This document shows positions 1 to 64,000 of a stretch of 64,000 bases of DNA, in pieces. The notes under the pieces were generated by a model. The model saw only the letters and a list, made by a program, of their open reading frames with translations, made no database searches and was not told the origin of the DNA. Location: the NCBI GenBank assembly GCA_019090455.1, contig JAHRWA010000043.1:1-64000 (forward strand). The letters are read 5' to 3'. The DNA comes from Pseudomonadales bacterium. Lineage in GTDB: Bacteria; Pseudomonadota; Gammaproteobacteria; Pseudomonadales; DC-out160. The translations under genes were made by a program, and so were the position numbers. Within the stretch, counting starts at the first letter, position 1, and every line of letters starts with the position of its first letter.

Positions 1-2
1 AT

Positions 3-146
3 GAGCCAACCTGGGCTGACTTCTGGAAATCATTAGATGTGCAGTTCCATGATGACAGCGACAAGAAGAACATTAGTTCACTACCTGACATAATCCGAGG
101 GACATGCACTCTAAAAAAGGTAGATGATAGATTCGAGGAAATTTGA
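3..146 (+). CDS. C-terminal fragment of an ORF entering from the left edge
   Basis: An open frame enters at base 3 and ends at TGA 144-146. The readable part starts EPTWADFWKSLDVQFHDD and is hydrophilic and acidic. The last 16 or so codons are encoded by a copy of the interspersed repeat at 98-165, so the true C-terminus was probably replaced or extended when the repeat arrived. I do not recognise the family. It could also be non-coding, because only 47 codons are visible and the start lies outside the window. Confidence 0.3.
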   Translation, partial: EPTWADFWKSLDVQFHDDSDKKNISSLPDIIRGTCTLKKVDDRFEEI

Positions 147-165
147 TCCGAAGTAGGGCAGAGGA
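98..165 (+). repeat. Interspersed repeat family R, copy 1
   Basis: The core GGGACATGCACT is followed by CTAAAAAAGG, an AGATGATAGATTCGAGGAAA block and GAAGTAGGGCA. This copy is nearly identical over about 64 bp to the copy at 708-771. The family recurs only in the first 9 kb of the window. The GGGACATGCAC/GTGCCTGTCCC arms and a nearby Y1 transposase remnant suggest REP-type elements. Confidence 0.85.
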
Positions 166-178
166 ACTCGGCTAAGCA

Positions 179-252
179 AGGACAGGCACTCTAAAAAGGG
201 AAAACAAAAAAGCCAGGTTGAACGAAGCTGACAAAAAAGTGGTGCCTGTCCT
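179..252. repeat. Imperfect hairpin unit of family R with perfect 11-bp arms
   Basis: The arms AGGACAGGCAC (179-189) and GTGCCTGTCCT (242-252) are perfect inverted repeats enclosing an A-rich spacer. The left arm is followed by TCTAAAAAGG, as in the other copies. Paired arms of this kind are typical of REP/BIME elements mobilised by Y1 transposases; the assignment is by resemblance. Confidence 0.75.
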
Positions 253-377
253 CGTGATTGGTCTCAAGCTATTTTTAAGCCGAGTAAGCTCAACGGTACC
301 ACGACTAGTGGGCCGGCTACTGGTCATCATTTCCTTAATTAACCGCTTTTATTTTTTTTATCGCTATAAATATTCTC

Positions 378-689
378 TTACGCTGCCGCCGAAGGAGAAG
401 CTAATGCGTTTACGTTGTAGGTTTCTCCTTTTGCCAATACCGCCCATGCAATACGAGCGAGCTTATTGGCAAGGGCTACAACCACTCGACATTTGTGTTT
501 TGTTTTGAGCAATTTTTGCAACCATAAACTGAGTACATCGTCTTTACCTTCACACCAGTGCACCACTGCGCGAGCACCATGAATTAACTGTCTTCTCAAG
601 ACTTGATTGCCTCGTTTACTGATACCTGACATTCGAGAAACCTCGCCGCTGGCATGCTGCTTCGGTGTCAAGCCTATCCATGCAGCCAA
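378..689 (-). pseudogene. IS110-family transposase, C-terminal remnant
   Basis: The frame encodes about 103 residues beginning AAWIGLTPKQHASGEVSRMS, then GISKRGN and LIHGARAVVHW. This is the conserved C-terminal (Transposase_20) region of IS110-family recombinases. An intact IS110 transposase is about 340 aa with an N-terminal DEDD catalytic domain; here only the last third remains. The frame is preceded two codons upstream by an in-frame TAG, and repeat copy 708-771 lies immediately beyond. The element is therefore truncated and inactive. A complementary N-terminal IS110 remnant lies at 14286-14797. Confidence 0.85.
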
Positions 690-707
690 ATACTAGAACC
701 AAATACC

Positions 708-771
708 AGGGACATGCACTCTAAAAAAGGAAGATGATAGATTCGAGGAAAATTGATCAGAAGTAGGGCAG
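708..771 (+). repeat. Interspersed repeat family R, copy 2
   Basis: This copy has the same core and AGATGATAGATTCGAGGAAA block as copy 1 and differs from it at only a few bases. It abuts the broken upstream edge of the IS110 remnant, which suggests that repeat insertion or recombination removed the rest of that element. A degenerate half copy with AAGGACAGGAACT follows at 849-861. Confidence 0.85.
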
Positions 772-900
772 GAGCTTAGAGGAGGAGTGCGCTGAGGGGG
801 AAACATGCGCTAGCATGGAAATATTTTAAACAAGGAAGAATACCGTTTAAGGACAGGAACTGCTAAAAAGATAAATTCGAACCCCATAATCATAATCCAA

Positions 901-944
901 GGGACATGCACTATAGAAAAAGCGTTTTAAGCAGTGCCTGTCCC
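901..944. repeat. Family R hairpin copy upstream of the MFS gene
   Basis: GGGACATGCACT (901-912) pairs with AGTGCCTGTCCC (933-944) with one mismatch. The spacer contains AGCGTTTTAAGC, which also occurs in the copies at 6.1 and 7.3 kb. It ends about 140 bases before the MFS start codon. Confidence 0.8.
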
Positions 945-1087
945 CAACGTTGCTACCCAACGCCGCTAGCTTGTTGTCATGCCTACACCCCGGCTACCCC
1001 GGCTTGTGCAAACGAATTTCTTGCGTCATAGTGCTTCTTAATAAGAAAACACTATTAACAATAAAAACTACGTTGCGAGAAAGCGCT

Positions 1088-2410
1088 ATGCCAGGTGATA
1101 ACCCCAGTAATCCCGTCTCTCCACCAGGGCCGACTGCAACAAATTCATACACCACACCCAAGTCCCGTTACTACGCCCTGGGCCTGCTTACCGTTGTCTA
1201 CAGCTTCAACTTTATCGACCGTCAATTGCTGGCCATATTACAGGAGTCGATCAAGCTGGATCTGCAACTCAGTGACGGCCAACTGGGCCTGTTAACCGGC
1301 TTCGCATTTGCGGTATTTTATGTAACCGCCGGTATACCGATAGCACGTTGGGCCGACAAATCCAACCGCCGCAACATCGTAGCCGGCGCGGTGTTTATCT
1401 GGAGTTTTATGACGGCACTGAGCGGCCTGGCACAAAATTACGTACAGCTTCTTTTGGCGAGAATAGGCGTAGGCATTGGAGAAGCGGGAGGCAGCCCGCC
1501 GTCACACTCCATTATTTCCGATATTTTTCCGGCGGAGCGCCGCGCCAGCGCACTCGGATTTTATTCCATAGGCGTCAACTTCGGTATCTTGTTCGGCTTT
1601 TTGTTTGGCGGTTGGCTGAATGAGTATTTTGGTTGGCGTGTAGCATTCATGGTGGTGGGGGTTCCCGGGATCATATTGGCCATTTTAGTGCGCGCCACAC
1701 TGGCCGAACCAATACGCGGAATGTCAGAACAGCGCCAGGTCTCAAACCAGGCGGTGCCCTTTGGCGATGTTTTGCGCCTGTTATGGAGTAGACGTTCATT
1801 TCGGCACATGGCTCTGGGCGCAGCATTGAATGCTTTTTCCGGCTACAGTATTAGCAGCTGGACAGCCTCTTTCATGATTCGCAGCCACGGCATGACAACG
1901 GGCGAGCTGGGTACCTGGCTGGCATTAATTATCGGCCTTTGCGGTGCAATAGGTGTTTTTGGAGGCGCCATTCTTGCGGATAAACTCGCCGCTAGGGACA
2001 AACGCTGGTATGTCTGGCTGTCCGCGCTGGTGGGCTTTATTTGCGTGCCCTTTATGGTCGCGGTCTATCTTGTCGGCAACCCCTACATGGCACTCTCGCT
2101 ATCTGTGGTTCCCGGTCTGCTGCACAATGTGTACCTGGGAATTACCATTGCCACCACCCACGGCCTGGTGGGCGTGCGCATGCGTGCCGTATCATCGGCA
2201 ATTTTCTTTTTTATTCTCAATATTATCGGCCTCGGTATGGGGCCCTGGGCAGTGGGTATGCTAAGCGACTACCTCGCTCCCACTCTGGGCAACGACTCTC
2301 TGCGCTACGCTATGTTATATCTCATCCCTGTCGTCATGTTCTGGTCGTCCTGTCATTTTTATATGGCCGGGAAAACCCTGCGCGAAGAATTGGAGGCCGC
2401 ACCTGATTAG
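1088..2410 (+). CDS. MFS transporter (spinster-like)
   Basis: A 440-residue major facilitator superfamily permease of the inner membrane with about 12 hydrophobic segments. The N-terminal half carries YSFNFIDRQLLAILQESIK in helix 1, the loop motif ARWADKSNRRNIV, and ARIGVGIGEAGGSP in helices 4-5. This set is typical of spinster/Spns-like transporters found in catabolic and lipid-related loci; the substrate cannot be read. I chose ATG 1088 because the upstream extension to 950 lies partly in repeat-adjacent DNA and is not MFS-like. The gene is visibly richer in G+C (about 55-60% in several 60-base stretches) than its neighbours. It is bracketed by repeat copies at 901-944 and 2493-2547, which fits acquisition by transfer. 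No operon partner is adjacent. Confidence 0.9.
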   Translation: MPGDNPSNPVSPPGPTATNSYTTPKSRYYALGLLTVVYSFNFIDRQLLAILQESIKLDLQLSDGQLGLLTGFAFAVFYVTAGIPIARWADKSNRRNIVAGAVFIWSFMTALSGLAQNYVQLLLARIGVGIGEAGGSPPSHSIISDIFPAERRASALGFYSIGVNFGILFGFLFGGWLNEYFGWRVAFMVVGVPGIILAILVRATLAEPIRGMSEQRQVSNQAVPFGDVLRLLWSRRSFRHMALGAALNAFSGYSISSWTASFMIRSHGMTTGELGTWLALIIGLCGAIGVFGGAILADKLAARDKRWYVWLSALVGFICVPFMVAVYLVGNPYMALSLSVVPGLLHNVYLGITIATTHGLVGVRMRAVSSAIFFFILNIIGLGMGPWAVGMLSDYLAPTLGNDSLRYAMLYLIPVVMFWSSCHFYMAGKTLREELEAAPD

Positions 2411-2492
2411 ATCTGCGCACGCCATCTGGACTTTAATTTGACCTTCGATTTTCTAAAGAGATTTTTTGGGGATCACTACGAGATAAAAACTC

Positions 2493-2547
2493 CAGGGACA
2501 TGCACTATAAAAAAGAAGATGAAAGATCCGAGAAAAAATAAATTAGG
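2493..2547 (+). repeat. Interspersed repeat family R, copy downstream of the MFS gene
   Basis: CCAGGGACATGCACTATAAA is followed by AAGAAGATGAAAGATCCGAG and an A-rich tail. It matches copies 1 and 2 in order but is more diverged. With 901-944 it brackets the MFS gene. Confidence 0.75.
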
Positions 2548-2731
2548 AAATAAAAACTTAGCCAGTATTGGCTCGCTCTTTTCTTCTCCGCGTTTTCCAA
2601 ACCGGCTACGATAGATGTTTTCAAACTCTGTTGCGTTGCGCGATTAAAATCCCAAGGAGATGCATTACTTAAAAAGCGGTCGTCTGCAGTTAGGGGCTAT
2701 ATTAAGTGTCTGTCCAATTCTCTATCAACTT

Positions 2732-3022
2732 TTAAGTGTGACGCTTTATATCGCGGTAAAAATTCTCGTGAGAACCAAGAGCCATCAACTCAAGAGTCAG
2801 GGCCCCGTCATTAAAGTTATATCCCAACAGTGTGAGTTGCTTATTCATTTTAAATTTATGCACGCGTAAAAATGCCAAATCTCCTTTTTTTTGTTCCCCA
2901 AGATCTGGATTTTCCATTAAACCTCGAACTGCGAGATCAAGTTCTTTTTTTTGGTTTGGCTTTAGTTTTTTTACTGCCTTCTTGAATGTAGGGGTTTGTA
3001 ATACAGTTGTTGCTTTAGCCAA
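2732..3022 (-). CDS. RelE/ParE-family toxin of a type II toxin-antitoxin system
   Basis: A 96-residue protein containing PTFKKAVKKLKPNQKKELD, GEQKKGDLAFLRVHKF and the C-terminal LMALGSHENFYRDIKR. These are typical of a RelE/ParE-fold toxin subfamily that ends in GSHENFYRDLKR-like sequence. Members usually cleave mRNA or poison gyrase; which applies cannot be read here. The start is inferred as TTG 3022, because GGAGG lies 9 bases upstream and this start overlaps the antitoxin stop by 8 bases. That is the usual translational coupling of such pairs; a longer frame up to 3085 has no ribosome binding site. The gene follows the antitoxin directly and lies in the repeat-rich accessory zone. Confidence 0.85.
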   Translation of the reverse strand: MAKATTVLQTPTFKKAVKKLKPNQKKELDLAVRGLMENPDLGEQKKGDLAFLRVHKFKMNKQLTLLGYNFNDGALTLELMALGSHENFYRDIKRHT

Positions 3023-3236
3023 AGTTGTAATCCTCCAAGTCTCCGGCTTTATGTTCAGCTTCAGCAATAATAGCTTGCCTAACAAACTCGTAGGGTAAGT
3101 CAGGGTTATCTTCCATTATCTTGCCAATCTTTGCCCAGTGCTCAATCTGTTTGGGAGGTGTCCGGTGAAGTGCTTTGGCCATAATTGTAGCTTTATCAAC
3201 GAGTTCTTGGTCCAATCGTATACTTGTTGTAGCCAT
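3015..3236 (-). CDS. ParD-like antitoxin
   Basis: A 73-residue protein starting MATTSIRLDQELVDKATIMA, a ribbon-helix-helix-type N-terminus. It continues with RTPPKQIEHWAKIGKIMEDN and PDLPYEFVRQAI, as in ParD-like antitoxins paired with RelE/ParE toxins. The N-terminal part should bind the operon's own promoter and the C-terminal part should wrap the toxin; this is family knowledge. ATG 3236 is preceded by GAGGATATACA. The frame extends upstream to 3494 without a stop, but that extension has no homology-like features. The operon order is antitoxin then toxin, with an 8-base overlap. Confidence 0.85.
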   Translation of the reverse strand: MATTSIRLDQELVDKATIMAKALHRTPPKQIEHWAKIGKIMEDNPDLPYEFVRQAIIAEAEHKAGDLEDYNFG

Positions 3237-3365
3237 TGTATATCCTCGAAGTGGTGAGTATATATGATTGTAGCAATGTACCACTAATGAGGCAATTTGT
3301 AATAAGTTGCAGCTGATTGGGATAATCAAAAACATCGGTCTTTTTGTGTGTGAGATCGATACTAA

Positions 3366-3402
3366 GAGTGCCTGTCCGAGATTAATAAGGGTGCCTGTCC
3401 CC
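3366..3402. repeat. Two tandem half copies of family R
   Basis: GTGCCTGTCC occurs at 3368-3377 and again at 3391-3400, separated by GAGATTAATAAGG. Both correspond to the right arm of the family R hairpin without a left arm. They lie upstream of the toxin-antitoxin operon. Confidence 0.65.
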
Positions 3403-3666
3403 AACGCTGTTCTTAATAAGGGAGGCTGTTGAACCCTGCTGCCGTCAGTGCTTACAAATCCGTGTTCCATTGTATTCAGTCCTAAGGAAAGCATTACGAT
3501 TGATCATATGATCTTGCAAAAGCATATTATAGCAGCTGTGCTCCCCCCCCCTTGGCCTATTCCCGCGAAATCGCTCACTACTAGACCAGCGAACGAATCT
3601 CTGCGATTTCTGACATGTGGATTAAAGTCCTTATCCTCTGGTAGGGACACAATCAGTAAGGAAATC

Positions 3667-3733
3667 CCAGGGAAATGCACTATAGAAAAAGAAGGTGAAA
3701 GGTCCGAGGAAAATTAATCCGAAGGAGGGCAGG
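3667..3733 (+). repeat. Interspersed repeat family R, copy beside the Y1 transposase remnant
   Basis: CCAGGGAAATGCACTATAGA leads into AAAGAAGGTGAAAGGTCCGA, GGAAAATTAATCCGAAG and GAGGGCAGGGCAG. It overlaps the 3' end of the transposase remnant, as expected if this transposase mobilises the family. Confidence 0.8.
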
Positions 3734-3884
3734 GCAGAGCAGGGGGCTCATTCGCACACCAGCGTTGGATGACGATATGCATGTGATTGGACATGATTGC
3801 GTAGGAGCAAATATCGATTGCAAGCAACGATGAGAGTATACGCAACCTGTCCTCAATGTTGTTTGTTGGACAACTGCAGGTAAA
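3714..3884 (-). pseudogene. REP-associated (IS200-like, Y1) transposase remnant
   Basis: The minus strand encodes TNNIEDRLRILSSLLAID followed by ICSYAIMSNHMHIVIQRW. This is the hallmark around the HUH catalytic pair (NHMH) of Y1 transposases of the REP-associated tyrosine transposase group. Only about 50 residues remain of a family that is usually 150-300 aa. The N-terminus is cut by an in-frame stop at 3885-3887, and the catalytic tyrosine helix is missing because the frame runs into the family R repeat and stops. The palindrome-like GAGGACAGGTTGCG inside it recalls the repeat arm. It is an inactive remnant, but it identifies the probable mover of the surrounding repeats. Confidence 0.75.
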
Positions 3885-3946
3885 TTAATCGGTCAACCGA
3901 AACTTCATTCATTCTTTGACCTGGAAATCCCAAATTAGCCGGCAAT

Positions 3947-4888
3947 CTAAGGTTCAAAAATAAGCTCTGAATATTGCCAGCAACCTGGAGTGGAAAAGTT
4001 GCCAGCAGCGCAGGACGCATCTCGAGTGTAACTGGTCCATGCGGAATGGCCACCCCAACACTTTACGCCGTCATCATCCAATGCGCATAAAAAGTCGCTG
4101 CCAACGGAAACTTGAGAAGGGTTACTGAAGGATGGTTTTGGTCTATCAGAAACCGTGCCACCTTGACCAGACCAGCACTCAATACTGATACCGATGATGG
4201 CGCACATATCCCAATGCTCCCCAGCTGCGACATAGGTTGATCCGGTAAAGTCACTTGGCTTACCTTGGCTGCAACAAGAGTCGGGATCACCTTCGCTGTA
4301 CACCCCACCGCTATGAAGAACGACATAGCGATCTGTACCCACAGAAAGTTGGCTAGGGTTAGTTACGCTGGGTTGCGTCCAAGGTGAACCGCCGGTCCAG
4401 TCAAAACTACTACCCCAACAAACCACGCCAGTATCATCTATAGCACAAGCGCTGAATCCGCCTGTTTCCACCTCCGTGGGGTTGATGAGAGTGGGGACAG
4501 TATTTTGACTAAAAGTATTTGCGCCCCAACAACTCACTCCGTTGTCGTCCAAAGCGCAAGTATGATCTCGACCCGCAGACACATGCGTAGGATTAGTTAA
4601 ACTAGGTACCGTACTTTGTCCGTCAGTGTCGCTCCCCCAACATTCAACGCCTGCGGTGGTAAGAGCACAAGTGTGGTTATTGCCTGAAGAAACTAGGGAG
4701 GCGTCAGCCAGACTACTGGGCACGTTGATCTGCCCATCGGTATTTTCTCCACTACAATAAACGTTGCCTTGTTGCGTCACTGCACAAACATGCCCTCCAC
4801 CTGCGGATATTTGAGTTGGATTATCACAGCCGCTTAGGAACGTGCTGACGGCGAGTGTCGCTATTGTCAGTAAACTTTTATAACACAT
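3947..4888 (-). CDS. RCC1-repeat lipoprotein
   Basis: A 313-residue exported protein. The N-terminus MCYKSLLTIATLAVSTFLSG is followed by Cys, giving a lipobox (FLSGC), so it is probably lipid-anchored. The mature part holds about seven RCC1-like blades of 36-40 residues, with the recurring pattern HTCALDDNGVSCWG, then DGQSTVP and LTNPTHVSAG. Many blades have two cysteines that could form disulfides in the periplasm or outside the cell. RCC1 propellers in bacteria (BLIP-II-like) act as binding platforms; no ligand can be named. The start ATG 4888 has AAGGGG seven bases upstream. It appears monocistronic. The fifth blade has lost both the CAL and the CWG cysteines. Confidence 0.85.
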   Translation of the reverse strand: MCYKSLLTIATLAVSTFLSGCDNPTQISAGGGHVCAVTQQGNVYCSGENTDGQINVPSSLADASLVSSGNNHTCALTTAGVECWGSDTDGQSTVPSLTNPTHVSAGRDHTCALDDNGVSCWGANTFSQNTVPTLINPTEVETGGFSACAIDDTGVVCWGSSFDWTGGSPWTQPSVTNPSQLSVGTDRYVVLHSGGVYSEGDPDSCCSQGKPSDFTGSTYVAAGEHWDMCAIIGISIECWSGQGGTVSDRPKPSFSNPSQVSVGSDFLCALDDDGVKCWGGHSAWTSYTRDASCAAGNFSTPGCWQYSELIFEP

Positions 4889-5521
4889 TTTATTCCCCTT
4901 TTTGATTTATCAATAGGATTGGCGTTCTATGGTGTCGACAAGTTATTTAGAAATACTCTCTATATGTCAGTGTGAAGTTCTCAAATATTGGGACTCGTGG
5001 AACTTCGCCTTTTAAATGACAGTATTCAGAATTTACCGTTTCAAATCTAACACAGTTGGTGTATTCATGAACTCATTAAAAAAGCCAACACGCTCCAAAG
5101 GAAATCATTCTTAAGTGTGTTCGCTGATATTGCACGTATTCAGGAAACAACCGAAACATTGAAGAAATGATATCAGAACGAAATACCGTTTTAGAGAATA
5201 GCATAGTGAATCGAAGGGCGGCTCTCTATCTTTAGAAATTAGAAGGGGGGTTTCACAAAAATAGAGATAAAATCGAGCTAGATCACATTCTTCAGGCAAG
5301 CGGAATTTATTTCAAAGGAAAAATGAAAAATGAAAAAGGGAATAATAATTCAGCTATTAAGGTGAGAATATATTTACTGGGTAGGATCAAACACATTGGA
5401 AGGCTGTGAATTAGGATTTTGTGTAAGCTGTCCTATTTTTTTGCAAAAAAACTGCAATAGACAGTCATCTCACCGATATTCATTACAGTGGCGTTATATT
5501 CGGTAGCGTGAAGGGGAATCC
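4889..5521. other. Intergenic region without a recognisable gene
   Basis: About 630 bases of low G+C separate the RCC1 lipoprotein from the CYTH gene. Several short frames exist on both strands, for example around 5111-5299 on the minus strand. None has a ribosome binding site with a recognisable product. The left part should contain the promoter of the divergent lipoprotein gene. Confidence 0.5.
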
Positions 5522-5992
5522 GTGGCACAAGAAATAGAAAGAAAGTTTTTGATTGACCTCGTTGAATTAGGCTCCCTCGAGGGTGGAGTCACTATTAAAC
5601 AAGGGTATATCTCTACATCAGATAAAACGGTTGTTCGAGCGAGAATTGCCGGTGAGCAAGCATTTCTTACTATCAAAGGCGAAAACAAAGGTGTAACTCG
5701 CTCTGAATTCGAGTATGAAATACCAGTTAGCGATGCTGAGCAAATAATATCAGAACTCTGTAACGGGCCTGTAGTTGAAAAAACAAGATATTTGGTAGTT
5801 CACTCCGGTCATACCTGGGAAGTTGATATTTTCCTTGGAGACAATGAGGGTTTGGTTGTAGCTGAAATTGAGTTAACAAGTGAGGGTGAAAGTTTTGAAA
5901 TTCCACATTGGGTTACTGTTGAAGTTAGTGGTGATGCAAAGTATTACAATTCTAGTCTATTAGATAACCCGTTTAAAAGATGGCAAAAATAA
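5522..5992 (+). CDS. CYTH domain protein (triphosphate tunnel metalloenzyme)
   Basis: A 156-residue single-domain protein. The diagnostic ExExK signature appears as QEIERKFLI at the N-terminus. RARIAGEQAFLTIKGENKG and EFEYEIPVSDA supply the tunnel strands with alternating charged residues, and EVDIFLGDNEGLVVAEIEL completes the fold. Members hydrolyse inorganic triphosphate or thiamine triphosphate with Mg2+ or Mn2+, or act as class IV adenylate cyclases. The stand-alone bacterial form is most often a tripolyphosphatase, so that is inferred here. The start is GTG 5522, with AAGGGGA about five bases upstream; no ATG is available. The gene is isolated, with a family R repeat about 60 bases downstream. 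Confidence 0.88.
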   Translation: MAQEIERKFLIDLVELGSLEGGVTIKQGYISTSDKTVVRARIAGEQAFLTIKGENKGVTRSEFEYEIPVSDAEQIISELCNGPVVEKTRYLVVHSGHTWEVDIFLGDNEGLVVAEIELTSEGESFEIPHWVTVEVSGDAKYYNSSLLDNPFKRWQK

Positions 5993-6054
5993 TATAAAAA
6001 TGCATGTTGCAGGAGCCAACTTACACTGGCTTCAGTTGTGCGCAGAGTATAAGT

Positions 6055-6130
6055 ACCAGGGATATGTGCTATCGAAAAAGAAGATGAAAGATCAGAAGAA
6101 GATTAATTCGGCGTTTTAAGCAGTGCCTGA
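6055..6130. repeat. Interspersed repeat family R, diverged hairpin copy
   Basis: CAGGGATATGTGCTATCGAA leads into AAAGAAGATGAAAGATC, and the copy ends with GCGTTTTAAGCAGTGCCTGA. Both arms and the GCGTTTTAAGC spacer are recognisable. It lies immediately downstream of the MOSC-DUF1415 gene and may act as its 3' end structure. Confidence 0.7.
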
Positions 6131-6136
6131 GGCTCT

Positions 6137-7147
6137 TCATTGGTCAGTGCCAACATTTTCAGTGCAGCCTTCCAACAAGTTTTTCATTTTCGTTATCCCC
6201 AATTCATTTAACAACTTGATATTACGCTCCGGTATTAATTCTGAATCAGGGTAGTTCTCTAGAGCTGTCTCAAGACTGCCTTCACGCAGAATATGCACAC
6301 TAGGATAAGGTGATCGATTACTGTAATTCTCTACGTCACTAACTTGCGTTCCGCCAAACTGATACTTTGGATGGAAGCTAGCAAGTTGAAATACACCTTC
6401 CAAATTATTTTTTACTAGAGCCTCATTGGCATGATAGAGAAATTCGTTATAATCTAAAAAATCCTCAAGTACTTTAGGATGGATTAACACTGTGGTTTCG
6501 ACGGCGCTGTCTTTCAGTAATAGCTCAAATTCCTTATCCAAATCCTTTAGCAATTCACTTTCTGAAATCGCTTCAGATACGCTAAAGCGAATTCGATTCT
6601 TCATCAGTTCTTGCTTTGCAAACGGACAAAGATTTAATCCGATGACAACGGTTTGAATCCAGTGTTGAGTTGACTCTATTATAGATTGAGTGGCTGGCGT
6701 ATTCTCAAACCTATCACCAACAGAAATTGTCCCATCCGATACGACATCGACTCGTAAACCTCCTCTTGATATGAATGCTTTAACCACTGCGGCCTGACTC
6801 ATGTTGTCTGAGGTGAGGCGTTGTCCTAGTGTGGTGCAGGGCTCGCATAGTTCAACACCTAGCAAGGTCACTTCTCCTACTCTAAACTCTTTACCCACTA
6901 GCTCGTTTAGATTAATCCCTTTGGTAATAATGTTGCGACGTGTGTCTGCTAGATCGATGGATTCGTTGTACTCTTCGTTGTATCTCTGAATTTGTTCGGA
7001 TTCGATTAACGTTAAGTTTTGACCTGGGTATTCATTTTTGCCGAAGTATCTATCCCCGACGACGCCGGCATTGGCAACCACTTCGAATGTATCAACGCTG
7101 CGTTGATCTTTTCCAATTTCGCCAGCCATATACAAAGCTATGATCAT
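6137..7147 (-). CDS. MOSC domain fused to DUF1415
   Basis: A roughly 336-residue fusion. Residues 1-140 form a MOSC domain: an N-terminal NAGVVGDRYFG, then PGQNLTLIE, TRRNIITKGINLNELVGK and the conserved cysteine region ELCEPCTTLGQRL. MOSC domains bind sulfur or molybdenum cofactor and act in sulfur transfer or N-hydroxylated compound reduction. Residues 155-330 form DUF1415: QTVVIGLNLCPFAKQEL, VLIHPKVLEDFLDYNEF, FQLASFHPKYQFGGTQ and NRSPYPSVHILRE. DUF1415 is usually a separate small protein of unknown function. The start is uncertain: ATG 7147 precedes the first domain-like residues, ATG 7126 is also possible, and the frame extends to 7255 through a proline/threonine-rich stretch. No operon partner is adjacent; repeats flank both sides. 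Confidence 0.82.
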   Translation of the reverse strand: MIIALYMAGEIGKDQRSVDTFEVVANAGVVGDRYFGKNEYPGQNLTLIESEQIQRYNEEYNESIDLADTRRNIITKGINLNELVGKEFRVGEVTLLGVELCEPCTTLGQRLTSDNMSQAAVVKAFISRGGLRVDVVSDGTISVGDRFENTPATQSIIESTQHWIQTVVIGLNLCPFAKQELMKNRIRFSVSEAISESELLKDLDKEFELLLKDSAVETTVLIHPKVLEDFLDYNEFLYHANEALVKNNLEGVFQLASFHPKYQFGGTQVSDVENYSNRSPYPSVHILREGSLETALENYPDSELIPERNIKLLNELGITKMKNLLEGCTENVGTDQ

Positions 7148-7314
7148 ATCAGTATCTACTTGTGGTGTTGGTATTGGTGTTGGTGGGTTCAAGTTTTTTT
7201 GATAGGGGGTGAAATAGCATAAGGTTTTAATCTTAAAAACGGTTGTTCCAACCACTACTCAGGATAGCATGCCTCTATTCTTAAAGATAAAGATAGAAAG
7301 ATAATACTAAGACC

Positions 7315-7363
7315 AGGGACATGCGCTGCCTAAAAGGCGGCGTTTTAAGCAGTGCCTGTCCCC
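7315..7363. repeat. Family R hairpin copy
   Basis: GGGACATGCGCT (7316-7327) and AGTGCCTGTCCC (7351-7362) are arms around CCTAAAAGGCGGCGTTTTAAG. It lies between the divergent MOSC-DUF1415 and acyl-CoA dehydrogenase genes, so it falls in or near their promoters. Confidence 0.8.
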
Positions 7364-7516
7364 AAAGTGCTAACACTAACGAATCAGTGGGTTTAATTTT
7401 TCTAGCAGAATTCGAACTGGTATTTCATTTAGTGAAATCCTATGATAAACATCGCTTACTACGCACGGACGTAGAACAGTGTAAGGGCACACCATTTTTA
7501 CAAGGAGGTTTCGACT

Positions 7517-8683
7517 GTGAATTTTGATATATCTGAAGAACAGAAAATGCTGCGAGATTTGTGTAGTCAAATTTCGGGGGATTTTGATAATGAATATTGG
7601 CAAGGTATCGACGACGACTACCGTTTTCCAACGGAGTTTTGGAAGGTGCTTAGTGAGCAAGGAATACTGGGGCTTGGTATTCCTAAAGAGTATGGCGGAA
7701 GCGGTATGGGCTTACTCGAAATGTGCATTGCCGCTGAGGCGCTCAGTCTCGAACCTAAAGGGGGTGGAGAAGGCGGCTCACTGTTGGTTTGCGGACCCGT
7801 ATTTGGAGGCTACTTAATTACCAGTGGCGGCTCTTCTGCACAGAAGGATAAGTACCTTCCTGCTGTGGTTAAGGGAGACATTTGGGCTGGGGCTTTTACC
7901 GAGCCGGATGCCGGATCTAATATCACGCAGATTACGACTGCGGCCACTGATTGCGTGGATCACTATAAAATTAAAGGCCAAAAAGTGTTTATCTCAAGTA
8001 TTGCTTCCGCCAGTCATATGGGCATCATGTGTCGCACTTCGCCCTACGATGCCGCCAAAAAAACCAGCGGTGTTTCGCTGTTAGTGGCGGACTTACCCAA
8101 TTCAAAAATCGAAGCTCGTCCGTTTAAAAAAATGGGTTCACACTTTATGGATACCAATCAAGTGTTCCTCGACGATATCGAAGTTCCGAAAGAGAACTTG
8201 ATTGGTGAAGAAGGGCAAGGCTGGAAAGCCCTGTACGGCGTGCTCAATCCCGAACGCTTAGTCATCTCCGCTGGCAGTATCGGTACGGGCCTTTATTTAG
8301 TGAATAAAGCGGTGGAGTACGCCAAACAACGATCAGTTTGGGGTAAACCCATAGCCACTCATCAGGGCCTGCAATTCCCTTTGGCTGAAGCAAAAATGCA
8401 ACTCGAAACTGCCAAATTAAAAACTTACGAAGCCGCTTGGCTGTTTGATCAAGGTCGAGAATGTGGCGTGCAGGCGGCGATGGCAAAGTATTGTGCCGCA
8501 CAAGCCTCACTTTATGCCGCTGACCGGGCTATTCAAACCTTTGGTGGCGCGGGTTACATTTCAGAATCCGGTATTGAACGACATTGGCGTAACCTACGGC
8601 TGAATCGTATCGCTCCGGTAACTGATGAAATGACCCTGAACTACATTGCTCAACATGATTTGCAAATGCCCAGATCCTATTAG
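7517..8683 (+). CDS. Acyl-CoA dehydrogenase
   Basis: A 388-residue flavoprotein of normal family length. The N-terminal helical domain begins NFDISEEQKMLRDLC. The FAD/substrate motif FTEPDAGSN lies near residue 130, and the second FAD signature is RAIQTFGGAGYISESGIERH. The likely catalytic base is the glutamate in VTDEMTLNYI near the C-terminus, aligned by analogy. It should oxidise an acyl-CoA thioester to the enoyl-CoA and pass electrons to ETF; chain length cannot be read. The start is GTG 7517 with AAGGAGG at 7502-7508. It stands alone between repeats. A double-length relative lies at 40855-43293 with a similar ending (MPRSY versus LPKSY). Confidence 0.92.
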   Translation: MNFDISEEQKMLRDLCSQISGDFDNEYWQGIDDDYRFPTEFWKVLSEQGILGLGIPKEYGGSGMGLLEMCIAAEALSLEPKGGGEGGSLLVCGPVFGGYLITSGGSSAQKDKYLPAVVKGDIWAGAFTEPDAGSNITQITTAATDCVDHYKIKGQKVFISSIASASHMGIMCRTSPYDAAKKTSGVSLLVADLPNSKIEARPFKKMGSHFMDTNQVFLDDIEVPKENLIGEEGQGWKALYGVLNPERLVISAGSIGTGLYLVNKAVEYAKQRSVWGKPIATHQGLQFPLAEAKMQLETAKLKTYEAAWLFDQGRECGVQAAMAKYCAAQASLYAADRAIQTFGGAGYISESGIERHWRNLRLNRIAPVTDEMTLNYIAQHDLQMPRSY

Positions 8684-8797
8684 CCTTTTTCGACTAGTTT
8701 AATTCAACTAGCTCAACAAAGAGAGAAGTATGCAAACAGGCGTATTGAATACCGGCGGCAAGCACTATCGAGAATGAACGACATGGAGTCATTCCTG

Positions 8798-8883
8798 GCG
8801 TTTTAGCTGATACCTGTCCCCTGTGCATCTTTCGCCCTATGCATCCCCTGCATCTCCAGCCCTATGCATCTCCCTATGCATCA
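8798..8883. repeat. Degenerate family R end followed by CCCTATGCATC tandem units
   Basis: GGCGTTTTAGCTGATACCTG TCCCC (8798-8822) is a worn right arm of family R. It is followed at 8821-8883 by about five imperfect units related to CCCTATGCATC, for example CCCTATGCATCCC and TCCCTATGCATCA. They lie upstream of the PhoX-like gene. Confidence 0.5.
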
Positions 8884-9011
8884 TAAATCCACAAAATAAG
8901 GTTTCTCCCCGTAAAAGGAATAAATTAATTTTAAAATTTATTGGTGGTTTTATTGCAGGTAGTATTCTAGCTTTCAATCAAGCAAGGTTATATATAAAAA
9001 GGGAATTAAAT

Positions 9012-10202
9012 ATGAGCAACAAAATAAAAACAGCCACTTTCGACAATGACAAAGATATCTCCGTAAACAGAAGAAAAGTGCTTCGCTATGGCGTCGCTTC
9101 AATCGCGAGTTTGCTAAGCACGCAGATGGTTGGCTGTGAGTACTTTATTCCTCAAGGTGGTTTGCTGTCTGTGAATTCGGATGGCCTTATGCTGTTGCCC
9201 GGATATACGTCGAGAGTGATAGCAAAAAGTGGAAAACGGGTTGGCACCTCCAGTTATCAGTGGCATGGCTCTCCTGATGGTGGAGAAACCTATGAGACTA
9301 GTGACGGTGGTTGGATCTATGTTTCTAATTCTGAACTGGATAACGATCGTGGTGGTGCAGGTGCCATTCGCTTCGATTCTGATGGAAATATTGTTGATGC
9401 CTACAGCATCTTGACGGGCTCAAACAGAAACTGCGCCGGGGGAAAAACGCCGTGGAATACTTGGTTGTCTTGCGAAGAAGATGGTAACAATGGGCGAGTT
9501 TTCGAGTGCGATCCTTTTGGCATCAATCCCGCAGTCGAGGTGCCTCTTTTAGGTCGTTTTAATCATGAAGCTGTGGCCGTTGATGATGGTCTCCATCATT
9601 TATACCTAACAGAGGATTCCGGTAGTGGTCTGCTCTATCGGTTTGTACCCGATAGCTACCCTGATTTAACGGCAGGAATATTGGAAGCTGCAGAAGTTAT
9701 CGATAACGGTGATGGCACATCAAACCTGGTTTGGCACACAGTAGCTGATCCATCTGCTGCGACAGCATCAACACGTTCGCAGGTACCTGCCGCCACGACT
9801 TTTAATGGCGGCGAGGGGATTATTTATCGAGATGGCTATATCTATTTTACGACAAAAGGCGATGACCGTGTTTGGTCGTTGGAGACTACGACCCAAGTGT
9901 TATCTGTTATCTACGATGATGGATTTTTTGCCAACCCAATTCTTACCGGTGTCGATGGTATTGCCGCAGCGCCCAATGGCGATCTATTCGTTGCGGAGGA
10001 TCCTGGTAATATGCAAGTTGTCGCTCTTAATAAAGCGGGTGAAGCGTCTCCAATAGTGCAGCTGTTTGGCCATATAGCATCGGAGGTGACGGGTATTGCC
10101 TTCAGTCCCGATGGCACGCGAATGTATTTCAGCAGTCAGCGCGGTCCCGTTGGCAATATTATTTCAGGCGGCGTTACCTACGAGGTGACAGGCGTCTTTT
10201 GA
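9012..10202 (+). CDS. PhoX-family (DUF839) secreted phosphatase-like protein
   Basis: A 396-residue exported beta-propeller protein. NRRKVLRYGVASIASLLS resembles a Tat signal and is followed by MVGC, a lipobox-like site, so it may be a Tat lipoprotein. The body has the PhoX signature NCAGGKTPWNTWLSCEED, then FNHEAVAVDDGLHHLYLTED and SGSGLLYRFVP. A late NGDLFVAEDPGNMQVV is typical of metal-binding propeller strands. PhoX enzymes are Ca2+/Fe3+-dependent alkaline phosphatases released under phosphate limitation; many shorter DUF839 proteins are uncharacterised, so the activity is inferred. ATG 9012 is preferred because AAAAGGG precedes it and the signal peptide follows at once. The frame opens earlier, at 8823, through repeat DNA. 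Confidence 0.85.
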   Translation: MSNKIKTATFDNDKDISVNRRKVLRYGVASIASLLSTQMVGCEYFIPQGGLLSVNSDGLMLLPGYTSRVIAKSGKRVGTSSYQWHGSPDGGETYETSDGGWIYVSNSELDNDRGGAGAIRFDSDGNIVDAYSILTGSNRNCAGGKTPWNTWLSCEEDGNNGRVFECDPFGINPAVEVPLLGRFNHEAVAVDDGLHHLYLTEDSGSGLLYRFVPDSYPDLTAGILEAAEVIDNGDGTSNLVWHTVADPSAATASTRSQVPAATTFNGGEGIIYRDGYIYFTTKGDDRVWSLETTTQVLSVIYDDGFFANPILTGVDGIAAAPNGDLFVAEDPGNMQVVALNKAGEASPIVQLFGHIASEVTGIAFSPDGTRMYFSSQRGPVGNIISGGVTYEVTGVF

Positions 10203-10288
10203 TCAAAAGGTCGGTGACGAACGGAGCTACCAGGAGATCCATCATCAGTAATGAGATTGATAAATTTAGATCTGCTCAATTCATATTC

Positions 10289-10308
10289 TTATTGTTAATA
10301 TGGTGTCC
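10289..10308. repeat. Short intergenic repeat family B, copy 1
   Basis: This copy fits the consensus TTATTGTTAAYRTGGTGTYC. Related copies occur at 13169-13189, 14261-14280 and 15947-15966. It lies 27 bases before the toxin-like gene, possibly within its leader. Confidence 0.5.
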
Positions 10309-10335
10309 TGATTAATGCAAATGGAGGAGTCTATC

Positions 10336-11040
10336 ATGGCTGACAACCAGCAAAATGATAAGGCAGTATTTGAAAGTGCCATTCGGGCTCTGGAGCTTGA
10401 AATAGCGAATGTAGGTGTCCATCTCACGCTAGATTCGGCAGCAAGGCAAGCCTATGCGAAACAGATTCGGGCTATGTCTACAGAACTAAAGATGTTGGTA
10501 TCAACTGGAAAAATAAGCTGGGCACAGGCGGCAGAGCAAGCCAATGAAACCAGAAACCTAATCATGGATGTCGTCAGAAACAGGAGTACTCCTGTTGGCC
10601 GTTCAATGGCTCAACAGATAAAACAGCAGGGGAGAACCCTTAATGAAATTATTGCCAAAAAATGTAAATCGTTATATGGCGGTAGTGTTTCTTTCAATGA
10701 TCTACCCCTAGCGAAAAAAAATAAAATATATTCAGAAGTTGTAACGTCAGCTGGGAAGTCTGATCCTAAAGTCACTATGGCAATGAAGAAGCTTTCCCAT
10801 GCAGGAAGAGGGTTAATAGTCATATCCATAGCGCTGTCAGTCTACACCGTCGCAACAGCGGAAAACAAAGTGGATGCAGCAGGCAAAGAAATTGTTGTTA
10901 CCGGTGCAGGAATTGGTGGTGGGATTGCTGGCGGGGCGCTTGCAGGTCTGGCTTGTGGTCCAGGAGCGCCAGTATGCGTCACCGTAGGGGCCTTTGTTGG
11001 AGGCGCTTTAGTTGCGTTTGGTGTGGGGTTGGCTTGGTGA
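10336..11040 (+). CDS. Putative glycine-zipper membrane-active toxin/effector
   Basis: A 234-residue protein without a signal peptide. Residues 1-150 are helical and charged. The C-terminal third has a hydrophobic helix (GRGLIVISIALSVYTVATA), then a glycine-rich segment with GAGIGGGIAGGALAGLACG, PGAPVCVTVGAFVGGAL and AFGVGLAW. From memory, similar glycine-zipper C-termini occur in gammaproteobacterial proteins found with type VI secretion or contact-dependent toxins, where they are thought to insert in membranes. The function here is inferred. ATG 10336 is chosen over ATG 10315 because GGAGGA lies eight bases upstream. The next gene follows after nine bases, a typical effector-immunity layout. 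No secretion genes are visible in the window. Confidence 0.6.
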   Translation: MADNQQNDKAVFESAIRALELEIANVGVHLTLDSAARQAYAKQIRAMSTELKMLVSTGKISWAQAAEQANETRNLIMDVVRNRSTPVGRSMAQQIKQQGRTLNEIIAKKCKSLYGGSVSFNDLPLAKKNKIYSEVVTSAGKSDPKVTMAMKKLSHAGRGLIVISIALSVYTVATAENKVDAAGKEIVVTGAGIGGGIAGGALAGLACGPGAPVCVTVGAFVGGALVAFGVGLAW

Positions 11041-11049
11041 GAATCTATA

Positions 11050-11508
11050 ATGAAGCTGCTTAATAATTCTGAATTTTCTCTAAAGCGGGTATCTGACGGT
11101 ACAGAGACTGAATCACCCAAGAGTCAATTAGTGATTGATGGAAAAGAGGTTGATTCTTTCGTTGTAGGTGCAGTCCTTGAAGCATGTGTTAAACAGGGGA
11201 ACTTTTATTTAATATTTACTACTAATGATTGCCCGTATGAGGAGTCATTAAATATTTATTTTCTTAATCTATCCTATGACATTCTTGATAAAGCCGTTTT
11301 GGTCTGGCCATACAGTACTGGGATCTTTGAAATTTTAGATATTACTCAATCTAATCTAGTTGATTTTAAATTCTTTGACGATAAAAGTTGGCAGGTAGAA
11401 ATATTTTCTCATAAGAGAACTCTCATTCCCTATATTTCAGAGCCTAGGGGAGTGTGGAGAAAGCTTAAATTAAAGCATTATTTCAAAATCCGTGAAAAGC
11501 TGATCTAG
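11050..11508 (+). CDS. Hypothetical protein, candidate immunity partner
   Basis: A 152-residue protein I do not recognise. It has no signal peptide or membrane segment, is rich in beta-strand-like alternation (NFYLIFTTNDCPYEESLNIY, AVLVWPYSTGIFEILD), and has a basic C-terminus (GVWRKLKLKHYFKIREKLI). It starts nine bases after the toxin-like gene, with GGTGAG inside that gene's end as the likely ribosome binding site, so the two are almost certainly cotranscribed. A small unrelated acidic/neutral protein directly downstream of a toxin-like gene is usually the cognate immunity protein. That role is inference only. Confidence 0.6.
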   Translation: MKLLNNSEFSLKRVSDGTETESPKSQLVIDGKEVDSFVVGAVLEACVKQGNFYLIFTTNDCPYEESLNIYFLNLSYDILDKAVLVWPYSTGIFEILDITQSNLVDFKFFDDKSWQVEIFSHKRTLIPYISEPRGVWRKLKLKHYFKIREKLI

Positions 11509-11562
11509 AGATAATCTTTTCTAGATGCAACATCACTTCGATTACATTGTTCAGTTTTTGGT

Positions 11563-12828
11563 TTAGAGACCGGATATGATCGTATCCAGCTTGTTAACAA
11601 ATTGTTCCAATCTTCCGTCGTTACCTAATAGTTCGGGCATCCCTATTACCATTTCGACGCCATCCTTTTGCACCCATAGAGCCATGAAAAATGGCAAGAG
11701 CTTTAAAGGGATCGGTATGGCGAATGCCGTTTCTGCAATAAAGCCTGCTGCAGTGTATTTTTCCATATCTCCTTTGCCGATCATGGTGAGTGTTCCTGAG
11801 CGTTGGTATCGACCCGATTCATGAACTTTTACGATTGATGCGTTATAGGGTGAATGGTATTTGGTGGGAACCCATCGAGCTGCCGTCAGAAGTTTTCGAG
11901 GAGGGGTTGGTATCTCTTCATTTAACCGGAGGGCATTTCTAATTTGTAAATTCAAATCTGCGATAGTATCTTCGTGAGAGACACAAACATCAAAAGCGCC
12001 AGAACAATTTGCCGTAGTCTGTAAGGTGCGGGGTAGGTGGCGGCGTAAGTCAACGGTTAAGCGAACTTTCGTATCCCCACTGTTTTGTCGGTCCATTACG
12101 AGACTATCTGAGGCTAGTTTTATCGCTAGCATCATCTTAGGAATTAGCTTGAACTCTCTCACGGCTATTTTTTTTCTGAGCCAAATATGACTCAATGATG
12201 TGCCCTTCGCAGGGCCGGTGGGTGCAATAGCGGTGCGGGTTACAGTCGGCATTGCAGGGCCCTTTATTCTGTCGAGCATGTCTACGTCGAAGAGTGTCGA
12301 ATTAGACCCTATGGGTTTTTCTCCTTTTAATATTCTAAAGGCGTCATCAATAATCTGCCTTAGACCACTCGCGTCGGTAACGGCGTGATGCATGCGAAAA
12401 ACAATGCGTAATTTATCCGATTTAACCAACAAGACCTCACACACAGGTCCTGTTACGGGGGAAAGACGAGCCCGTATAAAATCTGCGTTTTCTGGCCCCA
12501 TCCCATCCCAGAGAGAGTCTTCAATTAATGTAACCGGAATGTGAGGTTCGTCTGCTCGCCATTTTGAAAAGCCGAGCTTCCAGGCTCTAACGACTCTAGT
12601 ACCAGGATGTACCTGCGCGATTTTATCCATTGCAGTTTGCCATTGGTCCAAGTTAAATTCACCATGACCTTCCACAACGGCATTTAAGATAATGGACTGC
12701 TCACTGTACTTGTCGTGATAGAGGTAGGATCGTTCAATTGGCGACATTTTACGATATATCTGCCCAGCTTGAACGGGTTTGAGGTTAGCGTCAGAATTGT
12801 CTACAGTCATCTGCGTTGGCGTTTCCAT
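11563..12828 (-). CDS. Stand-alone condensation-fold acyltransferase-like protein
   Basis: A 421-residue soluble protein of the CoA-dependent acyltransferase/NRPS condensation superfamily. The active-site motif HHxxxDA/G is MHHAVTDASG at about residue 146. It is followed by KVRLTVDLRRHLPRTLQTTA and NCSGAFDVCVS, matching the second-lobe DLR..P motif of PapA5, wax ester synthase and free-standing condensation domains. No adenylation or carrier domain is attached. It could transfer an acyl or peptidyl group to an alcohol or amine; the substrate is unknown. The gene is transcribed toward the toxin-like pair. It lies about 36 kb from the NRPS, so a joint role is only a possibility. Confidence 0.75.
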   Translation of the reverse strand: METPTQMTVDNSDANLKPVQAGQIYRKMSPIERSYLYHDKYSEQSIILNAVVEGHGEFNLDQWQTAMDKIAQVHPGTRVVRAWKLGFSKWRADEPHIPVTLIEDSLWDGMGPENADFIRARLSPVTGPVCEVLLVKSDKLRIVFRMHHAVTDASGLRQIIDDAFRILKGEKPIGSNSTLFDVDMLDRIKGPAMPTVTRTAIAPTGPAKGTSLSHIWLRKKIAVREFKLIPKMMLAIKLASDSLVMDRQNSGDTKVRLTVDLRRHLPRTLQTTANCSGAFDVCVSHEDTIADLNLQIRNALRLNEEIPTPPRKLLTAARWVPTKYHSPYNASIVKVHESGRYQRSGTLTMIGKGDMEKYTAAGFIAETAFAIPIPLKLLPFFMALWVQKDGVEMVIGMPELLGNDGRLEQFVNKLDTIISGL

Positions 12829-13226
12829 TTCTCGTTTGGATGGTGTGATATTATGTGAATCCAGCTTCCGGGCACGTACCTTCGATCTAGATCAATAGTT
12901 TAGTAGCTTGCTCAATAATAGTGATTTATGAGTAAAGGGAAAGTGATTTCTTTTAGTTCAATGGACTGAAGATAATCGGCTTTTTTTGAGATCGGTCTTA
13001 GGCAATACTATGCGTTAATTTGCATCATGTATTGCGGGAGCCGAATTTAATAAGAGAAAAGGGTACAGAAATCTTGAAAAACAGCGTAACTACTCAAGCG
13101 ACTTACAGAGACTTTCACCTTAGATAACACCATTAACGAATTTAGATGAAGTCATTTTACCTACGTTGTTATTGTTGATAGGGGTGTTCTGAATTGGTTG
13201 CCGTTGATTGGGCGTTTACCTTGTTT
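12829..13226. other. Intergenic region with one long repeat copy
   Basis: About 400 bases with no gene recognised. The right third contains the repeat at 13111-13189. The rest is A+T-rich and includes the upstream region of the condensation-like gene. Confidence 0.5.
13111..13189 (+). repeat. Long repeat family B copy, left of the 13227-14090 gene
   Basis: TTAGATGAAGTCATTTTACC (from 13142) is followed by a GTTGTTATTGTT block and GGGGTGTTC. Together with a weaker CTTTCAC..TTAG block upstream, it matches 14204-14280 in the same orientation. Confidence 0.75.
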
Positions 13227-14090
13227 CTACTGTGCAACTAGTTTTTTCCAGAAATCCTTGTTTAGAGTTACTCCCAGGAATAATTCTGAATTGGAGTCAA
13301 AGTCATTATCAATATTCTCTACTTTAGTTTGCTGTCGCTGAGCACCCATTGCTATTGTTACTCCTTTCGCTATGTCTATTCCAATCCCTAATGAATAAAC
13401 AACGCCAGCAGTACTAACATCAACATCGTGAGCAATAACATCGCCAACTCCAATAAAAAATGAAATGCGCCGACGAAGATCATACTTGCCAGGAATAAAT
13501 CGGCGATATGCTGGATAAACATGTAGAACCAATGATTCAGTAACAAAATCATGATGAGTTTTAGTATGCATCGTAGTACTTGTTAGTAATCCAAAACGTA
13601 TATGATCGCTATCCCAATCTTTATTATCAATCTTATTATGACCATTCCTAATTCGAGCAATAATATCTGTTTTATCTTGAACGTCTACGCCTAAAAACTC
13701 TTCGATTTCGACCATCATGGCCAACAACACTGCTGGATCAGATCTCGGAATGCTGGTTGTTTCGGATTCATTCTCCCTATTGTTAATATCGTAAGATTTG
13801 GTTTTTTTATTATAGATAATATTTGATTTGTCGTTATCAAGATTTAACCCATCTATTAACTTACGTTTTAATGCAATCGATTTTTCTGGCTTATGATTAA
13901 AAACCATTTTGTATAGATAAGGTATCTCTGCTCCTGGAAGAGTAAGTTTGGTTTGTTTTTGCAATGATTCTAGCCGGGTAATCCGATCGTTTAGCTTAAG
14001 ATCAGTTTCATTGTGCTCTTCAGCAAGTGCTCCCCCACTGATCAGGGCTATCAGTAAAACTATAAAGTATGTTTTTTTTTCGTATGTCAT
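13227..14090 (-). CDS. Exported protein of unknown function
   Basis: A 287-residue protein with a clear signal peptide (TYFIVLLIALISGGALAEE). The mature N-terminus is a short coiled-coil-like region (DLKLNDRITRLESLQKQTKL). The middle is polar and lysine/asparagine-rich. The C-terminal 110 residues alternate like outer-membrane or periplasmic beta strands (HIRFGLLTSTTMHTKTHHD, GVVYSLGIGIDIAKGVTIAM, SELFLGVTLNKDFW). I do not recognise the family; it may be a small outer-membrane barrel. It is bracketed by direct repeats at 13111-13189 and 14204-14280, with an IS110 remnant just beyond, which suggests a mobile or horizontally gained unit. Confidence 0.7.
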   Translation of the reverse strand: MTYEKKTYFIVLLIALISGGALAEEHNETDLKLNDRITRLESLQKQTKLTLPGAEIPYLYKMVFNHKPEKSIALKRKLIDGLNLDNDKSNIIYNKKTKSYDINNRENESETTSIPRSDPAVLLAMMVEIEEFLGVDVQDKTDIIARIRNGHNKIDNKDWDSDHIRFGLLTSTTMHTKTHHDFVTESLVLHVYPAYRRFIPGKYDLRRRISFFIGVGDVIAHDVDVSTAGVVYSLGIGIDIAKGVTIAMGAQRQQTKVENIDNDFDSNSELFLGVTLNKDFWKKLVAQ

Positions 14091-14203
14091 TTTGTTAAAT
14101 CATCCCTTTAATGCTGTATTAGTCATCCTACTTGGGTGTATTTGAGGTCTAAAAGTTCTGTCGTAATTAACTCGAAAGGACAAGTGTCGTAGAGGAAACA
14201 GGG

Positions 14204-14280
14204 CATCTTTCACATAGACTAAGATTGGCGAAGTTAGATGAAGTCATTTTACCAGGGTTGTTATTGTTAACGTGGGTGCC
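14204..14280 (+). repeat. Long repeat family B copy, right of the 13227-14090 gene
   Basis: This direct-orientation copy shares TTAGATGAAGTCATTTTACC (14234-14253) and TTGTTATTGTT with 13111-13189. It ends six bases before the IS110 remnant. Confidence 0.75.
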
Positions 14281-14285
14281 CATCT

Positions 14286-14797
14286 ATGCGTAACCATAAC
14301 GTAATCAGTATCGATTTAGCAAAAATGTTTTTCAGGTGTGTTTGTTTGATGCTCATACTAAATTTACAACCAATAAAATAGTGAGTTGACCACAACTACT
14401 CAAGTTGCTGTTAGGTCTCGAGGCAACAAGACATCGTAATGGAAGCGTGTTCTAGATCAAATTGTTGGGGCCACGTATATCAATAAAAGATTTTTCAAGC
14501 TGATTTATTTTTGCCTCATCAAGTTAAGCCTTTCGTTGCCTGCAACACAAATGATCACAATGTTGCAATCGCCATTGCGGGGGAACCTCTACGACCCCCA
14601 AGGCATCTTTGTAGTGGTTAAGTCATTAGAGCATCAATACAAAGCCTGAATCGTATTCGCGATTGCCTCATCGAGTCTCAAAAACCCACAGTGAATCAGC
14701 TTTGGGTTTGCTGGCAGAGTACGGAATCATTGTGGGAAAAACCATTGCTGAACTTCGGATGCTGATTCGACTGATTCTGGAGGATGCAGAAAGTTAA
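14286..14797 (+). pseudogene. IS110-family transposase, decayed N-terminal half
   Basis: ATG 14286 begins MRNHNVISIDLAK. After a one-base slip the frame continues as NVFQVCLFDAHTKFTTNKIV. These are the start of the DEDD catalytic domain of IS110 recombinases (the DLAK aspartate). Further fragments in other frames are MEACSRSNCWGHVYQ, VKSLEHQ, SLNRIRDCLIESQKPTVNQL and LLAEYGIIVGKTIAELRMLI, ending LEDAES with TAA 14795-14797. Weak similarity may run on to about 14860. Several frameshifts and stops make it inactive. The C-terminal part is absent here; a C-terminal IS110 remnant lies at 378-689 on the other strand. Confidence 0.85.
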
Positions 14798-14966
14798 TTC
14801 ACAGTTACTGCGGCCTCTTCATTAACGAGCCGTATCAAGAGTTGCTAAGCATCCTCCTGTTATCGATAATTCTGTTTTTGAAAATATGGCCGTCTTGTTA
14901 CGATGTCAGCTTATTTTTGTTCTATCCCCTTGCGCTAATAAATGATACTAACAATTTGAAAGCCAG

Positions 14967-15779
14967 TTACTTATCAATACTTAGCGCTTTATGGTCTAAA
15001 AATAAGCTTCCAGAATTTACGGAGAGCGGGCCTTGCATTGTTGCTTTAATCTTAAGGGTGTCTTTAATCGTTACCGGAAGCTCGGCCTTGATTGGGACCT
15101 CCAGTGTTTGGGCAAACTTAACAGGAATTGTTTCTTTGACTTTAACGGGCTGACTTATGCGTATTTTTTTCCGAACAGGGATGTCCATATTCAAAGAAAT
15201 ATCAAATTTATTTAAATCCACTTTTAAGTTTTTTCTAACATGAATGCTTTGCTTAAGGGGAATGTCTACCTTAATGGGTATATCGGCTTTCACTTTGACT
15301 GGCACTACGCCGTAGATAACTATTGTCGTGTCTAAGGGGATTGTCGCGTCAATTCTTATCACTTCATCTATGAGAATTTCCGTATCAAGTGGAAGTTCAA
15401 TATTCGTCACCTGTAGTTCATTTGGGGTCAAATTTATCGAGAGAGGGATGCTGGTTTTTATATCGAAAATATCATCGATATGGATTTCTGTTTCAATCGG
15501 AACCTTGATTTCGGTGTTGATGGGTATATCGACGACTGCGTCAACAGAGGCATTAACCAAACCTTTTAATTGAGCACTAAGGTTTAGGTCTCCGACATTT
15601 ATTTTCAGGCGATTAGCTAAATCAACATTTAATGAGTAGTCTTTGAAAAATATACCGGCTGCGAGATAGAAGCATATGTTGAAGAATAAAACCAAGAATC
15701 CTACCGAAGCAATTAATTTAGCCTTATCTCGTGAGCTGCTCTTATGTGTTGCGGTTGTTGTTGAGGTTACGTTTTTCAT
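14967..15779 (-). CDS. Membrane-anchored periplasmic beta-repeat protein
   Basis: A 270-residue protein. A basic N-terminus (HKSSSRDKAK) precedes one transmembrane helix (LIASVGFLVLFFNICFYLAA), so the remainder is periplasmic. From about residue 80 to 255 it consists of imperfect beta-type repeats of 9-20 residues built on IP(I/L)(D/N)T(E/T)I.I. Examples are VDIPINTEIKVPIETEIHID, IPLDTEILIDEVIRIDATIP and IPVRKKIRISQPVKVKETIP. Long alternation of hydrophobic and charged residues suggests an elongated beta-solenoid or hydrophobic-groove fold, like LPS- or lipid-bridging proteins. I do not recognise a family, and that functional idea is inference. It is monocistronic, with a promoter region shared with nothing else. 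Confidence 0.75.
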   Translation of the reverse strand: MKNVTSTTTATHKSSSRDKAKLIASVGFLVLFFNICFYLAAGIFFKDYSLNVDLANRLKINVGDLNLSAQLKGLVNASVDAVVDIPINTEIKVPIETEIHIDDIFDIKTSIPLSINLTPNELQVTNIELPLDTEILIDEVIRIDATIPLDTTIVIYGVVPVKVKADIPIKVDIPLKQSIHVRKNLKVDLNKFDISLNMDIPVRKKIRISQPVKVKETIPVKFAQTLEVPIKAELPVTIKDTLKIKATMQGPLSVNSGSLFLDHKALSIDK

Positions 15780-16128
15780 ACCACTAAATCTCTGTCGTAG
15801 TGAAATGAATTATACCAAGTTTGATCCCTCATAGACTGCTGCCTGAGATCATCTACTCAATATCAACTCAATCGAGACAATACTGTATTGATGCAGTCAA
15901 TAAATACTAATATATATTGGCTACTCTAGGTTTTCCACTCACCCGTTATTGTTAATGTGGTGTTCACTTCAGTCAGTTCGCAGAATCATTTCTTAACTCC
16001 AGTAGTATGATGTTTCTTAAATGTAGTAGTGTCATTTTTCCTAGGTAGATTAATGTTGATTGTTCAATGATCTAAGAATACTTTAGAATCTAAAAGCAAG
16101 AAAGCAATCCCTATCCTTTACTTTTGGA
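15780..16128. other. Divergent intergenic region with family B repeat
   Basis: About 350 A+T-rich bases between the beta-repeat gene and the DUF4166 gene. It should hold both promoters. The only recognisable element is the repeat at 15947-15966. Confidence 0.45.
15947..15966. repeat. Short intergenic repeat family B, copy 4
   Basis: TTATTGTTAATGTGGTGTTC differs from the copy at 10289-10308 at two positions. It lies in the intergenic region upstream of the DUF4166 gene. Confidence 0.5.
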
Positions 16129-16737
16129 ATGATCGTGATCAGAAAATCGATTTTTGAGATAGTGTTAGGGGATCAATGGGATGACCTTTGCGATGTGATC
16201 AAGCGGCATTATTCATTAAAACCCTTTTCTGACGATTATGTTTGTGTCCGTGGAGAGATGTCCGAAGTCTATCATTCTGCCGCGGCAAAACTGCTAATAC
16301 CCTTTGCTATACTGTTTGGTGCGGTGGTCCCTTTTCGAGGATCTAATGTGCCGATAGAGGTCCATTACAATAGTAATACGCGCAATGGGAATTTGTATTG
16401 GGATCGAATCTTTAAATTCTCCGACAAAAATCACTTTCATTTTAAGTCTCATATGGAGCATATCCAGGGTAATGAGGTGGTGGAGTTTGTGCGACTCGGC
16501 GTGGGTATGCGTCTTAAAGTAACGGCCGAAGAAGGGGCGATTATATTCAGAGACAATGGTTATATCTGGCGTCTACTGGGAGTCACTATACCGATCCCAG
16601 TAAACCTAGTGTTGGGTAGTGCTTATGTAGAAGAGCGATCTATCGATGACAGCACGTTTAGTATGAAAATGATAATTAAACATCCCTTGTTTGGCGTGAT
16701 GTTTCGTTACGCCGGCAAATTCAAGTTGGATCGATAA
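16129..16737 (+). CDS. DUF4166 domain protein
   Basis: A 202-residue protein with the DUF4166 pattern. There is an N-terminal VLGDQWDDLCDVIKRHYSL, a short hydrophobic patch (LLIPFAILFGAVVPF), VHYNSNTRNGNLYWDRIFKF, and a terminal IKHPLFGVMFRYAGKF. The biochemical role of the family is unknown. From memory, in other gammaproteobacteria it is often encoded next to, or fused with, DUF393 (thiol-disulfide oxidoreductase DCC) or epimerase proteins. Here a DUF393 gene follows after five bases but is broken. The start is ATG 16129, with a weak TTTGGA upstream. Confidence 0.82.
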   Translation: MIVIRKSIFEIVLGDQWDDLCDVIKRHYSLKPFSDDYVCVRGEMSEVYHSAAAKLLIPFAILFGAVVPFRGSNVPIEVHYNSNTRNGNLYWDRIFKFSDKNHFHFKSHMEHIQGNEVVEFVRLGVGMRLKVTAEEGAIIFRDNGYIWRLLGVTIPIPVNLVLGSAYVEERSIDDSTFSMKMIIKHPLFGVMFRYAGKFKLDR

Positions 16738-16742
16738 GAAAA

Positions 16743-16978
16743 ATGGACAATCGACATATCGTTCTCTTTGACGGCGTCTGCAATCTTTGTAGCGGGTCAG
16801 TCAATTTTATAATAATGCGTGATCCAAAGGGTTTGTTTTCACTATTTTTAAAATAGTACCTAGATCCTTGAGGGATTATTTTTAAAGCCGGGTAGCTAGC
16901 AATCGCTACCGATTATTTGGTAAAAAGGAAATTTGTATGGTTCCGACGAAGGAGGTGTTAAATAGATTCCTAGATTAA
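16743..16978 (+). pseudogene. Broken DUF393 (thiol-disulfide oxidoreductase DCC family) gene
   Basis: The first 37 codons read HIVLFDGVCNLCSGSVNFII and MRDPKGLFS, the diagnostic DCC-family N-terminus with its CxxC-like cysteines. After about residue 36 the frame is lost. Fragments of the family C-terminus appear in other frames: KIVPRSLRDYF, then RYRLFGKKEICMVPTKEV and LNRFLD with TAA 16976-16978. About 50 central residues are missing, so an internal deletion plus frameshifts inactivated the gene. It starts five bases after the DUF4166 stop, so both were once one operon. Confidence 0.8.
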
Positions 16979-16997
16979 GAGATGCCTGATGATTTGT

Positions 16998-17567
16998 TCA
17001 CCGGCAGGGATAGTGGATGATGCAGATAACGACGACGGGTTTTTTTGTGTTATTGCGATATCCGTGGGGCAGATCTCCTTTAATCCGTAAGCTCTGCGCT
17101 TTCATCAGTGAGTGCCACTTTCCTTCAGAGAGTATTTCTATTTTGCCATCGGTTACTGTGAGGTATTCCAGTACGCCTGTTTTGTGCGGTGCTGATAACC
17201 GCTCATAACCAGGGGGCAGAGTCATTTCAAAGTGCTCAAAGGAGACGTCAGGATCGTAGGGGAAAAGTTGGGAGACTTGCATTCCTTCTTTTCCCAATTC
17301 CTGACGCAGTGCTTTTGCATCGCGAAATAATGTTGTCGCTCGCTTTTGATCATCGGGAAGAGTTTCCAGCAACGAAGAGAGAGATACATTAATCCCTGTC
17401 GCGATTCGCCAAAGTGTGGTGACAGTTGGGTTCGACTCACCGCGTTCAATCTGCCCTAACATGGCTTTACTGACGCCGGTTTCTTTGGCGGTTTTGTCTA
17501 GGCTCCAACCAAGATGTTTTCTTTGTATTCTCAAGCTAGTGGCTATGTGGTCGGCTGGATTATCCAT
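16998..17567 (-). CDS. XRE-family regulator with C-terminal cupin (YdcN-like)
   Basis: A 189-residue regulator. Residues 8-62 are a helix-turn-helix of the XRE/Cro type (RKHLGWSLDKTAKETGVSKA, MLGQIERGESNPTVTTLWRI). Residues 100-187 are a cupin barrel (MTLPPGYERLSAPHKTGVLE, GKWHSLMKAQSLRIKGDLPH). Such proteins sense a small ligand through the cupin and usually repress a neighbouring transporter. It is divergent from the BenE-type permease at 17738, the same arrangement as ydcN-ydcO in Escherichia coli. It should bind the palindromic sites at 17640-17694; that is inference. Confidence 0.88.
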   Translation of the reverse strand: MDNPADHIATSLRIQRKHLGWSLDKTAKETGVSKAMLGQIERGESNPTVTTLWRIATGINVSLSSLLETLPDDQKRATTLFRDAKALRQELGKEGMQVSQLFPYDPDVSFEHFEMTLPPGYERLSAPHKTGVLEYLTVTDGKIEILSEGKWHSLMKAQSLRIKGDLPHGYRNNTKKPVVVICIIHYPCR

Positions 17568-17639
17568 GGTTTACTCTTCAGTTTTTTATCAAATGGTCTT
17601 ATCAAATAGTTTCATAAAATCTTCTCATCAAGATTGTGT

Positions 17640-17694
17640 GTACGTTATAGCGCACAGGTGGTAGGGTTGTCCAGACTGTGCGTTATAACGCACA
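17640..17694. promoter_or_regulatory. Paired operator-like sites between regulator and BenE transporter
   Basis: TGTGCGTTATAACGCACA at 17677-17694 is a perfect 18-bp palindrome. A second site, TACGTTATAGCGCACA at 17640-17655, matches it at 14 of 16 positions. The centres are about 39 bp apart, close to four helical turns, consistent with cooperative binding of a dimeric regulator. The sites lie 44-98 bp before the transporter start. Confidence 0.75.
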
Positions 17695-17737
17695 ATCGAA
17701 TATTGCTAACTCACATCGCCAATGCTGGGATTAAATT

Positions 17738-18922
17738 ATGTTGAAATTCATTTCACCCACTTATATTTCGGCAGGGTTTATCACGGTATTAGTGGGTTAC
17801 TCCAGTGCTGCGGCAATTGTCTTTCAGGCCGCTGCTGCGTCGGGTGCGAGTCCTGAGCAGATTGGATCTTGGATGTGGGCGCTTGGTGTCGGCATGGGTG
17901 TTTCAACCATCGCGTTGTCTTTGTGGTATCGCGTTCCTATTCTTACAGCTTGGTCCACTCCTGGCGCGGCGCTGCTATTGACCAGTCTTCCTGGCATTCC
18001 CATGGCCGAGGCGATTGGTGCGTTTATCTTTTCCTCATCTTTGCTTGTGTTGTGTGGTGTGAGTGGATGGGTTGAGAAAATAATGCGATTAGTGCCCCAA
18101 TCGCTGGCCGCAGCCTTGTTAGCAGGTATCTTGTTTCAATTTGTTTTGAGGACTTTCCACTCCATGGAAAAGGAGTTTGTTATGGTCGCGTCCATGTTAG
18201 TAGGGTACCTCGTGGGTAAGCGGTATTTTGCTCGCTATGCCATCGTGGTTAGTTTTCTTCTAGGTGTCATGGTTGCGTATGTCACCGGTTCAATGGTTTG
18301 GGGAGGCGTAACAATTGGTTCCACTATTCCGGTTTTAACGACACCGTCATTTAGTTTGTCTACTGTCATCGGAGTGGGCTTTCCACTATTTCTGGTGACA
18401 ATGATGTCTCAGAATTTACCGGGCCTTGCGGTGTTGCGCGCGCATGGATATACAGCGCCGGCTTCGCCACTTATTACTTGGACTGGTTTGACGGGGTTGA
18501 TCATGGCACCGTTTGGCGGTTTCGCCATTAATATCGCTGCCATTACGGCAGCCATTTGCATGGGCGAGGAGGTCGATCGAGATGAAACGCAACGATTTCG
18601 TGCTGCCGTTTGGGCTGGTCTTTTCTATATTGTAATGGGGACTCTGGGTGCAACTGTTGTCGAGCTTTTTGTTGTGTTTCCTAAGGAGCTAGTGATGTCC
18701 ATTGCGGGGTTAGCGTTAATGGCGACTATTGGGAATAGCATGAAGCTAGCGCTGCATTATAATCGTGAACAGGATGCTGCTTTGTTAACGTTTGCTATCA
18801 CAGCATCAGGGATGACGTTATTTTCAATCGGTGCGCCCTTCTGGGGGTTGGTGATCGGTATTATTGCTTACAAATTTATGGGAAGCGATAATGGTGAAAA
18901 AGAAGGTTTACATAACTCGTGA
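17738..18922 (+). CDS. BenE-family benzoate/H+ symporter-like permease (YdcO-like)
   Basis: A 394-residue inner-membrane protein with 11-12 hydrophobic segments, equal in length to BenE/YdcO proteins. Family stretches include ITVLVGYSSAAAIVFQAA, ILTAWSTPGAALLLTSLPG, FLVTMMSQNLPGLAVLRAHG and APFGGFAINIAAITAAICMG. The family belongs to the NAT/sulfate-permease-like fold; BenE imports benzoate by proton symport, but YdcO-type members have no proven substrate. No aromatic-degradation genes are nearby, so benzoate is not assured. The likely repressor is the divergent XRE-cupin gene. Confidence 0.9.
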   Translation: MLKFISPTYISAGFITVLVGYSSAAAIVFQAAAASGASPEQIGSWMWALGVGMGVSTIALSLWYRVPILTAWSTPGAALLLTSLPGIPMAEAIGAFIFSSSLLVLCGVSGWVEKIMRLVPQSLAAALLAGILFQFVLRTFHSMEKEFVMVASMLVGYLVGKRYFARYAIVVSFLLGVMVAYVTGSMVWGGVTIGSTIPVLTTPSFSLSTVIGVGFPLFLVTMMSQNLPGLAVLRAHGYTAPASPLITWTGLTGLIMAPFGGFAINIAAITAAICMGEEVDRDETQRFRAAVWAGLFYIVMGTLGATVVELFVVFPKELVMSIAGLALMATIGNSMKLALHYNREQDAALLTFAITASGMTLFSIGAPFWGLVIGIIAYKFMGSDNGEKEGLHNS

Positions 18923-19358
18923 AGGTTAATTTAGTTTGTTTGCTGGATATTGTTGTTCGCCGTATCCACCGTATCGTCAATGCTTCTAATGATTTCCCCC
19001 AAGGGTAGAAGAAAAATTCTGTGCTAATGATCCAATTTTTTTGGACGTCTTTGTTCGAAAAAATGCGAGAGACGTTGATTCGATTTTTCTCAGCATTGTG
19101 AGGGTTTTTTTAGGGTTTCATCGCGGTAACGTTCACTTACATTCAATCACATTCATTCACATTCCTTTAGGCTCATTGATTAACGGAGTAAATGGGGCAA
19201 GTTATTTTTCGAGATGTTGAGTTTATACGCACTGGGCATCATTATTTAGGATGGCAACCCTCTATAATTCTGATTCACTGATATTTTAAAATATCTTCCC
19301 TTCTATTCGACTCGACTTGATTCGAACAAATTAGTCAATTGTATTCAGAGGTGTCCGT
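18923..19358. other. Intergenic region, no gene seen
   Basis: About 435 bases. There is a run of CATTCAATCACATTCATTC-like short direct repeats near 19140-19165, and nothing coding was recognised. The right part should carry the promoter of the lipoprotein gene. Confidence 0.45.
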
Positions 19359-21581
19359 ATGTCGTTTGATAAGCAATTTCTACAAATGGGTCTCACGCTT
19401 GGGGTAGTCATTATATTGAGTGGCTGCTTGGGGGAATCCGATGCTCCTCAAGAAAATGAGTCAATAGCGGATTCAACTCCTAATCCGATAGTCGATACTT
19501 CTCCTGACCCAATAGTGAATCCGGCTCCTGACCCAGTAGTAGATCCGACCCCTGATCCAATAGTGCAACCAGACGATAACAGTCCTCCTGTTGCTAGCAA
19601 TGTAGTCATCACTGATAGTAATGGTGGTGATGTCGAGGTGGGCGATACTCTCATAGGAAATTACAGTTACGTCGATACGGATAATGATATAGAAGGCGGC
19701 AGCATCTTTGGTTGGTTACGCAATGGCACGACTATAAGCGGAGCGACCGCTCAAAACTATGAAGTAGTCACCGGTGATATCGGTACTGAGATTATCTTTG
19801 ACGTCACCCCTACGGCGCAGACTGGGCAAGCTATTGGCCTGTCTGCACGCTCAATGGGTGTAACGCCTCAAGAAGTTGTGGGGCCCGTAGATTATGATGT
19901 TGAGTCTAAAGATCTATTTGTTGAACTTCCTAGCCATGGCAGTGTTCGTGTCACTCTGCATCCCGGCGCTACTGTTACTGTCGGTGCAGAGACTACGGTT
20001 CCTTTTGGCTTACCCTTTCCTAGAGCCGTCGTCGCTGATCTTTCTGATATTAAGGTGATAGATGATAGTGGTGTGGAAATAGCATCACACGTGGAAGAAA
20101 CAGCAAGATGGAAATCATTAAGTAGCGATAGTGACACTATTAGTGATGTGGACTCTATCCGTAGCGTTTTGATCTATGTCGATGTGGTTTTCGATGACCT
20201 AGATCCTGTGACACTGGATGTTTATTATGGTGCGACTCGTACTTTAGAGCTAGGTGCGCAAGCCGATGTGAAAACGACATGGGTGTCTATCAGTGAGGGT
20301 GGTTTTCCGTTAGAGTATCCGGAGGTTGACGATATCAAGGAACCAGCAGTTTACGTGACGCTACCCTCGACATGGATGGCGGTTAGTTTGTTAAGCAGCA
20401 GAACGCTACCCAAAGACAGTGATCCGCAATCTAACCTTAATTTACATTGGTTTGATGATGCTTATGAGAACTTTTCTTATAGTGCCGTTAATGATGTCAG
20501 CGAGTCTGTCACCGATGAATGGCTAATTGATTATGTGGGTATCGAAGGCCTGGGTCCAGATACCAGTACCGATGGATATGAGCCTTGGCTATTCGACCGA
20601 ACGATGACGTTATTCGGTATCTATACCCAAACGGGTAATGTGAAATGGTTACGGCATGCCCATCGAGCTGCCCAGTTTTATGCCAAACATATTAGTGAGG
20701 ACGGTTATTTTGATAAGAAGCCGACAAAGGATCTTAAATACGGTTATGGCCAATCACTATTTGTCGATTTAATGCTGACGGGTGATACCGATATGGTCGA
20801 AGTCATCGAGCGCATAGCGACAACAAGTGATACCTGGAATGAAACTTATACATATGTCTTAGATAAAACCAGTTTATGGACTGAACGACATCAAGCTTAT
20901 GCGTTGTTATCGGTACTGACCGCTTGGGAGGCGACGGGGAGTTCCGTGTATGCAGACAGAATTGAAGTCATTGTGAATGCTTCTACCAACATGCTTTTGA
21001 ATCCTCAAAATAACTGGAATCAAGAAGGTTGTTTGTTACATACCTATGCCGTTCATGAATGGAATTCTCCGGATTATGGGGATTTACCCATATGTTCTCC
21101 CTGGATGAGTGCTTTTTTGGCAGATGCAATGATGCGTTATTATATTCATTCAGAAGACGAAAGGGCTTTGGTGTTGCTTTCAAATTTGGGTGAGTTCATT
21201 ACCAATTATGGCGTTTACGTTTCTGATTTAGGTGATTATACGGGTTTCCTCATGCCCTACTATCTTGCCTCTAGTGAGCATCAAGTAAAGGTGAATAGTG
21301 GTTGGGATGACTTTCGGCATGCTTGTGATGTGGCGGGTGTTTCCGCTAAAGGTGCCTGGGCAAAAGATCGATTGGGAGAAAATGCGGATGCACTGGTAAC
21401 AACCACTAATTTATTATTAGAGACATGTGATTTAAATCTAGATAATCTCCATCGTCCCGATGCTGATATTAACTACGGGAAAACGATTTGGCGTTTAGCG
21501 CCAGCTCGATCATACAGCTGGAACTTTGTCTCCACTATTGATATGCGTTGGATGTTGAATTCATTGGTTCCAATTGAATAA
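19359..21581 (+). CDS. Large surface lipoprotein with Pro-Asp repeat linker and RIFT-barrel/lyase-like body
   Basis: A 740-residue exported protein. GVVIILSGC gives a lipobox. Residues 40-75 are a low-complexity linker of about four to five DP(I/V)V repeats (TPDPIVQP). Residues 78-170 resemble an Ig-like bacterial surface domain (GWLRNGTTISGATAQNYEV). Residues about 185-330 resemble the RIFT barrel that precedes the catalytic barrel in PL26-type rhamnogalacturonan lyases (TTVPFGLPFPRAVVADLSDI). The C-terminal half is helical and rich in aromatics, like an (alpha/alpha)6 barrel (WLRHAHRAAQFYAKHISEDG, WTERHQAYALLSVLTAWEAT). A role in polysaccharide binding or breakdown at the cell surface is inferred. 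The stop codon is the third base triplet into a 15-bp tandem duplication. Confidence 0.7.
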   Translation: MSFDKQFLQMGLTLGVVIILSGCLGESDAPQENESIADSTPNPIVDTSPDPIVNPAPDPVVDPTPDPIVQPDDNSPPVASNVVITDSNGGDVEVGDTLIGNYSYVDTDNDIEGGSIFGWLRNGTTISGATAQNYEVVTGDIGTEIIFDVTPTAQTGQAIGLSARSMGVTPQEVVGPVDYDVESKDLFVELPSHGSVRVTLHPGATVTVGAETTVPFGLPFPRAVVADLSDIKVIDDSGVEIASHVEETARWKSLSSDSDTISDVDSIRSVLIYVDVVFDDLDPVTLDVYYGATRTLELGAQADVKTTWVSISEGGFPLEYPEVDDIKEPAVYVTLPSTWMAVSLLSSRTLPKDSDPQSNLNLHWFDDAYENFSYSAVNDVSESVTDEWLIDYVGIEGLGPDTSTDGYEPWLFDRTMTLFGIYTQTGNVKWLRHAHRAAQFYAKHISEDGYFDKKPTKDLKYGYGQSLFVDLMLTGDTDMVEVIERIATTSDTWNETYTYVLDKTSLWTERHQAYALLSVLTAWEATGSSVYADRIEVIVNASTNMLLNPQNNWNQEGCLLHTYAVHEWNSPDYGDLPICSPWMSAFLADAMMRYYIHSEDERALVLLSNLGEFITNYGVYVSDLGDYTGFLMPYYLASSEHQVKVNSGWDDFRHACDVAGVSAKGAWAKDRLGENADALVTTTNLLLETCDLNLDNLHRPDADINYGKTIWRLAPARSYSWNFVSTIDMRWMLNSLVPIE

Positions 21582-21621
21582 GAGCCTATGGAATAAGAGC
21601 CTATGGAACAAGAGCCAGTTG
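21577..21621 (+). repeat. Three 15-bp tandem units starting at the stop codon
   Basis: AATAAGAGCCTATGG occurs at 21577-21591 and 21592-21606, followed by the diverged AACAAGAGCCAGTTG. The gene's TAA is bases 3-5 of the first unit. Confidence 0.85.
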
Positions 21622-21634
21622 AATAGGGGGCGGC

Positions 21635-22228
21635 TTAATGCTGAATTGGGCTGCCTACCGTATCATCTGGGGGATATATATTGCCAAGATCGGTGCTGAA
21701 GATTATGCCTTTTAGATCAGCGTTTTCTACTGCACTTTTAAATGCTTCGCTACAATAAATCCCCTGATAACTGTCAAACTCCGTACGTACTACTGATGCG
21801 CCGCCAAGCTTATTCTCGTGAAAAGCAATGGATTGCACATCGCCATATTCATTGCGTGTACTTAATTTGGTGTCCAGCGCGTTATTTGTTTTGGCATCTT
21901 CAAGGATGTTAAATAAATATCCATCACCTTCTTTGTGCGTAATAGGTAGAAACTCTCCGTGTGCTTCTATTATGTCGCGAAGTACGTTAAATGCAGACTG
22001 GTTTAAGAAAAGACGGCCATTTCTGGAAGTGATATCTGGCATCTTCACTTTTTTGGAATTCGAGAAAGAGGTCAGTTCGATCGCGAGAGGTTGCCAACCC
22101 TCACTATAGGATTGAGGCCGAGGGTCAAAGTGAAATAGGGTATCTTGACCCAGTTTTCGCCAGGCCTCTTTGCTGTTAATCACAAACGATTTGTACAGCT
22201 TGATGTCGGGGTGAATTAAATAGATCAT
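21635..22228 (-). CDS. DUF1629/Imm11-like protein
   Basis: A 197-residue cytoplasmic protein. The layout fits the DUF1629 (Imm11) immunity family: N-terminal MIYLIHPDIKLYKSFVIN, then GWQPLAIELTSFSNSKKVKM and PDITSRNGRLFLNQSAFNVL. A central HGEFLPITHKEGDGYLFNIL and a C-terminal GIYCSEAFKSAVENADLKGI follow. Imm11 proteins neutralise polymorphic toxins delivered by neighbouring cells. No toxin gene is recognisable beside it, so it may be an orphan immunity gene. ATG 22228 is chosen because AAGAGG lies eight bases upstream; a TTG at 22276 would add 16 residues without a binding site. Confidence 0.65.
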   Translation of the reverse strand: MIYLIHPDIKLYKSFVINSKEAWRKLGQDTLFHFDPRPQSYSEGWQPLAIELTSFSNSKKVKMPDITSRNGRLFLNQSAFNVLRDIIEAHGEFLPITHKEGDGYLFNILEDAKTNNALDTKLSTRNEYGDVQSIAFHENKLGGASVVRTEFDSYQGIYCSEAFKSAVENADLKGIIFSTDLGNIYPPDDTVGSPIQH

Positions 22229-22337
22229 GCGGAAAACCTCTTTTTTATTTTTCTCGAGGATCTCGAGGTCATTCAAGTAACAACTCGGTTGGCTGAATAT
22301 TACATTATAAGCAGTACACTAAATTTAAGGAAATAAC

Positions 22338-22694
22338 ATGATATTTGACGGTCTCAGCGATAAGGAAATTCTCCAGATAGTAAAGCCATTAGCAGAGCAT
22401 ACTGAGAATGCATGGAATCAAAAGAACTATGATGATTTTTGCCGATACCTTATTGAAGAAAACCCCGATCAAAAGTTTCCTGAAGAAGAATTTAATCGTC
22501 AAATAGAAGAAAGTTACGATACCTATGGTCATCACACAATAGCTAATCTAGTCGCGATACATCGAAATCCAGATCACGTTATTGTTATTTGGAAAGTAAA
22601 GTTGGACAAGCGCAATGAGCCTGGCTTACTCATCTATGGTTTTAGAGAGCATGATGGTCAAATACTCATTGAGGGCTGCTCATATCATGCATAA
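22338..22694 (+). CDS. Hypothetical protein
   Basis: A 118-residue protein I do not recognise. It is acidic, without signal or membrane segment. An N-terminal helical half (LSDKEILQIVKPLAEHTENA, WNQKNYDDFCRYLIEENPD) leads into beta-like strands (HVIVIWKVKLDKRNEPGLLI, YGFREHDGQILIEGC). The order recalls small SnoaL/NTF2-like or immunity-type proteins, but this is not firm. ATG 22338 has AAGGAAAT upstream. It is divergent from the Imm11-like gene, with about 110 bases between them. Confidence 0.6.
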   Translation: MIFDGLSDKEILQIVKPLAEHTENAWNQKNYDDFCRYLIEENPDQKFPEEEFNRQIEESYDTYGHHTIANLVAIHRNPDHVIVIWKVKLDKRNEPGLLIYGFREHDGQILIEGCSYHA

Positions 22695-22696
22695 AA

Positions 22697-22888
22697 CTAA
22701 CGAGATTTATCGCAGCTATGTAGGCATTGTTGTTCGATCGATTGCATGGGCGTACGGTGAAATAACAAACGTTCGGTATCGATAAGTAAGGCTAAACTAA
22801 AATTCTTTTGTTGAAGAATGAGATTGACGTAGCTGTCTAATTCATCCTTTCCTGTAGCCATAGCCATTAATTTTAATATTTTTTTCAC
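22697..22888 (-). CDS. Doubtful small ORF
   Basis: A 63-codon frame with ATG start (MKKILKLMAMATGKDELDSY) ends two bases from the stop of the convergent gene. It has no clear ribosome binding site and no recognised family. It is kept only because the composition is protein-like and the gap has no other gene. Confidence 0.25.
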   Translation of the reverse strand: MKKILKLMAMATGKDELDSYVNLILQQKNFSLALLIDTERLLFHRTPMQSIEQQCLHSCDKSR

Positions 22889-23184
22889 AATAAATAATAA
22901 GATAATTATTCTGGAATAAATGTTGGAATGTTTTTTTACTGGTGAGTCTAGGCTAATTAGTTAACATGCTATCAAGCGCCTGACCTCTAATGAAGACGAT
23001 GGAGTGTTCGCGATTATTCTCAGATCAAAAATCACTGGAACCAGTTTGTTGTCTGTCGCTACAGGCGCAATGCTATTTTGATTTCTCCTATTTACCATTC
23101 AGATTTTATACGTTAGTTTCCAATTGTTAGTATTTATGTCATTGAGTTAAACGGTCATTAATGGAATAAGGCTGGGCACTTGAT

Positions 23185-24795
23185 ATGCGAATGATAATAA
23201 TAACTAGAAGCACAATTATTTTTTTGTTTCTCCTTTACTCCAGTTACTGCAACGCGCAGTTATTTCAAAATTTGTTGATTGGCAATGCGAAAGCGTTGGC
23301 GTTAGGTCAAGCTGTAACGGCGGATCCCCCTGGAATTGATGCTATACATTTCAACCCCGCAGGGTTGACCCGTTTGAAAGGTCGTCAAATGGAGATTAAA
23401 ATTCTTGCCGCTGATTTTTCTCTTGTGGGTGATTTTGACCTTAATAATCCAGATATTATTCAACGCTACGATGAGTTAGATCTCGTGGATCCCATCGAAG
23501 GAAAAACCAGTCATATCGAAAGCTTGGCTGTGTACTTGCCGGGTAAAGGGTTTACCGAGGTTCCTTTTCCTTTGGTGGCTTTGGGTGGGGTTTCTTATAA
23601 TTCAAAAGGATCGAAGTGGACTTTTGCGAATGCCGTTTATGCACCTGCGGCATTTGGACATTCCCGGTCGCCTGACGATCCAGGGGCAGTATACGGTGCC
23701 AAGAGTGCGCTTTCGCGTATCACTTTTTTTGCGCCTTCTTTCGGCTATCAAGTGACTGATAATTTTTCAGTAGGATTAACTGTCGCATTTTCGTTTACCG
23801 GGTTTCTTGCTAGCCACAGTTATCGATCATCTGGTGGCGTAGTGAGAGAGTTATCTGAATTAGTCGATCAAGTCTGCGATCGAAACGATAGAACCGATTT
23901 CGTCCTGGAGGTCCCATTTCTGAATGTGTGTGGCGGTCGTCTGAGTCCGTTTGAAAGCTTATTTGAATTTGAAGCCGATATGAAAAAAGATGTGTCGCAC
24001 ACAGTTAATATCGGACTCTTGTGGGATGTTTATAAGTGGCTTACATTTGGAATGGTCTACCAAACAGAATCAGTCGACTATCTTGAAGGGGAGGTGGATA
24101 TACAACTATTCGACGGTATGCTTAACATGTTTAAAGGGCTTGCCGAATATGAACCGCTAAGAGTGATATTGGAGGATGCGGCGCATATGCCAGAGGATGG
24201 CCACGTGCGAGAGAGCGGATCAATTAAGTTGGTTACACCCCAGCATCTTTCCTTTGGAATGAGTGTGATGGTATTGCCCAAACTCAAGTTCAACGTGGAT
24301 GTTAAGTGGACCGAAACCAGCGAGTGGTTCCAATTGGACTTTCAGTCAGATCAGAATATTGGGTTGTTTGCGCTATTCAGCGCACTTCAGATTAAGGGTG
24401 CCAGTGCCAATGCTTTAACAATACCGAGAGGTTATGTGGATACAGTGAACTGGGGCTTCGGCTTAGAATATCAATATAGTCTCAAGACGGCTTTGCGTTT
24501 AGGGTTCGAACCTCGCAAAACAGGGATTCCTGACGATAAGAGAGACTTTACGGTTCCAGTGGCAGATATAGATGTTATCGCAATTGGCTTCAGTCGCAAA
24601 TTAACGAAAACCAGCTCCTTCGATTTTACCATTGCCAAGGCGAGTAGTGATATGCATATTCCGTCGGGCTCGAGTACTAATGGTAACGACCACACAAATA
24701 TTAATAATTTTATTTATCATCCCACTGCGGGCCTAGATACGCGATCCAGGTTAAGCATACTCTTAGTTGAAACAAGTTATCGAAAACACTTTTAA
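23185..24795 (+). CDS. OmpP1/FadL-family outer membrane channel
   Basis: A 536-residue outer-membrane barrel. The signal peptide is TIIFLFLLYSSYCNA. The mature start has the FadL hallmark plug region (NAKALALGQAVTADPPGIDA, IHFNPAGLTRL with the NPAG motif). Repeated amphipathic strands follow, and the protein ends with an aromatic residue (SYRKHF), as outer-membrane barrels do. Members import long-chain fatty acids or hydrophobic pollutants. It is longer than E. coli FadL (about 450 aa), with an insertion near residues 220-320. The acyl-CoA dehydrogenases and crotonase elsewhere in the window fit a fatty-acid diet, but no operon link exists. Confidence 0.88.
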   Translation: MRMIIITRSTIIFLFLLYSSYCNAQLFQNLLIGNAKALALGQAVTADPPGIDAIHFNPAGLTRLKGRQMEIKILAADFSLVGDFDLNNPDIIQRYDELDLVDPIEGKTSHIESLAVYLPGKGFTEVPFPLVALGGVSYNSKGSKWTFANAVYAPAAFGHSRSPDDPGAVYGAKSALSRITFFAPSFGYQVTDNFSVGLTVAFSFTGFLASHSYRSSGGVVRELSELVDQVCDRNDRTDFVLEVPFLNVCGGRLSPFESLFEFEADMKKDVSHTVNIGLLWDVYKWLTFGMVYQTESVDYLEGEVDIQLFDGMLNMFKGLAEYEPLRVILEDAAHMPEDGHVRESGSIKLVTPQHLSFGMSVMVLPKLKFNVDVKWTETSEWFQLDFQSDQNIGLFALFSALQIKGASANALTIPRGYVDTVNWGFGLEYQYSLKTALRLGFEPRKTGIPDDKRDFTVPVADIDVIAIGFSRKLTKTSSFDFTIAKASSDMHIPSGSSTNGNDHTNINNFIYHPTAGLDTRSRLSILLVETSYRKHF

Positions 24796-24936
24796 GGCTG
24801 CGCTTATATCACGTTGTTTTTTTCTCGCAATGTGCTTGTGTGAGGTTCTACCACTGGGATCATGTTGCTGTAAAGCAAAGGCTAGGCGTCAACAATAACT
24901 GTGCACTTACCTGTCAATAGGCATTGTGATGCCTGA

Positions 24937-25392
24937 CTAGGAGCCGGTCATAACGCGCGATTTTTCGCTTTCACTGAGTTGCTCTAAATAGACTTGCGCT
25001 TCAGGGGAATTGATATCCTTACTCTCGTATACGGTACTACCTCTATATTTCTTTTTGGTAGGCACTTTTATTGTTGATGGTAGGGCACCGGTATTGGGTT
25101 TTTTTGACTTCACTGGATTAGGTTGCGCGGTCGGTTTGGTGAGAGCCGTCTCTGGTTTGAAGGTTATGCCTTCGCTGAGTAGATGTTGCTTTTGTTCGTT
25201 GTCTAAACGGTTCCAAAATTGAGACAACGTTTTGTGGATAGTGAGATTAGAATTAGCAAAAGCGGTAGCACAGGTGAGTAAGTTTATTTGATCTTCTTCA
25301 TTAGACAGCTTGAAGGCCGCATCTGAGTCGATTTCTCTTATAGCCCGACTCAATTTCGTCAGTTGTAAAATCCCATGGGCATCAAGCTTCAT
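24937..25392 (-). CDS. Hypothetical protein
   Basis: A 151-residue cytoplasmic protein without recognised family. Residues 1-75 are helical (ILQLTKLSRAIREIDSDAAF, TIHKTLSQFWNRLDNEQKQH). Residues 80-115 are a proline/lysine linker (KPTAQPNPVKSKKPNTG), and the C-terminus is short and charged (EAQVYLEQLSESEKSRV). ATG 25392 has AAGGATATAGACA upstream. It is convergent with the FadL-like gene. Confidence 0.55.
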   Translation of the reverse strand: MKLDAHGILQLTKLSRAIREIDSDAAFKLSNEEDQINLLTCATAFANSNLTIHKTLSQFWNRLDNEQKQHLLSEGITFKPETALTKPTAQPNPVKSKKPNTGALPSTIKVPTKKKYRGSTVYESKDINSPEAQVYLEQLSESEKSRVMTGS

Positions 25393-26291
25393 TGTCTATA
25401 TCCTTATATTGTGTTGATCATGTCTTTATTGAGTGTTTTCTTACACAATCAAACTCTTTGTTTTTAGGGCAAACTCTTTATTGTTAGGCCAGCCGTTAAT
25501 TCAGATTGTTCAAATTTAGTGTAGCCCAAGTTTTAAGAGGTATGATGTTCTCGCTAAAACAGCGTCATATGTTCTTAATCTCTCGTTGTTTTTGTGGAAT
25601 GAGGTAGGTCTCTTTAGTCTGCCTTTTTCTACACACTAAAATAATTAGCTAAATTGAGTGTAATGCAGTTATGTGTTTTAGCGAATTGTTTGCCGTTGTT
25701 GTCTCATAAGTTTGCCCCTAAATACTGCACTAAAATATAGCTTCAAGTGTCGCCCCTTGTTGGTGCGATGATGTAGATGCGATGATGTAGGTGTGAGAAT
25801 GTAGCTACGAGTAAACGAGAGTGAGAATTGAATTGATGGCCAGCTAAGGGGCTTCTTCTAGGATTCGGTACAGTGGTGTCTTCAACGATCATAAACAATA
25901 CGTTGTATAACATCAGAATGTAGAGCGCCACAATTTATCTTGCTACTTATATAGGGGGCTCTTGTGTCTAGACGAAAGTGTTTGAAAATCACAAGTCCAG
26001 TTTTGTAGTTTAGTTCGCGATGAATCATCAAATTTCTGTTTTAGCGAGAGAAATAACCCGTCTGCATTGACACCTGATGCCCATCAAGTGGCACTAACTT
26101 TCCGTGTTAAGGCATGTTTTTTCCGTAGGGTCGGATTGGCTTTTCTGAAACAGAATTAGAGCTACCCTAAAGGGCACTGTGGCTGAAAGGAAAACGATAT
26201 TAGATGTCTAGATTATTTTATCGAAGTTATTGTGGAGATAATGTTGTCGCGATAATGTTGTCGCGATAATGTTGTAACGACGCTGTTTGAA
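25393..26291. other. Long intergenic region with microrepeats, no gene recognised
   Basis: About 900 A+T-rich bases. A direct GCAAACTCTTT/CAAACTCTTT pair lies near 25450-25480 and GCGATGATGTAG units near 25765-25795. Three units of GATAATGTTGTCGC, the third diverged, lie at 26237-26278, just past the stop of the next gene. Short frames (for example 25743-25931, minus) lack protein-like features. Confidence 0.5.
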
Positions 26292-27044
26292 CTAGGTATA
26301 TTTTATAGGCTCTCCATTCGCCGTTACACTGACATCCCCCTCGCTGGAAAAAAGTAGAGCGATACTTTTATAGCTATTGTTGTCATATAGTAAATGGCTA
26401 TATTTTGCAATAATGCTATCGGTTTCCGCTTTTGATGAAGCATTATTCATTTCTTCAATAAATGGCATACGCTCTTGTATTTCCGCGGCATGACTACTGA
26501 TAGCATGTAAAGATCGTAGCTCTCGAGCCATTCCGGTATTTTCTTCTAACGCATGATTTAGTTCATTAGCATAGGGATATTTTATAGGGATTTGCATTTT
26601 ACCTTCGTTATCGAAGGTGATTTTTTCAGGAGCGGAGGGGATGTTGTAGTCTTCTAGTAATTGCTTAAAGCGAGTAGAAGCATGCTCGGATATCGCATTG
26701 ACGTTTTGTACTGAAGGGAGAAGCAGGGGAGGAAGGTTGTTTTGATCTAAGAAGCCTGTCGAGGATGGGGTATTGGAAAAATAATTATCTAGATCGATGT
26801 TCATTCTCCCCTTATTTGTCAGAAGCTCTGATGTTGCTGAAGTGTAAGGGTTTGACTGTGTGTCAGACTGTACGGCAGCTTGTCCTCTTTCTGATAACGT
26901 AAAAGTAGGCGAAGAACTGATTTTATTGGTTGAGTGATTATCTTGTGTGTCGAGTCTGGCGGTATTTGACCTCTGCTTTATCATTGGCTCCTGTATCGTT
27001 GTCTGTTGGGTGTAAATTGGCGCATGCGTTAAATAGTTTATCAC
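26292..27044 (-). CDS. Hypothetical protein with disordered N-terminus
   Basis: A 250-residue protein without signal peptide. Residues 1-95 are rich in Ser, Thr, Asn and Gln and probably disordered (STNKISSSPTFTLSERGQAA). Residues 110-235 are folded and helical (ISEHASTRFKQLLEDYNIPS, YPYANELNHALEENTGMARE, LRSLHAISSHAAEIQERMPF). The last residues (SEGDVSVTANGEPI) look like a small beta unit. From memory, short Pseudomonas and Vibrio hypothetical proteins share the ELNHALEEN..MARELR pattern; no function is known to me. It is monocistronic and divergent from the GFA gene. Confidence 0.6.
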   Translation of the reverse strand: MINYLTHAPIYTQQTTIQEPMIKQRSNTARLDTQDNHSTNKISSSPTFTLSERGQAAVQSDTQSNPYTSATSELLTNKGRMNIDLDNYFSNTPSSTGFLDQNNLPPLLLPSVQNVNAISEHASTRFKQLLEDYNIPSAPEKITFDNEGKMQIPIKYPYANELNHALEENTGMARELRSLHAISSHAAEIQERMPFIEEMNNASSKAETDSIIAKYSHLLYDNNSYKSIALLFSSEGDVSVTANGEPIKYT

Positions 27045-27162
27045 AATTCAGCTCCCTAGTTTATAGTGAGATTATTCTATAAACATACAGCAATAAATGT
27101 TCCACAATGAATGATATCTGAAGTTGGAAACATTGAAATACTGAAAAAGAAGGGGGAGTCAG

Positions 27163-27558
27163 GTGGTAATAACAGGCGAGTGTTTTTGTAGTGCAGTCAA
27201 GTATCAAGTTGATGGCAAGCTTCGCGAGGCGAAATCCTGCCATTGTTCGCGTTGCCGTAAAGCCTTTAGCTCTCAGGCATCATCGTCTGCCCTGGTGGAG
27301 CCAGGTGATTTCAAATGGGTGTCAGGTGAAAATCAATTGATTTCTTATGTTGGCGAACAAGGGTTTGGTTTTCAATTCTGCAAGATTTGTGGGTCGACGC
27401 TATGTACCGTATTCAATGGCGAGGTATATCAACTCATGTTGGGCTGTGTTGACGGTGATCCAGAGGTTGAAATTGGTAAGCACATATACGTTGGCTCAAA
27501 AGCAAAATGGGAGGTAATACCAAATGGAGTCGTTCAGTACGAGGAAGGTACTGAGTAA
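27163..27558 (+). CDS. GFA/CENP-V family zinc protein
   Basis: A 131-residue protein with the full zinc-cysteine pattern of the glutathione-dependent formaldehyde-activating (GFA) fold: ECFCSAVKYQV, KSCHCSRCRKAFSSQASS and QFCKICGSTLC. Members are cytoplasmic and mostly of unproven activity; the named reaction holds only for a few. The start is GTG 27163 with AGGGGGAG six bases upstream; no ATG fits. A second, distinct GFA gene lies at 40263-40640, but its sequence is not a recent duplicate. Confidence 0.88.
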   Translation: MVITGECFCSAVKYQVDGKLREAKSCHCSRCRKAFSSQASSSALVEPGDFKWVSGENQLISYVGEQGFGFQFCKICGSTLCTVFNGEVYQLMLGCVDGDPEVEIGKHIYVGSKAKWEVIPNGVVQYEEGTE

Positions 27559-27760
27559 CGCTCCTTGAATTCAACTAGTAAGCGAATCGAAAAAATACGA
27601 ACAATCCGTCAGTATCATTTTTTACTCAAGGCTATTCAAAAAAGGTTTCCTCCGATAGGCTCAAAATGCATATCATGTTAATGTTTGTCGTGCACGATGA
27701 AAATATAAGTTCGGTAGCAAGGTTGCTCCGAGCATTCTAAAAAAATGGCATGGAGAAATT

Positions 27761-28264
27761 ATGATGAGAAATTCAAAAACAATTGTGCTGGGAATAATGT
27801 TGATGTTGGGTGCATCCGGGATTTCAGCTCAAGCATGGTCAGGTGAATTTGTATTAGCGGAAGGCGATTTTACCGTTGGAATCGATTTCCCTACGCTAAC
27901 GCTGACTCAAATCGATGAGAACTGCCTTTTGGAAGTTGAAGGCGTAGTGACTTTTACCGGCACGCTTGAAGGCATCGCCTCAGCAAGAACGCGCGCACTG
28001 ACGTCGGCTTCTTGCGTGGATGTTGCTTCGTTCCCACCAGGGGCTTATGAAGATGTGTTCACTTCCAAATTGGAATTCGCTGGCACGATTGATGGTCATC
28101 CGATTGTTGCTGATTTCACTTATCGTGGAAAAACGGAAGTTGGAGGTGCTATAGAAGCTGTTTTTATTGGGTCTAATGGCTTGCGGGGTCGGCTTTCCGT
28201 CGATGCAATAGTCGCCGTTGGTGGATCATACAAAGGTTTATTACGGGTGCCTGGACATTGGTAG
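27761..28264 (+). CDS. Exported beta-rich protein of unknown function
   Basis: A 167-residue protein with signal peptide (TIVLGIMLMLGASGISAQA). The mature part is predicted all-beta with repeated G-T strands (EGVVTFTGTLEGIASARTRA, SKLEFAGTIDGHPIVADFTY, GSNGLRGRLSVDAIVAVGGS). It looks like a small periplasmic or extracellular barrel or lipocalin-like protein; I do not recognise a family. Two cysteines (NCLLEV and SCVDVA) could form a disulfide. ATG 27761 is preceded by GGAGAAATT. It overlaps the next frame by seven bases. Confidence 0.65.
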   Translation: MMRNSKTIVLGIMLMLGASGISAQAWSGEFVLAEGDFTVGIDFPTLTLTQIDENCLLEVEGVVTFTGTLEGIASARTRALTSASCVDVASFPPGAYEDVFTSKLEFAGTIDGHPIVADFTYRGKTEVGGAIEAVFIGSNGLRGRLSVDAIVAVGGSYKGLLRVPGHW

Positions 28265-28608
28265 CGAAAGTAAAACTATATGCAAGACTTGATGCGCTTG
28301 AAGCTGAATTGAAATCGCTGTTGATTCCTCATCTTGAAAGTGCGGCTAATGGAAAGAATGATTTAGTATTCTGTGTTAAAGGCTTTAATCTATTCCGTGA
28401 ACTGAAAGAAAAAACCGACAAGAAGACTGAAGAGTTGGTAGAGATGGGGAGTCAGATTTTGGAGCTACAGGAAAAGCTCGGAGAACCCTCCGAGGGATCA
28501 ATCGCGGCGCGTATCTGTTGGTATTGTCGAGAGTGGAGCAACCTAGATAATCATCACAGAAAAAATGCACAAGATTTAGCAAAACAATTTCTAAACGAAA
28601 TAGAGTAA
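28258..28608 (+). CDS. Hypothetical coiled-coil-like small protein
   Basis: A 116-residue cytoplasmic protein starting at TTG 28258, overlapping the previous stop. It is helical and highly charged (ELKEKTDKKTEELVEMGSQI, LELQEKLGEPSEGSIAARIC) and ends HHRKNAQDLAKQFLNEIE. No family is recognised. The non-ATG start and the overlap imply translational coupling to the exported protein gene; a later start is possible. A short gap separates it from the serine hydrolase gene. Confidence 0.5.
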   Translation: MVAKVKLYARLDALEAELKSLLIPHLESAANGKNDLVFCVKGFNLFRELKEKTDKKTEELVEMGSQILELQEKLGEPSEGSIAARICWYCREWSNLDNHHRKNAQDLAKQFLNEIE

Positions 28609-28634
28609 GACGTTAGGGTCTGGAGTAAAAGACG

Positions 28635-29921
28635 ATGGCACGTAGTCAAGAAATTAAAATCGAAGGTACGGTAGCAACGGGTTATGAATCGGTGCGGAGG
28701 CTGTACGAGAAAAACATGAAGACTTTGAAGGAAAGAGACACCCAGCTTTGTATTTACGTCAAAGGGGAAAAAGTCGTTGATCTTTGGGCTACAGTAGATA
28801 ACCCCCAGTTTACTCCCGACTCTTTGGTTAATGTGTTTAGCAGTGGTAAAAGCCTAGAATCAATTGCCATGGCATCTCTTTGTGGAAAAGGGTTGTTAGA
28901 TTTCAACGCTAAAATTACTGACTATTGGCCTGAGTTTGGTGCGAGTGGCAAGGGTGAGGTGACCGTAGCTGAACTGATGCGGCACGAAGCCGGACTAGCA
29001 GCTTTTAATACTCCCATTGCTAAGGATGACCTACTGACTGAGAACATTAAGAAAAATAAAATTGGCAAAATTATTGAAGGACATCCACAGAAATTTAGGG
29101 ATACCAAAGGGCGGATTCGAGAATACCATGCTATGACCAGGGGTTGGATTGTAAATGAATTATTTCGGCGAATCGATCCAGAAGGACGTACCATTGGTGA
29201 GTATCTACGACAAGATATTAGCGAGCCACTTGGGATAGAGGCAATAATTGGGGCGAAAGAAGAAGAGTTAGATCGAATTGTAAAAGTAAAATTAGTCGGA
29301 GCTGGTTTTCAGGTGTTAGAAAGTTTGAAGCCGAAAATGTTGAAGAGAAAGATGGAATATAATCTCTTTCAACTATTAGGTGGTATCGTCCGAGCCGCCT
29401 TTCTTATGAAGGGTGGTACCAGTATGGGAGCGCCGCCTCCTATCAAAGGTTCGCGTGGTATAGGTGATTTAAATGATCCTGCCATTGTGAAGGGTGAAAT
29501 TCCTTCTGCTAATGCTCAAAGTTCTGCACGAAGTTTAGCAAAAATAGCTGCGGTCATATCGTCAGGTGGTAAAGGGGCGGGGCTGGAAATAATAAACGAG
29601 GCCGGTTGGAATGCATTACATGAAAATCCTGTTGAAGCCGATATGGGTTTTACCGATGTAGGTTTTACCCAAGCCGGAGTCGCTTCTTTCATAGAAGCCA
29701 CTAATAATAGCAGTAAGTTAGCCAAGGCGACTAGCGAAGGTAGAGAGGGGTTTTATGGGTGGTTTGGGTTGGGAGGATCCATTTTTCAATGGCACCCTGA
29801 ATGTGAAATTGGTTTTGGTTATGTGCCCACTTCATTGCACTTGTTGGACTTTGTGAATGAAAGGGGGAAAGCTTATCAAACTGAAGTACTGAAGTGTGTC
29901 CAGAGAATCAATAATCAATAA
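28635..29921 (+). CDS. Class C beta-lactamase-fold serine hydrolase
   Basis: A 428-residue cytoplasmic enzyme of the beta-lactamase/EstB/LACTB superfamily. The nucleophile motif SxxK is S69-S-G-K72 in VFSSGKSLESIAM, the second motif is Tyr164 in REYHAMTRGWIVNELFRRID, and the third is near FGLGGSIFQWHPE. A signal peptide is absent, which favours an esterase or carboxylesterase role over antibiotic defence. ATG 28635 follows a weak GGTCTGGAGTAAAAG. The stop codon lies inside four AATCAAT tandem units. The downstream epimerase-like gene is separated by about 180 bases of repeated DNA. Confidence 0.88.
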   Translation: MARSQEIKIEGTVATGYESVRRLYEKNMKTLKERDTQLCIYVKGEKVVDLWATVDNPQFTPDSLVNVFSSGKSLESIAMASLCGKGLLDFNAKITDYWPEFGASGKGEVTVAELMRHEAGLAAFNTPIAKDDLLTENIKKNKIGKIIEGHPQKFRDTKGRIREYHAMTRGWIVNELFRRIDPEGRTIGEYLRQDISEPLGIEAIIGAKEEELDRIVKVKLVGAGFQVLESLKPKMLKRKMEYNLFQLLGGIVRAAFLMKGGTSMGAPPPIKGSRGIGDLNDPAIVKGEIPSANAQSSARSLAKIAAVISSGGKGAGLEIINEAGWNALHENPVEADMGFTDVGFTQAGVASFIEATNNSSKLAKATSEGREGFYGWFGLGGSIFQWHPECEIGFGYVPTSLHLLDFVNERGKAYQTEVLKCVQRINNQ

Positions 29922-29933
29922 TCAATAATCAAT
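29906..29933 (+). repeat. AATCAAT heptamer x4 over a stop codon
   Basis: Four exact AATCAAT units lie at 29906-29912, 29913-29919, 29920-29926 and 29927-29933. The hydrolase TAA is at 29919-29921, within the array, so slippage changes the C-terminus or the 3' end of the transcript. Confidence 0.9.
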
Positions 29934-30000
29934 ATAATTTAGTGCGCTATGTATTCCCCTTGTCTAATAGCGCATATTTCGCTAGATTACCGGCCTCACG

Positions 30001-30080
30001 ACAACTTAGTTTTATTACACAATAACTTGGTTTCATTACACTACATCTTAGTTTCAATACACAATAACTTATCTTCATTG
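30001..30080 (+). repeat. Four degenerate ~20-bp tandem units
   Basis: ACAACTTAGTTTTATTAC, ACAATAACTTGGTTTCATTA, ACTACATCTTAGTTTCAATA and ACAATAACTTATCTTCATTG follow one another. They lie directly upstream of the epimerase-like gene and may form part of its leader. Confidence 0.75.
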
Positions 30081-30105
30081 TAAACAGAATGGGTTGGATG
30101 GTTTC

Positions 30106-31077
30106 ATGGCTGGCGATACAAACGAATTAAAAAAAATTGCGATAACGGGTGCTGCTGGTAGTTTAGGAGATGCGATCATTAAGCAGCTTTTAAAACATTT
30201 GCCAGATGTAAACATTCTAGGTTTAGATGTCAGTACGCCAAAACGAAAAAGAAATTCTAGTCGATTAACCTACGTTAAACGTGATGTCAGAGACAAAGCC
30301 ATACAGGGCGATTTTGAAGGTGTTGATGCCGTTATCCACTTAGCTTTTATCGTGGAGAAAACGGGGGGGCTATCGGAAGAGGAAATTGAATCTATCAATT
30401 TAGGCGGCACTAAAAACGTATTTAATGCTTGTGCAGCTGCTGGCGTAAAGCAAGTGGTTTACGCTTCCTCCGTCGCTGCATACGGTATGCATGAGGATCG
30501 ACATAATGATATTTTGACGGAGGATTGTGAATTAAGAGGAAATCCCGATTTTTTCTATTCGCACCATAAATCGTTAGTTGAATATTGGTTAAATGAGTTT
30601 GAAAAAGACAATGCTGATATTAAAATTGCGAGATTGCGACCCTGTATTTTTGCTGGCCAAGATTCACCAACCCGTCCCGTACGATTGCTCGCCTATACAC
30701 CCATCATCCCTACACTATTAGGATTTGACGGCGCTCAATTACAATTAGCGCACGAAGAGGACGTTGCCATGGCATTCCGGTTGGCTCTGGTAAAAAAAGC
30801 ACATGGCGCTTATAACTTAACGACAGAGGGGGCCTTGACCATGCGAGACATTGCACCTGAAATGGGTAAATGGACATTCCCAATTCCTAAGGTGGTATTG
30901 AAGTTAGGATCCATTGCTCATCGATTCGGATTGAGTCCCTATGATCCCGAATGGTTAATCAAAGCAAGTCGAGCCAATGTCATTATGTCAGCCGAAAAAG
31001 CACGAGCGGAATTAGGCTGGGAGCCGAAGTACGATTCACCTGGTGCGGTACTTCGTGCCATGGCAGGAAAGAACTAG
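30106..31077 (+). CDS. NAD-dependent epimerase/dehydratase-like (extended SDR)
   Basis: A 323-residue cytoplasmic enzyme. The Rossmann nucleotide motif is KKIAITGAAGSLGDAIIKQL at residues 8-27, followed by VIHLAFIVEKTGG. The catalytic pair YxxxK is FYSHHKSLVEYW near residue 161, with upstream serines in YASSVAAYGMHED. Members epimerise or dehydrate nucleotide sugars or modify steroids; the substrate cannot be read. ATG 30106 is preferred; a TTG at 30094 would add four residues. It appears to be a single-gene unit. Confidence 0.88.
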   Translation: MAGDTNELKKIAITGAAGSLGDAIIKQLLKHLPDVNILGLDVSTPKRKRNSSRLTYVKRDVRDKAIQGDFEGVDAVIHLAFIVEKTGGLSEEEIESINLGGTKNVFNACAAAGVKQVVYASSVAAYGMHEDRHNDILTEDCELRGNPDFFYSHHKSLVEYWLNEFEKDNADIKIARLRPCIFAGQDSPTRPVRLLAYTPIIPTLLGFDGAQLQLAHEEDVAMAFRLALVKKAHGAYNLTTEGALTMRDIAPEMGKWTFPIPKVVLKLGSIAHRFGLSPYDPEWLIKASRANVIMSAEKARAELGWEPKYDSPGAVLRAMAGKN

Positions 31078-31749
31078 CTTAAATTGGCTTTTAAATAATA
31101 CGAGTCCATATAAAATTATAGGTACTGGTTTCATCCCTTCCTAGAGTCAATCTTTTCTTAGGTTCACGAGTATGTGGAGCTGGCTAATTGAAAACCCAGT
31201 TTCACGCACTCGTGACGTTATGTTCCTAGATGTACCTTTGCAAATTTTCCAGTAGCTATGTGCCACTATTGCGGGTCCGATTCACTCTAACTATCCACAA
31301 CAGTATTTACAGCTGTTGTTTAAGTCATTGACATAAATTTTCGGTGTTGACTGATTAAACTAAATGAAGGATTTATTAGAGAGTCGGTAATGAATGAGCC
31401 AGTTGGATGGCTAGTATTTTCCATTTTATTTTTATGGCCAAGGAAGTTTGTGCAAAAACTGTGAAAAACTTTAAAGCTATTTGCGATCTATACCGCAGAA
31501 AGGCGATGAAGTTCCAATCAATTGATATTTATTGATGTCTGATAATTTTAACGTTACAGTCCGTACCTGACATAAATAGGGGCTAAAGTTTTTATCTGTC
31601 GACAATCTTTGTGTTTGGGTTTATGTCAGTCCAAGCACTCACTGTTAGTGATACGATCACTCACAGAAGATTAAAAAATGAACGGGTGAATGACAATTAA
31701 AGAGTCGCTGTTTCAATTAAGTTGTAAGTTGCCAGGAGAGTAAATAATT
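31078..31749. other. Long upstream region of the porin-like gene
   Basis: About 670 bases with no gene recognised. The strongest structure is the interrupted palindrome at 31642-31666. The end (GCCAGGAGAGTAAATAATT) contains the ribosome binding site of the porin-like gene. The length suggests a regulated promoter or long leader. Confidence 0.5.
31642..31666. promoter_or_regulatory. Interrupted palindrome upstream of the porin-like gene
   Basis: CTGTTAGTGAT (31642-31652), three bases ACG, then ATCACTCACAG (31656-31666). The arms match at 10 of 11 positions. It lies about 85 bp before the porin-like start and may be a dimeric regulator site; no regulator can be named. Confidence 0.5.
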
Positions 31750-32694
31750 ATGAGTAAGCTATTAAAACCTACAGTTTTAGCGGCAAGTATCGCGATGGTT
31801 ACACCTTCAGTTTACGCTGGAGGCATTGAGCTTAGCGATAATCTTAGTGTCACAGGCTTTATTGACATGTCTATGGTCTATACCGATGTCGATGGTGGTG
31901 GTTCTAGTTCTACTGCAGGATTAGATCAGTTCGAAATTGATTTAATGTACACATTCGATGATAAACTCACGGCACAAGTTGATGTGGAATATCAGGACGA
32001 TGGTGCGGGTCAAGTCACCGACGTTGAGCAAGCATTCTTCACCTATGCAGTGAATGAAGAAGTGAGCGTGAAAGCAGGTCGTTTCCTAAGCTATTCCGGT
32101 TGGGAAACTGAAGAGCCCACTGGTTTATATCAGTATTCAGGAACAGGCTATGCGCAATACTTCTACGGCGCTTATCAGCAAGGTGTTTCTACTACCTATA
32201 ATGGTGGGAAGTACCAGGTCGCAGCGACATTGGCAACTAGCCTGGGCACTTTGACTGGCGGTGATACTGATGCTCAGAAGGTAGGCACAGAGTTTATGTT
32301 GGCTCTCAACCCTACTGACGAGTTAACAGTAAAAGCATTTTTCATGTCACATGATGACACTGATTTGATTAATATGTGGGCGTCATATGCGGTGGATGAT
32401 CTGACAGTCGCTGTTGAATATAACTTAGCAGATTCAGGAACAGATGAGGGTACTGGTTATCTACTCATGGCTAATTATGCAATGGATGATTTCGGAATCA
32501 CTGTTCGTTACCATGCGTACGAGCTTGAAGATGCGAGCGATACCGTTTTTGAAGAAATGAGCGCTATCACCATCTCTCCGAGTTTCAAAGTAAATGACAA
32601 TTTGCTTATCGTGACTGAATATAGAATGGACGATGACGATCTAACTGGCGGTAGCACGGATAGTGTTGCTGTTGAAGCTCTTTTGACGTTCTAA
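31750..32694 (+). CDS. Porin-like outer membrane beta-barrel
   Basis: A 314-residue outer-membrane protein. The signal peptide (PTVLAASIAMVTPSVYAGG) precedes about 16 amphipathic strands (NLSVTGFIDMSMVYTDVDGG, KLTAQVDVEYQDDGAGQVTD, DFGITVRYHAYELEDA). The last strand ends VAVEALLTF with terminal Phe, the sorting signal for BAM. The sequence is very acidic (many Asp), as in porins from marine bacteria. It belongs to the general porin or BBP2-like group; specificity is unknown. AGGAGAG lies 9 bases before ATG 31750. A strong hairpin terminator follows. Confidence 0.85.
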   Translation: MSKLLKPTVLAASIAMVTPSVYAGGIELSDNLSVTGFIDMSMVYTDVDGGGSSSTAGLDQFEIDLMYTFDDKLTAQVDVEYQDDGAGQVTDVEQAFFTYAVNEEVSVKAGRFLSYSGWETEEPTGLYQYSGTGYAQYFYGAYQQGVSTTYNGGKYQVAATLATSLGTLTGGDTDAQKVGTEFMLALNPTDELTVKAFFMSHDDTDLINMWASYAVDDLTVAVEYNLADSGTDEGTGYLLMANYAMDDFGITVRYHAYELEDASDTVFEEMSAITISPSFKVNDNLLIVTEYRMDDDDLTGGSTDSVAVEALLTF

Positions 32695-32720
32695 TTTCTC
32701 TTAGAATTGATTTAGCTTAA

Positions 32721-32759
32721 AAATAAAAATAGGTGCGTATCCCGCACCTATTTTTATTT
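32721..32759. terminator. Rho-independent terminator after the porin-like gene
   Basis: AAATAGGTGCG and CGCACCTATTTTTATTT pair into a stem of at least 11 bp around TATCC, with A-rich left and T-rich right flanks. It can work for the rightward porin gene and, from the other strand, for any leftward transcript. Confidence 0.9.
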
Positions 32760-32893
32760 GATCCCTTCCTTATTTTTACTTAGATGTATTGAGTTAACTG
32801 TCTCTCCTAATTATTTATCCCGTCCTAGATTGGCTTTTCTTTCTTCTTTCCTTGGTTGAACGTAAGTGTTGTTATTAACTCGTCGTTATGCAT

Positions 32894-35800
32894 CTAGTTA
32901 TCCAGATTGATTTCTATCGTTTTATTAGGCTTAGAAAAAGATGATTTCTTTTGGGTTACCCCAATGGTATTTGATATTCCACTAATAAACTTTAACTGGG
33001 AAGATGCCGAGTTATTACTAATACCAAATCCAAGTTCTAAGGTGAAGTCTATACTGGTTAACTCTTCCGTATTCTTTTCAATAACGGATACTTGATCTAC
33101 CAACGGATAGGCACCACAACTTTCACCCGCTTGGCAAATAATGTCATCGTAGTCAATGTCGGATCCGCCTAACAGATAATAGGACCCTGGGGGAACGTTC
33201 TCAATTTGATAGCTATGTACTCCGTTGCCGACAGGTGTAGTCGTCGTTTGACCGACAAAGTCATAATTACTGTCGAGTAATAGCACCCATGTCACCCCTA
33301 AGTCTCCGCTGGAAGAGACTGTTCCTACGTTGGTGGAAATAACTACCTCCACTGCACTACCCGCCGCCGAGGTAAATCGGATTCGCTCGGAATAATATCC
33401 ATCTTGAAGGCCATTGCGGTCAATCGTCACAAGATAGGTTCCCAAATTATCTGAGTCGACTGTTTGAGCAGTGACTGAAAACCAGCTTTCGCTAGGGGGA
33501 GTGAGGGAAACTAAACCTGATGCTTCTCCCGAATTGATCAAGTCAAATTCTTTAGTCGTGCCGGAAGAACCGAAATTAACTGCAGATAGAGAGGTGCTAA
33601 GTACAGAAGGAAGCTGACCACCACCTGCTAGTCGACTTGCTTCTTGAACGGCCTTGAAAGCGTCGATAAAACCATGGCCATACGTATCATCTCGACCTAC
33701 AAGCCCAAGATCAGTCGTAATCGTACCGCTACTCAGCAATAAGTCAAAATCGTTGGGAGATAAATCCGTATGTACGGCCTTCATAAGAGCAACAATTCCT
33801 GCCATGTGAGGTGCTGCCATAGAAGTCCCTTGGTAGGCAACATATGCGGATTGACGAGTTCCGCTGGAATCATCAACTAAGCAGCTCCATACGCCATCGG
33901 AATATCGGTCTTGGTTTAGGTCGGCAGATGTGTCTCCCCCTGGTGCCGCGACATCAATTGCGGTACCGAAATTGGAGTAGGGTGCTCGCTCGTTGTTGTA
34001 ATCGGTGGCGCTAACAGAAACTACGCCTTCATAAGATGCGGGATAACTTAATTGTGAGGTGTTTTCGTTTCCAGCGGCCGCAATAATGATGACGCCTTCA
34101 TTACGGGCAGCGGTATAGGCTTCTTGCGCAGACTGTAAAAATGATCCACCACCCAAACTGAGGTTAATGATGTCTGCTCTCTTTGCAGGGATGGTCCCAC
34201 TGTCATTGGAGAGTCCTGCCGCATATCGTACACTTTGAATAATATCATTGGACGTTCCGCCCTCTACACCCAATACACGTAAAGGCATAATTTTGGCTCC
34301 CCAGGAAACGCCGGCTAATCCAAGGTTATTGTCAGTGCGGCTAGCAACGGTGCCGGCAACGTGGGTGCCATGCCAAGAGCTTTTGCCATTTTCCGTTGAG
34401 TCTCCTGGATCATCAGGGTTGGCATCGATACCGTCACCGTCGTTTGACATGGATGGGGTGCTAATAAAATCATAACCAGAAATAAGCTGACCCTGTAGAT
34501 CCTCATGAGCGAGAAACACGCCAGTATCGATGACAGCAACAATGACATCATCGCCTTGAGCGGGGGTTCCCGTGGTGATATCCCACGCTTGCTCTAATTT
34601 CATATTTTGATAATGCCACTGCACCGCGTAATGGGTGTCATTCGGTGTTGCCATGGCTTGAACAATATAGTTGGGTTCTGCGTATTCCACGTCATCTTGT
34701 TGACTCAATTTTTTTATCGCTAGTAGTGTTTTGAATTTTTGATAACTGCGAGCGTTGGTTGAGGCAACTTCTTGGATAAACTTGTTATCGGTTAAATTGG
34801 GATAGCTGCCTGAAGAAGAGCTGGTGCTATATGAACCTAGAGAAAGGGGTGAACCTAGAGAAAGGGAGTCGAATGTAACGAGTGTTGTTCGATTGCTGCT
34901 GGTATTTGAAGTGCTAGCGATGAAGCCGCTATCCTTCTTGGAAAAAGCGGATACATTTGTGAAGGGTTTGAATTTTACGATACTTTGGTTAGTCACAAAA
35001 TCGGCTTGAGTGGAAGGGGTACCGGTATAGTTGACGCCAACGTGCTCAAGCAAAAGCACATATTTCGAGATTCCGCTAAAAGCGGAAACTTCAATATAAT
35101 AGTCTCCATCGCTGGGGACTTGAATGGCTTCGAATTCGGTTACCGTGTTAGAATAAACGATTAAGTTTAAATCCATGTCCCACAAATAAAGATCAAGATC
35201 GCCTTGATAGCTACCGGTGAAATCAAAATCGACGACTTGCAGTGCGATAATTTGATCTTTTTGGAGGTGTACTTTGTAGACATCTATGTCATCCCCCTGC
35301 GTAGCAAAAATATGATCCTGATTGCCCGTACCTTCAAAACTGGAAAAACCGTGAACAATGGAATAATTTGGTATTTCCTGCGCGGTGGATACTGAGTTAT
35401 TGGGGATTCCTTGGGTTGTTGTAGGTTCGTTAGTATCATTATCCACTAATGTAAATGCCGCTGCCGTCACCATACCTGAGATAGAGCCATAGTTTATCGT
35501 AGTACAGATTAATTGGATGTCAGTAATATCTTCGCTCTGAATAATTCCTTGTGCGTTATTTAAGGTACAGTTTTGTCCTGTCGGTTGTGTGTTGATTTCT
35601 ACATTGTAGGCTTGGCCATTGGAATAGGGGCCTTGGAATGTAAATTGGCTACCCGTAGCGGTAAGAAGAATGTTTCCGTTTTGCAGCGTAATTGATTCCG
35701 TTAAGCCTGTGATCTGTCCTCGAATTTCGAAAGTTTCATCGACACAATTCACGATTACATTTGCAATGTTTTGATTTTGAATGACCCCCTGTCCATTAGA

Positions 35801-36055
35801 AACTGTACAAGTTTGCCCTTCGGGCTGTGATTCAATTGTTACGTTATAAACACTTCCAACAGCTAGTTGGTCATTGAAGGTGAAACTCGAGCCAGTGGCC
35901 AATAATACTTCCGAATTGTTTCTTATGCTTAACGACCCGGACAAGCCAATAATGGTCCCACCGGTGGAAAAGGTTGGATTGTCCGGGTCGCCGCTACCGC
36001 CGCAACTGATGAGTAAGGCGGTAACGAACAATAAAGATAGTTTTAGATGATTCAT
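32894..36055 (-). CDS. Secreted subtilisin-like (S8) protease lipoprotein
   Basis: A 1,053-residue exported protease. FVTALLISCGGSGDPDNP gives a lipobox. Residues 30-190 carry two copies of a roughly 75-residue beta domain (GQTCTVSNGQGVIQNQNIAN and GQNCTLNNAQGIIQSEDITD mark each). Residues about 235-345 form a PPC-like prepeptidase domain (DDIDVYKVHLQKDQIIALQV). Residues about 500-780 are the S8 domain with intact catalytic residues: Asp in VAVIDTGVFLAHEDL, His in SSWHGTHVAGTVAS, Asn in IIAAAGNEN, Ser in YQGTSMAAPHMAGI. A beta-rich C-terminal region follows. It probably digests extracellular protein. An 18-bp in-frame duplication lies at 34832-34867. The start lies about 95 bases from a CCTAGAA array. 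Confidence 0.93.
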   Translation of the reverse strand: MNHLKLSLLFVTALLISCGGSGDPDNPTFSTGGTIIGLSGSLSIRNNSEVLLATGSSFTFNDQLAVGSVYNVTIESQPEGQTCTVSNGQGVIQNQNIANVIVNCVDETFEIRGQITGLTESITLQNGNILLTATGSQFTFQGPYSNGQAYNVEINTQPTGQNCTLNNAQGIIQSEDITDIQLICTTINYGSISGMVTAAAFTLVDNDTNEPTTTQGIPNNSVSTAQEIPNYSIVHGFSSFEGTGNQDHIFATQGDDIDVYKVHLQKDQIIALQVVDFDFTGSYQGDLDLYLWDMDLNLIVYSNTVTEFEAIQVPSDGDYYIEVSAFSGISKYVLLLEHVGVNYTGTPSTQADFVTNQSIVKFKPFTNVSAFSKKDSGFIASTSNTSSNRTTLVTFDSLSLGSPLSLGSYSTSSSSGSYPNLTDNKFIQEVASTNARSYQKFKTLLAIKKLSQQDDVEYAEPNYIVQAMATPNDTHYAVQWHYQNMKLEQAWDITTGTPAQGDDVIVAVIDTGVFLAHEDLQGQLISGYDFISTPSMSNDGDGIDANPDDPGDSTENGKSSWHGTHVAGTVASRTDNNLGLAGVSWGAKIMPLRVLGVEGGTSNDIIQSVRYAAGLSNDSGTIPAKRADIINLSLGGGSFLQSAQEAYTAARNEGVIIIAAAGNENTSQLSYPASYEGVVSVSATDYNNERAPYSNFGTAIDVAAPGGDTSADLNQDRYSDGVWSCLVDDSSGTRQSAYVAYQGTSMAAPHMAGIVALMKAVHTDLSPNDFDLLLSSGTITTDLGLVGRDDTYGHGFIDAFKAVQEASRLAGGGQLPSVLSTSLSAVNFGSSGTTKEFDLINSGEASGLVSLTPPSESWFSVTAQTVDSDNLGTYLVTIDRNGLQDGYYSERIRFTSAAGSAVEVVISTNVGTVSSSGDLGVTWVLLLDSNYDFVGQTTTTPVGNGVHSYQIENVPPGSYYLLGGSDIDYDDIICQAGESCGAYPLVDQVSVIEKNTEELTSIDFTLELGFGISNNSASSQLKFISGISNTIGVTQKKSSFSKPNKTIEINLDN
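34832..34867 (-). repeat. 18-bp in-frame tandem duplication inside the protease gene
   Basis: TGAACCTAGAGAAAGGGG (34832-34849) is followed by TGAACCTAGAGAAAGGGA (34850-34867). On the coding strand it gives a repeated SLSLGSPLSLGS-type segment in the Ser-rich linker before the S8 domain. Confidence 0.85.
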
Positions 36056-36483
36056 TTTTATTTTCCTTCGTAAAATACAAGTCGGCTTTTTATCATTTCA
36101 CTGTTTGCTATAGAGACCCACAGAACATAAAACCATAGAGGGTAAAGCCCTAGAACCTAGAACCTAGAACCTAGAACCTAGAACCTAGAATGAAAAAACA
36201 AATTCAGCGGAGTTTATACTAAAGATCAGGATAAAAATAAGCGAGAATATAATGACCTTTTATATTGGTAATTTTGCTTACGCTCTGGGGTCAAGAAATA
36301 CTATGTGTGCTGAGTTTTTCGCGGATGTTTTAGCTATATCGGCTAGTTTGCCTAACTGAATACATGCGGTTTGGAAATACTCTAGCGAAAGACCATACTT
36401 ACGTAAGACCTAGTGATAACGGCCTAGTCAGCTACTGGAAATTCTAGGGACTTTATATTAGTTATTCGATACGAGAAATAAGT
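36056..36483. other. Divergent intergenic region with heptamer array
   Basis: About 430 bases between the subtilase and receiver-domain genes, which are divergent. Apart from the CCTAGAA array at 36149-36190 no element is recognised. Both promoters should lie here. Confidence 0.5.
36149..36190. repeat. CCTAGAA heptamer x6
   Basis: Six exact, uninterrupted CCTAGAA units (42 bp). The array starts 94 bases before the subtilase start codon on the minus strand and ends about 294 bases before the receiver-domain gene. Exact arrays of this sort are prone to slippage. Confidence 0.95.
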
Positions 36484-37632
36484 ATGTCTCAGTCAGCAGT
36501 AAAAGTATTAATTATTGATAAAGAAGAAAAGAACCTCGAGGCTTTAGAAATGCTATTGGAGAAGCATTATATTGTCAGCAGTTTGTGCGAAAGTTTGAAT
36601 TGTGTGGAGCATATCCGAAACACTCGGCCAGATATCGTTATTCTCAACCCCATCATGTATGGATTGAATCTTGCTGAAGTCTGTCAAGCGGTAAAGGAAG
36701 ATACTGATCATCCGGGGCATGTGCTGTTTATCAGTGATTTTGGTTCAGCGGACGATGCAATATGGGCTTACAAGGTAGGGGCAGATGATTATATAAAATG
36801 GCCATTTAATAAAGAGTTGGTATTGGAAAAAATTGCGAGCCAAGTAGAAAGTCGGGTCTTCCATAAGGCTGTGGCTTCCGAGGCTGACGAGGCAAAACAA
36901 ATTGCAATCACGGCGATGCGCTCCACCAGTGAATTGGGTAAAGTGATGAGCTATATCATGGCGCTTCCCGATTGCCATGATTATGATGAGTTAGCGATAG
37001 AACTGATGACCGCCATCGAAGGGGTGGGGCTGGCACCGCAAATTCAATTTCGAACCAATCAAGGGTCGATGAACTATCGATGTGAGAACACCTCTTTAGA
37101 GGCCCAGATGATGAGCGACACATCAACATCTGATAAAATTGCCGTATTTGGAGACACTATTATCATTAATGGTAAAACGGTATCTGCTTTAGCGACGACT
37201 TTACCTGGGGTCCATGTGAATAAAGATGTGTGTAGGGATAATCTAGTGGTTATGTTGAATGCAGCTGATAGTCGTCTACAAACTTTGATTGCTCAGCAAG
37301 AAATTGAGAGTCTTAGATCTTCCACAATTGATGCGTCCTTGGAAACGACTGAACTTGAAATGAAAAAGGTAAATCAAAAGTTTGAAACTTATACACATGA
37401 TATGTGGCAAAGTTTAGATCACTTAAAGCTAGAGATTCAAAACATGTTTATGTCAATATCTCTGGAGCACGAGCAGGAAGAATATATCTTAAATATTATC
37501 GACAGGCATTCCACTGAAATCCATGAATCGGATGCATTAAAGAATGATATCGAGGCCGCTTTCACTAAAATTAGTTTCTACATGCAAACCCTAAATACCC
37601 CTTCATCGTCTAACGCTAAAAATGAGCTTTAG
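36484..37632 (+). CDS. Protein with degenerate receiver (pseudo-REC) domain
   Basis: A 382-residue cytoplasmic protein. Residues 5-120 have the CheY-like receiver fold (VKVLIIDKEEKNLEALEMLL, VGADDYIKWPFNKELVLEKI). The phosphoacceptor position, usually LLD in DLVLLDIMMPG, is Asn55 in DIVILNPIMYG, and the conserved KP lysine position is Trp106. Ser84 replaces the usual Thr. Aspartate phosphorylation is therefore unlikely. Residues 145-260 form an unrecognised domain. Residues 265-310 look like a coiled coil (IAQQEIESLRSSTIDASLET), with a helical tail. There is no DNA-binding or enzymatic output domain I recognise. The partner may be a sensor or scaffold outside the window. Confidence 0.8.
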   Translation: MSQSAVKVLIIDKEEKNLEALEMLLEKHYIVSSLCESLNCVEHIRNTRPDIVILNPIMYGLNLAEVCQAVKEDTDHPGHVLFISDFGSADDAIWAYKVGADDYIKWPFNKELVLEKIASQVESRVFHKAVASEADEAKQIAITAMRSTSELGKVMSYIMALPDCHDYDELAIELMTAIEGVGLAPQIQFRTNQGSMNYRCENTSLEAQMMSDTSTSDKIAVFGDTIIINGKTVSALATTLPGVHVNKDVCRDNLVVMLNAADSRLQTLIAQQEIESLRSSTIDASLETTELEMKKVNQKFETYTHDMWQSLDHLKLEIQNMFMSISLEHEQEEYILNIIDRHSTEIHESDALKNDIEAAFTKISFYMQTLNTPSSSNAKNEL

Positions 37633-37762
37633 CTGGGAGCTACTGGTTTTTCGGGTATTCGTCTGTATTTATTAAACTAGAGCCCTTTTTTGATCATCAG
37701 AATAGGTCTAAAATTGGCTTTTTTAAATGAGCGCTACACAGACTAATAATTGAAGAGGCTTT

Positions 37763-38332
37763 ATGGGAAATCAAACGTTAACCGAGGCGGAAATAGTTGA
37801 GTTTGAAGATTTTATTCAAACAGAGGAGTTGATTGACGCTCACGATTACTACGGCACTCATGGGTTTATCTCTGGATTGGCAGTAAGTCCAGTCGAAATC
37901 CCCGATGCAGCTTGGTTAGCGATTTTACTTGATGTCGATGAAGAATCCATTTCGAAACCAGAATTTACAAAAGTGGGTGAAACATTAATAAAATTGAAAA
38001 AAGCGATTGAATACTCGCTTTATCACAGTGAAAAGATGGTTCTTCCCTGTCCGTTAAGATTGTCCCCTAAGCCTGACGAATCTGCCTTACGAAGTTGGGC
38101 CATTGGATTTATGGAGACTGTCTTCCTGGAAGAAGATAGCTGGTATAACGTCAACGAAGAGACTGTCGCACAATTGCTATTGCCTATGATTCTGGCTTCG
38201 GGATTGCACGAGGAGCAAGAAATCTTAAAAATGGAGCGAGACCCAAAACTGGGCCAAGCCATTTTACTCCAAATACCGGAGGTTATCATCGATCTCTATA
38301 TATTGTATCGTTCCGGTAACGCGCCCGAATAA
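37763..38332 (+). CDS. UPF0149 (YgfB/YecA) family protein
   Basis: A 189-residue cytoplasmic helical protein. The family N-terminus reads IDAHDYYGTHGFISGLAVSP, and the middle has ALRSWAIGFMETVFLEED, both typical of UPF0149. Family members such as YgfB act as regulators in Pseudomonas; the molecular role here is unknown. No SEC-C zinc tail is present, so it is YgfB-like in layout rather than full-length YecA. AGAGGC lies about eight bases before ATG 37763. Confidence 0.85.
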   Translation: MGNQTLTEAEIVEFEDFIQTEELIDAHDYYGTHGFISGLAVSPVEIPDAAWLAILLDVDEESISKPEFTKVGETLIKLKKAIEYSLYHSEKMVLPCPLRLSPKPDESALRSWAIGFMETVFLEEDSWYNVNEETVAQLLLPMILASGLHEEQEILKMERDPKLGQAILLQIPEVIIDLYILYRSGNAPE

Positions 38333-38440
38333 AGTGCTGTCCTCCTGCGCTTAATCAAAATATACACTTTTACAGCATCATCACTTTTCACAACAATAGC
38401 GTTTTTTTATGCTAGCTGGATTCGTGTGCTCTACTATCGG

Positions 38441-38620
38441 CTAATCTGATTTATCTTTGCTAATCAATCTCAATATTGCCTTAAAATCTACCTTCAATTG
38501 TTGTATGTATTCTGGCCCAAACTGCACTACCGGAATAGGAATACCGGTGAGATTATGCGACTCGACCTTGACCTGATTGATTAGGCATGACGGTAGATTA
38601 ATGAAGTAAAAGAGATTCAA
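38441..38620 (-). CDS. Possible small protein or C-terminal gene fragment
   Basis: A 59-codon frame from TTG 38620 to TAG 38441. It reads LPSCLINQVKVESHNLTGIP, then IPVVQFGPEYIQQLKVDFKA and ILRLISKDKSD. The C-terminal part has strongly protein-like composition. No ribosome binding site is clear, and the start abuts the start of the opposite methyltransferase gene. It may be a remnant of a longer gene, or an artefact. Confidence 0.3.
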   Translation of the reverse strand: MNLFYFINLPSCLINQVKVESHNLTGIPIPVVQFGPEYIQQLKVDFKAILRLISKDKSD

Positions 38621-38622
38621 GT

Positions 38623-39324
38623 ATGATTAATAGTACGGTGGTACCTCTGGTGTCCAATTTAACTTATGAGGCAATAAAATTAGGAACGCGCGTTTACGGG
38701 TTATCTTCTTTGCCAGTGGTGAGTACGGGACGTTCTTTTGGGTATTATCGGAAGATATTTTTTGATAATAAATCAGAGCATCAGGTGCTTTCAGAGCTTA
38801 AAGGGCAGGTCATTGCAGATATTGGTTGTGGATTGACGCCTTATGTTTCTGATTCGATGTTCCAAGCCTGTCGGCGTAAAGGTATTTCGTTTTACGGCAT
38901 CGATCCTAAGTTGGCAAATGGGTTCAAGTTCGGTTTATTTGATCGTTTTAAAGTACGCGTAGTCGGGGGCGAGGGTAAGATAGACCCCAATGCGAGAGGG
39001 TTGGAGAAAGGGATTGGCACGCTTGCAGATGATTTGCCATTCGAAGATAACTCTGTAGATTTAGTGCTGTCTAATTATGCTATGTATGCGTGGATAAATG
39101 ATGACGCTATATTAGAGGGAATATTCCAGGAATTTCATCGAGTCTTGAAACTGGGCGGCTCCGTTAAGATTTATCCAACGCCTCATCTCAATACCCTTGA
39201 GCCGAAGAGTGACAGTTTTAGAAAAGTGATGTCGCAATTTGATATCCATCAAAAATTTGCCGGTGATCCACTGCTGTTTGTAAAATACCCTCCTGCTTTT
39301 ATGACCACTTTTACTAAGCGATAA
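38623..39324 (+). CDS. Class I SAM-dependent methyltransferase
   Basis: A 233-residue cytoplasmic protein. Motif I is VIADIGCGLTPYVSDSMF near residue 64, the acidic loop is GIDPKLANGF, and motif IV/V is LPFEDNSVDLVLSNYAMY followed by EFHRVLKLGGSVKIYP. The fold is a methyltransferase-11 type; the acceptor is unknown. ATG 38623 lies 12 bases after AAAGAGAT. The following crotonase gene is about 75 bases downstream. Confidence 0.85.
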   Translation: MINSTVVPLVSNLTYEAIKLGTRVYGLSSLPVVSTGRSFGYYRKIFFDNKSEHQVLSELKGQVIADIGCGLTPYVSDSMFQACRRKGISFYGIDPKLANGFKFGLFDRFKVRVVGGEGKIDPNARGLEKGIGTLADDLPFEDNSVDLVLSNYAMYAWINDDAILEGIFQEFHRVLKLGGSVKIYPTPHLNTLEPKSDSFRKVMSQFDIHQKFAGDPLLFVKYPPAFMTTFTKR

Positions 39325-39397
39325 AACACTATTTCGTTAAATCGCTAGGAATCTAGGCTAGTATTGAACCTCTCAAATTCAATTGTTGGATAACAAT

Positions 39398-40222
39398 ATG
39401 ACGAATCTAGTGACTATTGATATACAGGATCAAATTGCCGATGTGCGATTAAATCGCCCGGATAAAATGAACGCGCTCAGTATGCCCATGTTTGATGCGA
39501 TCGTTGCTGCGGGCAAGCAATTGCAAAAAAACACGCAAGTGCGAGCAGTCGTGCTTTCAGGCGAAGGTCGAAGTTTTTGTGCAGGGATGGACTTGGCCAA
39601 TTTTACTGATTCAAACAATATGGCAGATCCGTTCGGTGATGGTAAGGGTGGGGCTTGGCCTAATTTTTATCAATTACCCGCCTTCGTATGGAAAGCGATC
39701 CCAGTCCCAGTTATTTGTGCACTGCACGGAGTGACCTATGGTGGTGGAGCACAAATTGCTTTGGGTGCAGATATTCGCATTGCCAATCCTGATCTAAAAA
39801 TGTCTATCATGGAAATAAAGTGGGGCCTCATACCCGATATGTCGGCATCGCAAACTCTTCGTGACTTGGTGCGGTTGGATATTGCAAAAGAGCTGACTTT
39901 TACCGGTCGAGTTGTGGGAGGAGAGGAGGCGTTACAAATTGGTTTAGTAACATCGCTGAGTGACACGCCACGAGAAACAGCTCTAGAAATGGCGGCGGGA
40001 ATTGCCGCGCGTAACCCCAACGCGATTATGCTAGGAAAGCACCTGCTGGATAATACTTGGCATGGCGATCAACTTGAGGGGCTACGAATGGAAGAACGTT
40101 TACAAGCCAAGATATTAAAAAGCCATAATCAAATAGAAGCCGTTATGGCCGGAATGCAAAAACGTGAAGCTAATTATAATGACAGGGATATGGTTGATTT
40201 TGATTCTGTTGATTTAGATTGA
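39398..40222 (+). CDS. Enoyl-CoA hydratase/isomerase family (crotonase) protein
   Basis: A 274-residue cytoplasmic enzyme. The oxyanion-hole motifs are RSFCAGMDLANF and GVTYGGGAQIALGADIRI; the N-terminal VRLNRPDKMNALSMPMF is classic crotonase. The Glu pair of hydratases is only partly conserved (MEIKWGLIPDMSAS), so isomerase or another crotonase reaction is possible. ATG 39398 is preferred to TTG 39383, which adds only five residues. It may be cotranscribed with the GFA gene that follows after 40 bases. Confidence 0.9.
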   Translation: MTNLVTIDIQDQIADVRLNRPDKMNALSMPMFDAIVAAGKQLQKNTQVRAVVLSGEGRSFCAGMDLANFTDSNNMADPFGDGKGGAWPNFYQLPAFVWKAIPVPVICALHGVTYGGGAQIALGADIRIANPDLKMSIMEIKWGLIPDMSASQTLRDLVRLDIAKELTFTGRVVGGEEALQIGLVTSLSDTPRETALEMAAGIAARNPNAIMLGKHLLDNTWHGDQLEGLRMEERLQAKILKSHNQIEAVMAGMQKREANYNDRDMVDFDSVDLD

Positions 40223-40262
40223 AGCTGTTGATCTCGGTAGATATCGCAAGCCGGAGACGCAA

Positions 40263-40640
40263 GTGATTTATAAGGGTAGTTGTCATTGTGGTGCTGTGAC
40301 TTTTGAGGTTGAGGCCCCCAAGGTATTAGAGGCTGAAGCGTGTAATTGCTCTATCTGTTCGAAATCGGGATTCGTGCATTTAATCGTACCAAAACGCAGT
40401 TTTACATTAACCTCAGGCGAAAATAATCTAAAAACCTATCGTTATAACACCGGTATAGCGGAGCATACTTTTTGCGAGATATGTGGCATTAAGCCGTTTT
40501 ATATACCGCGCTCAAATCCTGACGGTGTGGACGTCAATATTCGCTGTCTTGATACTGCGCCCGAAGTGGTGAATGTGACTGAATTTGATGGCCAAAACTG
40601 GGAAGATAATGCGCATTTACTGAAGCATAAAAGTGAATGA
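40263..40640 (+). CDS. GFA/CENP-V family zinc protein
   Basis: A 125-residue protein with GFA cysteine motifs: GSCHCGAVTFEVEAP, EACNCSICSKSGF and TFCEICGIKPFY. The C-terminal half (YIPRSNPDGVDVNIRCLDT) matches the clade close to human CENPV and yeast homologues better than the gene at 27163 does. The start is GTG 40263 with GGAGACGCAA upstream. It probably forms a unit with the crotonase gene just before it. Confidence 0.87.
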   Translation: MIYKGSCHCGAVTFEVEAPKVLEAEACNCSICSKSGFVHLIVPKRSFTLTSGENNLKTYRYNTGIAEHTFCEICGIKPFYIPRSNPDGVDVNIRCLDTAPEVVNVTEFDGQNWEDNAHLLKHKSE

Positions 40641-40854
40641 TTTCGAAATTTTTCAGGTTTGAAATTAGAATTTTGATGGTGTAGTGTAGCATGCAATTTT
40701 GCTTAACAATTTGATAAATAAAGAACAGTGTATTGATAAATAAAAAGAACGGCGTGCCTGCCATTTGAATTTATTTAAATAACCTAACGTGAAATATGAA
40801 TGGCTGAAGATGCCAACTAAAAATAATGTGTTAATGACTAAGTGGGAATAATAA

Positions 40855-43293
40855 ATGTTTCAAGAATCGGCTTACACAGAAGAACAGAGTTTGATTGCTG
40901 CGGTAGCAGGGCAGTTATCCAAACAATTCGATGATCAATATTTTTTGCAATTAACCAAAAAAGATAATTACCCAACAGATTTCTGGAAAGAGATTTGTGA
41001 CGGTGGTTATATTGGGCTTTTAGTTGATGAGCTTTATGGCGGTTCTGGTATGTCTACACCGGATTTAGCCGTCTTTCTGCATAATATGGCGCGGGAAGGT
41101 CTGGTCTCTTATCAATTGAATAACCAGATAGTGTGTTCCGATATTATTTCCCAATTTGGTACCGAGAAACAAAAAGAAAGCTTGTTGCCCAGCATTGTGA
41201 AAGGTGATTTTTGGTGTTACGCCGACTTGGAGCAAACTCAGGGTAATAGCCTGTTTGAGATTGCAACGACTGCGAAGCGTGATGGTGATAATTTTATTCT
41301 TGATGGTGGTAAGAGTTACGCGGTTTGTGCGCAAATGGCCTCGAATTTAATTGTTGCTGCAAGAACTTCAGAGTTTGATGCAAATAATCCAGAAAAAGGA
41401 CTGAGTCTTTTTGTTATCGATGCAAAGAGTGCAGGAATTGAATGTTCGACAATGCATCTAAATGTCCGGGTCACTGAAGTGCGCGAAGAAATGGCAGCGA
41501 CCGGTGATACATTTGTCAATATTAAGCTTAGTGGTGCGAAGGTTCCTGCGGCGAACTTGATCGGTGAATTGGATCAAGCGGCGGAATATATTAAGCGCAT
41601 TGCCAGTCGCCAAATGCTGATTGTTTCCCTAATGGCTATTGGTTGGGGCGATAGGTTAATTGATAAAACGATTGCGTACGCAAATGAAAGAGTAATTTTT
41701 AAGGATCCTATTTCTTCATATCAAGCAGTGCAACATCCTTTGGTGAGAGCTAAAACCGATGTGGAAATGGCAAAACTTTTATCTGAGCGTGCAGCTGAAG
41801 TGTTTGATGGTGAAAAAGACGCGGAGACTTTATTAACTTACTGTGGTATCGCAAAAAGAAATGCGACGGAAGCTGTTTTCGCCGCCTGTGATATAGCAAC
41901 TCAGACCCACGGTGGGTCAGGCTATGATCGTGATACTGGGATTATTTCTATATGGCCTCTTATATTGTTGTCGCGTATTACCCCGCTCAATAATACTCGT
42001 ATTCTCGAAAACTTTTCTGATAACGTTTTGGGAATGCCGAACGCAGATGGTTCAGAAAATACCAAAGTTCAACAGGAGTTGTTGTGGGAAAGTAGAACAG
42101 AAAAGGATTTGAAATTTTTAGAGGTGATTAAAGACGTTATTGCTCAGGTATCAGAAGATGCGAGCATGAATTCCATGATGACTATGATGGCAAGATTAAC
42201 CGGTGGTGATTTGTCCGAATATCGCGAAATGGTGTTGTCGGATGCGCAAGGGGCCTTGCCGATAAAACTAGATGTATTCCGAGTATTGTCTGTATACGGT
42301 GGAGCTGATCCCACTGCCGGCGAAGGAATGGCGAAATCTATGTTACGCCGACGACCTGTTAAGTATGGGTTGTCAGCTATGGCTATGGCGGCAGTTTCTT
42401 CAGGCAAGGGCGGCGCTGCAACCGTCATGACGGAATACTTACCGAAAATGATGCAAGGTAAATTGTTTTGTTATTGCATTACTGAGCCTAATGCAGGTAC
42501 GAATACCCATAACGTTTCTACAATTGCGGTTGATAAGGGCGATCATTACTCTTTAAGTGGACAAAAGACCTTTATTTCTGCTGCTGATACGGCTCATTTT
42601 ATGGCGGTCGTCGCAAGAGTTGAAACAGATGGGGTAAAAGAAGGCGTAGGGACATTCGTGTTAGAAGCAGGAATGGACGGCGTTAGCATGACTGAACTGG
42701 ATATCGCCGCTCTGGGTGATCCTCAATTTACCGTCTATTTTGATAACGTTATATTACCGAAAAGTGCTCTTGTCGGTACCAAATCGACCACTAGTGGTAA
42801 GTCGAAAGGTATTTCGGAAGGCGTCTTCTATACCTTAAACCTTGAAAGAATAATGGTCGCGTTGGCTGCGCTGAAAGTAGGAGAGGAAAGTTTGGGCAGA
42901 GCGATTAAGAAAGCGAAGGAATCTCCTGTATTCGGTCAAGCATCAGGTGCAAGCGATACCGTAAAACAAAAGTTAGCACGGCTGAAAATAGATTTGGAGT
43001 TGACTAATCTAGCGATGAAGAAAGCCACACACGCTTTTGATAACAAAGCGCCTGGAAAGTTGGTTGGGATGTACGCCAATATGGCGAAATATGTGTCAAC
43101 TATGTTTGCTGATGAAATTGGTGGTCTGGCGTTGGAGTTATATGGGGTAGCTGGGCTAGACAAAGATATCGATGACATTGGGGCGCTATGTCAATTAGGG
43201 CGCGTATTACGTACTGTACCTATCAACAATGAGATGGTTCTCAATTTCTTAGCGGAAAACTTGATGGGATTACCCAAGAGCTATAGTGTTTAA
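40855..43293 (+). CDS. Double acyl-CoA dehydrogenase with degenerate N-terminal half
   Basis: An 812-residue protein made of two acyl-CoA dehydrogenase units. The C-terminal unit (about residues 430-812) keeps CITEPNAGTNTHNVSTIA, SGQKTFISAADTAHF and the Glu of INNEMVLNFL, the likely catalytic base. The N-terminal unit (1-410) has the fold (FWKEICDGGYIGLLVDELYG, GTEKQKESLLPSIVKGDFWC) but changes TEP.AG to LEQTQGNSL, and the base position reads NNTRIL. It is therefore probably non-catalytic, with a structural or regulatory role. Normal members are about 380 aa and form tetramers; a tandem fusion could build a pseudo-tetramer. A 14-bp tandem duplication covers the stop. Confidence 0.9.
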   Translation: MFQESAYTEEQSLIAAVAGQLSKQFDDQYFLQLTKKDNYPTDFWKEICDGGYIGLLVDELYGGSGMSTPDLAVFLHNMAREGLVSYQLNNQIVCSDIISQFGTEKQKESLLPSIVKGDFWCYADLEQTQGNSLFEIATTAKRDGDNFILDGGKSYAVCAQMASNLIVAARTSEFDANNPEKGLSLFVIDAKSAGIECSTMHLNVRVTEVREEMAATGDTFVNIKLSGAKVPAANLIGELDQAAEYIKRIASRQMLIVSLMAIGWGDRLIDKTIAYANERVIFKDPISSYQAVQHPLVRAKTDVEMAKLLSERAAEVFDGEKDAETLLTYCGIAKRNATEAVFAACDIATQTHGGSGYDRDTGIISIWPLILLSRITPLNNTRILENFSDNVLGMPNADGSENTKVQQELLWESRTEKDLKFLEVIKDVIAQVSEDASMNSMMTMMARLTGGDLSEYREMVLSDAQGALPIKLDVFRVLSVYGGADPTAGEGMAKSMLRRRPVKYGLSAMAMAAVSSGKGGAATVMTEYLPKMMQGKLFCYCITEPNAGTNTHNVSTIAVDKGDHYSLSGQKTFISAADTAHFMAVVARVETDGVKEGVGTFVLEAGMDGVSMTELDIAALGDPQFTVYFDNVILPKSALVGTKSTTSGKSKGISEGVFYTLNLERIMVALAALKVGEESLGRAIKKAKESPVFGQASGASDTVKQKLARLKIDLELTNLAMKKATHAFDNKAPGKLVGMYANMAKYVSTMFADEIGGLALELYGVAGLDKDIDDIGALCQLGRVLRTVPINNEMVLNFLAENLMGLPKSYSV

Positions 43294-43314
43294 GGAATAG
43301 TGTTTAAGGGATAG
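43283..43314 (+). repeat. 14-bp tandem duplication over the ACAD stop codon
   Basis: ATAGTGTTTAAGGA (43283-43296) is followed by ATAGTGTTTAAGGG (43297-43310) and ATAG. The TAA at 43291-43293 lies in the first unit. Confidence 0.9.
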
Positions 43315-43340
43315 CTTAATAATAAATCTCTTGTCACTTC

Positions 43341-43367
43341 AGATCCGGAGAGTTCTTCTCCGGATCT
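43341..43367. terminator. Hairpin after the double ACAD gene
   Basis: AGATCCGGAGA (43341-43351) and TCTCCGGATCT (43357-43367) form a perfect 11-bp stem with a GTTCT loop. A weak T-rich stretch (CTCCCTCTTTTTCC) follows. It is probably the transcript end for the ACAD gene. Confidence 0.75.
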
Positions 43368-43527
43368 AATCTCCCTCTTTTTCCGTAAGTGTTTTTTTCC
43401 CTCATTCAACATCTTTTATCCAATTCTCAAGATTGTCTTTATTTTCCGAGAAAGCAACTATCGGGTGGCTTCCGTAGGGAAGAGCTTTCACAATGGATAA
43501 ACCTTCATTGTATTGAGCCATATTGAT

Positions 43528-44379
43528 ATGCAAGACATTACTCAGGACCATGCAAACTATCAAAGAATTGCACAGGTTATTGAATATTTGGTGGAGAACA
43601 AGAGATCACAACCCCAACTAAAGGAATTGTCAGCATATGTGGGTTTAAGCCCATCCCATTTACAGCGCGTTTTTAGTGAATGGGCAGGTGTCTCGCCAAA
43701 ACAGTTTTTGCAGTATTTAACTAAGGAGAATGCAAAAAGCTTGCTGCGGAACAATTCAGTGCTAGATTCTGCATTGCTTAGCGGGTTGAGTGGTGCTGGG
43801 CGTCTCCATGATTTAATGGTGACTTACGAAAGTGTGACTCCTGGCGAGTATAGGAGCTCGGGAGTTGGGCTTGATATTGTACATGGGACTCACAGTTCGC
43901 CTTTTGGAAGTTGCTTTATCGCGCTGACTTCCCGAGGTATCTGTAAGCTGGCATTTGTTGATTCTGAAAACGAATGGCTAGCGGTTCTGAAGGAGCTGGA
44001 GTCCGAATGGTCTCATGCTTTTATTGAAGAAGATGTGCAAAGTACTGCGGTCGTGTGTAATCGTATTTTTCACAATGAAACAAATGATGATTCTGATTTG
44101 AAGCTAATACTTAAAGGTAGTCCTTTTCAGATTGAAGTTTGGCAAGCGCTATTGAAGATACCGAGTGGTGGATTAGCGTCATATCAACAAGTAGCAGAAT
44201 CAATTGGAAGACCGACTTCTGTAAGAGCCGTAGCCTCTGCTGTGGCTCGAAACAAAGTCGCTTATTTGATTCCGTGCCATCGAGTTATACGCAGTACGGG
44301 TGTTTTGAATAACTATCGTTGGGGTGGGGCTAGAAAAGCGGCAATGGTGGGAAGGGAGGGGTGTTCTGAACTCACATAA
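43528..44379 (+). CDS. Ada-type HTH plus O6-methylguanine-DNA methyltransferase, without Ada N-terminal domain
   Basis: A 283-residue protein. Residues 10-105 are an AraC-type helix-turn-helix (LKELSAYVGLSPSHLQRVF, GVSPKQFLQYLTKENAKSLL). Residues 115-275 are a methylated-DNA-protein cysteine methyltransferase with the suicide cysteine in LIPCHRVIRSTG (C250 from this start) and QIEVWQALLKIPSGGLASYQ. It repairs O6-alkylguanine by self-alkylation. The zinc-cysteine domain by which classical Ada senses methylphosphotriesters is absent, so how, or whether, it activates transcription is open. ATG 43528 is preferred; TTG 43513 adds five residues. It converges on petABC, with a shared terminator. Confidence 0.9.
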   Translation: MQDITQDHANYQRIAQVIEYLVENKRSQPQLKELSAYVGLSPSHLQRVFSEWAGVSPKQFLQYLTKENAKSLLRNNSVLDSALLSGLSGAGRLHDLMVTYESVTPGEYRSSGVGLDIVHGTHSSPFGSCFIALTSRGICKLAFVDSENEWLAVLKELESEWSHAFIEEDVQSTAVVCNRIFHNETNDDSDLKLILKGSPFQIEVWQALLKIPSGGLASYQQVAESIGRPTSVRAVASAVARNKVAYLIPCHRVIRSTGVLNNYRWGGARKAAMVGREGCSELT

Positions 44380-44395
44380 TATGTTGCTAGAACCA

Positions 44396-44423
44396 AAAAA
44401 AGCAGCCTTAAGGCTGCTTTTTT
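44396..44423. terminator. Bidirectional terminator between Ada-like gene and petC
   Basis: A perfect palindrome with half AAAAAAGCAGCCTT and complementary half AAGGCTGCTTTTTT. A- and T-runs on both sides let it act for both convergent transcripts. Confidence 0.95.
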
Positions 44424-44490
44424 ACTGCGGACTTTCATTTACTTAGGTGGCGCTATCATCTATCAACAAAGTAAGTGATAGCGAGCACTA

Positions 44491-45147
44491 TTAGTGAATG
44501 TCTTTCCAGTAGTCATTCTTTAACAACCAAGTTGGTATCAACAGAATGACCAAGAAACCTAACACGTACTTACCAAGGGTTTCTCTATAGGGGCGGATTG
44601 GCTCTGCCATATAAACCATAAAATTAGTAAGGTCCCGCATTTCCGTAGCAAACTCTTCTTCACTTTTTGAGCTCTGTGCATACGCCATTACCCAAGGCAT
44701 GGCGACACCCGGAAGAAGATGGTTGTTATAACCCGTCGGCGCGCTTTCGTCTTTATAAAAGCTCATCAAGTAGGTATAAACCCAATCTGCACCACGATAG
44801 TTGGCTTCGAGTGTTAAGTCAGGAGGGGCTACTCCGAATGCAGTTTCACCCATTTCAGGCGTCATTGCAGCGGGGATGGAGTCGCTGAGCTTCTTTGCAC
44901 CGAAGCGAACTAGGTTGGTCATGACATCTTCATCCGTCATTTCCAAATCCTGTGCGATACGCTCATATCGCATAAACTTCGCGGCATGGCAGCTGGCACA
45001 ATTATCAATGTAAAGCTTCGCACCTTTACGAAGAGAATCTTTATCATGAATATCGTAACCAGAGTGCATTAACTCTGCAGATCCCCCGGATGCTGTTGCC
45101 AGCACGGGGAAGCACAATAAAATAGATACTATTATTAACCGTTTCAT
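44491..45147 (-). CDS. petC: Cytochrome c1 of the bc1 complex
   Basis: A 218-residue heme c protein. The signal peptide is LIIVSILLCFPVLATASG. The covalent heme site is C50-A-S-C-H54. The axial methionine is probably in PGVAMPWVMAYA. A C-terminal membrane anchor (GKYVLGFLVILLIPTWLL) ends NDYWKDIH. It carries electrons from the Rieske centre to soluble cytochrome c in the periplasm. It is the last gene of petABC, 32 bases after petB, with a shared bidirectional terminator downstream. Confidence 0.96.
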   Translation of the reverse strand: MKRLIIVSILLCFPVLATASGGSAELMHSGYDIHDKDSLRKGAKLYIDNCASCHAAKFMRYERIAQDLEMTDEDVMTNLVRFGAKKLSDSIPAAMTPEMGETAFGVAPPDLTLEANYRGADWVYTYLMSFYKDESAPTGYNNHLLPGVAMPWVMAYAQSSKSEEEFATEMRDLTNFMVYMAEPIRPYRETLGKYVLGFLVILLIPTWLLKNDYWKDIH

Positions 45148-45179
45148 TATTAATCCTGTGTTCTATTAGTGAGAGTGGG

Positions 45180-46436
45180 TCAGTGAGCACCAATACGATC
45201 TGGCACAGGTTTCGTTTTTTCTATTTTGGTATAAAAAGGCATCGCGATAAAATAACTAAAATAGATAATGGTAAAGACGGGTGCTGCCCAAGAAGGCGCC
45301 CAATCTGCAGGCTTGGCACCTAGAACACCTAATGCCAAGAAGCTTATCGCGAATGTTGCCAGCATGAACTTGCTGATTGGACCTTTATATCGCAATGACT
45401 TAACAGGGCTTTTGTCTAACCAAGGAAGGAAGAAGACAATAACGATGGCTCCACCCATTACCACGAGTCCCCAGAATTTCGCACTCATGCCCAAAAAGTC
45501 GATTGTGACTGCGCGCAGCATCGCGTAGAAAGGCGTGAAATACCAAGAAGGTGCGATGTGCTCCGGTGTGCTCAAGTTGTTTGCTGGCGTGTAGTTGGGG
45601 GGTTCGATGAAGTATCCGCCGCCGCCAGGGAAGAAGAATATTGCCGCAGCGAATATCATAAAGAATATGACCACCGGAACCATGTCATGAACAGTATAGT
45701 AAGGGTGAAATGGGATGCCATCTAAAGGAATTCCGTTTTCGTCCTTTTGAGCCTTAATGTCTATGCCTTCAGGGTTGTTAGATCCAACTTGATGTAGTGC
45801 GACTAAGTGTAGAAATACACCCACTACTAACATCAATGGCACCATGGCCACATGCATTGCAAAGAACCGGCTCAATGTTGCGCCGCCTATCACAAAGTCA
45901 CCTTGAACCCATATTTGTAAATCTTCACCGACGACGGGTACTGCCCCCGCAAGGCTGAGAATTACCTTCGCTCCCCAATAAGACATGTTTCCAAATGGAA
46001 GCACATAACCAAAAAAGCCTTCAGCCATCATCATCAGGTAAATAACCATACCGATAACCCAGACTAGTTCCCGTGGACCTTTGTATGAGCCATACATCAT
46101 GCCCCGGAAGATATGTAAATAAACAACGATAAAGAAAAATGAAGCTCCCACTGAATGCATATACCGCAGCAGCCAGCCAAAATCCACATCTCTCATAATG
46201 TACTCTATGGAATCAAAGGCGCCATCAGCAGTCGGTGTATAAAACATGGTTAACCAAATACCACTAGCTAATTGGTTTACAAATGCGACTATCGCTAAAA
46301 CACCGAAGAAGTACCAGAAGTTGAAATTCTTAGGTGCATAGTACTCACTCATGTGAGTTTTGAACGCTTTAACAACAGGTAATCGGTAGTCTACCCAGTT
46401 GAGTAGCTCCGTACTTTTTTCCTTAATAAGACTCAT
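45180..46436 (-). CDS. petB: Cytochrome b of the bc1 complex
   Basis: A 418-residue inner-membrane protein with eight or so transmembrane helices. Heme-ligand histidines lie in RYMHSVGASFFFIVVYLHIF and FFAMHVAMVPLMLVVGVFLH. The Qo-site loop reads APSWYFTPFYAML, where the usual PEWY or PVWY motif is PSWY. It oxidises ubiquinol and reduces quinone across the membrane. The start ATG overlaps the petA stop by one base, implying translational coupling. The length is normal for the one-piece bacterial form. Confidence 0.96.
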   Translation of the reverse strand: MSLIKEKSTELLNWVDYRLPVVKAFKTHMSEYYAPKNFNFWYFFGVLAIVAFVNQLASGIWLTMFYTPTADGAFDSIEYIMRDVDFGWLLRYMHSVGASFFFIVVYLHIFRGMMYGSYKGPRELVWVIGMVIYLMMMAEGFFGYVLPFGNMSYWGAKVILSLAGAVPVVGEDLQIWVQGDFVIGGATLSRFFAMHVAMVPLMLVVGVFLHLVALHQVGSNNPEGIDIKAQKDENGIPLDGIPFHPYYTVHDMVPVVIFFMIFAAAIFFFPGGGGYFIEPPNYTPANNLSTPEHIAPSWYFTPFYAMLRAVTIDFLGMSAKFWGLVVMGGAIVIVFFLPWLDKSPVKSLRYKGPISKFMLATFAISFLALGVLGAKPADWAPSWAAPVFTIIYFSYFIAMPFYTKIEKTKPVPDRIGAH

Positions 46437-47017
46437 TAGGCAGTCTCCTCGCTATCTGCGCCGACAATCAAAGTATTGTCATCTGCAAAGTAATGGGGGG
46501 GTACTTTTAAATTGGTAGGAGCAGGAACGCCTTTATAAACTCGGCCTGCAAAATCAAATTTTGAGCCGTGACAAGGGCAGAAAAATCCAGTGAAATCGCC
46601 TTGATCTTTGCCCGGTCGAAATTTCGGTGTGCAGCCTAAGTGGGTACAAATGCCTTCAATAACTAATACTTCTGGCTTAATAGATCGTACATCGTTTTTG
46701 GCGTAATCAGGTTGTTGCTCATCTTCTGAATTAGGGTTGCGCAATTCAGTGGTCAAAGCGCTGATAGAATCTAGCATTTTCTGGGTACGCTTTATGATAT
46801 AAATCGGGCGACCACGCCATTCTTCAACAACCATGCTCCCATCGGAAATTTTACTTAAGTCCACTGTGATGGGTGCACCCGCTGCTTTTGCTCTTACGCT
46901 TGGATTCCAAGAGCGTGCATAAGGTACCGCTACACCAGCTGCTCCTGCTGCAAATAATGCACAAGTGGCGCCAGTTAAGAAGGTTCTTCTGTTATCACTC
47001 GGTTCATCTGTACTCAT
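46436..47017 (-). CDS. petA: Rieske iron-sulfur protein of the bc1 complex
   Basis: A 193-residue protein. The N-terminal NRRTFLTGATCALFAAGAAG is a Tat-type signal anchor. The [2Fe-2S] ligands are C124 and H126 in GICTHLGCT, and C147 and H150 in FFCPCHGSKFD. It shuttles electrons from ubiquinol to cytochrome c1. It is the first gene of petABC. In many gammaproteobacteria rplM-rpsI lie upstream; here a 700-base gap and an acyltransferase gene are found instead. Confidence 0.96.
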   Translation of the reverse strand: MSTDEPSDNRRTFLTGATCALFAAGAAGVAVPYARSWNPSVRAKAAGAPITVDLSKISDGSMVVEEWRGRPIYIIKRTQKMLDSISALTTELRNPNSEDEQQPDYAKNDVRSIKPEVLVIEGICTHLGCTPKFRPGKDQGDFTGFFCPCHGSKFDFAGRVYKGVPAPTNLKVPPHYFADDNTLIVGADSEETA

Positions 47018-47732
47018 ATTGTTGCCTCAGTACGTACCATGCCGGTTGGCATTTCAAAAAATCATTATAAGGAGGGATGGAAACCTAAAGGTCACGCCTA
47101 AATAAGCGCGCGTATATACTAATATAGTCTATGGGGAATATCCATGTGGTTTCATTAAAGTATTGCTGAAAAAAGGGGTAAATAATTGAGATCACTTGAA
47201 ATGAAGTGACGAGTTAGACGCTCAGTATGTTCGGTAGCAATTTAAAAACTAGGAATAATTCAAATTCGGGTGTTTTCGGTTTCCTTGGGCGCTGGTAGCT
47301 TATTTAGAACAATAAAAAATTGACTTCAATCAATATTGATCCAAGAATTTTAATTCTTGCTATAGCTATTTTTATTGATACCGATTAGACGTAATTTTAT
47401 TGCAGAATTAGCCTCGGTTGTGTAAGTATCTAAATTGAGATCGTTGCCCGTCAATCCCTTGGGATTGAATCGTAATATACTAATTACATTAGTGACTTGC
47501 TCGGTAGATGGATGCATCTACCGAGCCTTGAGTCGACCAGGGCGCTGGTAAAATCTGTAGATTTATGTTGCTTTATTGTACATTTTTTGAGTGAGAACCA
47601 ACATCGTGTTGATTGGTATGTCATAACCTTTATTTCTTACTAGCTCGAATACCCTGCCCGAAGGGCAGATGAAGCTTAAACAAGCGCAGACACGGTGATA
47701 GCGACTATCACGATAATAATAAGAGTATTAAA
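47018..47732. other. Divergent intergenic region between petABC and the natural-product locus
   Basis: About 715 bases, A+T-rich, no gene recognised. It must hold the petABC promoter on the minus strand and the acyltransferase promoter on the plus strand. A strong hairpin at 47499-47526 is the only clear structure. Confidence 0.55.
47499..47526. promoter_or_regulatory. Strong 12-bp hairpin in the petA/acyltransferase intergenic region
   Basis: GCTCGGTAGATG (47499-47510) and CATCTACCGAGC (47515-47526) pair perfectly around GATG. No T-run follows on the plus strand, so it is not a classical terminator. It may be an operator or an RNA structure in a leader transcript. Confidence 0.5.
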
Positions 47733-48905
47733 ATGAGTAGAATTGATGGTCTTGATTACCTGAAGGGTCTGGGTTGTATCTTAATGGTGCCGGCTCATAC
47801 AGTTTTGATCAATACAGATGATGTAGGGACCTATTACATCTATACTATTGCCCATTTTTTTACCTGTGTTTTTTTTGCCACTTCTGGAGTAACCACTATT
47901 TTTCAGGCCGGTAGTCGGCCGAAGTCTTATCTATTTTCGTATTTCATGATCTTATTTTTTGTGGGTCTGACATTTACCTCTGTCTTTAGTCCTTTGTGGC
48001 TATTTGATTTCCGAGTGGAAATTATTCAAGTCATTATGCTAGGGAGTATTTTATTGCTAGGTATGAATGCGCTTTTTAAGCAGCGTTGGGGTTGGTATTT
48101 TGTGGTAGCAATGGCGATATTTGGTGTAAAAGCGGCTAGTGATAAGTGGTTTCCTGAATGGCGGGGGGCGGGTGTTTTATTGCCACACGCAGATTATGTA
48201 CCTTGGATCTTGAAGGAGGAGGGTGTTCCCTATGTCGTGACAGGATTTCCTTTATTCCCTTGGCTCTATTTGTTTCCACTGGGCGTATTCTGCTTTTTTA
48301 CTCCCTTAAAGTGGATTTATTGTGTCGGGGGCATAATGCTAGCTGCTGCTTTAGGTATGTATTATCAGTACGGCGCTAACGATTTTCCGGAAAAGTGGAA
48401 TATGTCCATTGAACACTTTTTCACTATCACTTTTATTACCTGCGCTAGTTTTATTGTCATTCGAACTGTTCCGTTAGAAAAACTACCCTTCCATAAAATT
48501 GCTGTTTTTTGGGGACAGTCATCCCTGACTTATCTTTATGTGCATTTAATTGTGATTAATTTGGCCGGTATCCTTTTAGCGGTTGTAGGTTCCAAAGATA
48601 TTCCTTTCGCACAATACATATGGTACGTAGTTAGCTTTATTGGAACTTATTTTGCGATGAACTGGCTGACTGGAGTACGTGAATCTAAATGGATGCAGAA
48701 GGAGTCTTCTTGGTTGATCCTCCTGCTTGTGGTTTTTGCGATGCCTGTCTTGGCTTATATCAATCCGCAGCTCAAGCTAGTGGTGTCAGTTTCTGGTCTC
48801 ATTATGGGCCTGTTTATGGCGCACAATTACAAAGCGATTAAGGATTTTCCAAGCTTGAAAAGGCTATTATCAAAAAGTTTAGAGACTAAATCGAAGCCAG
48901 TATAA
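47733..48905 (+). CDS. Acyltransferase-3/heparan N-acetyltransferase-like membrane protein
   Basis: A 390-residue inner-membrane protein with about 10 hydrophobic helices. The N-terminus (IDGLDYLKGLGCILMVPAHT) fits the LD.LKG...M...H pattern of acyltransferase-3 and DUF1624/heparan-alpha-glucosaminide N-acetyltransferase-like proteins, where the histidine of MVPAHT is part of the active-site signature. It could acylate an exported glycan or the peptide made by the next gene. The gene ends 283 bases before the NRPS start, on the same strand, so cotranscription is possible but not shown. Confidence 0.7.
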   Translation: MSRIDGLDYLKGLGCILMVPAHTVLINTDDVGTYYIYTIAHFFTCVFFATSGVTTIFQAGSRPKSYLFSYFMILFFVGLTFTSVFSPLWLFDFRVEIIQVIMLGSILLLGMNALFKQRWGWYFVVAMAIFGVKAASDKWFPEWRGAGVLLPHADYVPWILKEEGVPYVVTGFPLFPWLYLFPLGVFCFFTPLKWIYCVGGIMLAAALGMYYQYGANDFPEKWNMSIEHFFTITFITCASFIVIRTVPLEKLPFHKIAVFWGQSSLTYLYVHLIVINLAGILLAVVGSKDIPFAQYIWYVVSFIGTYFAMNWLTGVRESKWMQKESSWLILLLVVFAMPVLAYINPQLKLVVSVSGLIMGLFMAHNYKAIKDFPSLKRLLSKSLETKSKPV

Positions 48906-49188
48906 TCAAGTAACAAAAGCGAGCACCTTAAAGGGAGATTATAGCGTTGAAAGTTGTACCATTTTGACCATTACACACGGCAGGTAAGCCTAGCAACCTT
49001 AAGTAGTAATATTTGAACGCATATCAGAGTAAAATCGATATACTTAAATAACTATTTTATACACCCTATTTGATGTAACAAAGTACGATGTATCTTAGTT
49101 TGAAAACGTGAGTATTTCTCTGGTTCGCCAGTTAAAAAATAATAATAAATAGTAAATAATAGTTAGTGAATAGTAAGGGTTTGATTGC

Positions 49189-52100
49189 ATGTCGGTAATG
49201 GAATTGTTGGGTGTTTTAGCTGAAAAGAATATAAAACTTTGGCTTGAGGGTGATGCGCTACGTTTTAGTGCTCCGGCTGACGTCTTTGATTCAGAGTTAA
49301 AAGCCCAGGTTGTAGCGCAAAAAAGTGCGATCATTGCGTTCTTGAAAGAAGCGCAAAAATCCCAAGTTCAAACCATCCCAAAAGCGGATCGTAAAGCACC
49401 CATACCTTTATCTCTAACTCAGCAACGTTTGTGGATTCTAAACCAATTAGAGCCCGATAGCGTGGCGTACAATATGCCGATCATTTTGAAATTGCTCGGT
49501 GATTTTAAAACTGAATATTTTGAAGTGGCTTTACGCCAGGTTGTTGCGCGTCATGAATCTATGCGTACCCAAATTGTGCAAGAAGGTCTTTCCGCCTACC
49601 AAGATATTAGTATTGAACTTTTACCTCCCATAGTCGTAGACGATATCAGTGAACTAACGTCCGATGAGCAAGAAACTCGCATAAAAATGGAAGTGGAGCG
49701 AGAGCTGAAAACGCCATTTTCCTTAGGTATAGATCCTCTTTTTCGAGTTAGATTATTAAAGACCTCAGCTAATAAAAACCAGCAACCCCAGCATATTTTG
49801 ATGATGTGTATGCATCATATTGTCACGGATGGTTGGTCTCTTGGTCTTGTTGTGCAAGAGATCATTACCTATTACAACGCCTTTCTTAAACAGCCCGATC
49901 TCGATAAACGGACTGAGCTAAATATACTGCCAGAGCTAGACATACAGTATGCCGATTTTTCCGTGTGGCAGCGGCAATGGCTGGCAGGCAAGGAGTTAGA
50001 GCGGCAGCTGAACTTTTGGCGAGAATACCTACCGCGCGACGGTTTTGTACTTAATCTTCCAACGGACTATGAGCGAGTGGGTAAGTCTCAGCTAGCAGGT
50101 AGTACTGTTTCTCGTCTAGTTCCTCTCACCGTACTTGAGAATTTCAAAGGTCTTATTAAAAAAGCTGACGCCACATTATTTATGGGTCTGTTATCCATAT
50201 TCGACGTGTTGCTGGCCAAGTATTCCAATCAGAGTCAAATTAATATAGGCACTCCTAATGCGGGCCGCAACCGAATTGAAGTAGAGGGGGTCGTTGGTTT
50301 TTTTATTAGTACTTTAGTTATGAGTGCGAAAGTGGAAAAACAGGACCGCTTTATTGATGTCTTGAAACAGGTTAAGGATGGCGCGGTTGCCACTTTTAGC
50401 AATCAAGATGTCCCGTTTGAAAAGCTGGTAGAGGAGTTGAAACCCGAACGGGATTTGAGTCGAACTCCTTTGTTTCAGGTGTTTTTTAATTTACTGAATC
50501 TACCTGAGTTGGAACAGAGTTTTGACGGCATTAAAATTGAGAGCTTGTTAGCGGATGACGTTGATCAAGTTTCTAAGTTTGATATGACCTTGTATGCCAA
50601 AGAGGGAGACGATGGTCTTCGGTTAGATGTTATTTATAATTCTTACCTTTATACAAAGTCACGCATGGACGTGATGCTTGAACATTTTGAACGTTTATTG
50701 AAAGCCGTTTCAGAGAGTCCAAACACAACAATAGAAGAGTTATCTTTGCTGGGTTTGGAAAATGAAATTACTAGCGATGCTAACACTGAGAGTGTAGCGG
50801 TCTTTCAGGAAGCAAGCTCAGCACCAGTTTCAGATGTGATGATGAGAATCACGACAGCTGCTGAAATACATGCACAGTCCATCGCTATTAAAGGCCAAAG
50901 GGAAAGTTGGAGCTATGCGGAATTAGGTGCTGGTGTACAGCGATTAGCGAGCCATCTTAAGCAGCAAGCGGTGAGCGGAGCACGGGTGGCGTGTCTTGTG
51001 TCGCGAACGGCGCAATTACCCTTGAGTCTTCTGAGTGTGCTGACGGCGAAATGCAGCTTCTCGATAATTGATATCCGTTACCCTCTGAGTAAGATCAAAT
51101 ATTATTTGACGGCTCTTAATGCTGATTATGTGATCGTCGATGAAAGTGTTGTAGAAATCGCGGCATTAAGTGATTTTTTAGAAAGCCAGTTTAACAATCG
51201 GTGTTTGGTCTTACCTGAAAGTAAAGCCGCTTTCTTTGCTCATGATGTTTTAAATATTGGCATTGATGACACCGTTTCGGATCAGAAAGACATCGATCGT
51301 TTAGTCAGAAATATTCCCTTGAGCGAAGTCGCTTATTATGGCTTTACATCGGGCACCCAAGGTGAACCTAAGCTAATAGCCAATGATTTAACGCCATTAT
51401 CCCATTTTGTAGATTGGTATGAGCAAGAGTTTCAGTTAGGTGCTGATGATTGCTTTAGTTTGTTGTCCGGTGTTGCTCATGATCCGGTATTACGAGATAT
51501 TTTTGTTCCCTTAGCCATGGGTGCCACGTTGTGTATTCCTGAGCAAAATGAATTGCTCGAACCCGGATATTTGAGTCAGTGGATAACACAAAATAAAGTG
51601 ACTGTAGCCCATTTGACTCCGTCTATGGGCGAGTTGATGGTGCAATCTTGGAATGAAAAAGCCGCTTGCTTACGACTTGTTTGCTTCGGGGGTGAAAAGC
51701 TGCATTTTTCACAGGCTCAAGAATTTGCTTTGTTTGCTGACAGTGCTCAGTTGGTTAACTTTTACGGAGCGACTGAAACACCACAAGCGATAGCTTTTGA
51801 ACGAATCGATATGGAGCAGACCATGGGGCGCTCCAATATTATCCCTATCGGTAAGGGTATTGAGGGAGCAGAACTTGTCATTGTAAATGCCAATTTGAAC
51901 CCGGTTGGTGTGAGCGAAGTGGGTGAGATTGTTGTGCGTACACCTTATTTGTCGAAGGGTTATGAGAACGATGAAGAGTTGACGGCATCAAAATTTCCGT
52001 CAATGGCTCGGTTGTCGATGTTCGATGGTCAGGCTTCCCAAAAAGGTGAGCAGCGTGAAAGACAGGAGACTGTATATCGCACTGGAGATCTAGGGCGGTA

Positions 52101-55100
52101 TTTACCCGATGGGCGCGTACAGCTAATAGATCGTTTGGACGGTCAGATTAAAGTGCGAGGCTTTAGAGTTGAACCGGGTGAAATCGAAAATGCACTGAAG
52201 AAACATGAGCAAATAAAAGCGGCTGCTGTGACATTAGTTGAAATAAATGGGGTACAACAATTAGCGACATACGTGGTACAAACAAATGACGACGACACCG
52301 TAAAAACTGTGCAGAAAGGCGATTTGATTGATCTCCTAAGGCTAACCTTACCCGATTACATGATTCCACAAGCCGTCGTATGGCTTGATGATATTCCGCT
52401 GACACCCAACGGAAAAACCGATTATAAAAACTTACCTATTCCTGGTCATGAAGATCGAGCGGCCAATTACTTAGCAGCTCGAAATGCGGTGGAAGAGCAG
52501 CTAGTGCTGATTTGGGAAGAAATACTCAATACATCGCCGATTGGCGTAAATGATTCTTTCTTTGAATTAGGTGGACACTCGTTACTGGCGACTCAGGTAG
52601 TCAGTCGTATAAATTCAATTTATCAGCTCAATATAGCACTGCGCGTTATTTTCGAAAAACCCACCATAGCTGCCATCTCGATATTAGTAGAGAGCGAGCT
52701 AACTGCCGAAACGGGTCTCTCTGTTCCGACGATGTCGCGAGTTTCTCGAGAAAAACGAATCCCGATTTCTTTTGCACAGAACCGTTTGTGGTTCATGCAA
52801 AAGTTAGATCCGAGTAGTACGGCATTCAATATGCCATTTCCGTTGAAGTTAACCGGAAAGCTTGACTGTGCTCTGTTAGAGCGTGTGTATCAGGAGATAT
52901 TCAAGCGTCATGAAATCTTAGGTGTCAATATCCTAGAGGAAGATGGGCAGCCTTTCTTACAGTTTAATAGCTTAGCCAATTGGAGTCTTGATCAGCAAAC
53001 CATAGACGTTGCTTCAATGGGCGAGGCTGAATTGAGTCAGCTACAAAAGCAATTGGCGATAACCGATGCTTCACTGCCTTTTAATCTCGCTAGCGATTCC
53101 CTCATTCGAGTTAAACTCTATACATTTGATCGCGGTAATACGGAAATAGCACCCCCCCTGCATTTATTGTTGATGACTGTGCATCATGTGATTTCTGATG
53201 GTTGGTCAATGAACGTCTTTATGCAGGAGATCTTATCGCTTTATAACGCCTTCGCTCTCAAGTTGCCTTCCCCCTTAACGCCATTAAAAATTCAATACGC
53301 TGACTATGCCCATTGGCAGCGGGATTATTTGCAGGGTGATGCCTTAGAGTCGCAACTCGATTACTGGGAAACAAAGTTAAAGGGTTCGCCACAAGTTTTA
53401 CGGCTGCCCACGGATAAAGCTCGCCCAGCAATGCAGACATTTAACGGCAATACCTATTCAAAGGTGTTGTCGAAATCACTCGTCAGTGATTTAAATGGGT
53501 TTAGCCAACAGCATCAATTGTCATTGTTTATGACATTGATTGGTGCCTACCAAATATTGTTGTCCCGTTACACGGATACCAACGATGTGTGTGTCGGTAT
53601 TCCCATAGCAGGTCGTCATCATGGGGACACTGAGAATATCATTGGACTGTTTTTAAATGGTTTGATTGTGCGTGCTCAGTTTGGTGACAATCCGACGGTT
53701 GATGAATTTTACGCACGCATAAAAGAAACGTTATTAGAGGCGTATGCTCACCAAGATTTACCCATAGAAATGTTGTTTGATCGTTTGGACTACGCTAGAG
53801 ACCCTGCTTACCCAACGGGTGTCCAAGTGGGATTTCAGCTACAGAATATGAATAATGTAGCGTCTGTAGAGGGAGCGCAAGGTGCCACATTGAGCGATGG
53901 CTTGGCTGTTGAAATGCTTGAGCGGGAACAGGTTGTTGCTAAGTATGATATGACTTGGATCTTAGAAGAGCGCGATGGCCTGATCGAAGTACTTGTGGAG
54001 TACAACCAAGACCTCTTTTTTGAAAGCTCTATTGCGCGAATGATAACGCATTATGAAACCCTGTTAAGGGGAGTTGTCTCTGGCGACTATCATGCAATTC
54101 GTGCCTTGCCTCTTGTGGATCGAAAAAACCTGATCTCTGAAATCGGAGTGACTGAATGCGATCATACGGAACAAATCGATGCAGTCTATCCGCTTACCAT
54201 GAATCAGCAATCTATCTATTTTGCTGCGCTAATGGATTCGAATACGCTAGCGAATAGTTTTGGAGTTTACGTTGATATCCCCACCTTGATGGATAGGGAT
54301 ATTATGGCGCGTGCTTTTACTGAGATTTATTCAGAACAAAGCATTATGAGAATAAAACTGGTGGAATCTAAAAAAGCCTATTTGGATTCCACGTACCAGG
54401 TGTTCTATCAGAATCGAAATCCAAACATAGAATTTCTCGATTGGTCGAATGAAACATTAAGCGAATCTCAAATCACTCAAAGAGTGAATGAACTTGTTTT
54501 TAGGACGTATGAAATTCATGGTGAGTTGTTGTTTTGCCATATCGTCAAGGTCACTGAAGAACGGTTTTTGGTAGTGCTGGCGAGTCATCATGTGATCTTT
54601 GATGGCATAGGGTTGGCAGGATTAGTCTATGGATTAAGAGACCGCTATCTGCATATTGTTGAGGGAACAGATATAGCGGAATGGCCGGACCGTTACAAAG
54701 ATTATATTTTACATGAATTGAATTACGCAGATGTGGCTGAAACGCAAGCGTTTTGGCGTGATAGATTGCCCTCATCGCTAGAGGCAATTGTGATACCTCA
54801 GCCGTCAAGAAAAAATATCGATGGTGAATTGGAAGGTCGGCACACGGTTAAAAAGAGTATTTTGTTGTCACCAGAGCATTGGGCGAGCGTCAGAAAATAT
54901 TCACGGAAAAATAAAATTACACCGGCGCTTTATTTTAAAGTCTTATACGGTGTTTTATTACAGCGTTATAGTCAGTGTGAAGAGACATTCTATATTGATG
55001 AGATGACGGGTTCTCGTCAAAAAGGGTACGAAACCGTAGCGGGGGCTTTTGCTCAAGCTTTACCTTTTGTTTTTGATAAGTCCTGCTTTGAGGATGCAGA

Positions 55101-58100
55101 AGGTCAGCCCGCTACGATGCCGCAATTGATTGCTAATGTCAGGGCGTTTCAAAAAAGTCTTAAGGGTAAGACTTTATGGTCAGAGCAGAAGCAAGCCGAT
55201 TTGTTGCCTCGCGCCAATCAAGCATTTCTCTATAACTTTATTCCCTTTGTCGTGGCTTTGGATTTCTTAGGGAAACCGAGTAAGGTTCACGATCTGATTA
55301 ACCACGTTTCGGGGACGGTGGAATTTACGGTTGTTGCGAGAAAAGAAGAGATTCGGTTCGACCTAACTTATGCGTCTGATGAATTTGAAGATTTCGATTT
55401 CCTAAAACGTATCGTCTGGGTCAGTGAGCAAATCGTCGCGGGTAACGATAACCTGAATTTGCTAGACCTTGTGTTTGACGATGAAAAAACCAAGCTGTTG
55501 GAACAATCGGGTGAGAGCGTAGAATACGATTCCTTAGAGACCATACCTGCGCTGTTTGAACAACAGGTTCAGCGATGTCCTGATAAAATGGCCGTCGTGT
55601 TTGATGATGTGTCGTTGACCTACACAGAGTTGAATGCACTAGCCAATGAGTTTGCGCTAAAAATGCGGGACGCCGGTATTGGGCGTAATCATTTGGTGGC
55701 ACTGTACGCGAATCGAAGTCACTATTTCCTAGCCGCTATATTGGGTGTGATGAAAAATGGCGCTGCCTACGTGCCCATTGATCCGAAATACCCTAGCGAT
55801 CGAATTGCCTACATGCTGGATGATTCTAAAGTCACTGTCATTGTTTCCGAGCGGGAGTTGGTCGCTCAATTAGAGCAGGAAGTATTAACCGATACGCATG
55901 TCATCTACATTGATGAATGCCATCCGTTAGGGCGAAGTGAAGCTGCTCCCACCGAATTTGTCAGTGTGGCGCAACCGAAAGACCGCGCTTATATGATTTA
56001 TACCTCGGGCTCCACAGGCAAACCTAAGGGTGCTTTATTGCATCATGACGGCGCGCTAAATCATATTTTAGCGGAATGCGATGTTCTCGATTTTGACGGT
56101 GCATTTAATTTTCTCCAAAGCGCACCGTCTTCCTCTGATATATCCGTGTGGCAGTTTTTAGGGCCAGTAGTGAGAGGCGGCACGTCTGTTATTTTGGACG
56201 ACGTGATCGATATTCCCAAACTATTTAGGCTGCTACGACAAGAACAAATTGATATTGCTGAATTAGTACCGGTAGTTCTTCAGATGGTAGTCGCGCATGC
56301 CCTGTCCTTAGAAGAGGAGGCGCGTGCGCTACCGCATTTACGCTGGATGATGGTGACTGGTGAAGCGGCTCCCGTTGAATTAGTGAATCGATGGCTGGCA
56401 ATTTATCCTAATATTCCAGTGGTCAATGCTTATGGCCCCACAGAGGCATCAGATGATGTTATTCAAGCCATAATTCGCGAACCATTGTCTGCCAATGAGA
56501 TTACCGTCCCTATCGGTAAGCCCCTACCCAATCTTAATGTATTGATCTTGGATCAGCAGGGGCGTTTGTTGCCGAATGGGATAACCGGTGAGATTTGTAT
56601 TGGTGGCGTGGGCGTTGGCGAAGGTTATTGGAATAAACCCGATAAAACACAAGAAGTATTCGTTGCCAATCAATTTGAACAAATTGCCTCTGATCATTTG
56701 TATCGTTCGGGTGATTTAGGGCGGTGGTCAAACAAAGGCGATGTGGAATTTGTAGGACGAATTGATACCCAAGTGCAACTGCGTGGCTTTCGCATTGAAC
56801 TAGGCGAGATAGAAGCACAGCTGGTTAAGTTGGAGGGAATTAAAGAAGCCGTTTGTGTCGCATTCTCGGGTGAGCAGAACTCTCAACATCAGAATTCTCA
56901 ACAACACAATCTGGCCGCTTATCTCACCTTGTCGCAAGGTGGTTCTAAAACTGAGTTGGACTTGGCAAGTGCCAGAAAACAACTTGCAGATGCTTTACCA
57001 GATTATATGGTCCCGAATAGTTTTACTATTTTGGAAAAACTACCCTTAACGCCAGCGGGTAAGGTAGACCGCAAAGCACTGCCTGAGCCAGAGGAGTTTC
57101 AACGTCAATATGTTGAAATGGTTGAGCCCAGAAATGAAATTGAAACCGCGTTAGTCTCAATTTGGAAAGATGTTTTACGTGTGAAAGCCGTCAGTGTGTA
57201 TGACGATTTCTTTGAACTCGGTGGGCATTCCTTATTGGGGACGCAGGTGGTTGCGCGAGTCCGTGATAGTTTGCAGGTTGATTTACCCATACGTACTGTA
57301 TTTCAATTTAGTGTATTAGCATCGCTAGCGCTGGAGATAGAACAAGAGAAGAGTCGTGGCGGCAAGACGGTTGCGCCAATACTGCCAGTGAGTAGAGAAG
57401 GGCATTTGCCTATTTCACCTAATCAACGCCGCCTATGGTTTCTCTACCAGCTCGATCCTAAGAGCACGGCTTACAATATGCCAGTGAGTGCTGAAGTCGT
57501 TGGCGATATTGATGTCCCCAAATTTGAACAAGCATTATCAGGTTTGGTCAAACGCCAAGAAATATTGCGTACTCGGTTTGTGGATGAAGAGGGTGAATGT
57601 GTTCAGATTGTTGATGCCTCGGCTAGTGATTATTTCCACTACTATGACCTGACTAGTTTGACCGCCGAAGAACGGGTTATAAAAAAGAGTCAGATTACCC
57701 AAAAGAATCAATATTCAACATTTGATTTAGGGAGCAAGGCTGGGTTTAGGGTGGCTTTAACTAAAGAATTTTCTGAAAAATTACCTAAGGATGACAGCCA
57801 ATCCTCCTCAAATACCTACACGCTAATGATCTGCATGCACCATATGATTTCCGATGGTTGGTCCATGCGTGTATTAATAAAAGAATGGTTGACGCTTTAC
57901 GTTGCCAGTACGGAAAAAATGGCAACGCAGTTGCCATTGCTACCGGTTCAATACAGTGACTATGCCAGCTGGCAAGTGAACTTGTTAGAAGGTCGCCCTA
58001 GTGATCGGATTAGTAATGATGAAAACCCGGCACAACAAGGCTCCACTCAAAATCAATTAAACTACTGGAAGGACAAACTCGCAGGTGCGGAAGAAGTACT

Positions 58101-61100
58101 GCAATTGCCAGTCGATTTTCCCCGTTTAAAAAACCCAACCAACAAAGGGGCGTCGGTAGAACTGAAGCTCAACGATGGCATGGCGAAGAAGATTGATGAT
58201 TGCAGTCGTCAAACGGGTGTAACGCCTTTCATGCTGATGTTGACCGCCTACCAAGTACTGCTATCTCGATACAGTAACCAACAAGATATACTGGTGGGAA
58301 TACCCATTGCCGGTCGAGAATATAAAGAGGTACAAGATCTCATTGGGTTCTTCGTTAATACCCTAGCGATACGATCTGAGATTGATACATCAAAAACATT
58401 TTTATCTTTGTTAAGTGAAGTAAAGCAATCCACTCTCGATGCGTTTTCTAATCAAGATGTACCCTTTGATCAGGTGATCGATGCGGTGGGTGTGGAGCGA
58501 ACCTTATCGTTTCCTCCTTTGGTTCAGGTTGCCTTTCAATTGCATCACTTGCGAGACCTCGATGCCGAGATGAGTTCCGAGGCAGTTAGTGCGTTAAGTG
58601 GTTTTGAGTTAAAGGTGCTGGCTCCCGAGCGCTCGGTGGCGAAGTTTGATTTAATGATTGAGGTGTTTCAAGGTGCCAATGAGGTTTCCGTTAAAGCGGA
58701 ATATAATGCCGACCTCTTTGTTGAAAGCACTATTCAGCAGTTATTAAATCATTACGTAAACCTAGTTGAACAGTGTTTGGGTAATGTAAATACCACCATT
58801 GCAGATATCGAATTGTTGAGTGAGCAAGAGCAGGAATTGATACTGCGTGAGTTTAACAATAATCAAGTGGATTACCCTCAAGTATCCGTAGATCAGTTAT
58901 TCGATATTGTGGCAGAGAAAAATCCTGATCAAATCGCCATTATTCAACAGAACCAAACCATCACCTATCGTGATTTGCAGCGAAAGTCGAATCAAGTGGC
59001 AAACGTTTTACTGAAAAAACAGGTGAAGCCTGGCGATCATGTAGGACTTTGTATTGATCGTTCCATCGAATTTGTTATTTCTCTATTAGGCATACTGAAA
59101 GTCGGTGCCGCTTATGTTCCGCTAGATTCCACTTATCCCGATGAACGACTAGCGTATATGATCAGCGACACCCGAGTAGCTGTGCTGTTAACGGAACAAA
59201 CCAAGAAAACACAATTATCACAGGTTCTGGCGTCGGTGGAGCATGATACTGCTGTGCTAGTGTATGGTGAGTTTGATGACTTATTAGAAGCTGCTTCTTC
59301 TGAACTAGAGCCTCGCAGTGTCGCAATCGATACGGTTTGTTATGTGATGTACACCTCTGGGTCCACAGGTCGGCCAAAAGGAGTGCAGGTATCACATCGA
59401 GCAGTGATGCGACTGGTTCAAAATACTAATTTTCTGAAAGTGAACCCCAATGATCGTATTGGCTTTTTATCCAATACCGCATTCGATGCGAGTACTTTGG
59501 AATTGTGGACAGCACTGACCAACGGGCTTCCATTGGTTGTTGTGACCTATGATCAATTGTTGGAGCCGGAACAGTTTGAAACCTTGGTGAAGTCTGAACG
59601 CGTGAGTGTCATGTTCCTGACAACCTCGCTGATGCACGAGTACGCGCAAAATAGGATTACACTTTTCGATAGTTTACGTGTGATTATTTTTGGTGGTGAG
59701 GCGTGTGACCTACGCTATGTAAAACGAATTCTCGATATCGCGAAACCCGACCATATTATTAATGGTTATGGCCCAACAGAGAATACGGTATTTACGACTT
59801 GTTATGATGTGCAGTCAATTGGGTCTATGGATGTGAGTATTCCCATCGGTAAACCCTTGGCGAATACCTCAGTCTATATTTTGGATCAGAATCGCCGCCC
59901 GGTTCCCATTGGTGTGTCTGGGGAGTTATATACTGGTGGCGATGGCGTAGCATTAGGGTATCTGAATAAAGATGACTTAACCCATGATGTGTTTGTTGAT
60001 GATCCGTTTTCTGCTGTTGCGAATGCGAAGATGTATCGGACAGGGGATTTGGCGCGCTTCCGTCCTGATGGGAACGTGGAATACTTAGGCCGTCGCGACA
60101 ATCAAGTTAAGATTCGTGGATTTAGAATTGAGCTGGATGAAATTGAAATGGTCATTAGTGGCCAGCCTAGTGTTCAGCAGTCACTGGTATTGGATTGGAA
60201 GCTAGAAGACGGCCGGACTATTATCGTTGCGTACTATGTACCGACTAGTGAATCTAACTCTGCACACAACGATGACCTTCACAATGACCTTCACTGTGCG
60301 CTAGTCGAGTCGTTGCCCGGTTATATGGTGCCGCAAGTATTGATTCCTTTAGAGTCGATGCCGTTGACACCCAACGGTAAGCTCGACCGCAGAGCACTCC
60401 CAGAACCCGATTTGTCGGCGTTAAGTGAAAATTATAAAGAACCCACGACTGACACTGAGAAGTTACTTTGTGAATTATGGTCGTCTTTGCTCGCGACTGA
60501 GAAGGTGGGAATCAATGACAATTTCTTCGATTTGGGCGGCCACTCTTTATTGGCCACTCGTTTCGTCTCGAAGTTAAGAAAAGAGCGTGGAATTGAATTA
60601 CCACTAAAACAAATTTTCAATAGTCCCACTATCGCTCAGCTAGCCAAAATAATCGATGATCCGTTAAGTGGGTCCGCTGCCAGCTCCGCATTAATATTAC
60701 CTCCGTTAGAACCCCGCTCCGAGAAAGAATATAGCGACAAAGAGTGTCAGGCGCTTGAGCTTTCCTATGCGCAACAGAGGCTTTGGTTTATTGATCAACT
60801 CGAAGAGTCCAGTGCCGCATACAATATGCCGGTGGCTGTGCGATTTAAGGGAGAGCTAAACCTTGAAATGCTAGAACGCGCTTTTAATACTATCGTGGAA
60901 CGTCACGAGAGTTTGAGAACGGTGTTTGCACCGGGAGAAGAAAAAGGCGGGCAAGCGATACAAGTTATTCAGCCAATGACAAAACTGCACATTGTGCTTG
61001 ATGATCTTTCTGATAAAAATGAAACCGAAAAACCTAAGCTGGTGCGTCGCCTCGTCAATCGCGAGGCAATGAGTCCTTTCGATCTAAGCAAAGATGTGCT

Positions 61101-64000
61101 GCTTCGAGCCCGAATTATACGCGTTGCCCATGACGAGCACATTGTCTTGGCAACCATGCACCATATCGCCTCCGATGGTTGGTCCGTGGGCGTGTTGATA
61201 CAAGAGCTACAGGTTCTTTATCAAACTTATTTAGCCGGTGGGGTTAATCCCTTACCGCCCTTGCCCATTCAATATGCTGACTACGCGCAATGGCAGCGTG
61301 GATGGTTGCAGGGTGAGGTGTTGGAGGCCGAGTTAGCCTATTGGCGTGATCAATTGGCCGGTATCCCACAGGTTCACTCCTTACCGCTAGATCACTCTCG
61401 GCCGTCTAAAGTCAGCTTCAAAGGCGCTCGTTTTGATACGGTGATGGAAGCGAAACTCAGTGCCTCGATTAATGATTTGAGCAAGCAGCAGGGCACCACA
61501 TTGTTTATGACGTTACAGGCAGCGTTTGCTGTGCTGCTGGCGCGTTACAGTGGTGAGCAAGATATTGTTCTGGGGTCGCCCATCGCCAACAGAACGGATG
61601 AAAATTTATCACCACTCATCGGCTTTTTTGTCAATACACTGGTGCTGAGAACACAGATTCAAGGTGATCCTAGTTTTGTCGAGTTACTCGCAGATGTTAA
61701 ACAAACGGCGCTGGATGCTTATGAGCATCAACACATTCCATTCGAAATGCTAGTAGAGGCCATAAACCCCGATCGAAATATGACGCACAGTCCGCTGTTT
61801 CAGGTTTTGTTTGCCGTTCAGAATAATGAAATGTCTGAAGTCGCATTACCTGGCTTAACTCTGTCCCCGCTAGAGCAGGAAGAGACTGTCGCCAAATTTG
61901 ATTTGTCATTGACGATGTCAGAAACCCCTAATGGTTTAGCAACTCATTGGATTTATTGTTCTGATTTGTTTGATGCCGAGTCCATCGAACAGCTATCAAC
62001 GCATTTTATAACATTACTAGAGGGAATAATTGCCGATAAAGATCAATCGGTTTTCGATATTCCATTACTATCGCCAGCGGAGCGTTCGACTCAACTACTG
62101 GATTGGAATAATACCGATAAAGATTATCCGAACGTGGGTATCACTGAGCTAATAGAAGAACGGGTAGTAGCAGCTCCGACGAATATCGCGTTGGTTTTTG
62201 AAGGTAAGACGTTAACTTATGCAGAGCTGAATAGTCACGCTAACCGTTTAGCTCGCTTGCTGATGGAGCAAGGTGTTCAACCGGATCAGCTAGTGGGGAT
62301 TTGTGTCGATCGCTCCTTCTCTATGATTATTGGTATGTTGGGTGTATTGAAAGCGGGTGGGGCATACGTGCCGCTTGATCCTGATCATCCTGCTGATCGG
62401 CTGAGCTATATGATTGAGGACCTGGTTTCTCATAACGGTTCGACAGGCTCATCCATCATTCTGACTCAAACCGCGTTGCAAGATCGCGTACCAAGCTCCG
62501 ATAAACTTTCGGTTTACCGTCTTGATGATGCTGAGTTTGAAAAACAAGTTAACACTTATGATGACTCTAATATTAGAAAGGATGAATTAAGCGATTTAAC
62601 CACAAATCATTTGGCTTATCTTATTTTTACATCGGGTTCCACAGGTAAGCCCAAAGGCGTGATGATTGAACATCACGGTTTGGTCAATCGTGTGGATTGG
62701 ATGTTAAGAGATTACCCACTGAATATTGATGATCGGGTACTTTTAAAAACGCCTTATAGTTTTGACGTGTCGGTGTTGGAAATCTATTGGACTTTAGCGG
62801 CGGGAGCCACACTGGTCATCGCCCAGCCGGGAGGACATCGAGATCCGCACTACCTCGTAGAGACCATCGTCAAAGAGGCTATAACACAGATACAATTTGT
62901 CCCCTCCATGTTGACTGCCTTGTTATCCAGTGAAGATTGGGCACGCTGTCAGAGTATTAAGCGAGTCTTGGTGGCGGGAGAAGCATTGCCCACTGAATTA
63001 CTGCATCGTTTTTACCGCACCGACACCAACGCTGAGTTACATAATATATACGGTCCTACTGAAGCGGTGGTTTATGCTTCCGCTTGGATGTGTCCGAAGG
63101 ATCATCCACATAATAAACCTGTACCTATAGGCAAACCCGTAGCGAATGTGAAGCTGTATGTCTTGGATCAGAAACTTCGACTATTGCCTGCTGGAGTGGC
63201 TGGCGAGCTTTATATTGCGGGGAGCGGATTAGCTAGAGGCTATCTAAACCTGGAAGAACTGAGTTTAAAGACGTTTATCGCTGATCCCTTGAGTGATGAA
63301 GCCAATGCTCGAATGTATAAGACAGGCGATGTTGTTCGTTATCTTCCAGATGGCAACATTGAATACCTGGGACGTAACGATCATCAAGTGAAGGTGAGAG
63401 GTTTCCGGATAGAGTTGGGTGAAATTGAAAACCAGCTTATGGCACATCCCGCTATTACTGAAGCGACCGTGATTGCAAATGATAACCGGTTGGTGGCGTA
63501 TGTCGTTTTTGATGATGGAACTTATCAGGGTGAAGAGGCGGCGCTCAACGCAGCTTCTTTATTAAAGAAACACCTGTTAGAAACACTGCCGAGTTATATG
63601 GTGCCTGCGGTATTTATGGTGCTAGATGCGATGCCGCTGACCTCTAGTGGAAAGGTTGATCGTAATAGTTTGCCCGACCCCGATTTATCCTCTTTGACCG
63701 AGACCTATGTCGCGCCGATTAACGAGATACAAGAAGTTCTCTGTGATGTTTGGTCAGAGTTGCTGGATGTTGATCGCGTGGGCATAGAGGATAATTTTTT
63801 TAACCTCGGCGGACATTCTCTATTAGTGACTCAGTTAGCAGCGCAGTTAAGGAAAGCGTTTGATATCGAGTTGTCGGTACGCGAGCTGTTTGAGCATGCC
63901 ACCGTAGCGGAACAAACGATTGTGGTAGAAGAGAAAAAACAACAGATCAATCAATCGAACTTGCCGGATATTCAGCGGCGTGCCAATATCGATCCCATAC
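49189..64000 (+). CDS. Multimodular nonribosomal peptide synthetase, incomplete at right edge
   Basis: At least 4,937 codons from ATG 49189 (ATG 49198 is also possible), with no stop read before the edge. Residues 1-58 resemble a TubC_N docking domain. Module 1: C with HHIVTDG at 209-215; A of Lys2 type (GFTSGTQGEPK at 718, AHDPVLRDIF with Asp765); T with Ser1131. Module 2 has two C domains, HHVISDG at 1332 and HHVIFDG at 1800; A (YTSGSTGKPKG at 2271); T Ser2681. Module 3: C HHMISDG 2884; A (YTSGSTGRPKG 3388); T Ser3786. Module 4: C HHIASDG 3991; A (FTSGSTGKPKG 4480); T Ser4877. I see no epimerase, methyltransferase or thioesterase in the visible part. Hand-aligned specificity residues are A1 D-P-R-H-C-G-F-Q-A-K, A2 D-I-W-E-M-T-A-D-D-K, A3 D-A-L-F-I-G-G-V-F-K and A4 D-V-L-Q-L-A-I-V-Y-K. 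An N-terminal dock implies an upstream partner protein or a lipid/acyl starter. The acyltransferase-like gene lies just upstream. Confidence 0.95.
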   Translation, partial: MSVMELLGVLAEKNIKLWLEGDALRFSAPADVFDSELKAQVVAQKSAIIAFLKEAQKSQVQTIPKADRKAPIPLSLTQQRLWILNQLEPDSVAYNMPIILKLLGDFKTEYFEVALRQVVARHESMRTQIVQEGLSAYQDISIELLPPIVVDDISELTSDEQETRIKMEVERELKTPFSLGIDPLFRVRLLKTSANKNQQPQHILMMCMHHIVTDGWSLGLVVQEIITYYNAFLKQPDLDKRTELNILPELDIQYADFSVWQRQWLAGKELERQLNFWREYLPRDGFVLNLPTDYERVGKSQLAGSTVSRLVPLTVLENFKGLIKKADATLFMGLLSIFDVLLAKYSNQSQINIGTPNAGRNRIEVEGVVGFFISTLVMSAKVEKQDRFIDVLKQVKDGAVATFSNQDVPFEKLVEELKPERDLSRTPLFQVFFNLLNLPELEQSFDGIKIESLLADDVDQVSKFDMTLYAKEGDDGLRLDVIYNSYLYTKSRMDVMLEHFERLLKAVSESPNTTIEELSLLGLENEITSDANTESVAVFQEASSAPVSDVMMRITTAAEIHAQSIAIKGQRESWSYAELGAGVQRLASHLKQQAVSGARVACLVSRTAQLPLSLLSVLTAKCSFSIIDIRYPLSKIKYYLTALNADYVIVDESVVEIAALSDFLESQFNNRCLVLPESKAAFFAHDVLNIGIDDTVSDQKDIDRLVRNIPLSEVAYYGFTSGTQGEPKLIANDLTPLSHFVDWYEQEFQLGADDCFSLLSGVAHDPVLRDIFVPLAMGATLCIPEQNELLEPGYLSQWITQNKVTVAHLTPSMGELMVQSWNEKAACLRLVCFGGEKLHFSQAQEFALFADSAQLVNFYGATETPQAIAFERIDMEQTMGRSNIIPIGKGIEGAELVIVNANLNPVGVSEVGEIVVRTPYLSKGYENDEELTASKFPSMARLSMFDGQASQKGEQRERQETVYRTGDLGRYLPDGRVQLIDRLDGQIKVRGFRVEPGEIENALKKHEQIKAAAVTLVEINGVQQLATYVVQTNDDDTVKTVQKGDLIDLLRLTLPDYMIPQAVVWLDDIPLTPNGKTDYKNLPIPGHEDRAANYLAARNAVEEQLVLIWEEILNTSPIGVNDSFFELGGHSLLATQVVSRINSIYQLNIALRVIFEKPTIAAISILVESELTAETGLSVPTMSRVSREKRIPISFAQNRLWFMQKLDPSSTAFNMPFPLKLTGKLDCALLERVYQEIFKRHEILGVNILEEDGQPFLQFNSLANWSLDQQTIDVASMGEAELSQLQKQLAITDASLPFNLASDSLIRVKLYTFDRGNTEIAPPLHLLLMTVHHVISDGWSMNVFMQEILSLYNAFALKLPSPLTPLKIQYADYAHWQRDYLQGDALESQLDYWETKLKGSPQVLRLPTDKARPAMQTFNGNTYSKVLSKSLVSDLNGFSQQHQLSLFMTLIGAYQILLSRYTDTNDVCVGIPIAGRHHGDTENIIGLFLNGLIVRAQFGDNPTVDEFYARIKETLLEAYAHQDLPIEMLFDRLDYARDPAYPTGVQVGFQLQNMNNVASVEGAQGATLSDGLAVEMLEREQVVAKYDMTWILEERDGLIEVLVEYNQDLFFESSIARMITHYETLLRGVVSGDYHAIRALPLVDRKNLISEIGVTECDHTEQIDAVYPLTMNQQSIYFAALMDSNTLANSFGVYVDIPTLMDRDIMARAFTEIYSEQSIMRIKLVESKKAYLDSTYQVFYQNRNPNIEFLDWSNETLSESQITQRVNELVFRTYEIHGELLFCHIVKVTEERFLVVLASHHVIFDGIGLAGLVYGLRDRYLHIVEGTDIAEWPDRYKDYILHELNYADVAETQAFWRDRLPSSLEAIVIPQPSRKNIDGELEGRHTVKKSILLSPEHWASVRKYSRKNKITPALYFKVLYGVLLQRYSQCEETFYIDEMTGSRQKGYETVAGAFAQALPFVFDKSCFEDAEGQPATMPQLIANVRAFQKSLKGKTLWSEQKQADLLPRANQAFLYNFIPFVVALDFLGKPSKVHDLINHVSGTVEFTVVARKEEIRFDLTYASDEFEDFDFLKRIVWVSEQIVAGNDNLNLLDLVFDDEKTKLLEQSGESVEYDSLETIPALFEQQVQRCPDKMAVVFDDVSLTYTELNALANEFALKMRDAGIGRNHLVALYANRSHYFLAAILGVMKNGAAYVPIDPKYPSDRIAYMLDDSKVTVIVSERELVAQLEQEVLTDTHVIYIDECHPLGRSEAAPTEFVSVAQPKDRAYMIYTSGSTGKPKGALLHHDGALNHILAECDVLDFDGAFNFLQSAPSSSDISVWQFLGPVVRGGTSVILDDVIDIPKLFRLLRQEQIDIAELVPVVLQMVVAHALSLEEEARALPHLRWMMVTGEAAPVELVNRWLAIYPNIPVVNAYGPTEASDDVIQAIIREPLSANEITVPIGKPLPNLNVLILDQQGRLLPNGITGEICIGGVGVGEGYWNKPDKTQEVFVANQFEQIASDHLYRSGDLGRWSNKGDVEFVGRIDTQVQLRGFRIELGEIEAQLVKLEGIKEAVCVAFSGEQNSQHQNSQQHNLAAYLTLSQGGSKTELDLASARKQLADALPDYMVPNSFTILEKLPLTPAGKVDRKALPEPEEFQRQYVEMVEPRNEIETALVSIWKDVLRVKAVSVYDDFFELGGHSLLGTQVVARVRDSLQVDLPIRTVFQFSVLASLALEIEQEKSRGGKTVAPILPVSREGHLPISPNQRRLWFLYQLDPKSTAYNMPVSAEVVGDIDVPKFEQALSGLVKRQEILRTRFVDEEGECVQIVDASASDYFHYYDLTSLTAEERVIKKSQITQKNQYSTFDLGSKAGFRVALTKEFSEKLPKDDSQSSSNTYTLMICMHHMISDGWSMRVLIKEWLTLYVASTEKMATQLPLLPVQYSDYASWQVNLLEGRPSDRISNDENPAQQGSTQNQLNYWKDKLAGAEEVLQLPVDFPRLKNPTNKGASVELKLNDGMAKKIDDCSRQTGVTPFMLMLTAYQVLLSRYSNQQDILVGIPIAGREYKEVQDLIGFFVNTLAIRSEIDTSKTFLSLLSEVKQSTLDAFSNQDVPFDQVIDAVGVERTLSFPPLVQVAFQLHHLRDLDAEMSSEAVSALSGFELKVLAPERSVAKFDLMIEVFQGANEVSVKAEYNADLFVESTIQQLLNHYVNLVEQCLGNVNTTIADIELLSEQEQELILREFNNNQVDYPQVSVDQLFDIVAEKNPDQIAIIQQNQTITYRDLQRKSNQVANVLLKKQVKPGDHVGLCIDRSIEFVISLLGILKVGAAYVPLDSTYPDERLAYMISDTRVAVLLTEQTKKTQLSQVLASVEHDTAVLVYGEFDDLLEAASSELEPRSVAIDTVCYVMYTSGSTGRPKGVQVSHRAVMRLVQNTNFLKVNPNDRIGFLSNTAFDASTLELWTALTNGLPLVVVTYDQLLEPEQFETLVKSERVSVMFLTTSLMHEYAQNRITLFDSLRVIIFGGEACDLRYVKRILDIAKPDHIINGYGPTENTVFTTCYDVQSIGSMDVSIPIGKPLANTSVYILDQNRRPVPIGVSGELYTGGDGVALGYLNKDDLTHDVFVDDPFSAVANAKMYRTGDLARFRPDGNVEYLGRRDNQVKIRGFRIELDEIEMVISGQPSVQQSLVLDWKLEDGRTIIVAYYVPTSESNSAHNDDLHNDLHCALVESLPGYMVPQVLIPLESMPLTPNGKLDRRALPEPDLSALSENYKEPTTDTEKLLCELWSSLLATEKVGINDNFFDLGGHSLLATRFVSKLRKERGIELPLKQIFNSPTIAQLAKIIDDPLSGSAASSALILPPLEPRSEKEYSDKECQALELSYAQQRLWFIDQLEESSAAYNMPVAVRFKGELNLEMLERAFNTIVERHESLRTVFAPGEEKGGQAIQVIQPMTKLHIVLDDLSDKNETEKPKLVRRLVNREAMSPFDLSKDVLLRARIIRVAHDEHIVLATMHHIASDGWSVGVLIQELQVLYQTYLAGGVNPLPPLPIQYADYAQWQRGWLQGEVLEAELAYWRDQLAGIPQVHSLPLDHSRPSKVSFKGARFDTVMEAKLSASINDLSKQQGTTLFMTLQAAFAVLLARYSGEQDIVLGSPIANRTDENLSPLIGFFVNTLVLRTQIQGDPSFVELLADVKQTALDAYEHQHIPFEMLVEAINPDRNMTHSPLFQVLFAVQNNEMSEVALPGLTLSPLEQEETVAKFDLSLTMSETPNGLATHWIYCSDLFDAESIEQLSTHFITLLEGIIADKDQSVFDIPLLSPAERSTQLLDWNNTDKDYPNVGITELIEERVVAAPTNIALVFEGKTLTYAELNSHANRLARLLMEQGVQPDQLVGICVDRSFSMIIGMLGVLKAGGAYVPLDPDHPADRLSYMIEDLVSHNGSTGSSIILTQTALQDRVPSSDKLSVYRLDDAEFEKQVNTYDDSNIRKDELSDLTTNHLAYLIFTSGSTGKPKGVMIEHHGLVNRVDWMLRDYPLNIDDRVLLKTPYSFDVSVLEIYWTLAAGATLVIAQPGGHRDPHYLVETIVKEAITQIQFVPSMLTALLSSEDWARCQSIKRVLVAGEALPTELLHRFYRTDTNAELHNIYGPTEAVVYASAWMCPKDHPHNKPVPIGKPVANVKLYVLDQKLRLLPAGVAGELYIAGSGLARGYLNLEELSLKTFIADPLSDEANARMYKTGDVVRYLPDGNIEYLGRNDHQVKVRGFRIELGEIENQLMAHPAITEATVIANDNRLVAYVVFDDGTYQGEEAALNAASLLKKHLLETLPSYMVPAVFMVLDAMPLTSSGKVDRNSLPDPDLSSLTETYVAPINEIQEVLCDVWSELLDVDRVGIEDNFFNLGGHSLLVTQLAAQLRKAFDIELSVRELFEHATVAEQTIVVEEKKQQINQSNLPDIQRRANIDPI

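Follow-up and report, generated by a model that had tools for sequence, protein, structure and literature searches.

What does a receiver domain do once the aspartate that should take the phosphate is missing? How such pseudo-receivers switch is termed a mystery in the abstract of a 2025 review (PMC12632262), and the question is raised here by one gene in a 64,000-nucleotide stretch of DNA from a Pseudomonadales bacterium (hereafter the window; contig JAHRWA010000043.1, positions 1 to 64,000, forward strand). An earlier note, made from the letters alone, had seen in this gene a receiver with Asn and Trp in place of the phosphoacceptor Asp and the conserved Lys, followed by a novel central domain and a coiled coil, and had proposed a phosphorylation-independent scaffold or sensor. 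We confirmed the open reading frame at 36484-37632 of the plus strand, where it encodes 382 amino acids (Table 1).

Table 1. Features of the window gene and its downstream neighbour (positions are those of the window)
Feature	Position	Strand	Remarks
Whole gene, 382 aa, pseudo-receiver, GAF-like and helical hairpin protein	36484..37632	+	
Receiver (REC) domain, residues 6-120	36499..36843	+	Pfam Response_reg 8-117; VIA Z 18.7 to 3crn_A
D12 (kept) and K13 (in place of the second acidic residue)	36517..36522	+	
N55-P56, Asn at the phosphoacceptor slot, then Pro	36646..36651	+	Pro in all 11 subfamily members (8 NP, 3 DP)
S84, kept Thr/Ser slot	36733..36735	+	11/11 in the subfamily
Y103, K-3 aromatic of Y-T coupling, kept	36790..36792	+	Tyr or Phe in 11/11 of the subfamily
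W106 in the slot of the conserved Lys; among members read, seen in the window species alone	36799..36801	+	
Long linker helix, residues 110-163	36811..36972	+	AlphaFold2 model
GAF-like domain, compact, residues 164-246; includes the subfamily-invariant Cys164 and Cys200	36973..37221	+	Model, VIA-align
Long helix leaving the GAF-like domain, residues 247-324	37222..37455	+	AlphaFold2 model
Hairpin turn with L327..Q331-E332 and second helix 329-371	37456..37596	+	Model, 96-row alignment
UPF0149-family gene, neighbour kept in sister species	37763..38332	+	69.8% identical

The receiver and its active site

The protein has a recognised receiver domain. Pfam Response_reg covers profile positions 1-110 of 111 with 49.8 bits (cut-off 30.2), and the domain superposes on 3crn_A over 124 aligned residues at 1.6 Å, in agreement with the earlier view that the fold is well kept. 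We read the active site in 96 aligned family members, a sample weighted to high scores (chosen regions and loci returned by searches). From 107 family matches we dropped 12 that were shorter than 340 aa or whose score did not exceed 120 bits, which left a 95-row readout; the 96-row set is this readout minus L007, L019 and L139, which have no receiver, plus four subfamily rows. The phosphoacceptor slot holds Asp in 69 of the 96 and Asn in nine; the complete site is present in 45. Asn55 (codon AAC, 36646-36648) falls in this column and Trp106 (TGG, 36799-36801) in one where 62 of 96 members have Lys, so both substitutions had been placed correctly, and no Asp came to light at the true phosphoacceptor position. 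Beyond what had been noticed, the second acidic residue is also gone; three of the five active-site slots (K13, N55, W106) are changed, with D12 and S84 kept. Tyr59 occupies D+4 (Pro in 44 of 96) and Leu63 occupies D+8 (Gly in 52 of 96). With a receiver fold, no Asp at slot 55 and other active-site residues missing, the domain would, on sequence grounds, count as a pseudo-receiver, or aspartate-less receiver.

The window protein belongs to a subfamily of 11. Profile A4, built from seven subfamily members, was run on 293 genomes, scoring no more than six candidates in each. These 11 all reached E 3.7e-115 or lower, and no other candidate did better than 1.1e-88. They form one clade both against 11 chosen outgroup rows (support 100/99) and in the 96-row tree (SH-aLRT 98), each tree being built from C-terminal columns only. 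Asn is found in three subclades, {window, L011}, {L058, L149, L166} and {L128, L150, L165}, spread over two bacterial families, and Asp in {L002, L057, L092}. The best tree splits the Asn members; a constraint joining them, that is, a single origin of Asn, was not rejected (p-AU 0.066). One Asn-type sequence, L166 (G273:C93), has an early stop and a C-terminal end unlike that of its close relatives.

The homologues show the asparagine to be conserved and the tryptophan not. Since eight of the 11 subfamily members carry Asn55, its presence is not chance; in the 85 rows outside the subfamily Asn occurs once, in the degenerate receiver of L121. Trp106 is seen in one of 95 rows, and the other ten subfamily members have Lys there. 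L011, the 69% identical orthologue from the only other species examined of the genus and family, has K13 and N55 together with Lys106, its codon AAG being two base changes from TGG. We therefore rejected Trp106 as a defining trait, and the weight first placed on it was mistaken. The pocket has not been wholly discarded, as S84 and Y103 are kept, seven of the eight Asn members keep the Lys, and L058 retains both acidic residues and the Lys, with Asp to Asn as its sole change. At the second acidic slot all subfamily members other than L058 are non-acidic.

The receiver is also the best-conserved part of the protein. The orthologue group numbers just two sequences, the window gene and L011. Across the 115 codons of the receiver they are 80.9% identical, falling to 61.0% across the 82 codons of the GAF-like domain; the linker (43 codons) reaches 62.8% and the hairpin (125 codons) 68.8%. 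Synonymous sites have reached saturation (pS 0.80-0.86); for the receiver, pS is 0.81 and pN 0.11, indicating purifying selection. An Asp-less receiver that is better kept than its GAF-like neighbour is, therefore, not decaying and appears to be in use, most likely, we infer, as an interaction surface.

The GAF-like domain, the hairpin and their family

The full-length AlphaFold2 model (64 family rows as input; mean pLDDT 89.4, pTM 0.59) lays the chain out as receiver (1-109), helix (110-163), mixed domain (167-239), helix (247-324), turn and helix (329-371). At E up to 1, Pfam matched only Response_reg and GldB_lipo in the window protein, with no GAF model and no DNA-binding output domain; HisKA and HATPase_c were likewise absent by Pfam, and by this measure the protein is not a histidine kinase.

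A separate model of residues 143-262 (pLDDT 89.9, pTM 0.84) resembled 4g3k_B (VIA Z 11.7, 109 aligned, 2.6 Å), the GAF domains of NifA and PDE2A (Z 11.3) and that of KdpD (Z 10.8). Foldseek gave no match to the isolated model at E 0.001 or better, its best being a weak one to a LuxR-type ligand-binding domain (E 5.5e-3); the GAF assignment thus depends on VIA-align and on the position of the domain, which directly precedes HisKA and HATPase_c in the kinases L107, L123, L030 and L139. A receiver stands in front of it in L107 and L123, and none by Pfam in L139 and L030. Among the best 25 of the 45 Pfam families listed for 64 members there is no GAF family; the Pfam receiver is found in 62 of the 64. 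The central domain is, therefore, predicted to have a GAF-like fold, and we rejected a novel fold; what survives of the claimed novelty is the want of a Pfam GAF match.

The coiled coil with no known output fared better, and is conserved across the family, where it is predicted to fold into a helical hairpin bearing a QE motif. Over the 96 rows the slot of L327 is Leu in 88 and Met in eight, and P241, D252, Q331 and E332 are kept in 96, 93, 89 and 94 rows, respectively, against 45 with an intact receiver site. As judged from sequence, what stays constant across the members is the pairing of GAF-like domain and hairpin, to which the receiver is added intact, altered or not at all. We also considered homology of the hairpin to HisKA, as in a pseudo-kinase, and found no support (profile-profile probability 0.9% over 12 columns). 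In the family the GAF-like domain ends with a GRxKD motif, whose Gly (slot 248, kept in 87 of 96 rows) is missing from the window protein, so that its ligand binding may have drifted as well. For the invariant cysteines of the subfamily, the Cys200 column is misaligned in the wide 96-row alignment, and the subfamily count of 11/11 is the usable figure.

The family appears to be large and undescribed; we found no description among the papers listed, which is no proof of absence. With the window genome counted in each case, a C-terminal profile picked it up in 46 of the order's 244 genomes (E 0.001), in 25 of 369 of a class draw and in 13 of 398 of a phylum draw (both at E 1e-10). All 16 members from outside the order, taken as best fetched matches, have a complete site (15 DDDSK and one EDDSK, L182), so loss of the site looks derived within the order. 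The window genome itself holds at least five other full-length members, matching over most or all of their length: L002 (29% identical), L003 (28%), L004, L005 and L006. Four have Asp and Lys, and L002 is without the second acidic residue. A further paralogue, L007, has no receiver. A scan of genome contigs confirmed two of 29 stretches, and in both the match was confined to the receiver. Searching plasmids with the intact paralogue L003 returned 4563 records, all below 60% identity and 26% identical at the best places; the best ten of the 4563 look like generic response regulators.

Other receiver states were seen among the members. A group of 28 rows in the 96-row tree (for example L056, L059, L062, L073 and L081) has largely degenerate receivers and keeps the GAF-like domain and hairpin. 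L007, L019 and L051 carry an N-terminal coil-like stretch, with no Pfam receiver before the GAF-like domain (L019 by eye), and L006 (own genome C4:104295-105203) and L016 have His at the phosphoacceptor slot. Outside the class, in the same phylum, G685:C13:57319-58563 gave two adjacent family matches, each with a 545-aa frame, possibly a member and a kinase, as at L107.

Gene neighbourhoods

No kinase partner was seen beside the window gene, and none of its neighbours was recognised as a signalling gene. Two kinase queries (E 1e-15) matched nothing in the window other than the window gene itself. The downstream UPF0149, methyltransferase and enoyl-CoA hydratase-like genes keep their order in the sister species, which has one extra gene between the first two. 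We considered and dropped a defence function, there being no PADLOC match. The minus strand at 32894-36055 encodes a 1053-aa subtilisin-like protease with two tandem repeats of about 75 residues near the N-terminus, seen by eye; we take the motifs around its catalytic residues to be the usual subtilisin ones.

Kinase-like stretches lie within 2 kb of 14 of the 45 intact members, in contrast to 4 of the 51 others (Fisher p 0.004, with kinship ignored and flanks often shorter than 2 kb). The kinases L107 and L123, from two genomes of one genus, are 46 and 34 bases, respectively, from an intact-receiver family member, and the window genome encodes a kinase, L030, with the same GAF-like domain. 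Among Asn-type members, L128, L149 and L166 have a kinase gene within 2 kb, and the window protein is kin to kinase-linked members. L058, L149 and L166 lie near a YfiR-like gene and a CHASE8-HAMP-HisKA-HATPase-REC gene (Pfam on the L058 copies, BLAST for the relatives), and L058 and L166 adjoin flagellin. L128 comes after a kinase and a lone receiver, a pair absent around L150 and L165 in the stretches read. Two intact-receiver family genes, L130:2950-3846 and L142:2832-3737, overlap a REC-GGDEF diguanylate cyclase gene by 12-16 bases.

The intact-receiver paralogue L003 (L086:7832-9007, own genome C75) stands in a long flagellar cluster, between what we take to be flhB- and flhA-like genes, as presumably does L012 of the sister species; among the papers listed, none was relevant to a regulator in such a cluster. 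L006 is near genes that we recognised by name as presumably cheB- and cheR-like, and also near a 962-aa gene, with one gene between.

Possible mechanisms and known systems

The best explanation, which we hold with middling confidence, is a phosphorylation-independent pseudo-receiver fixed to a GAF-hairpin module. The window protein would have left phosphorelay chemistry, its receiver keeping the fold and the interaction faces while being held in one chemical state by N55, K13 and W106. A long helix would join this receiver to the compact GAF-like domain and then to the hairpin, which most likely dimerises the protein. The input might be a ligand or redox state sensed by the GAF-like domain, or it might arrive through regulated binding at the receiver face; in either case it would reach a partner protein through altered dimer geometry. 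The partner would probably be a family paralogue or a kinase that shares the GAF-like domain. For the family as a whole, the simplest mechanism would be a dimer geometry set by the GAF-like domain, with phosphorylation added in intact members; in the window protein the receiver would supply a fixed face to the dimer. The phosphorylation independence already proposed fits the loss of three slots, the recurrence of Asn in three subclades, the purifying selection on the receiver and the lack of a kinase match elsewhere in the window (two queries, E 1e-15). Against the best explanation speak the pocket residues that are still in place, the small orthologue group of two sequences, the possible drift of ligand binding and the kinase genes close to the Asn-type relatives L128, L149 and L166. 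Scaffold and sensor are both possible, and the modelled GAF-like domain leans towards a sensor and dimeriser.

An attractive, putative extension of the dimer mechanism is that the hairpin pairs the window protein with phosphorylatable paralogues, or with a REC-GAF-kinase, thereby making it a fixed-state subunit, a dominant inhibitor or a coincidence detector. We regard this as a real possibility, though an unlikely one. The paralogues with Asp and Lys in the same genome, the domain shared with L030, and the close spacing of an intact member and a REC-GAF-HisKA-HATPase gene in the L107 and L123 genomes all speak for it, as does the precedent of BldM/WhiI heterodimers (PMC12632262); however, the window gene adjoins none of these paralogue or kinase genes. 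An improbable alternative is a thiol switch, in which disulfide formation, or the binding of a metal or cofactor, at Cys164, Cys200 or both takes the place of phosphorylation. The two cysteines are invariant in the subfamily, and RitR, whose Glu9/Lys10/Asn53 (PMC4395418) is almost the D12/K13/N55 of the window protein, is switched by a linker disulfide according to PMC12632262. The RitR cysteine, however, sits in the linker and not in a GAF domain, and the three Asp-type members carry the same cysteines, which therefore do not track the loss of Asp.

We considered it very improbable that the gene is a relic, left to drift when a duplicated response regulator lost its kinase. The window species has lost a further slot (W106) and part of the GRxKD motif, and many other family members have largely degenerate receivers, as drift would have it; yet the frame is full-length in both species, the receiver is its best-conserved part with pN far below pS, and the next downstream genes keep their order in the sister species, apart from the extra gene. 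Least probable of all is that the receiver is still phosphorylated or becomes so, either by deamidation of Asn55 to Asp or through another residue that takes the phosphate. A Pro after Asn disfavours the succinimide route of deamidation, and Pro follows Asn in all eight Asn members; the second acidic residue is gone and, in the window protein, the Lys too. The reversion of Asn to Asp in a receiver, cited in PMC4395418, is the point in favour.

Beyond the fixed pseudo-receiver on its GAF-hairpin module, we put forward, as a rather doubtful reading, that the whole family forms combinatorial switches: a constant GAF-like/hairpin module with receivers that are repeatedly fixed, paired with phosphorylatable sisters or same-GAF kinases, the window protein being one fixed subunit. 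If this were so, one module would give a cell a combinatorial set of switches. Nature has already varied the receiver on that module, which in different members is intact, Asn-type, His-type, largely degenerate or missing, and several of these states occur within one genome; the role of an unphosphorylatable receiver is therefore testable by domain swaps between sisters, and L003 in its flagellar cluster is a starting point for a phenotype.

The best full-chain Foldseek match is a dual-sensor histidine kinase (6oaq/6ob8; E 1.3e-9, 322 columns), and residues 135-296 of 6oaq_B match the GAF-like model (VIA Z 9.7). Unlike the window protein, these structures are titled histidine kinase, and the whole chains do not superpose (rmsd 12.8, TM 0.31). 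In its active site the nearest described case is RitR of Streptococcus pneumoniae, an aspartate-less receiver that binds DNA (PMC4395418). The two share an Asn in place of the phosphoacceptor, a Lys in place of the second acidic residue and one acidic residue that is kept; in contrast to RitR, the window protein continues into a GAF-like domain and hairpin with no DNA-binding Pfam match, so that by sequence it would share the Asn of a RitR-family protein and not its output domain. In architecture the nearest are the archaeal REC-PAS-GAF and REC-GAF regulators without an output domain, for which PMC5847659 proposes dimerisation as the output. They too combine a receiver with a ligand-type domain and no obvious output; unlike the window protein, they are archaeal, have a Pfam-recognised GAF and are expected to dimerise on phosphorylation. 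The bacterial pseudo-receivers of Bourret et al. (2025; PMC12632262) number 20 examples, all but two orphans, and a word search of its main text gave no occurrence of 'GAF' or 'coiled coil'. Like these, the window protein has a receiver fold without the full active-site set, whereas here the loss lies within one paralogous family with a shared GAF-like/hairpin module. Asp-less receivers are thus already known, and this family is a variant setting for them.
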